NCBI GenBank assembly: GCA_032622095.1
Contig: CP136061.1
Location: 38,447,797-38,511,796, forward strand
Reading direction: 5' to 3'
From: Siphonodentalium dalli
Lineage: Eukaryota > Mollusca > Scaphopoda > Gadilida > Siphonodentaliidae
Length of the DNA: 64,000 nucleotides
A program made the position numbers and the translations under genes. The notes under the pieces are model-generated. The model was not told where the DNA came from and did no database searches. It saw only the letters and a program-made list of their open reading frames with translations. Below, piece after piece: positions 1-64,000 of this stretch. Each line of letters begins with the position of its first letter. Within the stretch, counting starts at the first letter, position 1.

Positions 1-640
1 TAATAAGCTCAACACACGAAATAATGGATAACTACTCATCCAGCCTGATCTCTCGAAACTCGCACATTATCTGCTTATATTTTAACTTGTTTTAGGTAAA
101 TAATTGCTGAGAATCGCCTCATTAATGTTCTGAAAATGAGAGCGTTTTAGTCACATCGACTCACAGTGAGGCGATCACAAGCAGATCATATAAGCCAACT
201 CACGACTGTACATGTGCACGCTCTTTAACATGTGTTTTCACGTTTGCCTGCGCCATAATACGAAATAACGGTCATGACTCCATTATCTGCTTATTTCATA
301 ATCACATAATCGCAGTATTTACCTATTTCACTTTATATGTCGATTTTGTGCGTATTTGGCGCAGGATATGTTGATCAATGAGTATTTAGTATAGACATAT
401 ATCATGTCATGAATCTCGGCTATGGGCGTTAGAGATTCATGACACGATTCAATAAAGGGATAATAAAACAAACTACATTGAATATATGTAAGTGGCCGTC
501 GAATTTGAATTTGATGTACAAATGTACATGTAGAGTCAGTAAGTATAGCTTGGTGCACATTCTGTTGTCCAGAAAATCAGCACATTATCTGCTTATAATA
601 GACCTTATTTTAGGCAGATAATCTGCTTCGAATCGCAGAA
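1..640 (+). repeat. Dispersed repeat family R1, copy 1
   Basis: Non-coding AT-rich sequence that recurs at 1976-3190 in the same orientation and at 4515-4865 inverted. Shared landmarks are ATGGATAACTACTCATCCA, CATTATCTGCTTAT and a stretch around 290-350 (CCATTATCTGCTTATTTC). The short ORFs inside show no codon-like conservation between copies. It is probably a non-autonomous mobile element whose true ends I could not fix because the window starts inside it. Confidence 0.55.
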
Positions 641-664
641 GGAGTCATACTGATTGGATGAAAT

Positions 665-1966
665 GTTCGATTTAAAAATATGAAAATTTTAGTTTAAAAA
701 AAATGAACAAATTGTGTTGTTAATTGAGTAAGGTGTTGAATCTAGAAAAGAAACGAAATATAAAATTTAATTAATATTTGTTTAATTTAAATTTAATAAA
801 ATTTGTTTTGAATTAAAATGTTCAAATGATCAAAATGTGCCCAAAGGTGTCGCAGGCCCCTATCGCACAAATGGACCGCAGATCCCTCTGACGCTGAATA
901 AAGGCTCAAAAATCGAATCAATCCTGGACCAAAAGTTAGTCAAGTAAAGGCAATTTGCTTATGAGTGCACACCAGAAGCGGCATCTGAACTGTTGGAAGT
1001 AGGCAAGCATGAAGAGGGACAGCTTTTAATAAAGAAAACAATTAAATGCTTTGCTTTTTTTCAATGTCATAAATTTCCTGTCATGCAGAAAATCAAAAAG
1101 TTCCCAGGTTTTGAACTGTGGACATTTATGGGCGTAGACAGTGTAGAACTTTGTGGCATGATCTACATCAAAATAAGTTATCAACTTTGACTCATACAGC
1201 AATATAAGTTTAGGATTACAAATTATGTGTATAGCATATCTGTTCATGCAGTAGCATCGTTTCGGTGTCAAAATTAAAACGTTGAACCCTTCAAATGAAT
1301 TCGTAGAAAACACCAGTATTTGTGATTGCCACAAGCGAAAAAAAAAATCATATCGAAGGAAGATGTCCACATCTGAGCAAAGCTCGCGTGCGAATGAATC
1401 AACTGTGACATGATAACACCAGTCGGCAGCGCCACTTAGACACGCCCTCATTCCAGATTATTTACAGCTCCACCCTTTAACTGATTGCTTGACAATTCTA
1501 AACCGCGACGAAGAAAATATGGATTCGTCATCTCAAGTTTAGCCTCGGTAAAGTTGATTTAGATGGACCGCCGAATTAGATGGTTCAGTTGCCGGTTTAA
1601 GCTTATAAAACGAAAAAAGATAAATGGAAATTGACAAAAACTTATCCCCACACGCTTTATATGTGTGAGTGCTTCTCGCTTATAAATTTCCAATCAAAAT
1701 ATGCTCGCGGTCGTAATTATTGATTTTCGCAATCAATAACACGAGGCGGTCCGCATTAGGAAAGTACGATTAATTATCTCGACGATACAGAGCCACCATT
1801 GCTAAACCACTGGACTGGCTGGACCAGGTTTAAACCAGAGATGACGAATGCGTCACTTGGACCTGCGGTCTCGGGTTTAAACCTCGGATTTAGCTGACTC
1901 GTGACGGTTTATACCTATAGGTTTGCGTAGACCAGGTTTAAACCTGAGATGACGAATCCGCCAATA
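665..1966 (+). repeat. 5'-truncated, interrupted copy of the 24.6-26.0 kb TIR element
   Basis: Positions 665-722 and 1050-1966 match about 25075-26040 in the same orientation, including the block around CAAAAAGTTCCCAGGTTTTG and the right end with repeated GGTTTAAACC-type motifs. About 330 bp at 722-1050 have no counterpart there and look inserted. The ORF on the minus strand at 1026-1451 is not recognisable and is interrupted differently in the two copies, so I do not call it a gene. Confidence 0.55.
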
Positions 1967-1975
1967 CGTTCAATA

Positions 1976-3190
1976 CGCGAAATAATGGATAACTACTCAT
2001 CCATCCTGTTCTCCCTGAAAACCCGCACATTATCTGCGTATAATATAACTTGTTTTAGGTAAATAATCTTCTGAGAATCGCCTCATTTGCAGTCGATGTA
2101 CATGTATATGCTGAAAATGAAAGCGTGTTAGTCACATATCGACTAATAATGAGGCGATTTTAAAGGCACGTGCGGCCTTAATTGTCGAAAATATTCAGAT
2201 TTGTTCCAAACACCGTAAACAGAAACACATTAAAACGTATACAGTTCCGTACATATATACCATGACCATCGCGTAAACAGCATGTTATCATACAGACCTA
2301 CTATAGTTTACCTAAGCAAGAGCCTGATTGTGTTACAGAATACAGCACAATGCTACTGGCTAATCACACACAAATTACATAAACGCTCTTTATTAGTTCC
2401 ATATCAGGTATTCACCAACAAAGAACGCTCTTTATGTTTACCATCATAATATAAACAAACACCAGAAAAGTAATTTTTATGCTTTTGTTTACATAACAAT
2501 GGTCAAACATGTCACTATAACATACTGTTTATGCGATATTTCTTATTTGTCTACGTACAAAGTCTATCTACATTTTGATGTTCTTTCTGTTTGTGGCGGT
2601 TTTTGACGGGTGGATATATTTTCACAGGATACCCACCGCCAAGGCCAATCGTGTCTTTAAGCAGATTATGTGCGGAAAATGACACAAGTAAGCCAGCTCA
2701 CGACTTTTCGAGTGTACGTTCTTTAACTTGTGTTTTTACTGTGGCCAGCGCCATAAAATGAAATAACGGGTATGAGTCCATTACCTGCTTATTTCAGAAT
2801 AAAAGAATCACATTATGTACCTATTTCACATTATAGGTCGATTATGTGCGTATTTGTATGAGAATATGTTGGACATATATTAAAAGAGCAGAAGGAGTCA
2901 TACTGATTGGAGGAAATGTTCAGATAATAAGTTAGCACACAACATAATGGATAACTACTCATCAATGAGTATTTAGTATAGACAGGTATATATCATGTCA
3001 TTATTCTCTACTATGGATGTTAGCCGTAGTAGATATTCATGACACGATGCAATAAAGAGATAATATAACAAACTGCATTGAATAAATGTAAGTGGCCACC
3101 GCAATTGAATTCGATGTACATTATAGTCAGGAAGTATAGCTGGGTACTTGTATATCAGGCATGGAGGTGGTGCAGATGGATATTCATAGT
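1976..3190 (+). repeat. Dispersed repeat family R1, copy 2, split by a MITE
   Basis: Second copy of R1. Its continuity is broken exactly at a TTAA (2160-2163 and 2657-2660) by the 493-bp MITE at 2164-2656. Removing the MITE and one TTAA restores colinearity with copy 1, GAGGCGAT followed by GCAGAT. This shows that R1 was in place before the MITE arrived. Confidence 0.55.
2164..2656 (+). mobile_element. TTAA MITE family T1, copy 1 (493 bp)
   Basis: Non-coding element flanked by duplicated TTAA. The ends are imperfect inverted repeats, AGGCACGTGCGGCC at the left against AGACACGATTGGCC read inward from the right. The interior carries ACGCTCTTTAT twice and a GGCGGTTTTTGACGGG block near the right end. 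Full copies occur at 20942-21464, 51750-52242 and 52831-53324. TTAA target use is typical of piggyBac-type transposition. No transposase is present. Confidence 0.8.
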
Positions 3191-3734
3191 TGGACACCCT
3201 GATACGATCGCGTAACTGTGCCAGTATATCGTCAGTAATGGGTCATCATATGTGACATATCTGCCAGTGGATACACGATGTGTTGACATTTATCTTCCCA
3301 AAAGGTGTAACCATCATTCTGCGTTTGAGATCGAGGAGCCGTTCCTTCAATGTATTCAAAGTAAACATTTTGTCACTATCAGAACACAATATATTCCTGA
3401 CTATTACTGGTTGAACCTTTCACTAGAAAAGTTATATGGCATCCTTTCTATCGAGAATATATCATGGAAGAACGCTAGCATTTATTTGAAACATGTCTTT
3501 AAAGAATACAACTAAAATAGTATACTAATCTATAAGATATCCATATGAATTTATATGTACATTTGCTGTATACACGTATGCATATCTATGTATACAGTAT
3601 ACATATTGTATTTATATGAGTATTATATAAATACAGTTGTGTATGCACATGAAATTCTGAATTAATGTACTATATATTTATTCATACCAATGTAAATTGT
3701 GTATATATGTTTTCATGCATGTTCCACATCAATG
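3191..3734. other. No recognisable feature
   Basis: Contains an 87-codon plus-strand ORF (3252-3515) with no family signature that I recognise, followed by AT-rich sequence with TATAC/GTATA-rich runs at 3550-3720. Nothing here is supported as a gene. Confidence 0.3.
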
Positions 3735-4180
3735 TGTGGCTTTTCGCATTAAGCGGACGTGGCTCATTCGAACCTCCAAAGTTTGTTCTACGTAGTTTGG
3801 AGCAACGGATACGATAGGTCGATAAATGAACGAACTATTGGTATACCGACTTCATATGCCCAGAAACATCAGTTGTCAAAGTCAGCCGTTTTCAACTTTT
3901 CGCCAGAAGTCAGATAAACGCTCTTCGTTGCTACCAAATCAGGGATAGAATACCACGGAACGCCAGTTTATGTTCCATGTCGTGCAAATGGCTGTTTTGT
4001 GTTTGGGACCCAAACACCGTACTCGCAGTTGTATTTTTAATTACTTCAATACGTCTGTTTTGGGTTACATAATGCTCGTAGAAAGGTTGTTCAGATATTT
4101 ATCGACCTAATTCGATACTGAGAAAAACAAGCGAATAATATTATGTTTATTTTGGAGCGAAAACTTCGTGTGGCTTTAAA
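3735..4180 (+). repeat. Dispersed repeat family R2, copy A
   Basis: About 440 bp of non-coding sequence that recurs at 26970-27410 and, interrupted by a MITE, at 20725-21600. Landmarks are GGCTCATTCGAACCTCC near the left end and TTACATAATGCTCGTAGAAA near 4065. It is probably a MITE or SINE-like unit, but its termini are not resolved. Confidence 0.55.
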
Positions 4181-4514
4181 CTAATTCATTCGTTCATCGA
4201 TATAAGATACAGTGTAGCGGTAATCCATATATGTTACTCGCACTAGCCGACGAACGTCGTGGAGTTCAATGTCATATCCTATACTTCTGTGGATAGCTCC
4301 AACCAGTGTGAGTTTCTTATGCGTGGAGGTTCATCCGAAGTTAGCCAAGTTTATGAATATGAGGTACATGTGCAGTGTGTACAGAGTGAGTGTGATTCTA
4401 GGCGTACCCTGCACGACATGTACATATTTCATCGCGAACCTTCGATATAATTATACATTGTATATAGCGCGGGAATCGAGTGACATAATTCTACAATTTT
4501 CCAAGATATCCTCG

Positions 4515-4865
4515 CTCAAGTACGCACATAATAGACCTATACAATGGAACAGGTACATACTGTGATTAGTGTATTCTGAAATAAGCAGATAATGGAGTCA
4601 TATCCGTTATTTAGTTTTGTGGCGCGGGTCACAGTGAAAACAGATATTAAAGGGCACACCTGAAAATTCGTGAGTTGTCGTATTTGGGTCATTGTCAGCA
4701 CATAATCTACTCATAATCACTACATTATGCGTCGATAATGTGACTAGAACGCTCTCATTTTCAGTACATTTTAGACTCAAAATGAAGCGACGCTGATCAT
4801 ATTATATACCTAAAACAAGTTTTATTATAAGCAGATATTGTGCGATTTTCGGGAGAACAGGCTGA
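4515..4865 (-). repeat. Dispersed repeat family R1, copy 3 (inverted)
   Basis: Reverse-complement match to positions 1-350, ending next to the LINE fragment that starts near 4885. It includes GAAATAAGCAGATAATGGAG and the tail GGGAGAACAGGCTGA. Confidence 0.5.
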
Positions 4866-4884
4866 ATTATCATAAACAGCCGAC

Positions 4885-5283
4885 AATCAGACAAAAAAAA
4901 TGCAGAGGAAACGTCACAATATAACAATTCGAGGAGTACTTTAAGGATTTAAAAATAAACGACTCTAATGATGAATCGGATATTTCCGACTATGTCGATA
5001 TGGACTTCAACGAAAAATATGAGTCGCATCTAAATAGACCTATAACACAAGACGAGATCTTTAGTGCTGTAAGCAAGCCCAAGAACGGTAAGACTGTAGT
5101 GGCGGATCAAATTTTGAACGAATATATCAAAGAATCGTTAGGTGAAACGATGAGCATATATATATGTGTGTTCGCTTTTTTAATCCCATTTTGATTAGTG
5201 GACATTTTCCGAAACAATGGGCGTTGGGACGATAAAACCCACCTTCAAAGGATCCAGGGACCCTGATTTGCCCGAATCATATA
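4885..5283 (+). pseudogene. LINE reverse transcriptase, left fragment
   Basis: Translates in two frames (one frameshift near 5230) to the connector and early fingers region of a Jockey/CR1-like LINE polymerase. An acidic linker is followed by RPITQDEIFSAV, PKNGK and a region ending in GSRDPDLPESY. The reading continues without a gap at 10606 with RGITLLSCF, so this is the left half of one LINE split by the 5.3 kb element that follows. The upstream endonuclease is absent, so the copy was already 5'-truncated, which is usual for target-primed LINE insertion. Clade assignment is inference. Confidence 0.8.
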
Positions 5284-6109
5284 TAGTGGGGGGCCTTCGG
5301 TACAAAAAAAAATAGTTTTGTGCATTTTTTGTTAAAAGCATGAAACTTCACACATATGTAGGCTAAGGTGTTGTGATCAAAATAAGAGTTGGACCCCAGC
5401 CAGAAAATGACCCAGTTCTGAGTTATGCCGTCATCATCTCGTAGAGAGCGTTTAGTGATCCGAGATTCCACTTACTAATTTCAATCTCTTGTGGGCAGAT
5501 GGATATTAACATATGGGAGGCAATGATTGATGTATTCTATCCAGGAGATGTCTGTCTTTCATTTAAGACGACTGATGGCCATAAAAATCCAATATGGCTG
5601 CCAAAATGAGGACCATAATGACTGCCAAAATGGAAACAATCTATGATTTTTTGCGAAATATTGAAAATCTTCTAATTTTTTTCTGAGATTGCTTAGCATA
5701 TTGGAGATATTTTACTGTCTATCATAAGAACAATCATATAAGAACAATTTGGAGCCATTTGTAAGAAATAAGAGTTGGAAAGAACCGTACATTTGAAGAT
5801 GGAATCAACAGGTATGAAAATTGACATATTTCATTAATAATTCTCGATGATGACTTTAGCATCCACTCAGTAATTTCAATCTCTTGTGAACAGGTGAATA
5901 TAAACACATGATCAGTAATAATTGATACATTCTATCCAGGGAATATGTATCTTTGATTTAAGATGATTATTGGCCAAAAATAAACAAAATGCCTGCCGAT
6001 TGCAAAATGGCTGACATATTGGAAAAAAATTAAGGATTTATTTTGCGATTTATATATTTTTTTAACTAAATGTTCTCAGTTTATGAAGCATATTGTCACT
6101 TTCTGATCA

Positions 6110-7660
6110 GTAGTCAACAGTTACACTTGCACAATGGACAGCACTGGAGTCCAGCTTTCAAACAAGAACATAACTTCGTTTTGCAGACTGGTGCAGCCGC
6201 ATCTGATAAGCTCACTGAGAGCAAGGTTAACGGGTGGAAGTTCTCCCCAAAAGGGCATTCATCTGCCATCTATTTTCTGCAATCAACATAATTCAGGCGA
6301 AGGTAGTTCCATGTATTTAGAGAACACCTGCGATAAACAACTTGCATATCGTGAAGCACGTCTGGTATGTTGGAAAGTGAATCCCTTGTCGGTGGAATCC
6401 GTTCCACAGGACGAATATGTTTGCAGAATAGTTCCCTCCTGGCCCCGTTGACAGTAAGTTGGTCGCTCATTCTGTGATACACCAATACAACGAAACGCTC
6501 CAAAGTCGGCATGCATATCTCAATATCTCCATTTACATCATGTCAACTGGGTGAATATGTCAGACATTTCTGGAAAATTCGACCAGGTTGTAAATGCCTT
6601 TTTTTCCAATAGTAGAAAAGAATGACGTAAAGTCACTTTCCGTGAACGAATGGAACATCAGTATGACCATCGAACGCACATATCCCAAGGTGCAGGCTAT
6701 GGTGTTAATATCAATAAATATAAAATCATTTCCGGTCCCGAATGCAATGGTTATTTTCATATCTATAACTTTTGTTACAACACATATATAGCGATCACGA
6801 TGATGTCAGTGTCAACTGTTCTGATTAAAATAGAGTTAAGTCCATCAGTCAAACTATGATATGCATGGAGAAAGATGCGCGTATCTGCTTTTTCGTGGTT
6901 GGTCTTTTCCAGCTTTGTGGAATCATTTTGCGGATAGCAAAGGACGGACTCGTTGCAAGTGACAATGATTGATGTGTTTTCTGGTCGTAGTGTATTATGC
7001 ACGGAGGTAGCTATGAACTAAAATAGGTCGCGTTTGTTGTTGTCGCTCTGCAGAAAGGATGACCACGTTTTGCCTGTGGGAGCTATGCTCTCTTCCCTTA
7101 CCTGTCGTTCTATTCCCGCCCCGCGACCAGACCTTGTACACTGCTTCAGCGAATCCGGGAGATATATATCAAAAAATATATCGATCCTTTCAGCACCCTT
7201 GGCAAAGTTTTGTACATGTGGAATAAATTTCTCCTTGACCCCCATCAAAGAGTACTGTGGTTATACCAGGTGGTTTTAAACATCGGGATTCTTCGTCTAA
7301 AAGGCATTTGCTAATAAGATCCGACTTGTGACCTTGCCGCAGAACATCACCTGTTGACATCGATGGTTGATTCTGCTGGTTCTCGTGTTCAAAGAACTCG
7401 TCCAGTTGAAAAGACCTGGTCTCACTAGCAATAAACAGTCTTGAGAATAGTTCACAATTATCCTTTAAATTCATCAACCGATTTCCCTTTGTCTTGACTT
7501 TGTTTTGAATCGTACTAAAGATCATGAACTTATTCTTTACAATTTTCTCAAGGATGATTCCAAAACGACAGCAATGATGAGGCATACTATAGTGATAACT
7601 CAGCGAAACACAGAACATTTTAACCCGGTCAGATACCTGTGTTGACACTCGACCAACCAC
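6110..7660 (-). pseudogene. Transposon nuclease/CxC protein, left-arm copy, broken
   Basis: Read on the minus strand from 7660 toward 6110 over several frames. First comes a long segment with FSTIQNKVKTKGNRL and LDEFFEHENQ, then VLFDGG, and an acidic nuclease-like core with ERIDIFFDIYLPDSL (about 7185), KADTRIFLHAYHS (about 6880) and LIRTVDTDIIVIA (about 6810). Next is a segment with LERFVVLVYHRMS (about 6500), then a cysteine cluster at 6122-6212. The acid pairs in ADTR and VDTD resemble PIN/XPG-type nucleases, and the cysteine cluster resembles tesmin/TSO1 CxC. Frameshifts and stops make it non-functional. The N-terminal part lies beyond the arm junction and is missing. I recognise the protein as a repeat-encoded family frequent in cnidarians, molluscs and fish. 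Confidence 0.7.
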
Positions 7661-7664
7661 TATA

Positions 7665-8545
7665 TACTCTAGCGAAGAAAATCCAATGGAACGACCCTTA
7701 CCAATTCGGTGAAGACAAAATGGTTGTGATGATGGGTGGACTTCACATTGAAATGGCTACACAAGACGCACTCGGAGACTTTTTATGTGGAAGTGGCTGG
7801 ACTTTTAGATGAAGAATCCCGATGTTTTAAACCACCTGGTATAACCACAGTACTCTTTGATGGGCGGTGCTGGTTAACATATTGAAGCCTTCTCCTCGAA
7901 TGACTTTTGTCGCCTATGTCAAGGAGAAATTTATTCCATATGTAAAAAACTTTGCCAAGGTTGAAGCTGCAGTGTACACGGTCTGGTCGCGGGGCGGGAA
8001 TAGAACGACAGGTAAGATAAGAGAGCATAGCTCCCACAGGCAAAATGTGGTCATCCTTCCTGCGGAGCGACAGCAACAAACGCGACCTATTTTCGTTCAT
8101 AGCTACCACCGTGCATAATACACTACGACCAGAAAACACATCAATCATTCCACAAAAGGATTCCACAAAGCTGGAAAAGACCAACCATGAAGAAGCAGAT
8201 ACTCGCATCTTTCTCCATGCATATGATAGTTTTTGGCTGATGGACTTAACTCTATTTTAATCAGAACAGTTGACACTGACATCATCGTGATCGCTATCTA
8301 TGCTGTTACAAAAGTTATAGATATGAAAATAACCATTGCATTCGGGACCGGAAATGATTTAAAATTTATTGATATTAACACCATAGCCTGCACATTGGGA
8401 TATGTGCGTTCGATGGTCATACTGATGTTCCATCGTTCACGGAAAGTCACTTTACGTCATTCTTTTCTACTATTGGAAAAAAAAGGCATTTACAACCTGG
8501 TCGAATTTCCCGGAAATTTCTGACATGTTCACCCAGTTGACAAAT
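7665..8545 (+). pseudogene. Transposon nuclease/CxC protein, right-arm copy, first part
   Basis: Plus-strand counterpart of the left-arm copy. It opens with a conserved block absent from the left arm, QFGEDKMVVMMGGLHIEMA (about 7707-7763), then GDFLCGSGW. It then jumps, by an internal deletion of the segment the left arm retains, to LLDEESR and PPGITTVLFDG near 7800-7865. The nuclease core follows, with EEADTRIFLHAYDS (about 8190-8230) and LIRTVDTDIIVIA (about 8258-8296) and then FGTGNDLKFIDINTIACTLG (8343-8402). Several frameshifts are present. It stops at 8560 where a foreign segment begins. Confidence 0.7.
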
Positions 8546-8560
8546 GATGTAAATGGAGAT

Positions 8561-9483
8561 AGGGGAAACTGTGGTGGAGTGGGACAGTGGAAACTGTGGG
8601 ACAGTGGAGATAACTCCACACCATCGATGAGTTGCCTCATCTGTATGGATTAATTTGGTGCTCATAAGATGTCACCAGCACATATGACATGAATCAAACG
8701 TGTAGCAAGCATACTAAACTTTGTATGTGAAAAAAGGATTTTTATGGAATCTGAGCAATTTTTTTCCGAACACAACATTTTGAAATTGTCGAAGTACATA
8801 TGAGAGATATTTTCTTACCGACTCTGAGCTCTGAAACAACTGTGTTTGGGCTTCAAATTTCATATCTGTTTCAATACCTTAGCATAGGCATGTTGCTAGA
8901 ATATTGACTCAACCAATACATGACCATGTCGGTGTAGAGTGGGACATGTGGCTTGGTGTACATTGGGACGGTTAGTTACAGTAATGTAGAGTTGAGCAGA
9001 TCTTTGGAAAATACCATTCCTGGTTGATTTTATCTTCTACATGTAGAGTTGTAGACACCCAACAGAACGTTTTTTAATTAGTTTGTCAGATTAGAATTGG
9101 GCCCTGTGGGTTGAAACTGTGTCCCACTCCTCCCTGATTGAGTGGAAGTATCAATAAAGCCTTGTGTTTCAACTATATAAATGTGTGTTACCACAGAACG
9201 AATTTCCCTATTTGAATGAATAACTGTTTCAGTTGTTGTTATGGGGTATGTTATTGAATTCCAATGGGTGACCCACTGTACCCCATGACCCGGGGAAGTG
9301 TGGGACATTTGGGTACCTTGTTAAAAGTTGCCAGCATGGGAAATATATCAAGTTGGCAATGGTATACACAGTCCTATTAGTTGCGGTAGTCAACTATTTA
9401 TAAATCGTACAAAAATACAACACTTGTTTATGTGGCACAAATTGAGTTGTGAGCCTTGGAAGAAAATATGTCCCACTCCACCC
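8561..9483. mobile_element. About 0.92 kb element inserted in the right arm of E1
   Basis: Non-coding segment absent from the left arm. Its ends resemble inverted repeats: GGTGGAGTGGGACA near 8572 and GTCCCACTCCACC near 9470. The GTGGGAC/GTCCCAC motif also recurs internally, near 8590, 8938, 9120 and 9300. Comparison with the left arm shows that roughly 100 bp of E1 were lost at the site, so there is no clean target duplication. It could be a MITE or a filler insertion. Confidence 0.5.
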
Positions 9484-9790
9484 CAGTCGTCCTGTGGATG
9501 GGATTCCATCGACAAGGGATTCACTTGTTAAACATACGAGACGTGCTTCACGATATGCAAGTTGTTTATCGCAGGTGTTCTCTAAATACACGGAACTTAC
9601 TTCGCCTGACTTATGTGGATTGCAGAAAATAGATGGCAGATTAATGCCCTTTTGGGGAGAACTTCCACCCGTTAACCTTGCTCTCCGTGAGCTTATCAGA
9701 TGCGGCTGCACCAAAGTCTGCAAAACGAAGTTATGTTCTTGTTTGAAGGCTGGACTCCAGTGCTGTCCATTGTGCAAGTGTAACTGTTGA
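9484..9790 (+). pseudogene. Transposon nuclease/CxC protein, right-arm C-terminus
   Basis: Plus-strand continuation after the inserted segment. It covers the LPP..DSL-type linker, LPPVNLALRELI, and the C-terminal cysteine cluster at 9699-9789 with the pattern C-x-C-x3-C-x4-C-x-C-x6-CC-x2-C-x-C-x-C. The pattern fits a CxC/tesmin-like zinc-binding motif. The stop codon after the last Cys is at 9787-9789. The same cluster is found inverted at 6122-6212. Confidence 0.65.
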
Positions 9791-10602
9791 CTAGTGATCA
9801 GAAAGTGACAATATGCTTCATACACTGAGAACATTTAGAGAGAATAAATATAAATCGCAAAAAATATCCTTAATTTTTTTCCAATATGTCAGCCATTATG
9901 GCAGGCATTTTGTTTATTTTTGGCCAATAATTATCTTAAATCAAAGATACATATTCCCTGGATAGAATGTATCAATTATTACTGATCATGTGTTTATATT
10001 CACCTGCTCACAAGAGATTGAAATTACTGAGTGGATGCAAAAGTCATCATCGAGAATTATTAATGAAATATGTCAATTTTCATACCTGTTGATTCCATCT
10101 CCAAATATACGGCTCTTTCCAACTCTTATTTCTTACAAATGGTTCCAAATTGTTCTTATATGACTGTTCTTATGATAGACAGTAAAATATCTCCAATGTG
10201 CTAAGCAATCTCAGAAAAAAATTAGAAGATTTTCAATATTTCGCAAAAAATCATAGATTTTTTTCAATTTTGGCAGTCATTTTGGTCTCATTTTGGCAGC
10301 CATCTTGGATTTTTATGGCCATCAGTCGTCTAAATGAAAGACAGACATCTCCTGGATAGAATACATCAATCATTACCTCCCAGGTGTTAATATCCATCTG
10401 CCCACAAGAGATTGAAATTAGTAAGTGGAATATCGGATCACTAAACGCTCTCTACGAGATGATGACGTCATAACTCGGAACTGGGTCATTTTCTGGCTGG
10501 GGTCCAACTCTTATTTTGATCACAACAACTTAGCCTACATATGTGTTAAGTTTCATGCTTTTAACAAAAAATGCACAAAAAAGTTGCTAAGTCACCCCAC
10601 TA

Positions 10603-11013
10603 ATAGAGGAATCACCCTTCTAAGTTGTTTCCCTCAACTTTTTACATCAGTTATTAATAATCGAATATCGTCATTTGCAGAAGACAATGACTTGATAAAT
10701 AAAATTCAAACAGGTTTTCGTAAGGGTCACTCAACAATAGATAATATATTTATTCTGCATGCTCTGATAAACGTATACCTGCAGAGCGGACGAAAGATAT
10801 ATTGTACTTTTATTGACTTCCGAAAAGCATTTAACACTGTATGGAGAGATGCTCTATGGTTGAAACTTATACAAGCAGATATAAACGGTAAGATTATACG
10901 GGTAATACGAAGCATGTACGAGAATATCAAATTATGTGTGAAAAACAATAATTCGAAATCAGACTTCTTTATCAGCCAGATAGGCTTATTTCAAGGTGAG
11001 CCAATGTCACCTC
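10603..11013 (+). pseudogene. LINE reverse transcriptase, right fragment
   Basis: Continues the fragment at 4885-5283 in frame. It has RGITLLSCF, INNRISSFAEDNDLINKIQT, GFRKGHSTIDNI, then the palm motif A region YCTFIDFRKAF (10801-10833; the first Asp of the motif is intact) and an ISQIGLFQGEPMSPLF segment where QG..SP corresponds to RT motif B. The sequence ends abruptly after SPLF, before the YADD box, so the LINE is truncated at both ends as well as split. Confidence 0.85.
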
Positions 11014-11145
11014 TTTTTATTAACAGCAATAGTATTTTCGTTGCAAGGTGCGGTTTTTGACGGGTCAGCATGACGTGGAACAAGAAAACTAAGATGCATG
11101 CATCAGATCGGCCGTGAACTATCTACCATAGAATTGTTGTAGCTA

Positions 11146-11788
11146 TCGATTATACATTTTGGAACACCTGTCTGTATGTATGTGTGTATGCATGAATGCA
11201 TGTGTGTATGTGTTATAGACTCTAACACTGCTCGACTGATCCGACTCGGATTTGGTATTTAACGTGTCAACTTGACCTCGCTCATAGGCATGTTTCTGGA
11301 CCTTGACCGATCCGACTAAAAATTTGTGTGTAGGACTACTTCGATCCCGGGAGCAATATGGACGGGTCCAATTTCACGTGGGACCATGTTCTCGAACGTG
11401 CTGATGTAGGCATGTTTCTGGACTATTTGGACGGGTCAAATCTTGATCCCGACCTGACTTTGACATTCAAAAAGATCAATTCAAGGTCAAATCTGGTAAA
11501 ACGGAAGTATTTCAACGAAATATAATACCTACTGTTACTTTTGTCCCAGGAGTGTTTCGGGTGGGTCAAATTATGACCCTGACCTGATCTTGACATTCAA
11601 AATTGTCAATTCAAGGTCAAATCGGGTAAAGCCGGGCGGATTTCGACGGGTACTTTTGTCGTGACTTTTGTCCGGGGAGTGTTTTGGACGGATCAAATCG
11701 TGACCCGACATGACGTTCACCTTTAAATCGCGCAATTCTCCGAAAATCAGAGGGGAACATCCCGGACGAAGTAGGGTCCACCAGCTAC
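11146..11788 (+). mobile_element. Non-autonomous Helitron-like element H1
   Basis: The 5' end is TCGATTATACATTTTGGAAC preceded by A, followed by a TG-rich microsatellite (TGTATG repeats) and the family block GACTC...CTGCTCGA. The 3' end has CCCGGACGAAGTAGGG, a short hairpin, then CCACCAGCTAC followed by T, which is a degraded CTAG. TC start, 3' hairpin 8-12 nt before CTRR and insertion between A and T are the defining Helitron features. No Rep/helicase is encoded. Confidence 0.65.
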
Positions 11789-11984
11789 TATTATATATTT
11801 CTAGATTTAGTTACAAACTAAATACCTGTATATTGTACAAAGAAATGTTTGACAAATATATCTGTATCAATATTACCATACGGGTCATTAAAATAGATAC
11901 GACGAAACAAATTTTGAAGGGTGCATGGTATCAGGTAAATTTTTATATTTCAAATGATGACAGGAATGCGGAAAGTTGAAGTAC

Positions 11985-13330
11985 CTACGTAATACTGGCT
12001 ATCCGAATGAAGAGATATACATGTATATAAAAACCAAAATAGAAGATGACTGCTGGCGACAATGTTTTCCAAAAAAATTCAAAGCATTCGATAGCTCCCA
12101 TCTAGTTGTCAGCCCGAAGATCAATATAAAGTGTGGTGACTATCAGATGAGGGATATGACTGTACAGTTGCTAAACAATTCAGTCACGCAAAAGAGGATC
12201 AAACAGTAAGATACCAAATTGCTGCCTGTGGTAATGTTTTTTAACGAAATTCGGGAAAATTAGATTACTCTCACCCTGGTTATCCAGAAGATCATTGTGG
12301 AATCTGGTGACGATCGGACAAGGGGTGTCGTCTGTAGGATCAACCAAATTATTTAGCCATAAAAATAGTAAAATTCAAGATCACCGCTGGCAGTGATGTC
12401 TTCACAAGGACAGCTTGAGAACAAAACATGGCTCACATCTAGCGGTGACCCAAACTATCCACATGAGAAAAAGTTCTCCAATAAAAGCTGGCTGCAGGGT
12501 GCGCCAATTGATTCAAATTCGAAATTTAACAGGGTGTACTGGTTGTGGCCATGTTTTCCCCGCAAATTTGATAGACTGATGGACAAAACCACTGAATCCG
12601 TTGAATCAATATGCATGTATACATGGATTAATTTATATGCATTGTTATACACAGTATTGGTATATAAAGGTACTGAAAATAACAATATTACTAGTATACA
12701 CAAAATAAACCATATATCATGGCTATGGGTTCTAATATCCGAATATGACAGCTGATAACTTGGTGTGAATTGAAGAGTGGTGGTGTCTCAAGCATATCTA
12801 GCCCTCCATGTTAGAAACATGCCATTAAATGTCATAAGTATAATCTAGCTTGAGGACAGAAGTTTAAAAAAAAAAAACCTTAATTCAACCAGGTCCTCGC
12901 GCGATGTATGGTCGATCACATGATGATCTAGGGGGGGTAGAATTGTTGTATAAAAACAGCACTGCATGTAAATATAAAATAAAATAGTGCTACATCTTAT
13001 TACAGATTATTGCCATATATAATCAGTGACTATACAGACAGTCTGACAAAATAAAGTTTCAGTGACACTCTATCCGAAGAGGGGAATAATTCCATCTGTT
13101 ACAGTCAATGGAGCAATTATGAATCTGGAAAGGTGAAATTTCTAAGTAATACTAGATATCGACATGACGCGATAACATATAACGTAAATGCCATATGGCC
13201 GCTGGCGACCATTTTTTCCTATAAAATTAAAAAAATATTTGATAGCTCTCATCTGATAGATGAATATCAAGATAAATATGAAGTTTAGTGATGATCGGAT
13301 GAGTGAAGTGGACTGTGCTAAACGGTTTAG
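11985..13330 (+). repeat. Degenerate array of family R3
   Basis: Loosely repeated cassettes that share with 19310-20400 the blocks AAGATGGCTGCTGGC-like, GATGGCTCCCATCTAG-like and GATCGGATGAGGGATGTGGC-like. Copies are strongly diverged and no ORF is conserved. Probably a decayed non-coding repeat. A poly-A run (12867-12878) and a G run (12930-12936) lie inside. Confidence 0.45.
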
Positions 13331-13335
13331 TAATG

Positions 13336-13640
13336 CTTAAAAAGATTTTTACCTTAATATTTTTATGTTCACTTTATAAACTTCACTGAGTCATCTTTGT
13401 CATGTATTGAGTTTGATATCTTTTGTTAACAGTTTATAAATCATGTATGTCTCATGTTTTTATTTTAATTTATGTGTTTATTATCATTAAATAAAGTTGC
13501 ATTCCTTAAAAAGATTCTTACCTCAATGTTTTTATGTTCACTTTATAAACTCCACTGAGTCATCTTTGTCATATATTTAATTTGATATCTTTTGTTAACA
13601 GTTTATAAATTATGTATGTCTCGTGTTCGTTATTATATTA
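13336..13640 (+). repeat. 169-bp tandem duplication
   Basis: CTTAAAAAGATT at 13336 recurs at 13505, and the following about 130 bp (CACTTTATAAAC, GAGTCATCTTTGTCAT, TTTTGTTAACAGTTTATAAA) are near-identical in the two units. The first unit ends in ATTAAATAAAGTTGCATTCC, which looks like a retroposon 3' tail with an AATAAA signal, so this may be two tandem 3' ends of one retroposon. Confidence 0.65.
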
Positions 13641-14269
13641 TATACACTTTATAGTGTGTTTCAGAACGAAAACAAAATGAACAAAATCAACAAATTTGTA
13701 AATTTAAAAACAATTCAAACGTTGTTGTATTCCATGTCCCAGCCCGGACATATACACCAAATTTCAATAATATTCATTGAGAAACAACGGACCAAACGCC
13801 ATATAACACCCCGTATGCATCTTTTATTCCGAGTTGGCCTTTTATTCCGAGTTGGCACGCGCCATTGGAGCGAGTTAGCCCTGGGGCGAGTACGCCGATT
13901 CCGACACCTTTTCTATGTGCAGCAGGTTAAGTTTACGCGTAATTTAATTTACAAAGTTCCCCAATTGGTATCGTAAATAGAGCGACCTTATTTGACAAAG
14001 AATGCCTCTGTTATTGATTATAAAGTTGCTATACATTAAAAACGACAATTCACATGCGCAGTAGTCTATTTTCCCCATGTTAAAAGGACATCCACAAATA
14101 CTAAATAACGCTAACTTACTGCCGAATGTTTTACACGACAACTGTTAACATATTTGGGCTGAATTCATCTGACGCGGTATTATTCCTCAAAATAAACAAC
14201 AAAACCATCGTTACTTGGAAATGTAGTTTGGGCTAACATTTACATAAATCCTCCATATCATTATTCCGA

Positions 14270-15075
14270 CACACACGTCAGATGAAAAACCCACATGAAG
14301 TAACCGGCCAAATTGGCCGAAATGATCCACTCCTCCTGGATATCTTCTTGTTGTATGTTTTTAGCGTGGAGTGGATGACCCCACTCCTTCTAATATTCGG
14401 TTTCGGTTCTGTATATTTGTTTTCCCAGCGTGGAGTGGATGAGCCCACTCCTTATGGGGGTGTGTGGGTGATTTTATTGTCTTCTGCTGTGCCCAGCGTG
14501 GTGTGGATGAGCCCACACCTTCTGGGAGGCAGGTTTTCTGCTTGATTGATCCCAACAGGCGGTGGCTGCTTGAATCTGGATTTTTCGTAACCATGTTTCA
14601 CTCAGTCGTTTGTATGGGTGTAGGCCGTCCTTGAATAAGCCGTAATTGTACCGTATGCTATCTTTTTGTCCTCTTTTCCTCTTTGGTGTTTTGCTTATGT
14701 CGAGCGAGCATTTTGGTGAGTGGGAGCTTAGTCTCTTATTTATTTCGACGATCCTTCGATTTAAGTCGATGACTCTTTCTGCCAGTGTACGGTTTTCGTC
14801 GTTGTAGGCAGGTAACTGTGGTATAGGTGGATACCTTTTTTTCTTTCTCGAAGATGTTGTTGGCTGAGTTTATTTTGTATGTTGGTGTTATATTTTTCTA
14901 TGGAGTATGTCGGGACCTCCAGTAGTGTAGCTCGGCATTTTTTGTGTCTCAAGATGATATTTGCTAAATTATCGAGGTCGGCAGCTATCTGTGCTGCCGG
15001 TGTAGATGACAAGTATATATACCCATTTTTGTCGACTGTCGTCAGGCCACACGTACCGAGCCAACTGTACACGTG
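14270..15075 (-). pseudogene. Retroelement-type SGNH/GDSL-like ORF remnant
   Basis: On the minus strand the longest piece (14761-15072, 103 codons) contains AAQIAADLDNLANIILRHKK, and RATLLEVPTYSIEKYN follows. After frame changes the reading goes on to YNYGLFKDGLHPY near 14650. The DGLHP segment matches the DxxH block V of SGNH/GDSL-type hydrolase domains carried by some invertebrate retroelements. Downstream lies a proline-rich tail made of three short direct repeats. No Met start, GDS nucleophile block or intact frame is visible, so it is a remnant; the family call is moderate. Confidence 0.45.
14325..14530 (+). repeat. Three imperfect about 60-bp direct repeats
   Basis: The unit GCGTGGAGTGGATGA-CCCACTCC recurs at about 14368, 14429 and 14500 (the last reads GTGGTGTGGATGAGCCCACA). 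Each unit contains a small inverted repeat, GGAGTGGATGAGCCCACTCC, so each could fold. It lies in the C-terminal or 3' part of the SGNH-like remnant. Confidence 0.6.
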
Positions 15076-15745
15076 AATTGGGCCGTCGATCTATACATAC
15101 CCGGCGCCATCTTCACACATACGACGGCATATGCATGCGTGATATGGGTCTCCCCACTGGGCAAACGACCAAATGTTAGCATTTACATCATTTTATTATC
15201 CAGAATTGAACCTCTTTGTATGAGTTACCACGTTTTAATACAACAAAATGCACCAAACATGATCGAACCCGTGTTGGCATCACATTGAATCATTTCCGCT
15301 CACAACGAAGCATCGGATCGATTACGCACGCAGTGTGAGAAAACAGCGTTCCGTGTTATTTTATTCCTGATGTGGTAGAAATAAAGAGCGTTTGTGTTCA
15401 CTTATATGCGAATTTTTTTTAAACGGCAGAAACAGCTGTAAAATGGCTTTGACCATCAACAATATATGTTTCAGGGCATATGAAGCCGGTATGTTAATTT
15501 ATTATATGACTATCGTTTTTCTTTCACCAATACCGCTATTGTATAGCGATCATTTCCTGGCCATCGGATCAGCTGCAGTTTGATCCGATGTCATACCACC
15601 CTTCCTCATCTCGCATACTGCGCATGACCGGAAAAAGCAGGACAGTTCTGTCTTTATTTTTGATACTAGCGAGCGTGTCAATTGGTTTAATTTCATAATT
15701 AATGAGAGAAATTGTGCTTTTTAAATAAAAAGCATGTCATATAAT
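15076..15745. other. No recognisable gene; small R2 fragment
   Basis: Only a short match to family R2 or T1 is visible near 15370-15400 (ATAAAGAGCGTTT, the complement of AAACGCTCTTTAT). Short ORFs here show no family signature. Confidence 0.3.
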
Positions 15746-15922
15746 AAACCTGTTATCGCTGCAGTGAATTGATCTGGGCTTCGCATCACGTCTCGTTGAA
15801 GAAGTCAGATCGCTGGATCAAACTCGACGCCTGCGGCGGCTCGTTTGATCCAGCGATCTGACCTCTTCAACTCGACGTGATACTACGCCCCAGATCAATT
15901 CACTGCAGCGATAACAGGTTTA
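15746..15922. repeat. Large palindrome (about 177 bp, arms about 80 nt)
   Basis: AAACCTGTTATCGCTGCAGT at the left is the exact reverse complement of the right end. Near-complete complementarity continues through GAATTGATCTGGG and GTCAGATCGCTGGATCAAAC to a loop of about 20 nt around 15832 (CGACGCCTGCGGCGGC). A small bulge near 15785 and 15880 is the main mismatch. It would fold as a hairpin or cruciform. It is probably a fold-back MITE; no target duplication was identified. Confidence 0.85.
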
Positions 15923-16365
15923 TATCGTGCATTTTTCAACTTATCGTACACCTCCTTCCTAATTATGTAGACATAATTTGGAAGCTCGTATGAGCCATGT
16001 CCGTTTAAGCTCGATGAAAATATACATATTAATTAACTTATGGCATGTCTGATTTTATGTGAATTGTGTTATTTAAAAGCAGGTATATTTAGGAGAATTT
16101 TGCATGCATTTGAACCATATTTCTTGTTTGGTTTTTGCTTGGTTTGAGGCTGAGCTTTTTCTGGTTCTATTTATGTTTTAATCGAAATGTAGATGTATAT
16201 AGCATCTTAGACTACGTTCGTGGATGAACCCTGACATTCACGACGGGAGCTGCGCTGGTGAGCAATTTATTCTCCTTTGAATTTCGATGTAAGTGTGAAG
16301 TACATGTATGGACGATGCAAGATCAAGACATGCTCACAAGTGTGAGTAGCGGCGTTGAGTTACCA

Positions 16366-16842
16366 CTATATATATTATATATGTTGGAACTTCTGTCTGT
16401 GTGTATGTATGTATGTGTTATAGACTCGAGAACTGCTCGACCGATCCGACTAAATTTGTTATGTCGGCCTACTTTGATCCCGGGAACAACATGGGCGGGT
16501 CCAATTTCACGTGCGACCTTGACCTCGCTCATATACGCTCACATTGACATGTTTCTGGACGTCGACCGATCCGACTCAAATCTGGTATGTATGCTTATTT
16601 TGATCCCGGAAACAATATGGGCGGGGCCAATTCCACGTGCGACCGTGTCCTTGACCTTGACCTCGCGCATCTAGGCATGTTTCTGGACCTAGACCGAACC
16701 GACTCAAATACGGTATGTAGGCCTACTTTGATCCCTGGAACAATATGGGCGTGACCAATTTCACGTGTGACAGTGTCCTTGACATTAAGCGATCACAAAG
16801 AAATCCATCAATAACCCGGACGAAGTCGGGCACATCAGCTAG
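16366..16842 (+). mobile_element. Non-autonomous Helitron-like element H2 (477 bp)
   Basis: The 5' region ACTATATATATTATATATGT is followed by GGAACTTCTGTCTGTG and TATG repeats. The interior consists of three related segments ending in TGATCCCGG-AACAA-ATGGGCG. The 3' end has the hairpin CCCGGACGAAGTCGGG, then CACATCAGCTAG followed by T, a textbook Helitron 3' terminus. No protein is encoded; the interior resembles H1 and H6. Confidence 0.75.
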
Positions 16843-16982
16843 TATTATAATATATATATATATATATAATTCAATTTATCGTCTATTGAAAAGTGGCAAT
16901 GCCAAGAAAGGCCTATAGACATTTTATTTAAATTAATTAATTTTATATAGACATGATTTATGTTATTCTTGGACAATATATA

Positions 16983-17868
16983 TCTATTATATATTTTGGA
17001 AGATATGTGTGTGTGTGTGTGTGTGTCTGTGTGTGTGTCTGTCTGTAATCGATGGACTCAAAAACGGGCGAGCCGATTTCGGTGAAACTTGGTATGTGCG
17101 GGTATTTTCGGCCGGGGAGTGACATGGGCCTATTAATATGCCCGTGCGACGTGACCTTGACCTTGAAATCGGGTAATTTCAAGGTCAAACGCCCGAATAT
17201 CACGGGATTTCGATGAAACTTGGTATGTGGGTGTATTTTCGGCCGGGGAGTGGCATAAACCTATTAATTTACCCGTGCGACGTGACCTTGACCTTGAAAT
17301 AGGGTAATTTCAAGGTCAAACGCCCGAATATCACGGGATTTCGATGAAACTTGGTATGTGGGGATGCTTTCGTATGGGGAGTCTCATAAGCATATTAATT
17401 TGCCCGTGCGACGTGACCTTGGCCTTGAAATCGGGTCATTTCAAGGTCAAACGCCCAAATATCACGGGATTTCGATGAAACTTGGTATGTTGGGGTACTT
17501 TCGTATGGGGAGTCTCATAAGTATATTAATTTGCCCGTGCGACGTGACCTTGGCCTTGAAATCGGGTCATTTCAAGGTCAAATGCCCGAATATCACGGGA
17601 TTTCGATGAAACTTGGTATGTGGGGGTACTTTCGTATGGGGAGTCTCATAAGCATATTCATTTGCCCGTGCGACGTTACCTTGGCCTTGACATCGGGTCA
17701 ATTCCAGGTCAAATCGCCAATTTTGATGGTATTTCGACGTAATTTTATACATATGGTTACTTTTGTCCACTGGGTGTTTTGGACGGGTCAAATCGTGACC
17801 CCGACCTGACCTTGACCTTCAAAATGATCAATTCAAGGTCAAATCGGGTAAAACCGGATGGTTTGCGT
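16983..17868 (+). mobile_element. Helitron-like element H3 with about 131-bp subrepeats, 3'-truncated
   Basis: Starts TCTATTATATATTTTGGAAG preceded by A, then a (GT)n tract and CTGTCTGTAATCGATGGACTC. About five direct repeats of 131 bp follow, with TTTCGATGAAACTTGGTATG-type landmarks near 17075, 17209, 17340, 17470 and 17600 and a decayed sixth near 17730. GACCTTGACCTTGAAAT and CAAGGTCAAACGCCCGAATA are other unit landmarks. The 3' hairpin/CTAG end is missing; similarity stops near 17868. The ORFs here are by-products of the repeat. Confidence 0.7.
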
Positions 17869-18074
17869 CAGACCTGTGCTCATAAGCGGAGTTTTTCTTA
17901 ACCAATTTTTACACGGGATACATAAAATTGAAGAGTAATAATATATCTTTCTACCGATATATGAGGCATTTATGTAAACAAAATTATTTTTACGTATTTT
18001 GAACATGATTGTGGACTTTGTGAGTATGATAACAAATTAGGCCGGGCCAAGTTGGATACCTTTCTATAGGATTA

Positions 18075-18479
18075 AGTACTATTGTGGATGGGGTCAATTT
18101 TTGTTCTGGGGACACGTGCTAGACATTCGAAAATAAGTCTCTCCTGGTCAAGATATTCCACAAACTGAAAGACCCCTGAAGGCAACCTATCTATAAAGTG
18201 ATACCAAAAATGATTACGCGACGATGCAAGTTCCAGGCAGTCCGCTATAATGTGCTGCGGTAGGTCTATGTAACTTCGCGCACATACCAGGTACTGAGTT
18301 TCACCCGCAGAATTTCGATAACAGTAGCTGTGCCGCGATGAAAAACGACTCCTTCTCATCTGAGTACTTTTGACAGACCTTCCATGAAAACGATAATTCT
18401 GGACTGCTGTGAACCAAACGAAATCTAACAAAGGTGGGTTCCTTGTGTACCATGTATGACCATTCAGATTTCCAAACAA
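18075..18479 (-). pseudogene. LINE polymerase C-terminal fragment
   Basis: 135-codon minus-strand ORF. The stretch QYLVCARSYIDLPQHIIADC and the following ELASSRNHFWYHFID, LPSGVFQFVEYL and LIFECLARVP resemble the extreme C-terminus of Jockey/CR1-like LINE ORF2, where a cysteine/histidine motif with H-I-I-x-D-C precedes a helical tail. No RT core adjoins it, so this is a stranded end of a LINE. Confidence 0.5.
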
Positions 18480-19043
18480 GACTGCCCTATTTGAACAGAG
18501 CTGTTGATATATATTGAGACATATATGAGGAGAAACTCAAATATACGAAACAAATTATACTATACACCAATATAGGGGTGCATTCTATGCTCCTTTAGAT
18601 ACAGCAATGAATGGGCGGGGCAATTCTTGTCTGGGGTTGTTATGTGACACATTCCGCAATACATTCATTTTAACGTGACATCAGTCCACCGATGGTAATA
18701 TGAAAGAGAATGTGTCGCAGAAAGGATACCATGATTGACATAGAACGACAAGGCGTATTTTAGTTCTTGGTTTTGCGCGACCATTTATTTTTTATTCACA
18801 CGCATTGCATTTGCCTACATAAAGTAACTGTTGTCCACATGATCAAATCATTCACATAATTTCGCTCATTATCGGAATTGCGATTGCGACACAAAAGACG
18901 CAACGCCGCCGCTAAAGAAATGTCAAAACGATATAAGATAATAGGCTAAGGAATAAGTAGCGGGTTGAACAATCTTGCTGACATTTGCTTTCTAGAATTC
19001 TACCGTATGAGACCTCGCAGACGTTATAACGCATCCCATCAAA
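18480..19043. other. Presumed upstream region of globin 1
   Basis: No ORF or repeat recognised. A TATA-like GATATAAGATAATA lies at about 18931-18944, roughly 100 bp before the globin ATG; its use as a promoter is a guess. Sequence just before the ATG is CATCAAAATG, an acceptable start context with A at -3. Confidence 0.3.
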
Positions 19044-19132
19044 ATGCTCACAGCAGACGATAAACAAAATATAAAAGATTCGTGGTCAAATGTAGCTGAT
19101 CTCGGCCAGTTTGGATATGATTTCTTCTTTAC
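19044..19132 (+). CDS. Globin 1 exon 1 (helix A to B12)
   Basis: 89 nt coding 29 codons plus two bases. It begins MLTADDKQNIKDSW and ends in FGYDFFF plus the split Thr codon AC|C. The donor GTAAGT follows immediately. The start is the only in-frame Met and matches the helix A start of globins 2 and 3. Confidence 0.92.
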
Positions 19133-22100
19133 GTAAGTACAAGTAATGAAAGTGTCAATGACACTGTAGCTCAACTTTGGGAAGGGGTTTATTTTTTTTG
19201 CTGAGCAATGAATAGAATGATAAAGAAGGAAAGCCAAAAAATTACAGTAAAAGTCTTGAATTGTCAGTGTAGATGAAATTATTTTCATTTGAAACATCAC
19301 CCATAAATGTGGGCTGCAGGGTGTGCCGATGGATTCAAATTTGAAATCCAAAGTTTGGTGACGATTGGCCTCTATGGTGTGCCGAAGGATTTAGTCGGGC
19401 CAAGAGTAAAATCAAAAATGGCCGCTGGCAGTCATGTTATTTAACGAATTTCGGATTAGGGATGTGGCCTGTAGGGTGTGCCGAAGGATTTAGTCATGCC
19501 AAGAATTTCGAAAAACAAATCCATGGCTCTCATCCTGAAGTCACCATGCAGATCCACATAAAGTTCGGATGAGTGATGTGGTTTGTGCATAAGGATCTAG
19601 TCTCGCAAAAATTGAAATCCAAGATAGCTGCCGGCGGCCGTGTTTTTCGTCGAGCATTGTTCAAATTCGATGGCTCTCATCTAGAGGTGATCCTAACCAT
19701 GCCTGCAAATTTTCAAGACAATTCTCCAATAAATGCGGACTGAGCCGACGGATTCAAATTTTAAATCCATGATGGCTGCTGGCAGCCATATTTAAAAAAG
19801 AATTTCGGAAATAGAATCGATGGCTCCCATATAGGGGTCACCCTGCATATCCTTATGAAGTATGCTGATGATAGGATGAGGGATGTGGCCTGTAGGGTGT
19901 GCCGAAGGATTTAGTCAAACAAAGAGTAAAATCCAAGATGCCTGCTTGTGGCCATGTTTTTAACGAATTTCGGAAAGCCACTGATGGCTCCCATCTAGTC
20001 GTCACCCCGAATATCCATATGACATTTGGTGATGATCGGATTAGGTTTGTGGCCTGTATGATGAGCCAAAGGATTTAGTCATGGAATGAGTAAAATCCAA
20101 GATGGCTGTCGACGGCCATGTTTTTCGTCGAAATCGCCCAAATTTGATACCTCCCATCTAGAGGTGATCCTAAACATGCCTGTAAGTTTTCATAAACATT
20201 TCTCCAATCAATGTGGGCTGCAAGGTGGATTCAAATTAAGAATGGCTGCCGGCGACCATGTTTGGTAACGAATTTCGGGAAACAATTGATGGCTCCCATC
20301 TAGAGGTAACCCCAAATATCCATTATAATTTGGTGATGATCGGATGAGGGATGCGGCCTGTACGGTGAGCCAAAGGAAATTGTTATGGGGCGGACGGACG
20401 TAGGTACGGACGGAAATACGAACACCAACCCACGGTAATAACTCCAACTTTACAAAGTAAAGTTGAACTAAAAATGAGATTTCCATGGCAGTCATTAGTT
20501 ATTCGCAGTTTATGGAAAATGGTAAACATGCAGAAATATGCAGGTTGCCAGTGAAGTTCTGCCCATACATAGACCCTACGACGAACGGCTGTCACATTGA
20601 GGATTCTAGTCCGTCCCAGTGCGGGTTGGATCTATTCTACTCCGGTCCCATATGGGATTGTATTCACTCTGAAATTACCGGATATCACTGATTCAGGTTT
20701 GACAGTTCCTACTGTAGAAACTTTTAAACGGAAATGGCTCATTCGAGCTTCCATATTAAGTCTGCGTAATTTGGAAGGAAGTATATTATAAGATTGACAA
20801 ATACTCGAAATGCTGATATACCGATTCCATATGCTCTGAAAAATTAAATCTTTGGTCACAGCCATTTTCCAGCAGTTTTAAATTGTTCGCACATAAGTGA
20901 AACATCCGCTCTTTATTTCTACCATAACAGGAACATATTAAAGGCACGCGCGGCGTTCGTTGCAGAAATATTGATGTTTGTTCAAATCGCCATCAACAGA
21001 AGGAAATATTAAAAAATATATATAGTTTTGTTCATATGCCAAACATAATCAGCGAGTAAATAGCATATTGTCGTCAAGACGTACGATGGTGAACGTTAAC
21101 AAGAGCCTACTCGTGTTACAGAATTTTTGCTTTTGTTTACATAACACAGCGCAATTATATTGGTTAATCACACAAAAATGATATAAACGCTCTTTATTAT
21201 TTCCATATCAGGAAAACAGTAACAAATAACGGTCTTTATGTTTACCATATCCGGATCTAAACAAAAGCCAGGCAACGTAACGTTTTCTGCTTTTGTTTAC
21301 ATAACAAATGGAAAACAATTGACAATAGCATACTGTTTATGCCATATTTCTGATTGGTATAAGAACTAGGTATGTCTATATTTTACTATTCTTTCTGTTT
21401 ATGGCGGTTTTTGACGGAGGTGAATATTTTAATAGCATACCCACCGCCAACACCCCTCGTATCTTTAACGAGGGGTGTTCTTTTCTGGTCCATGCCGTGC
21501 AAATGGGTGGAGGGGAATTGGGAAAACAAAGTTGTATTTATTATTACTTCAATGTTTTCTTCTGGAACATTAATGCTCAGATAAAGGTAGTTTATAGAGA
21601 ATACATGTACCTACAGTTATTGTTTGAGTACCAATATATCACATTCGTGTCTGGAAAGAGATAACGAATGTTCACGAGCGGCTGAAAGTGATAACTCGAT
21701 ATTTATTTCCAGACACGAATGATATGGTTCAACTATTCAAACAAAATATAGGTTTTATTTCTGTTATATATGCCCCATATTAATGCTCAAAGTTGCTAAA
21801 GTAACCGAGTGGTTTTAACCAAGATTGAATCAAATGCCATGTCGCCACTTTCGTGTATGTATATGACAGACTTTTCATCGGCGGATGAAGTTCATATCTG
21901 GAACATACTAAAATCAACTTTTATTCGAAAAATGCCATAATCCATCATACATGTTAGCGTTTGTTTTTTCATCGGGTGTACAAAACGGCAAAAAAAAACA
22001 CGCACTCGAGGTGACGTGCAGGTTAGAACCGACGAAGTCATCGACATTTTTGCGGCAAAATGGATTTCTAGTTATCACCCCTGGTCGAGTTGTCCTGCTA

Positions 22101-25100
22101 ATATGCTATGATGCTGATCGTCCTGTTGAATTGCTATTATGCTGGTAGGGCAAACTGATGCCGTTGCGAAAAAGTACCGTTATTTGTTCTAAAGTTGTTG
22201 ATTTCGCGGCATTTGGCTAATCCGAGCGATTTGAGAAAAAAATCAGTGTTTGTGTGAAACATTCAAGAACATATATATCTTTGAAAAGTATAATAATGCC
22301 TGTGCTGGTATTTCTAAAACAACGTGAATAACCATCTTGATTATAGACCGATTTTCAACAACTAATACAACCAGTATTAAAAAATATTGCGCAATAAGTA
22401 GCATTTGAGTGTTTTGTTTCCCTGGATATGTTAAGATTAAGGGGAACTCCGCGAAAAAGACAAAGTAAAAAAATATAACAGAACTTTGTGTTGACAGCTG
22501 AGCATCGGTTTGCCATAACAACACCATAGCAATTCAGCAGGACCCAACCGCATCATTGCGTATTAGCAGGACCACTTGACAAGGGGTGATTATATACGAT
22601 CACATAGTGTTCTTGGGGTGCGTTCAAGGCAATGTGCACTACGTGGTTTGTATGTTGTCCTATCTTCCCTTATAGTTATATATTTGTTATTAATATGTTG
22701 CTAGTGTAATTTCATATATCATGTGCAATGCCTTTGTTTACAGCTTATTCGGACAAAGGCCAGATTCATTGACCAAGTTTGCAAAGTTTGGTGGAACGTC
22801 CGCCGAAGACCTTAAAGGCAACAGCGAACTGAAAGGCCATGGTGAGAAGGTTATGACCCAACTGGGCGAAGTGATTAGCAACTTGGACGACGATGACAAG
22901 ATATGTGAGGTGCTGTCCTCATTCGGAAAGTTTCACAAGGAAGCTGGTATCGGTTCTGAATTTATGGTGGTGAGTGTGATGCCGTGATTATGACGTCAGT
23001 GAAGTGACGTTGGTGTCTTTTAACCCTTTCACGACGGGGGTTTCCTGAAATTTTAGGAAAACCCTGTGACAATGCATTCTCTTACATATGCGAGTCGACC
23101 TATATAAGAGAATGCATTGGCCTAACACATTTTATATTATTTTTAATAATTGTTTAATAATGTAAGTACAAATTGAAAACAATGATAAAGAATTGTTAAA
23201 GAATGTATGAACAAATTATCAAACATTATCAAAAATTGTTAAATAATGTAAGAACAAATTATCAAAAATGATATAATTGTTAAAGAATATCATGAAAATG
23301 ATAAATATTGTTATAGAATGTAAGAAAAATGATACAAATTGTTAATTAATGTAAGAACAAATTATAAAAATGATAAAAATAATGATAGATATTGTTAAAG
23401 AATGTAAGAAATATGGATACAAAATAATAAAAACAATTGTTAGTCCAATGCATTCTCTTATATATGCCAGGCGACCTATGGTCGATTCGCATATATAAGA
23501 GAATGCATTGGCACAAGGTTTTTAATGTTGCACCAGCGCAGCTCACTTCATAAAAGGGTTAGAGTCTCGTAGTGATTTGACGTCCCAAATTAAGTTTTGT
23601 TACATCCCAATCCGATTCCGCGGATGAAAATATATCGATTAATAATACCTTACATATTTTTACGAGGACTTCACATGGTACAGAAAGATAAAAGAAAAAA
23701 TTTGGTATTTTACAAGTCATTGAATTATACAAGTCGTGACAAGATTCTCGAAATGATTCGGAGCGATACTTTTAATGGTTTCGTATATTGATGATACGGT
23801 ATGACTTTAATAGATCGTTTCTTGTCAGTCTATTCCAGATATGGTAAAATGAGGATAGATTATTTATCTTTTCTGTGAGAAAATATTTGGTCATTATGAT
23901 AGGATATGATACTTATATTTCCAATACACATATGTATTACATAATAATGATGAACATTATGAATAATTATATCGTATATTGTGGGAGATGCCATAATCTG
24001 GCAGGATTCATGTCATCCAACTGTCTTCTTGCCGTTGGCTGTGCCTTTGTCAAAGTGGTTCACTGAAAAAAATAATATAGATTGGCATGTCGTGTATTTA
24101 TCGGTCAATCGAATCGATCCTTCCAAATTCACTCGATTCTTCCAGGATCCACCGACCACCGTATATATATGAATAATCCCGGGGCGGATCGTGTCCTTAA
24201 GCTACGTGGGATCTAGAAAGGCTGTTTGAAGAAGTGTTTTAACGAAAAAAACGGAGATATTTGTTAAAAAGTGTTTTTGTTTTTTGTTAACGATGTAATA
24301 TTATTGACTAGATAAATGATATATTTTATATTTGAAGAAATAACGGAGATATCTGGCCACTGTAAATTATTTCATACAAATCTCCGTTATTACTTTAAAA
24401 TACGTTCTATTTCGAGTTATCACCCTTCCTTCCGCTTCAAATGAAGATCGTCTATTATGATTTAACGATGGATCCAACATCGATAGCCATTCCAGCGGAA
24501 TATCCCACGTATGTTATCGAGTGGATCTGCCCCGGAATATTTCTTATCTATACGGACGGTCCTATCAGCATTTCCTGACAAATTACTGGACAAAAAATAA
24601 TGCCGGCTTCGTCGTCTCCGGTTTAAACCTCCGAGTTTAAATCTGGTTTAAACCTACATTGGCGGTCCAGCCAGACCGAGTCGTTCATTTACCAACTAAT
24701 TGACAACTCGATTTGGTGATATGAGCATACAGTCAAACTACCCTCTTACCTATCGGACCAAAAGACAAACAGGTATAATGGTTATTGACATGTCATTAAT
24801 CATCGCGAACGCGTGCACGATTTATTCATTGAGAAATGAATATCGCTCATTCATGGACCATTAATCCGATCTCTTTGTGGGACAACGGGCATGTCTCTCA
24901 ACACGAGATTCACGCGCTGTTTATCACTTTGTTTATGACTGGTTTTCTGGAAGATGCTTTACCCGCAAAGACAAAATTTGGTGTATTTACATGTATATCT
25001 GTATATATTAAAGGGTATAGGAGCTGTATACATGTATGTCCGTCTGTCTGTTCTCAACTGTTCTAAAACTGATTTTAAAATAAGAAAAATTGAATTTAAA

Positions 25101-27880
25101 AAAAATGAAAACATTGTGTTGCTTTTTTCAATGTAATAAATTTTCCATCATGCAGAAAATCAAAAAGTTCCCAGGTTTTGAACTGGTGGAATATTATGGG
25201 AATTTATAGGCGGAGCCAGAGTAGAGCTTTGTGGCATGATCTACATCAAAATAAGTTATCAAATTTGACTCGTATAGCAATATAAGTTTAGGATTGCAAA
25301 CTATATGTGTATATCATATCTGGTCATGCAGTTGCATCGTTTTGGTGTCAAAATTAAAACGTCGAACCATTCAAATGAATTCGTAGAAAACACCAGTATT
25401 TGTGATTGCCACAAGCCAAAACAATAACCTAACCACAAGATAGTTGTAAAAATCATACTGAAGGAACATGTCCATATCTGAGCAAATCTCGCGTGCGAAT
25501 GAATCAACTGTGACGTGATAACACCAGTCGGCAGCCACCACTTAGACACGCCCTCACTCGAGATAATTTACAGCTCCACCCTTTGATTGATTGTTTGACA
25601 ATTCTAAACCGCGATGAAGAATATACGGATTCGTCATCTCAAGTTTACCCTCGGTAAAGCTGGTTTAGCTGGACCGCCGAATTAGATGGTTTAGTTGCCG
25701 GTTTAAGCTTATAAACGCAAACAAAATATCGAAATTGACAAAAACTTATCCCCACACGTTTTATAGGTGTGAGTGCTTCTCGCTTATAAATTTCCAATCA
25801 AAATATGGTCGCTGTCGTAATTATTGATTTTCGCAATCAATAAAACGAGGCGGTCCGCAGTTGGAAAGTACGATTAATTATCTTGATGATACAGAGACAC
25901 TATTGCTAAACCAATGGACTTGTTGGACCAGGTTTAAACCAGAGATGACGAATGCGTCACTTAGACCTACTGACTCACGGCGGTTTAAACCCAGAGGTTG
26001 ACGTAGACCAGGTTGAAACCTGAGATGACGAAACGGGCCAACGAGTTTCAAATGAGCAAAGCTACCATTCTCGTAGAGTATAATGTAGAAGATGTCACAG
26101 ATGTGTCTCTCAAATCTACAAACAAGAATACAACTGCTTCTCTTGGGAACTTTTATTGAGTCTGGACAGGTCTGGATGTGGTTTAATTTGATGCAAACTC
26201 AGTTGGAATTAATATCGGTTTGGTTGGGTTATGACACAAAAGTACATGTACATATGTGAAGTGATGTCCACAAATGGTAATTGTTATACTGAAAGATACG
26301 TCGTACACGTACATGTATATACCTCATATTTATGAAGGCACGGACAGTATAATGAGTGTACATTGCTTCAAGTGTGCTTACTTCAGTGAGCGTGGACAAA
26401 TTATCATACATTTTGGAAATGGCCATCTATCGATCCGAATAGGAAATTGAGATGTCCCTGAATGCAGATCAAGCTTAAAAATATGTGCCAAATTTTGCTC
26501 ATATTTGGGTTCAAACCCACGCAAACCCCCTCTAGCCCAGACATACCCACGTTCTAACCACCTCGGCTGCGGGGAAATCTAGTTTTCTCCAACCTGATCC
26601 CGACCAGATGGCATTTGCGTTCTGGTGCGGAATGCTATACGCACATCAGTATTTATGTGGACACATTTTCTTGATATGGAGCATGGCCACATGCATCAAG
26701 TGATGAAAATGGGTAGATTACATAATGCCAATATGGGCTTATTTCGCATGGTTCCATGTTGGAATATATATAGAGCGTATATTGAGGTTAAATAATGCCA
26801 AAAATAAATAAAATGTTATGTGCTTATTTTTACGAGAACAGGCTGACTAGGTAGGTTTGATATTCTCACCGAATTTAAGGACAAAGTTACTCAAATTATA
26901 CAGCAGAAAATAGTAGCATGTACAGTAAAATATTGTATTGTGCCATACTCAGTTGATAATAATTAAACGTACATGGCTCATTCGAACCTCCAATATTTTT
27001 TTCTACGTAATTTGGAGCGACGGATACGCTAGGTCGATAAATAAACGAACTATTGATATGCCGACTTCATATGCTCTGAAAAACACTTGCCAAAGTCACA
27101 GTCATTTTTCAGCGTTTCAACGTTTCAACGTTTCAAAGTCAGACAAACACTCTTTATTTTTACCATAACATGAATAGACTACCACGGAATGTTCTTTTCT
27201 GTTCTATGTCGCGCAACTGGCTGTTTTGTGGTTGGGACACAAACACCGCTTTCACAGTCGTATTTTTCATTACTTCAATGCGTCCTTTTTGGGTTACATA
27301 ATGCTCGTAGAAAGGTAATTCAGATATGTATCGGCCTATTTCGATACTGAGAACAATTCAAAAGCGAATAATATTATGTGTATTTTGGAGCGCAAACGGA
27401 CATGTGGCTTTAAGACTTACCAGTAGTACAGTATTGACAAATAATTACTTTGTAGGAAAATACATTTTGTTAACATAAAATTTGTTGACCTGAGAACGTT
27501 ACATCAGATATAGGCAACTTGAAATTGGAGACTGCTGATTTAGGTACAACGTTTCAGTTTTCGTCAGAAAATGTTTCTAATGTGGTATTATTTAGCCTAA
27601 TGACACATAATGATGGTTAATCAGCGTTACTTGAGTTTGTCCTTACATTGACGTTTATCTAGCATTTCCTTACACATAAAATATATATCCTTAAATGAAC
27701 GAATAAATACGTTAAATTATCAAATATTTATAGTTGATAAATACTAATCAATGTTTTCTTTATTTGCTGAAGGATGGCATGAAGGCACTAGTGACGACTA
27801 TGTCCTTAACCGACCCGAAGACGAAAGCAGCGTGGAGAAGATTGTTTGTGGTTCTCGCACAAGCCATAGATGAAGCCTAG
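19044..27880 (+). CDS. Globin 1, three exons, 140 aa
   Basis: Intracellular-type single-domain globin that binds haem for oxygen transport or storage. Exons are 19044-19132, 22744-22969 and 27773-27880. Intron 1 splits the codon of residue 30 (B12.2, phase 2; GTAAGT donor, TTTACAG acceptor). Intron 2 is phase 0 after residue 105 (G7.0; GTGAGT donor, CTGAAG acceptor), the two ancestral globin introns. Visible landmarks are Trp14 (A12), Phe28 (B10), Pro36 (C2), Phe42 (CD1), distal His62 (E7) in KGHG and proximal His94 (F8) in FGKFHKEAG. There is no signal peptide. Both introns (3.6 and 4.8 kb) are full of repeats. Exon 3 is 8 residues shorter than in globin 2 (some at the C-terminus), which affects the G-H region. 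The reading frame is intact throughout, so it is probably functional. Confidence 0.9.
19310..20400 (+). repeat. Array of family R3 in globin 1 intron 1
   Basis: Five to six diverged cassettes, each with parts of AAGATGGCTGCCGGCGGCCA, a GATGGCTCCCATCTAGAGGT block and TGTGGCCTGTAGGGTGTGCC followed by AAGGATTTAGTC. The last landmark is near 19350, 19460, 19885, 20050 and 20355. Unit spacing is irregular. The same cassettes occur at 11985-13330. No coding potential. Confidence 0.6.
20725..21600 (+). repeat. Dispersed repeat family R2, copy C, split by a MITE
   Basis: 20725-20941 and 21469-21600 match successive parts of 3735-4100. The break is exactly at TTAA (20938-20941 and 21465-21468) where T1 copy 2 is inserted. 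Matching landmarks are CTCATTCGAGCTTCC on the left and CATGCCGTGCAAATGG on the right. Confidence 0.55.
20942..21464 (+). mobile_element. TTAA MITE family T1, copy 2 (523 bp)
   Basis: Begins AGGCACGCGCGGCG after TTAA and ends CCCTCGTATCT before TTAA. The interior is colinear with 2164-2656 but more diverged, including GGCGGTTTTTGACGG near 21401 and ACGCTCTTTAT-type motifs near 21187. It lies in intron 1 of globin 1 and inside repeat R2. Confidence 0.75.
21637..21725. repeat. Inverted repeat with about 21-nt arms
   Basis: ATATCACATTCGTGTCTGGA at the left pairs with TCCAGACACGAATGATAT at the right (one bulged base), with a loop of about 45 nt. It would form a stem-loop in intron 1 of globin 1. 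Function unknown. Confidence 0.6.
22744..22969 (+). CDS. Globin 1 exon 2 (B12 to G6)
   Basis: 226 nt, one base plus 75 codons, exactly the same length as globin 2 exon 2. It carries LFGQRPDSLTKFAKF (helix C and CD corner), LKGHGEKV (E7 His) and FGKFHKEAGI (F8 His), and ends EFMV before GTGAGT. Confidence 0.93.
23024..23558. mobile_element. Paired-hairpin MITE, TTAACCCTTT type, in globin 1 intron 2
   Basis: The left end TTAACCCTTTCACGACGG and right end CACTTCATAAAAGGGTTAG are inverted repeats. The left TTAA is intact and the right is TTAG. Inside are two hairpin modules: a shortened one at 23070-23120 and a full 67-nt one at 23445-23511 (CCAATGCATTCTCTTATATA ... AATGCATTGG). They are separated by about 320 bp of irregular repeats of TTGTTAAAGAATGTAAGAAC. 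CCCTTT with TTAA is typical of piggyBac-like ends. Non-coding. Confidence 0.75.
24601..26040 (+). mobile_element. 1.44 kb TIR element with GGTTTAAACC motifs
   Basis: The left end TGCCGGCTTCGTCGTCTCCG continues into GTTTAAACC. The right end, read inward, is TGGCCCGTTTCGTCATCTCA followed by GGTTTCAACC, giving imperfect inverted repeats of about 30 bp. Palindromic GGTTTAAACC-like motifs cluster near both ends (24620-24665, 25930-26020). A truncated copy is at 665-1966. No coding sequence recognised. It lies in globin 1 intron 2. Confidence 0.6.
26515..26610 (-). mobile_element. tRNA-like SINE head or tRNA pseudogene
   Basis: On the minus strand GAGGTGGTTAGAACGTGGG resembles a tRNA D-arm/A box, and GGGTTTGAACCC is a good B box (GGTTYGAAYCC) about 45 nt later. 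The predicted acceptor stem does not pair well and no CCA or classical anticodon loop is evident, so a tRNA-derived SINE head is more likely than a working tRNA. Confidence 0.4.
26970..27410 (+). repeat. Dispersed repeat family R2, copy B
   Basis: Colinear with 3735-4180 (GGCTCATTCGAACCTCC, ACTTCATATGCTCTGAAAAA, TACATAATGCTCGTAGAAAG). It also contains TTTCAACG in three successive short direct repeats at about 27113-27137. It lies in globin 1 intron 2. Confidence 0.55.
27773..27880 (+). CDS. Globin 1 exon 3 (G7 to H)
   Basis: 108 nt including TAG. Coding begins DGMKALVTTMS after the acceptor CTGAAG and ends WRRLFVVLAQAIDEA. A consensus-like branch point TACTAAT lies at 27742-27748. Helix H is recognisable by AAWRRLF, shared with YSWRRLC in globin 2. 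Confidence 0.88.
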   Translation, partial: DGMKALVTTMSLTDPKTKAAWRRLFVVLAQAIDEA

Positions 27881-27895
27881 TCACATGGATTATAA

Positions 27896-27901
27896 AATAA
27901 A
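27896..27901 (+). promoter_or_regulatory. Globin 1 polyadenylation signal AATAAA
   Basis: AATAAA 16 nt after the stop codon, followed by AC-rich then GT-rich sequence. It would give an unusually short 3' UTR, so a downstream signal may also be used. Confidence 0.5.
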
Positions 27902-29040
27902 CATAAACATTCAGTTTCGCACCCTGTCTCCATTCTTTATTTCTAGCACACCGGACTTGTTTCCTGGGAGGGACTATACCTCGATATGTTTATGTGGCTC
28001 AATTTCCGAGAATAGTTAAGTGGTTAAAATGAAATAGTGTCACTGCATAGAAACATTTACCAACGTAATGGAAGCAATTATATGCGTCGTATACTTATGA
28101 ACTTAATTCAACTGGCAATAACAACCTAAACGCATATATAAATGACATGTTATGAATGTAAGTAACTTTGGTGAAAAGTCACGAGTGACAGTTATTTTAA
28201 TAGGTACTTCCTTTTCGGTCACGGATCCCACGACTCAAATACCACACTGGCAGAAAAATAACATATATGTAGCGGCGCGTATTTTTCATAACATAAGAAC
28301 GAATTACATGCTTAAACGTGTATGGATATGCGAATAAAAGTTCTCGAATCACAGCAGTGTTGGAGTTTTATTTAATCAATCAACATTCCACATACATACA
28401 GTCTCAATATTCGAGCTATCGGGTCAAAATGGTGCGAAATATCAAAGAGTTCTTGGAGAGCATTTCATTGTTAGAACCGATGACTTGTGTGGCCTTGTGG
28501 GCAGAAATATTACACATATTCCGTCGTGAGGTAAACGATAATTTTACCAAAACTATGAGCGTCATGAACTGTCCTGCATGTCTCGCAGTGTGGCAAATAT
28601 TTGAAAATGCGGCGGAAGCTTATAAAGCCTTAATTATATAAAATACAGTGTTAAATTATGGACTTCTATTAAGTATTTAATATTTATTATATCATCTAAA
28701 TCCCCGTTCGATTCTAAAATCGTTTAGAATGGGCACTGCGGGCGTATACCATCAGCTCATGTGGTGCAACCTCTTTGTTGAAGCATCTAATATTACATTT
28801 GGATGTTTCATAGATATTACGCCCATAAATGCTATCAGCATTATGATTACATGCTATCTATACCGTGAAAAAAATTGTGAAAGGTGTCTACAAGACAGGT
28901 TTTGCCAACTCTCAATTACAATTAACAGACACATCTCAAGCATGATGAATGCCCTAGAACTGCAACCATGAAATATTAAATTGTTGAAGTTCGTCCCTAG
29001 AGTGCTCACCAGCGATTTGCCTAACTGTCTTTCTCAAAAG
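27902..29040. other. No recognised feature; two short unassigned ORFs
   Basis: Plus-strand ORFs at 28318-28641 (107 codons, internal Met at 28429) and 28729-28971 (80 codons) contain Cys pairs (NCPACLAVW; CERCLQDRFC) that might look like CxxC motifs. I recognise no family, and there is no second copy in the window to test conservation. They could be exons of an unknown gene, repeat fragments or chance. Confidence 0.25.
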
Positions 29041-29044
29041 TACA

Positions 29045-29140
29045 TACACTGACACAGCTATAGGAATAAACACTGATACAGCTAGGAATAAACACTGGTA
29101 CAGCTAGGAGAAAATACTGATACAGCTGGGAGTAAATCAG
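29045..29140 (+). repeat. Minisatellite, about 24-bp unit, four copies
   Basis: Imperfect tandem units of the form GATACAGCTAGGAATAAACACT between 29045 and 29140. Confidence 0.7.
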
Positions 29141-29330
29141 AATCAGAATCAGAACTTTATTCTCAAATCGCCGGACGTGTCCGGTATAACAGAGTGTAGT
29201 TATGAATAGACATCAATATATTCATATAGATAATAGTGCAAATGAAAACAATATATAGGTCAATATATATAGGTCAATAATCGTGTACACGCGCGGAGAG
29301 GGTGGGGATGGGTTTTGGGTTAGGTGTGTG
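29138..29330 (-). mobile_element. Retroposon 3' end with (TTCTGA)n tail
   Basis: On the minus strand the sequence ends AATAAAGTTCTGATTCTGAT, continuing TCTGATT. This AATAAA-plus-hexamer tail is characteristic of the 3' ends of many non-LTR retroposons and their SINEs. The upstream part, GTCCGGCGATTTG and the CCCCACCCTCTCCGCGCG block, is non-coding. No ORF is attached. Confidence 0.55.
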
Positions 29331-29743
29331 TATAGGGGACTAACAGCGGGTCTGGCATAAATCACTGGGGTGATATGACAATCGTGTTGATCATATTTGC
29401 CTCCCGTATAGTTTCACTGTATATATGTTACAGTTAATATGTATTATCAGTTAATATGTATAATACGTTAAATTTGCAGTTATTATGTGTAATACCTGAT
29501 TCACTCAGTTAATACGTATAATACCTGAAATTTTCTGAAATTAGTAGTGTTTTATTAGACATATTAACTGATTTTGATAATTGACAATAACAACTTGTGT
29601 GAGTTCATCAACATATTTATTAACCATAAGATATTTATTTGAAACATTAAAATCACACACAAATAACATCAATAACATTTGACAAACAATAATATTGCGT
29701 TATAATACATCTTAATCATCTTGAACCAGCATGTAGTAATAGT

Positions 29744-30382
29744 TCAGTAGTTCTTATTCTTACAGTCAAGACTTGAGTGGCATCGTGAGTTACATAGCAG
29801 TCCTGCTTTGAAACATTTGCATCTCTTAGTCTGACATCGCTTGCTACCTGAACAATTGCACTTTGCAAACCCTTGACCACCATAAATAGATTCCTTTTGA
29901 ACAGCTAATCTTAGGAAAATACTATTGTCAACAATAACATCATCAATGTTATACAGAGCAGTGGCACACACATCAAACTGATTTCGAGAGTACTTTCCGT
30001 TCAATAGTCCAGACTTCACTGCGATGGAGTACATTCCACTTCCACTGATATATGTGACGATACCGATAATGTTGCGAGGATCACCGCGACCTCTGTCGAT
30101 AGATGGGATTGGAACAGTAACATTGTCGCCGACTTTAACGTCGGAAAGCACGATCTTGCTTCTCTTCACCATATTTTCTGCTTGGTGTAGTTGGGATTCA
30201 GCAGCTCGTTTTCTGTTGAATCGGATGTTCTCCTGTTGGTCTGCAATCAGTGTGATGGCTTCGTCGAATTTCGAGTCGTCGGAAGGATCTGATGGTTCTG
30301 GCACTTCTGTAGAGTCGGATTGTTGTGCTGTTGGTAACGAAACAACACTCAGCAAGTCATCCTCGCTTTCTAGTCTGGACAC
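29744..30382 (-). pseudogene. KRBA2/integrase-like C-terminal domain ORF, 212 aa
   Basis: Longest clean ORF in the window. The first 60 residues are acidic and serine-rich. Then come RKRAAESQLHQAENMVKRSK (a basic helix), DVKVGDNVTVPIPSIDRGRG (a small SH3-like or chromo-like barrel start) followed by DPRNIIG, SRNQFDVC, and finally GGQGFAKCNC with a C-terminal cysteine cluster, CQTKRCKCFKAGLLCNSRCH. This order matches the C-terminus of KRAB-A-domain-containing-2-like proteins and related integrase-derived repeat proteins common in invertebrates. The upstream integrase catalytic core is absent, so it is either the last exon of a domesticated gene or a truncated mobile element. The frame is open, which suggests recent origin or constraint. 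Confidence 0.65.
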
Positions 30383-30869
30383 TACTTCTTGACGTACGTG
30401 GTGGGCTTTGGGTGGGGGTGCTCCAATGTTCGCATGGTTATGCCACAGGGGGCTCCATTAGGCGAAGGGCGTCTCGGATGAACATGCTAAGATTGGTGAG
30501 AATTCTTTTATTTGTGATATTTTCGTCTCAAGTCGCGGAGTTTTTCACATTTGAGTATGATATGGTATTCATCACCAAGTTCAACGTCACATAGCGTGCA
30601 CTTTCGATCGGATTAGCCTTTTTTTTTGCCCACGATCCGGATTCGATCGGTAAGTTATGATTTCTTGTAAGAAATTTAATCAGACGCTTTACTACTGTTT
30701 GGTTTTCTAAAGAGAGCTACATTTCCTTTTAAATGTCAGTCTTGATGGTTCTTTAGAAGGCACAGTTATTAGATTATACTATAGCACCATGCCATGCTTG
30801 TACAAATGCGTCTTGTATTCGACCTTTGTTGAGTCTATTGACATAAGGTGGGTTGATAGTTGCTTGATC

Positions 30870-31790
30870 TATCCAGATCGGGCGAGTCGCTGCCTGCAAC
30901 GGAAGTGGATAAATTAACCCATATGCTGCTTCCGAATTCGCTATGAATGTACGCAAAAACGCCGAAAATAACACCCGCCGACCGCACCGCCCACAGGGGA
31001 CCGAGCGAAATGGGGCATGCCCTATCGTGCAGAATAGACCTGTATATACCAAAGTTCCAATCCCCAAGTCGATAGCTCGAGTGGACACGGCACTGTCAAC
31101 CCCTAACTTGCGGCCGGTTCCGTCAGGTACGCAACATCGAAAAGGGAACCAACCGCACATTTCCTGGCTACCTGACCACGGAAATGGACATTCTATCATG
31201 CAGCGAAAACCTCTATGCATCCATGGGCGATCGGGCAAGTCGCTTACTGTAACAGAAGTGAATAAAGTAACCCATATGCTGCTGCCGAATTCGCTATGAA
31301 TGTACGCAAAACGCCGAAAATAACACCCGCCGACCGCACCTCCCCCAGGGGACCGACCGAAATGGGCATGGCCTATCGTGCAGAATAGACCTGTATATAC
31401 CAGAGTTCCAATCCCCTAGTCGATTGCTCCAGTTGACACGGCACTGTTAACCCCTAACTTGCGGCCGGTTCCGTCAGGTACGCCAAATCCAAAAAGGCAC
31501 CGACCGCACCTCCCCTGGCTGCCTGACTACGGAAATGGACAAACTATCATGCAGCGAAAACCTCTATGCAGCCATGGGCGATCGGGCAAGTCGCTTACTG
31601 TAACAGAAATGAATAAATTAACCCATATGCTGCTGCCGAATGCGCTATGAATGTACGCAAAACACCGAAAATAACACCCGCCGATCGCACCGCCCCCACG
31701 GGACCGAGCGAAATGGGGCATGCACTGTCGTGCAGAAGAGACCCGTATGTACCAAAGTTCCAATCCCCAAGTCGATAGCTTGAGCGGAAT
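30870..31790 (+). repeat. 352-bp satellite, about 2.6 tandem units
   Basis: ATATGCTGCT starts at 30921, 31274 and 31625 (spacing 353 and 351). Units share GAATTCGCTATGAATGTACG, ACACCCGCCGACCGCACC, CTGTATATACCAAAGTTCCA and TTGCGGCCGGTTCCGTCAGG. ORFs across it differ between units by frameshifts and are not genes. Two units of the same satellite, inverted, lie at 34285-34925. Confidence 0.85.
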
Positions 31791-32074
31791 CACTATAACC
31801 ATTATCAGTACATGCATGACATTGGTTATAATAATTACTATAGCATTACCATGCACTGTTATCACCGTATGATATATTCATCAAAATCGTCGTTTATTTA
31901 CATTTCTGTTTGCAATATGACACTTTTAAACAAACTATTTAAGTGATAATTCTATAGTGGGAAAGTTTACATGTAATCAGATTTTAAAATCCCTTAATCT
32001 GATCATTTTTTAAATCCCAATCAATTCGCATGATCGTATAACTAGTGTTGAAACCAATTCCTATAAAAAGACGT

Positions 32075-32076
<2 letters not shown>

Positions 32077-32150
<74 letters not shown>
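32077..32150. repeat. (TA)n microsatellite
   Basis: About 36 uninterrupted TA dinucleotides. It could form cruciforms and is probably length-polymorphic. The (IY)n ORFs over it are artefacts. Confidence 0.95.
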
Positions 32151-32156
<6 letters not shown>

Positions 32157-32394
32157 TCTTTATTATCCTCCATATATGGAGATTCATATATAAATGTTTA
32201 TATTATGAAAACAAACACAATTTGGTACATAACACAGTGTATAACAAATTTATAATTACAAACATATCTACAACACATGTCTCAATATGTATGATGATCC
32301 AACTACACATGCACATATACACACACTCGTACACTACATAAAGTAGACATTCCATTATACAGCCATATCGTACTTACATACACAGAAATAGCTT

Positions 32395-32525
32395 ACTCCG
32401 AGACGACCAAGCCGGAGTGGGACCCGAATCAGGGATCTCTCTCTCTCGCTGGAAGACCCACAAACGCCAATGCCTTTGTGCAGTCTTACCGACTCAGAGC
32501 CGACCATTTCCCCAGCACCACTCAT
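32395..32525 (-). mobile_element. Possible tRNA-derived SINE
   Basis: On the minus strand GGCTCTGAGTCGGTAAGACT resembles an A-box region and TGATTCGGGTCCCACTC a B box, separated by a longer-than-usual spacer containing (GA)n. It is flanked by ATACA-rich simple sequence (32270-32360, 32530-32630). The evidence is weak. Confidence 0.3.
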
Positions 32526-32730
32526 ATATATACACAGCCATATCATACTTACAGACATACAGACGACAGTCAGACAAGCAGGCATACGAGACAAACACAC
32601 AAACGGCATACATACATACAGACAAATGTACTTACTGGTAAAACAATACACCGATACATGTGATATGAACAATTACGAACACGCTTATAACTGCATGTTA
32701 TGATCGAGTTTACATGAAGGTTTGTGAGAT

Positions 32731-33650
32731 CTAGTCAGGACTTGGCGTCAGTCGATCAACATATACTCTCCAGAGGAATGCGGCTTTGTTCACGAAAAAG
32801 TCTATTAGTTCATTTTCTTCTTCGGTAGCACAGAATATGTTTTCATGCTGACCTGTTAGTAGAACGCGCGTTTTGGATTCTACATCCAGTTTATCATATT
32901 GCATATAAATGTCTACATGAAACAAGTTTAGTAGCTCGAATTCAAAGGTATTTCGATCGTCGCAAATGGAAGAACATTCGATTAAGGCATGTTTTACAAG
33001 ATCTTTATGTTTGTTGTTACATAATACGCAGGTTTCTTCATTTGTTTCCAGGATACAATTAAGGCGTGCAATAAGTAGATATGATTTTTTTATGGGCTGG
33101 GTATATTCGGCAATTTTCCCATAGTCGGGACATACATAACGTTGGATGGACGGCAGATAACCTGACAAGTCGAGTATCCTCATTTAAGCTCATTTCCCAA
33201 TATTCTCTATTAACTCTTGACCATGATTCATTTATCGCACATTTCCAAGTAGATTTCTTCGGAAATATTGAATCTTCGATGTAGTTCACAATGGTCTCTG
33301 TCATTTTATATCTACTAAGGACGAAGAATATGTCAGACGAGTAACTAGATAGAGAGGTTGAAGCACCTATGGTGTACTGATATAAGCGAGTAAGAAATAC
33401 TTGCTTTGCTGTTTTGGAAACTTTTAAGTTGCACAACGAGCCGAAGAATGACAATTTACGTTTTTCGATAAGTGACACCATAGATGAAGTTCCAACCAAT
33501 TCTTGAGCTATATATAACCGTTTTTGTGCGATGATGAAGGCCCTGGTAATATTTTAAACAAAATCTGTCTGTTCTCTCAAGTCGATCAATGTGAGTTTGA
33601 TTTAAATTCCAGAGGAGTTCAGAGCCGTACAGACCTTATGGTATAACCAC
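32731..33650 (-). pseudogene. LINE ORF2 C-terminal region
   Basis: Two overlapping minus-strand frames (33499-33059 and 33183-32731) with a frameshift between them read as the region after the RT core of a Jockey/CR1-like LINE. Upstream is WNLNQTHIDRLERTDRFCLK (about 33610-33550), then EKRKLSFFGSLCNL, TWKCAINESWSRVNREYW, LIARLNCI and the Cys/His motif CVLCNNKHKDLVKHALIEC, followed by a C-terminal helical tail. The CxxC-x-H-x-C arrangement is the usual C-terminal zinc-binding motif of this group. No RT catalytic motifs remain, so it is a fragment. Confidence 0.7.
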
Positions 33651-34284
33651 TGATGAATAAATTAACGAGCAACTTTTGGAGGTCATACTACCGGGATAGA
33701 GTCCAGCATTGTTCAACATCATAAACGTGCTACGGGTCTTATCGCATATGTGATCAGTGAAAATCCCGTTGAAGTTGTACTTGTCAAGTGAGATACCCAA
33801 ATGAGTGGTGTTCGTACTTTCTTTGATATCTGAGGTTCCTCGAACTAAATTAGTTAATCACTTGACTGATATTCACAAGGGATTCACCCAAATAAATAAA
33901 TTAATTTAATTGAAATTCATGGTGACGAACGTGACACCTCTCTATCGCCCACGCATAATGTCACATGCAGTGCTTTGAACAGCATACCAATTTAAGTCAC
34001 CACCGATGAGACTATAATAATGACTTGAATTGTGTTGTTTTATAATAAATAAACATGGGGTTAGCCCCCCCCCCGATCCCCCGCAAATCACATATTCAGT
34101 TGTTTCATAATATATTGTTGCATGTATGATAAAGAAAAGTCTCCGTGGAACATCTGAGACACAATACACAGTTATACTATGTTTAATTATAGTCCTTATA
34201 ACTTACATGTCTCATACCTCTATATTTCAATTGATATGCTATCACTCACCTCGTGTAAGTTTTCGAATGTCTGTGTTGATCTAG
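33651..34284. other. No recognised feature
   Basis: Holds a C run at 34067-34075 and AT-rich sequence; no ORF or repeat match seen. Confidence 0.3.
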
Positions 34285-34925
34285 CATGACCAGAATACAC
34301 TCTTCGCTGCATGATATGATGTACATTTCCGTGGTCATGCAGTCAGGGTCGGTGCGGTCGGTGCCTTTTTAAATTTCGCGTACCTGTCGGAACCGGCCGC
34401 AAGTTAGAGGTTAACAGTGCCGTGTCCACTCGAGCTATCGTATTGAAGATTGGAACTGTGGTATATACATGTCTATTATGCACGATATGCCATTCCCCGT
34501 CTGGGTCGGTTCCCGGGTGGCGGTGCGGTCGGCGGGTGTTATTTTCGGTGTTTTGCGAACATTCATAGCGAATTCGGCAGCAGCGTATGGGTTAATTTAA
34601 TCACCTCCGCTGCAGCTAGTTGGCGACTTGTCCGATCGCCCATGGATGCAGAGTGGTATTCGCTGCGTGATACGATGTCCATTTGCGTCGTCACGCAGCC
34701 AGGGGAGGTGCGGTCGGTGCCTTTTTGGATTTTGCGTACCTGACGGAACCGGCCGAAAGTTAGGGGTTAACAGTGCCGTGGTCGCTCGAACTACCGACTA
34801 GGGGATGGGAACTTTGGTATATACAGGTCTATTCTGCACGATAGTGCAAACCCCATCACGCTCGGACCCCCTGGTGGAGGTGCGGTCGGTGCGGGCGGGT
34901 GCGGTCGGCTGTTAGTAGAACCCGA
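34285..34925 (-). repeat. 352-bp satellite, inverted array, about 1.8 units
   Basis: Reverse complement of the 30870-31790 units. TGGTATATACATGTCTATTA near 34459 and TGGTATATACAGGTCTATTC near 34817 mark two successive units about 358 bp apart. It ends in a GGTGCGGTCGGTGCGGGCGG run. The 2.5 kb between the two arrays (31790-34285) is thus flanked by inverted satellite DNA. Confidence 0.8.
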
Positions 34926-35401
34926 TTACATGTAAGTTGTGGCATTCCTTCATATTACGTAGGTAGCGGCATGACTTCAGATTACAGGTAAGTAGCGGTA
35001 TGCCTTACTAATGACTGGAACGGTGTTTTTTGCATCTTGTATGGTGTGGCCAAAATAAACCAACACTAGTTGTAACTGCTAATCGTAATTGCGTTTCTAC
35101 GAACATTCTCTAATCTGACCGGGACTGTGTGTATTGCACTCGATCTGCTCCCAAACCAGGTCGCCGCAACTAAAATGCACTTGCGTGCCCATTAGCCCCG
35201 GCGCGGCGGCGCTTCTACTTAATAGAAGTAAATCACAAAGTGTTCGAACGGATGTCTATTGTGCCACAATTATGTACAGATAATAAAATACCGCCAGCGT
35301 ATAGCGCGAGTATCAAATGCAAACAATACTGGCTTGTCAACCTCAGTGCTCATTGTATATTTCACTGGGGAGTATAAGTTCTGTCCAATATCCGTGGCAA
35401 A
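34926..35401. other. Presumed upstream region of globin 2
   Basis: No repeat recognised apart from the pair GTAAGTTGTGGCATTCCTTC / GTAAGTAGCGGTATGCCTTA near 34932 and 34986. Start context GGCAAAATGGCG has A at -3 and G at +4, close to an animal Kozak consensus. GTATAAGT at 35372 is too close to the ATG to be a clear TATA box. Confidence 0.3.
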
Positions 35402-35499
35402 ATGGCGATGAATCTGACCGCAGATGATAAGGCAGCTGTCCAACATTCTTGGTCAAAGGTCACGGATATCGAAGTTTTCGGACATGATTTCTTTTATAC
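35402..35499 (+). CDS. Globin 2 exon 1 (helix A to B12)
   Basis: 98 nt, 32 codons plus two bases. It starts MAMNLTADDKAAVQHSW and ends HDFFY plus split Thr AC|T, followed by GTGAGT. A second Met at codon 3 aligns with Met1 of globin 1 more closely, so either could initiate. Confidence 0.92.
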
Positions 35500-38400
35500 G
35501 TGAGTATTATGTATGTACCTGGCTGTTTTTGGCGATCGACGTATACGATTGTAGGGACAAACAAACACAGGTGTGATTTAATCACACCCGACACCAGTGG
35601 GATCAACTGTCTTTCGAAATAGCAGCGTCGCTCAATACAATTCCGTATATATTTAGTCAATGAGGGTATTTTAGGGAAATACGCGAATATATGTATTAAT
35701 TTTGGCTACATATATTGACATATATGTGTGTGACGAAAATGAACCGTATGCAACATAAGCATGTAATGAGATATGCCGTCGCGTTTTGTTCACGCTTTAG
35801 CAATTCCGATTTACGGGGGTCATGCGACATGTTGTTTGTATTCCCTCGCTTAAAACTTAACAGCTCATTTTTCTTTAATATCATTAAACCAACGAGCGTG
35901 GTATTTGAAATATATTTAGATATGCGCATCGACATCATCACATCTTTACAGCCCTTTCCTGCTATTACAGATACGGGCGGTGTTGGCGGTGGGTATGGTC
36001 CGCCAAAAGCCGCCATAAATATAAAGAGTATTTCTGCAACGAACGCCGCCCGTGCCTTCAAAATCCGAATAACAGCTAGAGGTCTGGTTCCATGATCAGA
36101 TATACTTCCATAGTATCGTCATTCTAATCATGTACTGTATCTGTGTGCTAGTACATCAAGTAAGGATAACCTGGTACTTCTGACCTGAATTGCCATTCCG
36201 ACCGAATACACACTGCTTTGTTTTATGTCATATGGTTCAAACCTTCGCGGCAACGCTTGATAGTTTATGCCAGTATAATGCATCATGTTACTAGCCAACT
36301 GAGCTACCTGTGCCCCACAGCAAACATTTTGTTTCGATTCGGTGGAGCGAAATTTTACTACTAACCACCTCTCCTCCCCAGGACTCCAAATCATGTCCGA
36401 AACTTTGCGTGTCTGATGCCCCGTAACATAGAGCAAAATGCTACAGAGCAAATTAAGGGCCTATAACTCTGGTATTTAGCAACGTATTTTGAAAATTATT
36501 TCAGTTTCGGATTCAGTTTATTTTAGAAGATAGATGACTACACAAGCTGGTTATTATTTTCTGATTCGCAACATTTTAGATACCTATTTTCGGCTTGGTC
36601 TTATTAAACATTTTCCAAATTATATAATACTAGCAGGTTAGCCCGCCACCGGCGGCTTGTCCGAAACATTGTTTATATATTTTTTTAATTTTTAGCTCCA
36701 CGCGTTTCAATAAGAAAAAATTGTACCCGGTAGCTCCACCCGTTTCCGAGATCTGGTCTGCGCATGCGCGAAGCTGGCTTCGCACGGACTCGGCGACCCG
36801 ATCAAATTTGTACCCGGCCCAAGATACATTCACATAGCAAATTTCAAGTCGATAGCTCCACCCGTTTCCGATATCTCGTCTGCGCATGCGCTGCACGGGC
36901 GTCGCATGGGCTCGGCGACCCGATAAAATTTGTACCCGGCGCAAGATACATTCACATTGCAATTTTCAAGTCGATAGCTCCACCCGTTTCCGAGATCTGC
37001 CTTTTTAATCGAGATAAATGCATTTCGTACCCGTCCTAATGTACTATTTCGAGCGATAACAATTGTCAGACTCCCATCGTGAACCTCAACACGAAGTAAA
37101 CACGTGTTTCGAGCGATAACATTGCATTGAAGTCAGACTCCCATCGTGGACCCCCAAGACGACGTAAACACGTGTTTGTTCCCGTATAACTCTGGAGACT
37201 CTGACTTCATATATATATATAATGACGTTATTAACCCCGGCCGTGCCGTTTGAGCTGATTTTAATGACTGGGAGTGGAGTACGGGTGCTCGGAGCTTCTG
37301 GAAAACGCGTGGACGACATCGTACGTGGTATTTTACCTCTAGATGGGAAGTTTGAGCTCAATCTGTCCAGCCGTTGTACTATTTCGAGCGATAACAATTG
37401 TCAGACTCCCATCGTGAACCTCAACACGAAGTAAACACGTGTTTCGAGCGATAACATTGCATTGAAGTCAGACTCCCATCGTGGACCCCCAAGACGACGT
37501 AAACTCCCATCGTGGACCCCCAAGACGACGTAAACACGTGTTTGTTCCGGTATAACTCTGGAGACTCTGACTTCATATATATATATAATGACGTTATTAA
37601 CCCCGGCCGTGCCGTTTGAGCTGATTTTGATGAATGGGAGTGGAGAACGGGTGCTCTGAGCTTTTCTAAACCGCGACCACTTTCGTGTCGGTGGGATTTG
37701 ACACTTACATAGGAAATTTGATCTCAATCTGTACACGCGTTTTGGATTCTATGAAGTACACACACACGGAAGTCTCAAAATATATAGTATAGACTAGCAG
37801 GTTAGCCCGCCACCGGCGGCTTGTCCGAAACATTGTTTATATTTTTTTTTAATTTTTAGCTCCACGCGTTTCAATAAGAAAAAATTGTACCCGGTAGCTC
37901 CACCCGTTTCCGAGATCTGGTCTGCGCATGCGCGAAGCTGGCTTCGCACGGGCTCGGCGACCCGATCAAATTTGTACCCGGCCCAAGATACATTCACATA
38001 GCAAATTTCAAGTCGATAGCTCCACCCGTTTCCGATATCTCGTCTGCGCATGCGCTGCACGGGCGTCGCATGGCCTCGGCGACCCGATAAAATTTGTACC
38101 CGGCGCAAGATACATTCACATTGCAATTTTCAAGTCGATAGCTCCACCCGTTTCCGAGATCTGCCTTTTTAATCGAGATAAATGCATTTCGTACCCGTCC
38201 TAATGTACTATTTCGAGCGATAACAATTGTCAGACTCCCATCGTGAACCTCAACACGAAGTAAACACGTGTTTCGAGCGATAACATTGCATTGAAGTCAG
38301 ACTCCCATCGTGGACCCCCAAGACGACGTAAACACGTGTTTGTTCCCGTATAACTCTGGAGACTCTGACTTCATATATATATATAATGACGTTATTAACC

Positions 38401-41400
38401 CCGGCCGTGCCGTTTGAGCTGATTTTAATGACTGGGAGTGGAGTACGGGTGCTCGGAGCTTCTGGAAAACGCGTGGACGACATCGTACGTGATATTTTAC
38501 CTCTAGATGGGAAGTTTGAGCTCAATCTGTCCAGCCGTTGTACTATTTCGAGCGATAACAATTGTCAGACTCCCATCGTGAACCTCAACACGAAGTAAAC
38601 ACGTGTTTCGAGCGATAACATTGCATTGAAGTCAGACTCCCATCGTGGACCCCCAAGACGACGTAAACACGTGTTTGTTCCGGTATAACTCTGGAGACTC
38701 TGACTTCATATATATATATAATGACGTTATTAACCCCGGCCGTGCCGTTTGAGCTGATTTTGATGAATGAGATTGGAGAACGGGTGCTCTGAGCTTTTCT
38801 AAACTGCGACCACGGTCGTGTCGGTGAGATTTGACACTTACATAGGAAGTTTGATCTCAATCTGTACACGCGTTTTGGATTCTATGAAGTACACACACAC
38901 ATATATACACACATATATACACACATATATACGAAGTCTCAAAATATATAGTATAGATACGTTTCCTAATGTTATTAAGCTACGCTGAACATAAATTGGT
39001 ATATGTTATGCGGTTTTCCATTTTTATATATATAATTTATATACAATAATCTCTATACAATTTGTATTATATTGCGGATATTATTCCATTTGAATCCCTC
39101 CATACACTGATGATAAGTTTTGGGCCCAGTCCCATATATGTAACAGTCCTGTCTTAGATCTATAGGATGTTCTACCTAATTAATGGTGAGTACATTACAA
39201 TTCGTGCAAGTAAGTACGATATGTGTATAGCACCACTCAACTTATCATCTGACAGTACAGCCAATGCATAAGGAGACACTTATTTTTACAAATAAGAAAA
39301 TTTCCCGATAGTACAATCAGGAAAATCACATTTGTCCATGTTGTCAAACATAGGTTTTCACCTGTATTCCACGGGTTTCTATATATTACAACTGAAATGT
39401 TAACTATATCCTAGACGAGAATAATGTGAAGTGTCGCGGAAAATAAACCTAATTATAACTGAATACTGCTGTATAAGTGTCAATGATGATCATCTGAGGA
39501 TAGGACTTAACAAAGGCCCCCAAGCTTGTTGCTCAATCCTCTTTTGAACAATTTGAGATTATATGTTATGTATTTTTTGTTTGTTTTTCTGTTCTGTTTA
39601 GTGTTCAAATAAAATATTGTTTAAACCAAGGATGATCATCTGGATAATGCCACCCCCCCCCCCTCCCATCGAGGCTGACGATGGGGACAAACGTTGCAAA
39701 AAGGTGCGTTTGCATCCCCCTCATAACCGACAAGCTTTCTGTGACGTGCCGCCGATTGTATTGGAATGTGATCTCTTTGGGCCAATTTGTGGGTTACCGT
39801 CATCAAATGCATCCACTGGGAACACCATTCTGTCGGGCCATATCTGGTATGGGAGACCTAGACAGATATTTAAGCCCAGGTGGTGACGAAGCTGGCGTGC
39901 ACCCAGTGGGCACATCGATCGTGAATTATGTCGTCTGCCAATTTGGGGACATAGAGAAACTAAACTAAAACAGAACAAGAACATTCTAAAGAGGTTTCTG
40001 ATGATACTAGATAATTTGATAATAGAGATACTTCCCAAAGAAGGTGAGGCTTGAGCAGAATGAGCTCCCAAAAGGTGAAATTGCTGATGATAGCCCGCAA
40101 AAATTCATTGAGGCATGTTTTGTTTTGAACTTGGTTGAAAAATATTTATTGTAACACAATTTACAAGGGATTGGGGGACAAGTTATTACAATTTAAGGTG
40201 GCCCCGCTCCCCCACAATATTTACACAAATGTTTAAACAAGATGAATAACAGATATAATGTACACGTAATAATAAGAATGTTGGTGATGATGATGTCTTG
40301 TGATTGATGTTACCGGTCCTGAGATCCTCTCCTATAGATATCATGCCATGCCGTGCCGTAAGTCGTTTACGACTGTTCTTCGTTAAGTGAAACGTTTGCT
40401 TTCTGAGATATATTTTGAACAATGTAAAAGAGTAGTTGCAATTGGTTTCGATGCTGTGGAATGTTTGGGGCGCCTCTGAGTAAATGGTTTACGTCTACTA
40501 TTGTGAAAGCATACTCATCTAGTCTGTCAAAACATTTAATTCTTTGTGGTCGGAATAATGAACATTCGAAAAAGACGTGTAAGGCATCCCCGATCTCTGT
40601 GCCACAATTACACACTGGGCTTTCGGCTATAAAGTTACCATACACATCTAAGCGGAGTTCACTGCAACCGTTGCGAATTTTTAGAATGGATATTATTTTC
40701 TTTCCGACTCCCAGTTTGAACTTCTAAAGCGATCTGTATAATGGTGGTAGGCAAGGTACTTGGGGTTTAGACAGGTAGTCACATATACATGCGTCTATTT
40801 CAACGCCATGTTGTTTTCCCCAAAAACAGAATTTGGCGGATTTCAACTGTGTTCTTCTATCACAATGTTTTTTTGATAAAGATGACCATAACAACTTGTT
40901 TGAAAATTGCATGACAATTCTGACGGACTACGTAACTTTCGGCGATGCTCTATAAATATACACACATGCATCTTGTTTCAGTTTGTTCATCATAAACCCA
41001 GATGCACAAAAGAAATTCGAATGCTTCGATGGAAAACCAACAGAATCGTTGAAAGGTAGCGCACTACTGAAATCACATGGCGCGAAGGTCATGGATAAAA
41101 TGGACAGTCTCGTGAAAAACATAGATAACGACGTTATAGTAAAAAAGGTGCTGGGTATCTTCGGAACTTTTCACAAAGACCGTGGGATCGACTCTCATTA
41201 CATGCTGGTGAGTACCAATACATGCCCAAATAAGAGTTGTGTGTTGATTTATAAAATTCATGGCAGTTCTGTGCTTCAACATGATGTCATATACAAATGT
41301 AGAACACAGTATGGATAGTATATATTTATTTTATTTATTTAATTAATTGGCTAGAACGCTGTGGAATTTAAAGGAGGTCCTCCGAGAACGTAATAGGTCA

Positions 41401-44400
41401 CGGAATAATTAAAATGTTTTTATTTATTTGGTTTTATTACATTCCAGTGTGATTTTTACCTTGATTGCTCGAGTGATTATAAACGATAATTTCACTAACG
41501 AATTATGTCAGTTTAACTATCGCTACAGAAATGTATGCGTCATGGGCATAATTGCGTTATTATTCGGATTTCTGGTAAATCGGATGTTTATAGTTGAACA
41601 TTTTAACAGAATAATCACTTGATTGAACCGGTGGCTTGAAATAATTAATTCGAGGCAGGGACTTTTTTGTAAAACACTTGAGCTCTCGTGTCTGTGCAAC
41701 GTCCCTGCCGCTCATGAATTAATTCACGTCAGCAGTTCAACCAAACGATTACTCTCTATCTCCGTCGCTAACACAGAAATGTATGGGTCTAAGAACCCAA
41801 CAGGTCATGACATTCGGTATTTATTTACTTATCTTTTGCATTATGGAATTTGCGGTTGCCTTTCTATAAACACAATAGGTCATACAATTGATTTATGTAT
41901 TTACCTACTTACTTAACATTTCCTAAAACCTTGTGGAATTTACTGGCGGCCCTCTAAGAGCCAAGTAGGTCAAGAAAGCTGAAATGAAATAAGAAAAGTT
42001 CGCTTTAGCCGAACTTTGGACAATAGTCTGGGGCAGCATCTCACAGGGAAAAGCTTGTTATCAATTATCACACAAGTCACCAAATAATGCCACTTGTCAT
42101 GTCCTATGGACCAAAGAAGGGCCCTGTGCCAATGCATTCTCTTATATATGCGAGTCGACCATAGGTCGCCTCGCATATATAAGAGAATGCATTGGACTAA
42201 CACACTAAAAATTATAAAATTGTTAAAGAATGTAAGAACAAATGGTAAAAAGTGTTAAAACAAGATTTTTTTTAGGCCAATGCATTCTCTTATATGTGCG
42301 AGGCGACCTATGGTCGACTTGCATATATAAGAGAATGCATTGGCACAGGGCATAACTGTAACTTTCACAATGTGATCAAGGAGTCGGTTCCAATGATATC
42401 CATATTTGTATGGTTCTATTGAGAATTTTTTTTCTTCACATATATATGATAGTGGGCATCTTTCGCATAACGAACTACTACTAATACGAATTACGAACAT
42501 GGTATACTGCGCCACTAGAGTTTGTATTATTTGTTACCAGTTGTCGTTGTGCCATATATACATACATGTAGTTACGATTACCGTTTCGATCAACCAATCA
42601 TGAACACGCGAGCTTTGCATGCAACCATCGAGTCATCCACTGACTATGAGCTGATAACACGACTAATCACAAAACAATCACGACACACAGAGCCATATCA
42701 CCTTACTTGGCAAGTTTGAACTCCACTGTTTTCTCATAAACAGACTCTTATTATATTATATTCTGAGAAAAGATTGTTGGACCGTTCATAGGAATTACGA
42801 TTAATATTAGCTATCCGTAATTCTTATCGGTAGTAGTTCATTATGCGAAAGGTGTTCAAGTATATCATTTCGTATGCTAATAGTGTGGTCGTGGTACCCA
42901 AAAAAAGGGGTTGACCCAGAAGAAATTGGCAAAGAATCGATCTCGGTGTCATTCAACGCAGGAGAATCTCTGCTACAACATATCCAAAATCCGCTTTGGG
43001 CAAAATCCAGGATCCAAGATGGCGTCCAACATGGCCGCCTTTAGTCAAAAGAGATTATGACTGAGATTAATTCGACATAATGAAAACAAATGTTGCCATA
43101 TTTATACAAATGTAAACATTTTTGCGAAGGTAAAGTATTATGCCACATATCTATAGCAAAAATGGACCCCCTCGCCCCATATGGCTGCCAAAATGGCGGC
43201 CTAAACTCGAACATTTGAAGTTTTTGCCTAATATCTTAAAGATCAATTCCTGTTGTTTGATAATGGTTCAGACTGGCGACATTGATTAGGCTTATTCATG
43301 TTAATTCATCATTGGAGCAATGAAAGATACAATACATGGGGCCCCAGACTCATCTACACCCTCAAAAATTTGGTTTTACAGAACGCGGTATAAAATTCCA
43401 CAAAAATCGCCATTTGGATTCCAGTCATATATCAACAAGAAATGGACAGAACTGTACAATGTAAGTTGGGCATACCATTATCTATAAATACTCCAATTCA
43501 ATGAAACCCAAATTGGCGCTTTGTCTCAAAATGGCTGCCAAAATGGCGGTCAAAATATGGAAAATTGCAGATATTTAGAATGGTCGTCAGAGTGTTAAAC
43601 CCAGAATGAATTGTAAAGAAGCGGTTTTGTTATCATTCGACGCGGAAGAATCTCGTGTATAACATATCCAAAATCCGCTAAAATCCGCTTTGGGGAAAAT
43701 ACAGAATTCAAGATGGCGTCCAACGTGGTCGCCAATAATAATGAAAATGGCAAATATGTAGTTATTCACGAAAACCCATTCGACAAAACGCCAATTCGGC
43801 ACTAATACACATCATTGATTGAAATCAATGTTTTTTGTGGGTATGAGTAGCCAATCACAATTCAAAATGCTAAGATGGCTACCAAAATGGCCACCGAAAA
43901 TTGTCGAAATTTAGGTTCTGCTCAGAGGAAAGCCGAAACAACACTTCGGTTGTGAGCTAACGATGACGGACCTATTAAACGTGTTGCCAATAATCTACTA
44001 CCACAATCAGTTCAGCCCGAAATGTTCCAACTAAGCAGTATCTACTGCAGGATACAACACGATGTCCACTTATTACGAGGGACTATCTGGAAATTAATTA
44101 AAAAGAAATTAAATTGCTACGAATCTGGATTATTTGAAAACACAGTGTCAATATTTCTACTTATAACGACTATTCGGAACATGAAATATGTGGGCATCGG
44201 TGGTCTAGCCCGGAAGCATCATGCTCTAATGTGTTTTCCAGTGAAAAGGACAGGAGGGAAAAGCGAATAATCTGGGGTTTACTTAATTGGTGGGCAAGTT
44301 GGATATCGGAGCTGGGGAGTTTCAAAGTAAAATTATTTTCTTCAATATCAAGAGGAAATATGAAAATTCGCACGCACATTGTATACCCTTCACACTCCAT

Positions 44401-47400
44401 GTGACAATTCCGTGTCATGCGATTGTGGGTATATACATGCGGATAGAAACATTCTAGTGAATATTTAGACGCACCGATATCTTCTACACATTTAGTGAAT
44501 TATTTCATCAATGATATGTAGACACAATGTACGCCATGGCTGGATCTGACCCGTAGGCATAAAGGTATCAACCATTTAGCTTGTTGAACTGGTATTTCAA
44601 GGTTGTCATTGGATAGAAATGCCACATGAACATGGTGATTAACAACATGTTTGTCTAAGAAATGTGAACCGGAGAGTTGATATCTGGGAAGAGATCAGAG
44701 TAAAACTACTTTTCTTACATGTCGAAATGGGGAATCCATGGGCTACATTTAGTTCCAGCTTGAAACTTGAAAATGATGGCCGAGCCCGAATAGTTAATAT
44801 TTCGTCGCATCAGTGCTATAATGTAACCCACATTTTCAATTTTCCGAGAAAATGAAGGTTGAAGTTTTTAGACAACATTTCTCCTAATGTTGACAAAGCA
44901 TGACGTATTGTTGTATTTATCCCAACGAAAACTGACATTAGCTGTTCATTGAACCACATATTGTTTTCTGTTTACTCCCTCGTTTTCCTTTAAAAGCAAT
45001 AGCTTGTTTGGAGATATGACATTTTGCGTATACCAGCGACGATTCGTTTCCGTGCTATAATGAAGTTGTGCTAATAAATGCAGATTAAGCTAAATATGGT
45101 GGCAATCGCATGTGTCTATGAACTAAAAAGTGCCTATTCTACACTATGAAAATTCACCCATGTGCATCATCATACAGAAATGTGTGGAACAATCACAAAA
45201 ATTTAAATCACCAAATGATCACGTGACTAACATGGAGATACTACCATATAGCACACATTTTAGAATTCACAAACACAAAACAGAAGTCACGTGGACAACA
45301 TGAAGCGTTCGATTGGCTGCTTTTGGGCATACGACCTCATAGCACGCATAATTGTAAAGATCGCTGGAGATACGACATTTGCTTCACTGGTTTGTGCGAA
45401 TATTTGTCATCCAATGCAAAGACAGTTTGGCCCATCGGATTGGATTTTTTCTCACGATTCCAATGGTATCAAATACTCATTTCCCGCCATAAAGGAGTTA
45501 CGACATTATAGCACTGATGCGTCGACATTTTGTCAACCCGCGGGAAGCCACCAAAAGATTGAAAATAAATAGTTTTGATGTATATGAGCCACATACATGT
45601 ATATTAGCCAACTATCAACTGCATCCACCACTCACAACTTCCATTATGTGATAAGCTGGGCAGACTCTACCATTTTGGTTTGGAAGCCATATTAGATAAA
45701 ATTTATTGTTTCTTTTGGTCTATTTGAGATGGAATGTTCACAAATAAAAGAAACGATCAATTATTTTGTAGACAAGATCTGCTCATCCCTAAATATCAAA
45801 TGTGACCAGAACCCCAAAGTCGATTTTGGTTAAATTTCATACCGCATTCGTTATAACTTATTAGTGAAGGACCGGAGTAAACTATGATCTAATCTATTAG
45901 ACGTGTCATTGCTTTAATGATCAGTTGACACGATCATTGAAAGAATATACCCATTGTTCCCAGTTCAGAGAGCAACAAGTGATAAACAGAAGTGATAGAA
46001 AATAGTATTTTTCACATCGGGTGGCCATTTTGGCAGCCATTTTTGGTACTGATTTTTAAGTTTTTACATAGAGCTAGCATAATGGCATCATAAAGAGGTA
46101 TACATTCGTATTTATTTAGTCAATTTTATTCATTAACCACTACTTATAATGGATTGAATGACACTGTGATCAATATCCGCCATTTTCCATATTTTGACCG
46201 CCATTTTGGCAGCCATTTTGAGACAAAGCGCCAATTTGGGTTTCATTGAATTGGAGTATTTATAGATATTGGTATCCCAACTTACATTGTACAGTTATGT
46301 CCATTTCTTGTTGATATATGACTGTAATCACAATGGCGAGTTTTGTTGAATTTTATACCGCGTTCTGTAAAATCGAATTTTTGAGGGTGTAGATGAGTCT
46401 GGGACCCCATTTATGGTATCTTTTATTGCTCCAATGCTGAATTAAATGAATAAGCCTAATCAAAGTCGCCAGTCTGAACCATTATCAAACAACAGGAATT
46501 GATCTTTAAGATATTAGGCAAAAACTTCAAATGTTCGAGTTTAGGCCGCCATTTTGGCGGCCATCTGTGACGAGGGGTTCCATTTTTGCCATAAACAGGT
46601 GGCACAATATTTTACCTTTGCAAAAATGTATACATATGACAACATTTGTTCTCACTATTATCGAATTAATCTCAGTCAGAGCATATTTTGACTAACGGCA
46701 GCCATGTTGGACGCCATCTTGGATCCTGAATTTTGCCCAAAGCGGATTTTAGCGGATTTTGGATATGTTATACACGAGATTCTCCCGCGTCGAATGACAC
46801 CAACACCGCTTCTTTACCCATTTCTTCTGGGTCTAACCATCCGACGACCACACTATAAAGGCACTTGACTGCTTTGGTGCTCACATTGTAATTTGTACTG
46901 GTTTGTGATATCCCGGTTACGTTTATTTAAATAGGTCGCTAGATACGTGTAATGTATTGTACGGACTTTATATATGACAACTGTAGACTTATTCAAGTCG
47001 TACAATCTAGAACACAACATATTCATCGCGAAACATTAAGAACGTTAATTGTTAGTCTATTCATTATAAGGTATGGATAAATAGCGTTTATATTACGCCC
47101 TGTGCTAAGCATGAACATTGAAAACGGTTGGGAAATTAATATGGTACGCAAATAGACTATGTATATCAGTATTTCCTGTAGACTTTGTCACTGCTAGAAA
47201 ATTACATATATATATATATATGTTAGTCCCGTTCTCGTATGAACTAACCAAAACAAAAAGAGTAAATGTGCTGCTATGTTGTGCATTTGGGGAAATGCGA
47301 AAAGAAGAAATGTTTGTCAATTAGCATAAATATCCGTACACTATGACGATTTTCGTTGACATTTTTTACTAGCTGATATGCCCGACTTCGTCCTGACGAT

Positions 47401-50400
47401 TTAGGGATTTCTTTGTGATCGCCTACGTCTGGACAGAATACACAGCGTCTGGACAAACTATTGTTCGATCGGTCCAGAACACGCCTGTATGAACGTATAT
47501 GAGCGAGCTCATATTGTTCCCGGGATCAAGGTATACCTACATACCAAATTTGAGTCGGATCGGTCGAGGTCCAGAAACATGCCCATATGAGCGAGGTCAA
47601 GGACACGGTCGCACGTGATATTTGACCCGCCCATATTGTTCCCGGGATCAAAGTTGGCCTACAAACCAAATTTGAGTCGGATCTGTCGAGCAGTTTTCGA
47701 GTCCAATACACACTTACATATACACGCACACACATACATAAAGAGAGAAGTTCCAAAATATATAATAGACGATTATTGGGGGGGGGGATACCATTGCCGT
47801 TCAATAAAGCCCCTGTCACACTCAGGCCGGCGCTCTCATTGCGCTGCAAAAGTACCAAAGCGGCCACCTAAACGCACTAAGGTCTCCAAGAACCAATTGG
47901 TGACGCAGTGGACACTGGCTACAACGGGCGAGGATCTCCATGGTCGCCCATATGTGCCAGAGCGCCGCGCTTGTTTTATGCATGCACAAAACAAGCGCAG
48001 AGGCTCGGCGTTCTGGCCAGGACGTAGAACTGTCGCCGTGACAGCGCAAAGCAAAGCGCAAAGCAAAGCGCCAAGCGAGCGACGTGAGCGTTATGTGAAC
48101 GTATAGCAAGAGCGCATATTAGATTCTCGTGATCGCAGCAAGAAATTAATCATGTTTTTTTTTACTACAGTAAGCTTAATCAAATTCTCACTACGTGCCT
48201 TTCCCGTCTTTAATACGCTCAATGAGGCTCTGTCCAAAACTTATTGTGCTGTCATGGGGTGTTATGGACTGGTTCCCGCTCATCGAACGTCCACATTGTG
48301 CTGCCACTGCGACTCTGACGCTCGCTTTACGCCCAAGCGTTATACATGGCGTTCTTCCGGCGTTTACAGCAGGTTTACAGTACAATCCCACTTTGAAATG
48401 CGGTCTGCTCATACCACTGTCACACTCCGCTGCGATCAGGCTGGCTTTTGCTTTGAGTTGAAAAAGTATCAAAATACGAGTAACGCACAGTGGAAGCGCT
48501 GAAAATTGTCAGAAATTTTCAATCTGTTAAAACAAGAGAACCAATGTCAGAAATGGTAACGCGCTCAAGATCATATATTATAAACCCAAGAATGTAATTG
48601 TAGAATACAAAATATACTGGTTTTGCGAACCAGAATTCCGTTAAATAACAATAACAACCAGCACCTAATTAACGAACCGGTGGCCGACTCGACCGTCTCC
48701 GCACACAACCCCCAGTGGGCTGCATGAATTTCTTTCATTTGAAATTGACATATAGTTTATCACAAACCAAAAATATTCGTTACTCAACGTTGATTAACAC
48801 AATGTTGAATTTCCCCAACTACATGCACCTTTTTACGGGACTCGGCATCCAGCTCGCAGTTTGACTTTTAATCATGCCAAAAATTCCCATTCTATAAATA
48901 AAACTAATAAAACACCCATTGATAATGTCAGCCCCCCCCCCCCCCCCAACTTTGGTCAAAATTTTCAACAGTTGAAAAATTCATACCTGCAAAAACATTA
49001 GTTGGAAATTTCACACCAACAATAGGTTGAAATGTTCTTGTAGTTTGATTTTCAAACAATTTATTGGGGTGAATTAATTGTTTTTGGACCAATATTTGCA
49101 TATTGTCCTATTTTTGTCAAAATTTTGAACTGAAATGGTCATCAGTTGGAAATTTTCCAACCTCAGGGAGGTGACAGGTTGGAAATTTCCAACACTTGGA
49201 AATCTTGTGTCCTGGTCCCTCCCCCCGTGGCCAGTCAAAAACTGCTAGTAGAATTTAAGAAAACAATATTCTCATACATTTGGTCAACATTGTCATTGGA
49301 ATTGTCATCAGTTGTAAATTTTCCAACCTAAGTGGGGTGTCAGGTTTGAAATTTCCAACTCTAAGAATGCTTGACGCTAGTCTAGATGCTAGGATTTTGC
49401 GATTTTCTTGTTCAGATTACATTTTTTCGCACACCGGGCCGAACCATGATCGGCCTGGTGTGTCATTGCCTCTCCCCTGTGGCCAATACAAAAATGCTAA
49501 TAAGTTTAACAATATTTTACTTCATTTGGTCAAACTTGTGGTCATCAGTTGGAGAAATTTACAACCTGAGGGGGTTATGAGGTTTGAAATGTCCAACACT
49601 ATATAGAACAACGATGGTCAGCTCAGTGATGTCGTGGTCTCTTGCCCGTAGCCGTGTGCAATTGTATGGAGTTAGACCACTAGATATTAGGATTTATGCA
49701 ATGTTTCAGGTTAAAATATCTGAATGTTCTCATACCGGGAATATAGAACCATGGTTTATGAAGATATAGGATATTAGGCCTAAACACTAAGGTGCAAGGG
49801 GGTGCAAATGGAAGTATGCAAAACTTGTGGTCGGTCTGATTCTAACTCAAGGGGGTGCAGTTGGAATTTCCCAAGGATGACACCCCCAACGGAAACCCTC
49901 TAGCCACGTCTCTGGGTGTACGACCCATTTCGTTCCTGCTTTGTCAGGTCTCACGCACTCACGCGCTCTCACTGCGTTTCCTCCACGCCGTAAACGCTCT
50001 TAATGCGTTCAAGTCGTTGTCATTGTGTTGTTAGTACGCTTTGCGCTGTCATGGCGACGGTAATACGCCTGGTCAGAACGCCGAACCTCTGCGCTTGTTT
50101 TGTGCATGCACAAAACAAGCGCGGCGCTCCGGCGCTCTGGAGCGACCACAGAGACCATCTCCCGTCCTATCCAGTGTCCACTGCGTCACCAATACGTTCT
50201 TGGATACCTTACTGCGCTTTGCTTGGCGCTTTGATTATTTTTCAGCGCAATGCAAGCGCCGGCCTGATCGCAGCGGAGTGTGACAGGTAATTTATTGCGG
50301 AGTGTTGGGTATTTTCCCCACAACCTAAAAACTTACTATGACTGGAGAACGCGCCCGCGCATAGAGCGTTTTGCGAACTTATTGAGAACGTACTAGCATC

Positions 50401-53400
50401 ACAATGACAGCGACTTGAACGCACTAAGAGCGTGAGACTTGACAAAGTAGGAACGCAATAGGAGCATACTTTGTTTTAAAAGTTTGACAATTTTCTACAG
50501 TTTTCGGCGCTCCTCCTGCGTGTTAGTCATATGTTGGTACTTTTGCAGCGCAGTGAGAGCGCCGGCCTGAGTGTGACAGGGGTTTAAGTGACTACATACT
50601 TGGATAACAAACACGTCTAAAAAGCAAGTGCTGTATTGGGAATTATAGAGGGGAACATTGTTGCTCAATCATATATGGTAAAGATTTAATAAGAGTGTTC
50701 ACTCTGATTTGGGATTTTATTGTTGGCGTCTACGCGAACACTATGTCAGCCGTGAATTTTATCTTAAGTGTGTGCCGTGCTCGCATTTGCAATTTTCATT
50801 ACTAATATAATGGTCTTTAATGGTGTATGCATAATGCACAAGCGTTATACAACAGTGATATTTGCATGTCGGCGCGAGGCTGTCCACACGACTGCACATG
50901 TTGAATAGTCTTAATTGGTAATGACTTGCGAAGTAGTTTGATCTGGGGTCAGCCAGGCACTTTGGGTATTCCTTAATTATAGTGTATATTATGTTTGAGC
51001 AAACTCGACGAAAAGTAGAGTCTCGTGTGTTATCCTGTCCAGGCCTGCTCCGTATTTTCAAACATTGTATTATCTGATATCCAAAAACGACCACATTCTT
51101 ATCAGGAACATATTTTCCCTTTTCTGCGAAATATATCTACGCGACCATTGCCTAACTGTTTATCCAGTTGATCAACGTTTATAGTGTAATATTGTATCTC
51201 ACGTGACTTTGTTATTGAAATCAAGCTTTCCGATTGGTTGGCTACTCGACTCTATTAGTCGTAGTTGTATACTACGCCTTCAAGTCTCTCCCATCGTGCA
51301 CTATGCATATGTAGTTTTGACTACTAAAAATAGTAACGAACACTACATCAAACTTTGTTCTGAAACTACTTGTTATTTCGCCGCTGATCCAAATTAAAGC
51401 TTCAGTAAGGCGAACATCAATTGTCTGAACTTAGTAAAAGTTGAAAATAGTAGTTTCCTACTGCTAAATCAAAATTACAAAGGTAAATTATTATGAGGTT
51501 TAGAGAGACTTACATCCAGTAAATTATAATGAGGTTTTAAGAGACTTACATTCAGTAAATTATAATGAGGTTTGTAATTTCTGCATTTGTTCGATACAAT
51601 ATAATAATTAGAGCATGACTTGTCGTGAAATACGCCGATATAGTGCATAGTGCGGTTGTGTAGTTCACTCCGCTTCGCGTCGTGAACTACACAACCGCAC
51701 TATGCACTATATCGGCGTATTTCACTCCAAGCAATGCTCTATTTATTAAAGGTACGGTTGGCCTTGGTGGTGGGTATCCTGTGAAAATATTTCCACCCGT
51801 CAAAAACCGTCACAAACAGAAAGAACATCAAAATGTAGACAGACTTTTTCCGTATACAAATAAGAAATATCGCATAAACAGTATGTTATTGTCATATGTT
51901 GACCATTGTTATGTAAACAAAAGCATAAAAAGTTACTTTTCTGGTGTTTGTTTATATTATGATGGTAAACATAAAGAGCGTTCTTTGTTGGTGAATTCCT
52001 GATATGGAACTAATAAAGAGCGTTTATGCCATTTGTGTGTGATTAGCCAGTAGCATTGTGCTGTCTTCTGTAACACAATCAGGCTCTTGCTTAGGTAAAA
52101 TATAGTAGGTCTTTGTGATAACATGTTGTTTACGCGATGGTCATGGTAAATATGAACGAAACTGTATGCGTTTTAATGATTTTCTGTTTACGGTGATTGG
52201 AACAAATATGAATATTTTCGACAACTAAGGCCTCACGTGCCTTTAATTAGTGCATCGTATACCGTCCAATTCGATACAGCTGGTTCGATTCTCTATAAGC
52301 TCTCTTCGCAAAGAGAAGATACCGTATCTTGATTCGTATACATCAGTACAAGAGTGTCCCTCCTTGTCAATCGTAACACATAGGTGGCTTGATTATTTAT
52401 AAATAATCAAGTATTTGTTGTAGAACAAGGAATAACTCTGACCCTAGAGCAAGGGGTAACAACTCTATTCATTAATAGAAATAACCCTGTCGTCGAGATC
52501 CTATCATTGCATTATTTGCATAATACCACCCATATATTGTGGCAAAAACTAAATGTATATAATAGTGTAAACATATTTGTTTGACATATCCAGGCTATTT
52601 CGTCCACAACAGAAGAAGAAAGACCCCCCCCCCCCGAAACTATAACAGCTGCGTGATTATGATACAACAAAATTAAATTACGGTAAAGCCTAAACCGACG
52701 AAAACTAATTTCAATGTACCGAGACACCCCATTCGTACATGGTGGGACGATACGATACGCGTCAGCGGTTTGTGATCATCATATTGTTTAAACATACTTT
52801 CTCGCCCGTGTCCACTTGAGTAGACCTTAAAGACACGGTTGGCTTTGGCGGTGTGTATCCTGTGAAAATATCTCCACCCGTCAAAAACCGCCACAAACAG
52901 AAAGAACATCAAAATGTAGATAGACTTTGTCCGTATACAAATAAGAAATATCGCATAAACAGTATGCTATGGACATATGTTTGACCATTGTTATGTAAAC
53001 AAAAGCATAACAAGTTACTTTTCTGGTGTTTATTTATATTATGATGGCAAACATAAAGAGCGTTCTCTGTTGGTGAATACCTAATATGGAACTAATAAAG
53101 AGCGTTTATGCCATTTGTGTGTGATTAGCCAGTAGCATCGTGCTGTCTTCTGTAACACAACCAGGCTCTTGCTTAGGTAAAATATAGTAGGTCTGTATGA
53201 TAACATGCTGTTTACGCGATGGTCATGGTATATATGAACGGAACTGTATGCGTTTTAATGTTTTTCTGTTTAAGGTGTTTGGAACAAATATGAATATTTT
53301 CGACAATTAAGGCCGCACTTGCCTTTAACTCGATTTAATTTATTGTTATATCAGCTAATATCATCGAATAATCATTGTTGAAACGGACTAATCTGACCCG

Positions 53401-56197
53401 ATATATAAATATACCGTTACAACGCCGAGTCGTTTAAACCTGTCATGGCGGGAGCTGCGCTGGTCCAGCATTAAATACCATGTGTCTCTGGTCTCCCATA
53501 GGGAGCATCGCATATATAAGATAATGCACTGGCTTGCAAATCAAGATAACTTTTTTTGGGCCAATGTATTCTGTATATGCGAGGCTCCATATAGTCGATA
53601 AGTTCATGTAATACATAGAAAAAGACAACAACATCGTTCATAATTGAGAATGTTCTTTAACCCTTCCATAACTGGAGTTTCCTGAAATTTTACAACAAAA
53701 ACCGTGTGCCCAATGCGCGTTCTCTTATATATGCGAATCTCCCACATGGAGCGTCGCATATATGTAAGAGAATACATTGGCCTAACAATATTTACCTTGA
53801 CATTGTAAGCCTCTATGAGATAACTCAGTGGCACAGGATATTTAATGCTGCACTAGGGGAGCTCCCGTAATGAAAGGGTTATTGTCTACCGTTTTTGGAC
53901 GACAAAAGCGTGAACGCTCTACACAAGAGGCGATACTTGTGTTTGTTGCTGGGATGACCACTATTAAAACTTGCTAAATAGAGGATCTCTAATGAGTCTC
54001 AATTATATATGAAATTTATTAACCGAGTGGACTAAATTCGATTCGACCCGAGCTTTCTCTCATATCACATTTTAGCAAGGAAAAACTATCTCGAAACGGC
54101 TGCATGCGGTTAAACATAATTAATATTGATTTCCTTATCACAATCAAAGAGGAAGAAAAGACACCTTCAATAAATGTTAAATGTGTCTTTTCGTGTAGAA
54201 TAACATATGTATTCGTGCTGGTAATAATGGTGTTTGTGTAATTTATTTGCTATAAGACTCGGTTTATTTGCAAAATATATTTACGTACAGATATATATAT
54301 ATATATGTACATATTAACCCTTTACCCAACAAACCGGCCAAAACCGGCCAAATAAAGCTTCAACAGCCTAAAATATCTGTCTCAATAGAACCATACAAAT
54401 ATGGATATCATTGGAACCGGATCCTTGACCACATTGTGATAGTTACAGTTATGCCCTGTGCCAATGCATTCTCTTATATATGCGAGTCGACCATATTTCG
54501 CCTCGCATATATAAGAGAATGCATTGGCCTAAATAAAATATTTGTTTACCATTTTTCTTACATTCTTTAACAATTTTATAATTTTTAATGTGTTAAGCCA
54601 ATGCATTCTCTTATATATGCGAGGCGACCTATGGTCGACTCGCATATATAAGAGAATGCATTGGCACAGGGCCGTTCTGTTGGGTAAAGGGTTAATATTC
54701 TAATTAACATAATAATAACATTGATCGATATAATTGCGCTAGCTCTTACGCCACCTCGCGTGCGGATAATTAACTTATATCTTATTAAAATATGTTATAA
54801 GATGACAGGAATTGAATGATAACACCTTTATAGACTCATTAGTGTATAATGCACACAAGCTATCTGCCTTCTGCGAAGCCTTTATCAAGTGAAAAAGTGA
54901 TAATGGCTTCACAGAACGCCGAATGCTTGTGTGTATTTTCACCAATGAGAATATAAAGGTGCTATCATTCAAATCCTGTCATCTTATAACTTTATGATAT
55001 AATCTTGTTTACATTATACACCCATGAGACTATAAAGGTGTTATCACTCAAATCCTGTCATCTTATAACTTTATGATATAATCTTGTTTACATTATACAC
55101 CCGTGAGACATAAATGTTCTGTGAAGCCTTCATCAATGAAATGACAATCGATGAAACACGTTAGAAGTTTGACGTTAAACGTGATAGACTCACTAAAATT
55201 TCAACTTAACAGGCAAAATAGATCTGAAACATAATTGCAATCACCATCATTTGTAACATACCCGGGGTCCACAAAATCACCCGAATAACACGTCGAATAC
55301 TATCACAAAGGCTCTTGACTGTGAACGCTCTGTATTAGCTACCGCTTAATGACAACATATTCATGGACGCTCTTTATTAGCTACCGCTTAATGACAACAT
55401 ATTCATGGACGCTCTTTATTAGCTACCGCTTATTGACAACATATTCATAAACGCTCTTTATGAGATGATCATTGCAACCTTTTTGCTGGGCGGACAAAAA
55501 ATTAAAAAAAATGTGTTAAAACTCAATGTTTGGAACGTCGATATCTGGACATCACAACCTCCCATTGACGAATTGATTGATTGGTGGGAGGTTTACTGTC
55601 GCTTTCAGCAGTTAGGGCCAGATCACGACATTGCCAGTATTAGTGGTGGAGGAAAGCTGCAAACTTATGGCTAATCTAACAGTGATTTCAATGGCTGATA
55701 AACTCGTCGACCATGTGCGGCAACCCATCGACCATCGGCGAGTTACTGGCAACTCCGCCAGATAACGATTTCGAGTGATAGGGTTCACGATGGAAGCATG
55801 TGGTTTTGAACCATCATCGCCAGCGCTGGAGGGCGAAACGGTTGGAGTTGTACCCCTAATCGATTGAGCCACCGAGCCCCCCCCCCCATTTGATGGAATC
55901 GTGGGTTTGATATATTTATTTTCTGATATAGAAGACGTTCACATGTTGGTTTTATGGTGTCCAATCGGACAGAGTATCTTTAATGATTGCGTTTTACATG
56001 TACTTTCAGGACGCTGCGAATCGGACAGAGTATCTTTAATGATTGCGTTTTACATGTACTTTCAGGACGCTGCGAAGGCGATAGAGACAGTACTGAAGGG
56101 CATTATGGATTCGGCCTTCACGTCGTCGATGGCTTACTCGTGGCGCAGGTTGTGTGTGGAGTTAGGGCGTTCCATAGATGATGCCAATCATTCATAG
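35402..56197 (+). CDS. Globin 2, three exons, 151 aa
   Basis: Intracellular-type single-domain globin, tandem paralogue of globin 1. Exons are 35402-35499, 40982-41207 and 56066-56197. Introns are at B12.2 (phase 2) and G7.0 (phase 0), with GTGAGT donors and TTTCAG acceptors. Haem-pocket landmarks are Phe31 (B10), Pro39 (C2), Phe45 (CD1), His65 (E7, in KSHG) and His97 (F8, in FGTFHKDRG). There is no signal peptide. Intron 1 is 5.5 kb and intron 2 is 14.9 kb, both packed with mobile elements. The exon 3 acceptor is duplicated by a 56-bp tandem repeat. That exon 3 belongs to this gene is inferred from phase, strand, order and sequence; it is 15 kb away, and a transcript would settle it. Confidence 0.85.
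35960..36058. mobile_element. Short (about 100 bp) deletion derivative of T1
   Basis: ATACGGGCGGTGTTGGCGGT at the left and GCCGCCCGTGCCTT at the right are T1-like inverted ends with only about 60 bp between them. No TTAA is left at either side. It lies in globin 2 intron 1. Confidence 0.45.
36225..36325 (-). mobile_element. tRNA-derived SINE head
   Basis: On the minus strand GGTAGCTCAGTTGGCTAG is an excellent A box/D-arm and AAGGTTTGAACC an excellent B box, about 55 nt apart, so the anticodon/variable region is longer than in a tRNA. The downstream non-tRNA sequence runs toward 36150. A polymerase III SINE is the best reading. Confidence 0.55.
36630..37793 (-). mobile_element. Helitron-like element H4, first of a tandem pair
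   Basis: On the minus strand it starts TCTATACTATATATTTTGAG and ends with hairpin CCGCCGGTGGCGG, then GCTAACCTGCTAG followed by T. The next copy (H5) abuts it with no intervening base. Internal subrepeats of about 123 bp contain CCCGTTTCCGAGATCT and CGCATGCGC. A second tandem section contains GTTCCCGTATAACTCTGGAG and ATAATGACGTTATTAACCCC. No Rep/helicase is present. The ORFs are by-products. Confidence 0.75.
37794..38957 (-). mobile_element. Helitron-like element H5, second of a tandem pair
   Basis: Nearly identical to H4 at an offset of 1164 bp. It lacks a 31-bp duplication present in H4 near 37500 and instead has an (ATATATACACAC)n expansion near 38900. The minus-strand 5' end TCTATACTATATATTTTGAG is preceded by A, so the pair as a whole sits between A and T, consistent with a Helitron target. 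Confidence 0.75.
38958..40366. other. No recognised feature
   Basis: AT-rich intron 1 sequence of globin 2, with a C run at 39652-39662 and a retroposon-like end CAAATAAAATATTGTTTAAA near 39606. Overlapping ORFs at 39617-39968 are not recognisable. Confidence 0.3.
40367..40920 (-). pseudogene. LINE ORF2 C-terminal fragment
   Basis: Minus-strand frames 40912-40724 and 40645-40367 with a break between them. The second has VCNCGTEIGDALHVFFECSL, the C-x-C-x(9)-H-x(4)-C type motif found at the C-terminus of I/Jockey-like LINE polymerases, then FRPQRIKCFDRL and a helical tail. It lies in globin 2 intron 1, antisense to the gene, ending 60 bp before exon 2. Confidence 0.65.
40982..41207 (+). CDS. 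Globin 2 exon 2 (B12 to G6)
   Basis: 226 nt. It carries LFIINPDAQKKFECF (helix C/CD1), LKSHGAKVMDKM (E7 His) and FGTFHKDRGI (F8 His), ending HYML before GTGAGT. Acceptor CTTGTTTCAG. Confidence 0.93.
42110..42440. mobile_element. Paired-hairpin MITE, right part extended
   Basis: Two 67-nt hairpin modules at 42129-42195 and 42277-42343, each CCAATGCATTCTCTTATAT...GAATGCATTGG, face each other around 81 bp of TTGTTAAAGAATGTAAGAAC-like spacer. The right flank GCATAACTGTAACTTTCACA to 42430 is the reverse complement of 54370-54460, so this belongs to the same MITE subfamily as the element at 54318-54691, but the outer CCCTTTACCC termini are missing. It lies in globin 2 intron 2. Confidence 0.7.
42881..46855. 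mobile_element. 4.0 kb long-TIR element E2, no transposase seen
   Basis: Begins TAGTGTGGTCGTGG and ends CGACGACCACACTA, flanked by the 3-bp duplication TAA (42878-42880, 46856-46858). About 0.9 kb at each end are inverted copies (42881-43800 against 46010-46855), with landmarks ACATATCCAAAATCCGCT, AAGATGGCGTCCAACATGG and AAAATGGCGG. The middle 2.1 kb is unique and has only short ORFs (the longest is 93 codons at 45291-45572, not recognised). Terminal bases, duplication length and ATGGC-rich arms resemble E1, suggesting a non-autonomous relative. Confidence 0.8.
46859..47368. other. No recognised feature
   Basis: AT-rich intron 2 sequence of globin 2 with a short (TA)n at 47207-47221; nothing further seen. 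Confidence 0.3.
47369..47769 (-). mobile_element. Helitron-like element H6 (401 bp)
   Basis: On the minus strand it starts TCTATTATATATTTTGGAAC and TTCTCTCTTTATG, and ends with a CAGGACGAAGTCGGGCATAT hairpin region, then CAGCTAG followed by T. The interior resembles H2 (CCCGGGATCAA, GTGCGACCGTGTCC on the minus strand). The base before the 5' TC is G rather than A. Confidence 0.7.
47810..50582. mobile_element. 2.8 kb element E3 with duplicated CTGTCACACT ends
   Basis: Left outer end CCCCTGTCACACTCAGGCCG and right outer end CGGCCTGAGTGTGACAGGGG are perfect inverted repeats over 20 bp. Two more related ends lie inside: CTGTCACACTCCGCTGCGAT near 48415 and ATCGCAGCGGAGTGTGACAG near 50266-50285. 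Between 47810 and 48110, and inverted at 50035-50285, is a GCGC-rich arm with AAAACAAGCGC hairpins (GCGCTTGTTTTGTGCATGCA) and CCAAGCGAGCG. The centre (48500-49900) is AT-rich with a C run at 48931-48948 and diverged TTGGAAATTTCCAAC repeats. No transposase found and no clear target duplication. Confidence 0.65.
48960..49620 (+). repeat. Diverged repeats of GTTGGAAATTTCCAAC inside E3
   Basis: CATCAGTTGGAAATTTTCCA followed by ACCTCAGG and similar units occur near 49140, 49300 and 49545, each with GGTTTGAAATTTCCAAC following. The core GTTGGAAATTTCCAAC is itself palindromic. No ORF is conserved. Confidence 0.5.
50590..51605. other. No recognised gene; short tandem repeat near its end
   Basis: Intron 2 of globin 2. 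The unit CAGTAAATTATAATGAGGTT with AAGAGACTTACAT is repeated about 2.5 times at 51480-51575. Nothing else seen. Confidence 0.4.
51610..51741. repeat. Near-perfect palindrome, about 132 bp
   Basis: Core 51625-51724 begins GTGAAATACGCCGATATAGT and its exact complement ends the right arm; arms of about 45 nt flank a short centre (CTCCGCTTCGCGTCG). Outside the core, AGAGCATGACTT and AAGCAATGCTCT extend the symmetry with one mismatch. The T1 copy at 51750 begins eight bases after its right edge. It could extrude as a cruciform; probably a fold-back MITE. Confidence 0.85.
51750..52242 (-). mobile_element. TTAA MITE family T1, copy 3 (493 bp)
   Basis: TTAA at 51746-51749 and 52243-52246. Ends AGGTACGGTTGGCC and GGCCTCACGTGCCT. 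Reverse complement of 2164-2656 and very similar to it, also of the same length. It lies in globin 2 intron 2. Confidence 0.85.
52243..52830. other. No recognised feature
   Basis: Spacer between the two T1 copies, with a C run at 52624-52635. The ORFs on the minus strand at 52512-52912 partly overlap T1 and are not genes. Confidence 0.35.
52831..53324 (-). mobile_element. TTAA MITE family T1, copy 4 (494 bp)
   Basis: TTAA at 52827-52830 and 53325-53328. Same orientation as copy 3 and nearly the same sequence; the two copies are separate insertions because each has its own TTAA pair and the flanks differ. Confidence 0.85.
53450..53600. repeat. Decayed hairpin-MITE fragment
   Basis: GCGGGAGCTGCGCTGGTCCA near 53448 and GCATATATAAGATAATGCAC near 53509, then GGGCCAATGTATTCTGTATA near 53558, are degraded pieces of the same hairpin module and end sequence as in 23024-23558. 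The TIR-like GACGGGAGCTGCGCTGGT also appears alone at 16241-16258. Confidence 0.5.
53661..53878. mobile_element. Single-hairpin MITE, TTAACCCTT type (218 bp)
   Basis: Left TTAA (53657-53660) then CCCTTCCATAACTGGAG; right end CTCCCGTAATGAAAGGG then TTAT. Contains one hairpin, GCGTTCTCTTATATATGCGA to TCGCATATATGTAAGAGAAT. It is a deletion relative of the element at 23024-23558, with which it shares TTTCCTGAAATTTTA after the left end. Confidence 0.7.
54318..54691. mobile_element. Paired-hairpin MITE with perfect TTAA/CCCTTTACCCAACA ends (374 bp)
   Basis: TTAA duplications at 54314-54317 and 54692-54695; terminal inverted repeats CCCTTTACCCAACA and TGTTGGGTAAAGGG are perfect over 14 bp. Hairpin modules are at 54461-54527 and 54597-54664, each 67-68 nt and near-perfectly palindromic, separated by a 69-bp TTCTTTAACAATTTT spacer. 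The left interior has AACCGGCCA twice and is shared with the element at 42110-42440. It is the best-preserved piggyBac-like member of the hairpin family. Non-coding; in globin 2 intron 2. Confidence 0.85.
54795..54989. mobile_element. Fold-back MITE, 195 bp
   Basis: TTATAAGATGACAGGAATTG at the left end and its near-complement, ending CCTGTCATCTTATAA, give inverted arms of about 55 bp. Inner landmarks are TGATAACACCTTTATA and TATAAAGGTGCTATCA. The centre contains GCACACAAGC and GCTTGTGTGT, extending the symmetry. Confidence 0.75.
54988..55145 (+). repeat. 79-bp tandem duplication of the MITE right end
   Basis: AACTTTATGATATAATCTTG at 54988 recurs at 55067; the unit includes TATAAAGGTGTTATCACTCA and CATCTTATA, so the MITE's right arm has been copied in tandem. 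Confidence 0.7.
55325..55463 (+). repeat. 42-bp minisatellite, 3.3 units
   Basis: ACGCTCTTTATTAGCTACCG recurs at 55325 (as ACGCTCTGTATT), 55367, 55409 and 55451, exactly 42 bp apart. The ACGCTCTTTAT part is also present in T1 and R2 repeats. Confidence 0.9.
55690..55890 (-). mobile_element. tRNA-derived SINE
   Basis: On the minus strand, just after a G run, CTCGGTGGCTCAATCGATTA gives an A-box region (TGGCTCAATCG) and GATGGTTCAAAACCAC a B box, about 55 nt apart. The tRNA-unrelated body continues toward 55690. It lies in globin 2 intron 2, 180 bp before exon 3. Confidence 0.5.
55963..56074 (+). repeat. 56-bp tandem duplication across the exon 3 splice acceptor
   Basis: AATCGGACAGAGTATCTTTA and the following bases, through TGTACTTTCAGGACGCTGCG, are present twice in direct tandem with a period of 56. 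Each unit contains the full polypyrimidine/CAG acceptor and the first 9 exon bases. Using the upstream AG (56008-56009) gives nine codons and then TAA (56037-56039). Using the downstream AG (56064-56065) gives the globin exon. Confidence 0.93.
56066..56197 (+). CDS. Globin 2 exon 3 (G7 to H)
   Basis: 132 nt including TAG. It begins DAAKAIETVLKGIM and ends WRRLCVELGRSIDDANHS. Phase 0 entry matches the exon 2 donor. WRRLC aligns with WRRLF of globin 1. A possible AATAAA polyadenylation signal lies at 56760-56765. Confidence 0.85.
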   Translation, partial: DAAKAIETVLKGIMDSAFTSSMAYSWRRLCVELGRSIDDANHS

Positions 56198-57655
56198 ATA
56201 ATAGTCTCATTCCTATAGCTATTAGACTCGACAGAAGACATGCTAATTCTAACATGCATGAATTTGAGAGGAGGTCCAGCGATCGATATTGATACATTCT
56301 GCAGTCGTGGTTAATCTAGTAAATGTGGAGCTTTTCTGTGTGGTTCATGCATGACAATGGATCACAATGCTTTCAACAGACAGTTTCAACAGACAGTTAT
56401 GACTACCTATATACAGTTACATGCATATAGCTATGAATACGTATACATCATACATGCGCTATAATTCTCAGATTAATTATATGAAGCATCTGTTTAACTA
56501 TATTTTTTATAACAGTTGATACATTATTATTATAAATGTGTACAGTAGAGCATGTCATGAATCACTACCTTGACTAGAGATCATATTCCATCAATTCAAA
56601 ACATGGGAACTTTTGATGTCCTGAGCCGTTCTGACAGACAGGGAATATATTTGATTGCTAACATTTGTTCCTCAATAATCTACTTCACATTGGGGGGGGG
56701 GGGGGTTGGTCCCAGTTCGAGATTTCATGTTGTTTGTGACTTTTGTAAACCAATATCGCAATAAACATTGAATTAATCATCCGGGAGAAATCCTATAATT
56801 TAAAGCTACGCAAAGCAAAAATTCGCACAAAGGCACTATAATTTTGCAAATTTTAGCTGTGACCTACACTGACGTACATTAATACGGAACAGGTAATAAC
56901 TATGAAATATATTACCTGCATTGTTTATTTTAATTTCAATGTTTGTTCACTTCCCTGTGACAATATAAAAACGTTCCCAGAAATTGTACTGGTGGACTAT
57001 GATCTATATGGGCGTCGAGATCATAATCATGGCATGTTATACATGTAGTTGTATAGTGAACTGAGTTTAGATACAAGGGCAAAGTACACACGAGTACCGT
57101 GATAGTCTCTACACAAAAATCCAAGAAGAGTCGAAAAGTGTCTACAATAAACAGGGTTTATACATGTATTCGCATTGTATCTAGGGATTGTCGTTCTTCG
57201 GGGGTCCATGTAGCCCCGAGTGACTGGCATCGAGGATATGCATGGCTGGTCTGACATTCAAACGTTATTATGTACATGTATACGTAGTTTGGTGGTGGGT
57301 CGACAAACATATACGAAACACGTATCAATATACATTGTGCAATATAGGGGAAAATACGTGAAACAACGGCACATAAATTATCCAGATGTAGCGGTTTTCA
57401 TGTCATTTTATCGCACATATGTGAGGTACAAACGCTATTTATGCTTGGCATAAAACAGTTTCGTTCTTTATTGTTTCGCGCCTTTAGAGACGACTTGAAT
57501 GAAATTTCCTGCGGCATAAAAGTAACAATCTGATAGACATCAGGGCCCAACGATGCATTTAAAACGACTTGACAAACATAAATCGCAACGCTGTATACAG
57601 TAACAGTCATGTGTTTTGCCCCCACAGTGCTACCGGAACAATGAAACACCCACAG
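56198..57655. other. Globin 2 3' flank, no recognised gene
   Basis: Contains a G run at 56692-56704 and AATAAA at 56760. Otherwise AT-rich without repeats or ORFs that I can assign. Confidence 0.3.
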
Positions 57656-58005
57656 CATCCGAATATCGTCCACCCCATTTCTACATGTATACCTGTAATT
57701 ACCATACAGTGATTACCAAAGTGATTGACCACTTGACCGGGGCGGGATTGTGGGTTGTTTTTCGGGATTTGGTTGGGGTGTGGCTTGTTGCCATTCATCG
57801 GAAAGCTATCACCGAGAGCTTTCCGATGGATGGTGGCGGGCCGTATTTCCACTGGGTCCTGAGGGGCTGCCCATGGTTCTGATGTGGTTGTGTGGTCGGT
57901 TTCTTTGGACATTGCTGTATATATATACATTGTATTTATGTATACAACTCATTTGTAATGTCTATATTGACGATCTGAATAAACTTAATTGAATTGAATT
58001 GACGG
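57656..58005 (+). mobile_element. Retroposon 3' end with (AATTG)n tail
   Basis: Ends GATCTGAATAAACTTAATTG followed by AATTGAATTGA, the AATAAA plus short repeat tail typical of non-LTR retroposons. The upstream sequence has the inverted pair CATCGGAAAGCT / AGCTTTCCGATG (57797-57830). No ORF recognised. Target site and 5' end unresolved. Confidence 0.55.
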
Positions 58006-58239
58006 ACGTAACGATCAAAAAACGTTTGTTCTGCTCACCGGGTAAATGCAAATCAACACCACACCCAAGTATATGCGCTTGTAGATGTGAACTCTATGAT
58101 ATTTACCGCTAATTAGTTTAGGTAACGATTATTATTTAAAACCTTGGTCCTTAGCTGTATTTCCTTTAAACCACACCTGTGATTGAAAGGGCTTTCCGGA
58201 GTACAATTATGAGCACTCCCAAGTAGGGCTATCTTTTGT

Positions 58240-58445
58240 GCTGCGTATGGCAGGGGGGGGGGGCGGAAAAAAAACTGCAGACACAGGGTGGAAAAAACTA
58301 TTTTTTTCGGTTTGGGTACCCCCCCCCCCCCCAAAACAGCAAAAACTGCAGTTTTTTTTTTCCACTGACCATTTGCCACCCACCCCCCCCCCCCCCGAAA
58401 AAAAAATCAAATCTACCCCAGCCGGACAACAACTCGGTTTGACCG
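58240..58445. repeat. Homopolymer-rich block (poly-G, poly-A, poly-C)
   Basis: Runs of G (58252-58262), A, T, C (58321-58332) and C (58384-58396) alternate, with CTGCAG palindromes at 58275 and 58347 and inverted AAAACTGCAG / CTGCAGTTTT. ORFs here are low-complexity artefacts. Confidence 0.85.
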
Positions 58446-58601
58446 GAAACCGAAAAAAACACCGGAGCCTACAATTCACGAGAAGGTGCTTGGTAACTTA
58501 GTTTAGATTATTATGACTAAAATGGTCATTGTCTACCAGTAGAACGCAGATTTGTACCTCGTGATGTCATGACATGTACAAACATGTATATTGGTGATCG
58601 C

Positions 58602-58970
58602 AACGCTTTGTATATATATGCACTTTAAAAAATGACAACTAGTCATTACCTCGACTTTGAAAAAGATGCAAATGAGATGAGTGAGATACCAGCATATAAC
58701 TGTTTTCTGATACCATTGGAGGAGAAATTGTTTAATACATGGGATAGTTCTGCAGTAAAAATTTGCCAGATAAGCGATCACAGGGTAGAATTCTGCATTC
58801 GACTGGTAGACACTGACATAGTCGGTATTATTAAGAGGGTTAATGGGGTCAATATCACATGTAAACCAAGACAGTGGTTATCCAAAATTGTTTTAGGTGG
58901 ATTGTACTACTCATGTATATATGATTTGGATATTAAGGTTAATCCATATTCTATAAAATGAGAGAAAATT
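58602..58970 (+). other. Unassigned 109-codon ORF
   Basis: 58632-58961 encodes a moderately acidic, non-repetitive sequence starting MTTSHYLDFEKDANEM. I recognise no domain. It sits between two homopolymer-rich blocks. It may be an exon or a chance ORF; no splice context was evaluated as convincing. Confidence 0.2.
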
Positions 58971-58979
58971 GAAGTTGTG

Positions 58980-59155
58980 AGTCTGAAAATACATATTTGG
59001 AAAAAAATCACATGCAAATTTTTTCCCGACAACCCCCCCCCCCTAAATGAATAAGGAAAAAATTTACGTGTAAATTGTTTACGCCTAGGTACCCCCCCCC
59101 CACCCCCGGTACGTTGTGTCCCGCAGTTTTTTCCCGCCCCCCCCCCATGCATATG
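58980..59155. repeat. Second homopolymer-rich block with C runs
   Basis: C runs at 59033-59042, 59091-59101 and 59137-59147 separated by GGAAAAAATTT-type and CGCAGTTTTTTCCCG segments that resemble the first block (58240-58445), so the two are probably copies of one element. Confidence 0.7.
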
Positions 59156-59202
59156 GCGATGTTATGTCGGGGATGCTCACCTTGTATTTTTGAATGTGTT
59201 TC

Positions 59203-59838
59203 TGATCAGACGCATGCGCAGACGAGATCTCGGAAACGGGTGGAGCTATCGACTTGAAATTTGGTATGTGAATGTATCTTGTCCCGGATACGAATTTTAT
59301 CGGGTCGCCGAGCCCGTGCGCCGCCAGCTTCGCGCATGCGCAGACGAGATCTCGGAAACGCACAATCTGTCTGTATGTCTGTCTGTATGTATGTCATTTA
59401 TACAAATCTACGATTCTCGACCGATCGGGACGGAAATGGTACGTGTGTGTAGTTTGACCAGGCGGTCGTCAACGTCGTATTGGCGAGCCCGTGCGGCGCC
59501 CGCTTCGCGCAGACGAGATCTCGGAAACGGGTGGAACTATCGACTTGAAATTTGCTATGTGAATGTATCTTTCCCCGGATACGAATTTTATCGGGTCGCC
59601 GAGCCCGTGCGACGCCAACTTCGCGCGTGAGCAGACCAGATCTCGGAAACGGGTGGAGCTATCGACTTGAAATTTGGTATGTGAATGTATCTTGCCCCGG
59701 ATACGTATTGTATCGGGTCGCCGAGCCCGTGCGACGCCAGCTTCTGGCATGCGCAGACCAGATCTCGGAAACGGGTATAGCTATAGACTTGAAATTTGGT
59801 TTTTGAATAGCCCAGATAACGTCGGCCTCATCGGCTAG
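59203..59838 (+). mobile_element. Helitron-like element H7, 5' end unclear
   Basis: Four direct repeats of about 120 bp (CGAGATCTCGGAAACGGGTG and ATCGACTTGAAATTTG near 59222, 59513, 59638, 59762; one is partial near 59343 and followed by a CTGTCTGTATG microsatellite). The 3' end is GCCCAGATAACGTCGGCCTC then ATCGGCTAG followed by T. The subrepeat is the same as in H4, H5 and H9. Confidence 0.65.
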
Positions 59839-59905
59839 TTTCATATATTATAGTGAGCTGAAAGGTTTGTAATTATGTACATTTATATTTACTGGTTCTG
59901 CACCT

Positions 59906-60583
59906 TTAGGGTTATTTCAAGGTCAAACGCCCGAATATCACGGGATTTCGATGAAACTTGGTATGTGGGGGTACTTTCGTATGGAGAATCCCTTAAGCAT
60001 ATTCATTTGCCCCTGCGACGTGACCTTGACCTTGAAATCGGTTCATTTCAAGGTTAAACGCCCGAATATCACGGGATTTCGATGAAAATTAGTGTCTAGG
60101 GATACTTTCGTATGGGGAGTCTCAAAGGCCTATTCTTTTGCCCGTGCGAAGGTCAAATCGGGTAAAACCGGATGGATTTCGACGGGCACGTTTGTCGGAT
60201 ACTTTTGTCTGGGCAGTGTTTTGGACTGGTCAAATCGTGACCCCACATGAACCTAACCTTCAAAATGGACAATTCAATTTTCCGACGAAATTTGATACGT
60301 AGGGTTACTTTTGTCCACTGATTGTTTTTGACGGGTCGAGTCGTGACCCCACCTGACCTTGACCTTCAAAATGGATAATTCAAACTTCAAAATGATCAAT
60401 TCATGGTCAAATCGTGTATAACCGGATGGATTTCGACGGGTACTTGTGTCGGGTACTTTTGTCCGGGCAGTGTTTTGGACGGGTCAAATCGTGACATTCA
60501 AAATGGACAATTCAAGGTCAAATCGCGCAATTCGCCGAAAAGCAGAGGGGAAACAGCCCGGACGAAGTCGGTCCACCTGCTAG
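59906..60583 (+). mobile_element. Helitron-like element H8, 5'-truncated
   Basis: Begins inside the H3-type 131-bp subrepeat (CAAGGTCAAACGCCCGAATA, 1.5 units) and continues through GGTCAAATCG...GTTTTGGACGGGTCAAATCG segments as in H1. The 3' end is CCCGGACGAAGTCGGTCCAC then CTGCTAG followed by T. Confidence 0.7.
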
Positions 60584-60672
60584 TTGTTATATATATACCA
60601 GTGCGGTTCCGCGGATGAAATTCAACATATTCTCGAACAGATAGTTTCAAGTTGAACCTAAATATTCACATA

Positions 60673-61964
60673 TGTGACCCGCCATATAAAATCCAGTCGT
60701 AAGTCGATATTTGTTTACCCTGTGCCAAGGCATTCTCTTATATATAAGACTAGAAGGTGACCCGACTTCGTCCGGGCTATTAAAAAACCAAATTTCAAGT
60801 CGATTGCTCCACCCGTTTCCTAGATCTGGTCTGCGCATGCGCGAAGCTGGTGTCGCACGTGCTCGGCGACCCGATAAAATTCGTATCCGGGGAAAGATAC
60901 ATTCACATACCAAATTTAAAGTCAATATCTCAACCCGTTTTCGAGATCTCGTCTGCGCATGCGCGAAGCTGGCGTCGCACGTGCTCGGCGACCCGATAAA
61001 ATTCGTATCCGGGGCAAGATACATTCACATACCAAATTTCAAGTCGATAGCTACACCCGTTTCCGAGATATATAGCCCAATGTCATTTGCGGATACCTCG
61101 GCCGGTGATGAGTTAACGCGACACAGTCAAATGCATCGGCAGGGTGAGAGTTAACGTAATCTAACTTTATGACCTCTGACGACGTCATAGAAATTACGCA
61201 TTGATTTTATCCCGATAAAAGCATCGGACCACTTGTACCTAATAATTGAGGCAGATAACTAAAACGGATACATACATATTATATATCGTTGGAAAGAGGA
61301 CACGCCACAGATTCTAACCGTGCAAATTATATGACTGGCAATTTATTATTCGCGCTATATCGAATCGATTTGTGAGCACCGAACTGAAATATATTAGCGC
61401 AAAAACGGCGTAAAAACAGATTTGACCTCCGCACGTGAAAAGTTGACCTCGCACGGACAAATAAATATGCCTATGTTCGTCTCCGGCCGAAAATACCCTA
61501 AAATACCAAATTTCATCGAAATTGGCTTAGTCGTTTTGGAGTCCATCGATTTCAAACACACACACAAACAAACACACACACAAACAAACAGATCTTTCAA
61601 AATATATAATAGATAATGCATGGCCTAACAATTTTTTACAATTTTAATACTTTTTTCTTGTATTCTTTAACAATTTTATAATTTCACCCATACAGAGCCC
61701 CAGACAAACCTGTGCAGAAGACACTCTTCTATATGCTTCTATATATGTGTGGGGCTCTCTGCAGGGTATGGATTTTTTTTTTATTTTATGTCCTAAAAAT
61801 TGTAAGAAACATTTATTTAAAAAAAATGATACAAAATTGTTAGGCCAATGCATTCTCTTATATATGCGAGGCGACCTATGGTCGACTCGCATATATAAGA
61901 GAATGCATTGGCACAGGGTAAAAAAAATCCCGACTTACGACTGGATTTGATATGGCGGGTCACA
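60673..61964. mobile_element. Paired-hairpin MITE, TGTGACCCGCC type, split by a Helitron-like element
   Basis: Ends TGTGACCCGCCATATAAAAT and ATATGGCGGGTCACA, inverted repeats of about 40 bp that include CCAGTCGTAAGTCG. The left hairpin (60725-60749 plus 61614-61628) has lost its centre and is interrupted by H9. The right hairpin is intact at 61845-61911. The middle carries a third stem, CAGAGCCCCAGAC / GTGTGGGGCTCT (61694-61756). Without H9 the element would be about 430 bp, as in the copy at 62844-63292. Confidence 0.8.
60750..61613 (-). mobile_element. Helitron-like element H9 (864 bp)
   Basis: On the minus strand it starts TCTATTATATATTTTGAAAG after A and ends with hairpin CCCGGACGAAGTCGGG, then TCACCTTCTAG followed by T. 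It lies inside the left hairpin of the MITE, exactly between A and T. It carries two 123-bp subrepeats (CGCATGCGCGAAGCTGG at 60833 and 60956) and an H3-like 5' region (TTTGAAATCGATGGACTCCA on the minus strand). No Rep/helicase is encoded. Confidence 0.8.
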
Positions 61965-62843
61965 TATATAGGTTCATGTTGGATTATTTGATTCTGAAAT
62001 AAGCTCATATATATATAGTAGACGTATACACCCGTTATTCCGTTGGGTGGTGCGGGCCACAGTGAAAATACATGATAAAGAACGTACATGCAGTAAGTAG
62101 TCGTGAGCTGATTTATTCGTTTTTTATTTGTCAGCATGATCTCGTGCAAAAAAATGCATAATACGAGTTTATTTCATGTTGATTTAGCCCACATATAGAG
62201 GGTTCTTTTAATAACCATCGTTTAGGCCCATATAGAGCGTATTTGAGTATTAAAACAATGCCAATATGAGCTTATTTCGCTCAATTATAAAACAAGCCCA
62301 TATTGTGGTTATTTTCACAAGCCTATACTGAACGTATACCAGTTATTCCGTTGAATGGCTTCCAGGGACCAGCATATATGTCGATAAATACCCTAAACGC
62401 TACTATACGGCCTTTTCAACTTTCTTCGGAGCGGAACAACAAAGCGGATTCCTTGTTAGTCTATTCATGATATGGTAGAGGCGAATAACTTTCTTTTAAA
62501 CTTCAGTCTGTGCGGATAAATGAATTCTGCTGGAAAATATCTGTGACCATGGAAAGAGCAAATATATATCGGTATATCCGAATTATGTAGACAACATATA
62601 AACGTTCGAATGACCCATGTCAATAGTTCAGAACTTAGCAGGTGGTGACACTGACCAGTCAAATGAATGTGCTCTGTATATTGACCATATGGGTGATCCA
62701 TTTAGAAATATAAAAAAATATAATGACCTAATAATCGCTCGTACATTCCTATTAAACGCATGTAAAACACATGGGCTGTTAAACATTTAGATTGTGCACG
62801 TACACCTCCCAATTAGACACGTGGAATTACTACTGTTGTAATA
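61965..62843. other. No gene; diverged R1-like repeat
   Basis: 61980-62360 contains pieces resembling R1 (CTGAAATAAGC, CCGTTATTCCGTT, GGCCACAGTGAAAA, GTCGTGAGCTGA). The rest is unassigned. Confidence 0.35.
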
Positions 62844-63292
62844 TGTGACCCGCCATATAAAATCCAGTCGTAAGTCGGGATTTTGTTTACCCTGTGCCAA
62901 TGCATTATCTTATATATGCGAGTCGACCATAGGTCGCCTCGCATATATAAGAGAATGCATTGGCCTAACAATTTTTTTTAAATAAATGTTTCTTACAATT
63001 TTTAGGACATAAAATAAAAAACATCCATTACCCTGCAGAGAGCCCCACACATATATAGAAGCATATAGAAGAGTATCGTCTGCTCATGTTTGTCTGGGGC
63101 TCTGTATGGGTGAAATTATAAAATTGTTAAAGAATATAAGAAAAAATTATTAAAATTGTAAAAATTTGTTAGGCCAATGCATTCTCTTATATATGCGAGG
63201 CGACCTATGGTCGACTCGCATATATAAGAGAATGCATTGGCACATGGTAAAAAAATCCCGACTTACGACTGGATTTGATATGGCGGGTCACA
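62844..63292. mobile_element. Paired-hairpin MITE, TGTGACCCGCC type, intact (449 bp)
   Basis: Terminal inverted repeats TGTGACCCGCCATATAAAAT and ATATGGCGGGTCACA flanked by ATA/TAT. Hairpin modules at 62897-62963 and 63174-63240 are near-perfect 67-nt palindromes. Between them is a third imperfect stem (AGAGCCCCACAC / GTCTGGGGCTCT, 63037-63105). The interior is the reverse complement of that in the split copy at 60673-61964. Confidence 0.85.
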
Positions 63293-63721
63293 TATATATT
63301 TGCACATTCTAAATTTCCATACGAAATGAATTGAGATTATGAATGACAATGCCCAAAAATCAACCATGTGCATATTAACACTTATGCAATTATCATTGTG
63401 TTCATCATCATTAAGTGCCCATGTTTACACGTTTCGCTGATAGTGAATCTAAGCCAAATAATACACCCTTTAAGATTATAAGAAAATTCTGCATAACTAT
63501 AGAGCATCAAAGGACATCGAGGGTTCTAGACAGGCATACGTGCATATAGCCCCCTTGTGAAATTTTGTGAAGGTTAAATCGGGTTTTTGGATTAGGAGTT
63601 CTGTGTGTGGAATCAGAACAGAACAGGAAAAACAGAAACTGCTGGTGTGCCTCGGACTAGGTATATAGTGACAGTTTTCGAAGACGTACATTTTGAGCCA
63701 TACTATTTAACGGATATCACC

Positions 63722-63813
63722 ATGAAGCTGGATTCACAAATCATAGCAGCTATCCAGAACTCATGGGGCCTGGTCGCTGACCCAACCGTATTCGTCCACG
63801 ACTTGTTCTTTTT
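63722..63813 (+). CDS. Globin 3 exon 1 (gene continues past window)
   Basis: 92 nt, 30 codons plus two bases, ending at a GTAAGT donor in phase 2 exactly like globins 1 and 2. It encodes MKLDSQIIAAIQNSWGLVAD followed by PTVFVHDLFF, with Trp15 (A12) and Phe29 (B10). It is more diverged than globins 1 and 2 are from each other. Start context CACCATG is a good Kozak match. Exons 2 and 3 should lie beyond 64000. Confidence 0.8.
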
Positions 63814-64000
63814 GTAAGTAATCTCCGCCCGCGATCGCAATTTGTTCATTAGTGACATAGACACGTCAGAAGTGATAACACGATTGATTCTTACCAAATA
63901 ACTGGAAGGCTGGCTTCGAAGAAATTACATTTGCATCATAAATATTGAGTTATGGAGCTCTTTCTGATTATTTCAAAGAAAGTGGTATATTAATCGCACG

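Follow-up and report, generated by a model that had tools for sequence, protein, structure and literature searches.

Globin 2 of the scaphopod Siphonodentalium dalli presents at the end of its second intron two complete, locally identical 3' splice sites, of which the downstream one alone makes a whole globin, and is a natural case of a tandem-duplicated 3' splice site. In the window (the whole 64,000-nucleotide stretch of DNA that was analysed, to which all positions refer, features being on the plus strand), two adjacent units, 55963-56018 and 56019-56074, are identical at 56/56 bases, which confirms as real the original prediction that the acceptor and the first bases of exon 3 are perfectly duplicated at 55963-56074. 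To the left, identity stops at the repeat boundary; to the right, it continues for 2 more bases (AA, 56075-56076), so that the whole array covers 55963-56076 (114 bp; TRF: 2.0 copies, 100% matches, score 228). Each unit starts with the final 47 bases of intron 2, which include a candidate branch point, a pyrimidine tract and the acceptor AG (56008-56009 upstream, 56064-56065 downstream), and closes with the opening 9 bases of exon 3. An adjacent perfect repeat of 56 bp is no chance match, and among the matches listed in DNA searches, where full-length matches would rank first, the array occurs at a single place in the assembly. The absence of differences between the copies (0/56) gives an upper bound of 5.2% (95%) on their divergence, too loose a bound to date the event from copy differences; the duplication is presumably recent.

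Globin 2, one of several globin genes, is a complete three-exon gene (35408-35499, 40982-41207 and 56066-56197). Its introns are in phases 2 and 0, which we take to be the classic globin intron positions. Exon 1 begins with the ATG at 35408, a second in-frame ATG lying at 35402, and ends in phase 2; exon 2 bears H63 and H95, which align with the histidines of cytoglobin 6q6p, so that both the proximal and the distal histidine are found. Exon 2 closes in phase 0 at 41207 (ATG CTG/gtgagt) and, after an intron of 14,858 nt, this phase sets the reading frame of exon 3 to GAC GCT GCG. Entered through the downstream acceptor (from 56066), exon 3 provides 43 codons before the TAG at 56195-56197 and the product is a 149-residue globin, which matches Pfam PF00042 with 68.2 bits (cut-off 22; residues 26-136 on profile positions 1-110 of 117). 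Entered through the upstream acceptor (from 56010), it provides nine codons, DAANRTEYL, before a TAA at 56037-56039, and the truncated product of 115 residues scores 56.6 bits over profile positions 1-79. The nine added codons and early stop predicted for the upstream copy, the normal protein predicted for the downstream copy and the difference in frame between the two products, which end at different stops, are all borne out by these translations. Globin 2 is otherwise intact, with its start, three exons, matching phases and profile match. An AATAAA at 56760-56765, a likely polyadenylation signal, would likely make exon 3 the last exon.

The original prediction further argued that the first AG is normally favoured by scanning that starts at the branch point. 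Its two acceptors, different frames and truncated upstream product stand, but not this argument as it was made, since the rule concerns AGs behind one branch point and here each copy has its own candidate. This is a TTAAT motif, at 55980-55984 in the upstream copy with its A at 55983, and with its A at 56039 in the downstream copy, in both cases 26 nt from the intron end; both are motif matches and not mapped branch points. The last AG preceding each acceptor (55973 upstream, 56029 downstream) lies 5' of the branch candidate of its own copy, so no other AG comes between a candidate and its acceptor, and with one candidate and one AG-free stretch per copy the first-AG rule does not settle the choice. 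A single donor is thus followed by a direct repeat of a complete acceptor (branch candidate, tract and AG) and, because the two sites are identical from -47 to +11, a local strength score would be equal for both. Like NAGNAG acceptors, as these appear in the accessible part of PMC3250501, they offer two AGs per donor, but the AGs are 56 bases apart instead of three and each has its own branch candidate; two identical tandem acceptors are not treated in the portions at hand of PMC11718197 or PMC12480690. Over the first 40 exon bases, the purine fraction (0.68 downstream versus 0.53 upstream) and the number of GAR motifs (3 versus 2) are a weak pointer to downstream use, which is gone or reversed over 120 exon bases (purines 0.53 and 0.55; GAR motifs 5 upstream, 4 downstream).

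Part of the duplicated sequence comes from a dispersed repeat, whose 3' part (55899-55984) has at least 39 other matches, 36 of the 39 scored ending at 55981-55986. The 56-bp unit opens with the final 22 bases of this 3' part, so that the repeat supplies about half (22/47 bases) of the duplicated intron piece and, with it, the likely branch point. The 5' part of the same repeat lies at 55453-55566, and between the two parts sits a high-copy element (55567-55888, strand unassigned, ends approximate, the left one placed from the break in the repeat), with at least 39 other matches at 88-90% identity among the best 40 of 1637 candidates scored. In three copies of the repeat looked at (L006, L008 and L007) the gap between the parts is 7, 17 and 60 nt, respectively. 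No tRNA or known RNA was found in searches of 55400-56100 and 55400-56300, and the inserted element is therefore called SINE-like only.

We propose that a 56-bp tandem duplication, with 2 bp (AA) common to its ends, copied the entire 3' splice site of intron 2, that is the putative branch point, the pyrimidine tract, the AG and 9 exon bases. Being identical, the two sites would contend for U2AF and U2 on an equal footing, without AG scanning deciding between them. The downstream site would be mostly used, giving the normal 149-residue globin, because the upstream site is backed by 9 exon bases and then by intron-like sequence, whereas a real exon stands behind the downstream one; the 115-residue product would be in the minority and the total splicing rate may be lowered. 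Against a downstream preference, the upstream site emerges earlier in transcription and is closer to the donor. Pre-mRNAs with duplicated beta-globin 3' splice sites reportedly originate with Reed and Maniatis in 1986. According to the available part of PMC5389562, where such pre-mRNAs were used with upstream sites followed by 14, 55 or 205 exon bases, duplicated beta-globin acceptors are spliced in vitro very inefficiently and exclusively to the distal site, and it is from this result that we would expect mostly normal globin 2, perhaps in reduced amount, with some truncated product. These constructs are the nearest experiment found: in them, too, the upstream copy of a duplicated globin acceptor is followed by part of an exon, and two complete sites compete for one donor. 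They were human-derived and studied in nuclear extract, whereas globin 2 is a natural case from another animal, with 9 exon bases and a 14,858-nt intron. From another duplicated construct, the authors of PMC5389562 (in the part available) infer that splicing drops when both sites are occupied. Taken as a whole, the explanation that a complete acceptor was duplicated and its downstream copy is mostly used, making this a mildly harmful or neutral variant and neither a dead gene nor an evolved switch, has in our judgement about an even chance of being right.

Alternatively, the upstream acceptor may win, with production of mainly the 115-residue protein, which is without most of helices G and H; globin 2 would then be a fresh loss-of-function allele, tolerated thanks to the other globins. 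Equal local strength combined with the upstream position is consistent with this outcome, and a partial duplication of BRCA1 exon 10 (2012 bp) offers a precedent which also speaks against a downstream preference: in the accessible text of PMC11839443, the duplicated stretch of intron was retained in the cDNA; the assay, according to its authors, is not quantitative. There too a tandem duplication over an acceptor is out of frame and leads to a stop after about ten residues, but 1617 exon bases follow the upstream acceptor, compared with 9 in globin 2. Of the genome's 23 globin-exon matches, 8 lie at C1:38.13-38.52 Mb, which fits with other globins standing by, and the truncated mRNA should escape exon-junction-dependent decay because its TAA lies in the apparent last exon. 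The exclusive use of the distal site in the duplicated beta-globin acceptors and the 9 exon bases alone behind the upstream site argue against upstream use, which we regard as unlikely, though a serious contender. Less probable still is that the duplication acts as a brake: two equal sites 56 nt apart may both be bound by U2AF and U2 at once, and the doubly bound pre-mRNA would be slow, lowering globin 2 output whichever site is chosen.

The exact identity of the copies, in one assembly, could also reflect an unmerged overlap. However, the unit lengths of perfect duplications vary (20, 20, 24, 38, 50 and 65 in a sample of the genome; 31, 42 and 56 in the window; 28 and 30 in L010) with no k-mer-like value common to all, more than two copies are present in 5 of the 6 from the sample, and the 144 kb sampled contain zero N, all of which makes an artefact improbable. 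Three further perfect tandem duplications with units in the 30-100 bp range (38-65 bp) occur in the same 144 kb, and a tandem duplication of about 0.9 kb, 98.4% identical, lies in intron 1 of globin 2 itself. Small perfect tandem duplications thus look ordinary in this genome; on a rough count, with a 50-bp unit and 150,000 acceptors assumed, they should affect tens to hundreds of these sites before selection.

Regulated switching from whole to truncated globin and back would make use of the completeness of both acceptors, but a tandem copy was found in 1 of the 10 globin acceptors examined, that of globin 2, so it is not a family feature, and the copies are undiverged; we hold a switch to be very improbable. 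In the neighbouring paralogue L011, a candidate diverged acceptor copy (TTTCAGGATGCTGC, about 90 nt before its exon 3) resembles globin 2 at 13/14 bases; 15 of 500 shuffles do equally well, and for the resemblance of the locus to itself at this site 363 of 500 do, i.e., it is unlike itself there, so the stretch was taken as chance. Intron gain as described for potato RdRp (PMC4974935, in the portion at hand), where a duplicate likewise spans the intron 3' end and the next exon 5' end with branch site and tract, would turn the upstream acceptor into that of a small exon and let the downstream one close a new intron, but there a cryptic donor made the intron and ten nucleotides differ between copies, while the copies in globin 2 are identical and none of the three GTs between the acceptors is a usable donor: the best, GTATCT at 56030, is weak and implies an exon of 20 nt, an intron of 36 nt and a shift of frame into a stop, and those at 56047 and 56056 give introns shorter than 36 nt, so that donor, intron length and frame tell against such an exon and leave intron gain next to no chance.

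Nature offers in globin 2 a clean test of spliceosome choice between complete acceptors that are locally identical and lie behind a long intron; the experiments found had put this question with built constructs. For the gene, the outcome determines whether globin 2 is normal, lowered or lost. If the brake is real, globin 2 would exemplify as a natural allele what was otherwise met only as constructs in extract.

The 56-bp unit at 55963-56018 recurs at 56019-56074 with 0/56 differences in the one assembly compared, which bears out the original prediction that the acceptor and first exon 3 bases of globin 2 are perfectly duplicated in tandem. Each unit carries 47 bases of intron 2 with its CAG end, followed by the exon bases GACGCTGCG; identity stops at the left border of the array and extends 2 bases beyond the right one. 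The window corresponds to C1:38447797-38511796 of the assembly (2.23 Gb, 9 contigs). Among the matches listed in DNA searches of this assembly, the array occupies a single genomic place.

Globin 2 lies on the + strand, with exon 1 at 35408-35499, exon 2 at 40982-41207 and the coding part of exon 3 at 56066-56197, intron phases of 2 and 0, and an intron 2 of 14,858 nt. An AATAAA follows at 56760, and exon 3 appears to be terminal. Besides globin 2, the window contains globin 1 (exon starts 19044, 22744 and 27773) and the first exon of a third gene (63722), which has its exons 2 and 3 in the locus L010. Genome-wide, 8 of the 23 globin-exon matches fall within C1:38.13-38.52 Mb. Used as a query, globin 2 exon 3 retrieved itself and two more matches (43% and 48% identity); a small profile detected exon 3 of globin 1 and its counterpart in the neighbouring paralogue (L011), both weaker. 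The top-scoring globin-exon match of the genome (C1:38221450-38221707) contains one TGA, which may reflect read-through of the exon end or a broken gene. At C1:46551600-46561500 (L009), two complete coding first exons (C1:46552482 and C1:46552834, at a spacing of 352 bp and with 62% identity over 90 nt, each ending in phase 2 at a donor) precede the single exon 2 and single exon 3 found there; they are possibly alternative first exons altering helices A-B, or the remnant of a second gene.

The end of intron 2 is layered, comprising a dispersed repeat (55453-55566 and 55899-55984), a high-copy element splitting it (near 55567-55888) and the 56-bp duplication. In three other copies inspected the dispersed repeat is nearly continuous, whereas in globin 2 it is interrupted; 36 of its 39 other matches end at 55981-55986 (40 of 278 candidates scored, self included). 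Because its last 22 bases are present in both units, the duplication postdates it. The repeat differs by 13-21% from its other scored copies, against 0/56 between the units. A 42-bp unit (3.3 copies, 55325-55461) lies ~500 bp 5' of the duplicated acceptor, and an open frame at 10425-11060 resembles, by eye, part of a retroelement reverse transcriptase.

In eighteen 8-kb stretches from fixed places (144 kb, no N), perfect tandem duplications with a unit length of 20-300 bp numbered 6, and in 3 of the 6 the unit measured 30-100 bp (38, 50, 65). The same scan found 3 in the window (31, 42, 56), 2 in L010 (28, 30) and none in L009 or L011. At the sample rate of ~2e-5 per base (0.4-6e-5 as the Poisson 95% range), the genome would carry some 46,000 (9,600-136,000), and ~90 (19-265) of an assumed 150,000 acceptors would be hit before selection. 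Only globin 2 exon 3, out of 10 globin acceptors examined, has a tandem copy within 540 nt upstream. A larger tandem duplication lies in intron 1 of globin 2: 36621-37511 recurs at 37785-38675 with 14 mismatches over 891 bases, and 122-bp repeats are enclosed in it.

Between 55940 and 56070, AGs start at 55971, 55973, 56008, 56027, 56029 and 56064. Matches to yTnAy within 60 nt of the intron end were taken as branch-point candidates: both copies carry TTAAT, its A 26 nt from that end and most of it apparently contributed by the terminal CTTTAA of the dispersed repeat, as well as TTTAC at 13 nt, probably too near for a branch point; TTTAT, at 55 nt, serves the upstream acceptor only. Given these AG positions and a TTAAT in each copy, no other AG lies between either acceptor and the best branch candidate of its own copy. 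Scanning, as described in PMC1431707, concerns AGs that share a single branch point; two competing acceptors stand as proposed, but the argument that scanning favours the first AG is not supported in that form. With a pyrimidine fraction of 0.70 (-22 to -3), the tract falls within the family's usual range, 0.65-0.95 in the 9 other globin acceptors examined.

Conceptual splicing to the downstream acceptor (56066) gives an open frame for a whole 149-residue globin (Pfam globin, 68.2 bits). Translating both frames agreed with the prediction of a normal protein from this site and of nine added codons before a TAA (56037-56039) from the upstream one (56010), the latter form having 115 residues and a Pfam match that stops at profile position 79/117. 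Since this early stop sits in the apparent last exon, decay that depends on an exon junction further downstream should not be triggered. As to choice, PMC5389562 describes poor splicing of a pre-mRNA whose strong acceptor is duplicated and to which two U2AF35 and two U2 snRNPs can bind. Its beta-globin RNAs, in which the upstream acceptor is followed by 14, 55 or 205 exon bases (9 in globin 2), were spliced very inefficiently and at the distal site alone; the paper also mentions earlier reports that proximal exon length matters. Counting against downstream use, a BRCA1 duplication retains the duplicated intron piece in cDNA, according to PMC11839443; it has 1617 exon bases behind its upstream acceptor, compared with 9 in globin 2. 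Purine content favours the downstream acceptor over the first 40 exon bases and shows no such lean over the first 120. We lean towards the downstream acceptor of globin 2 being the preferred one.
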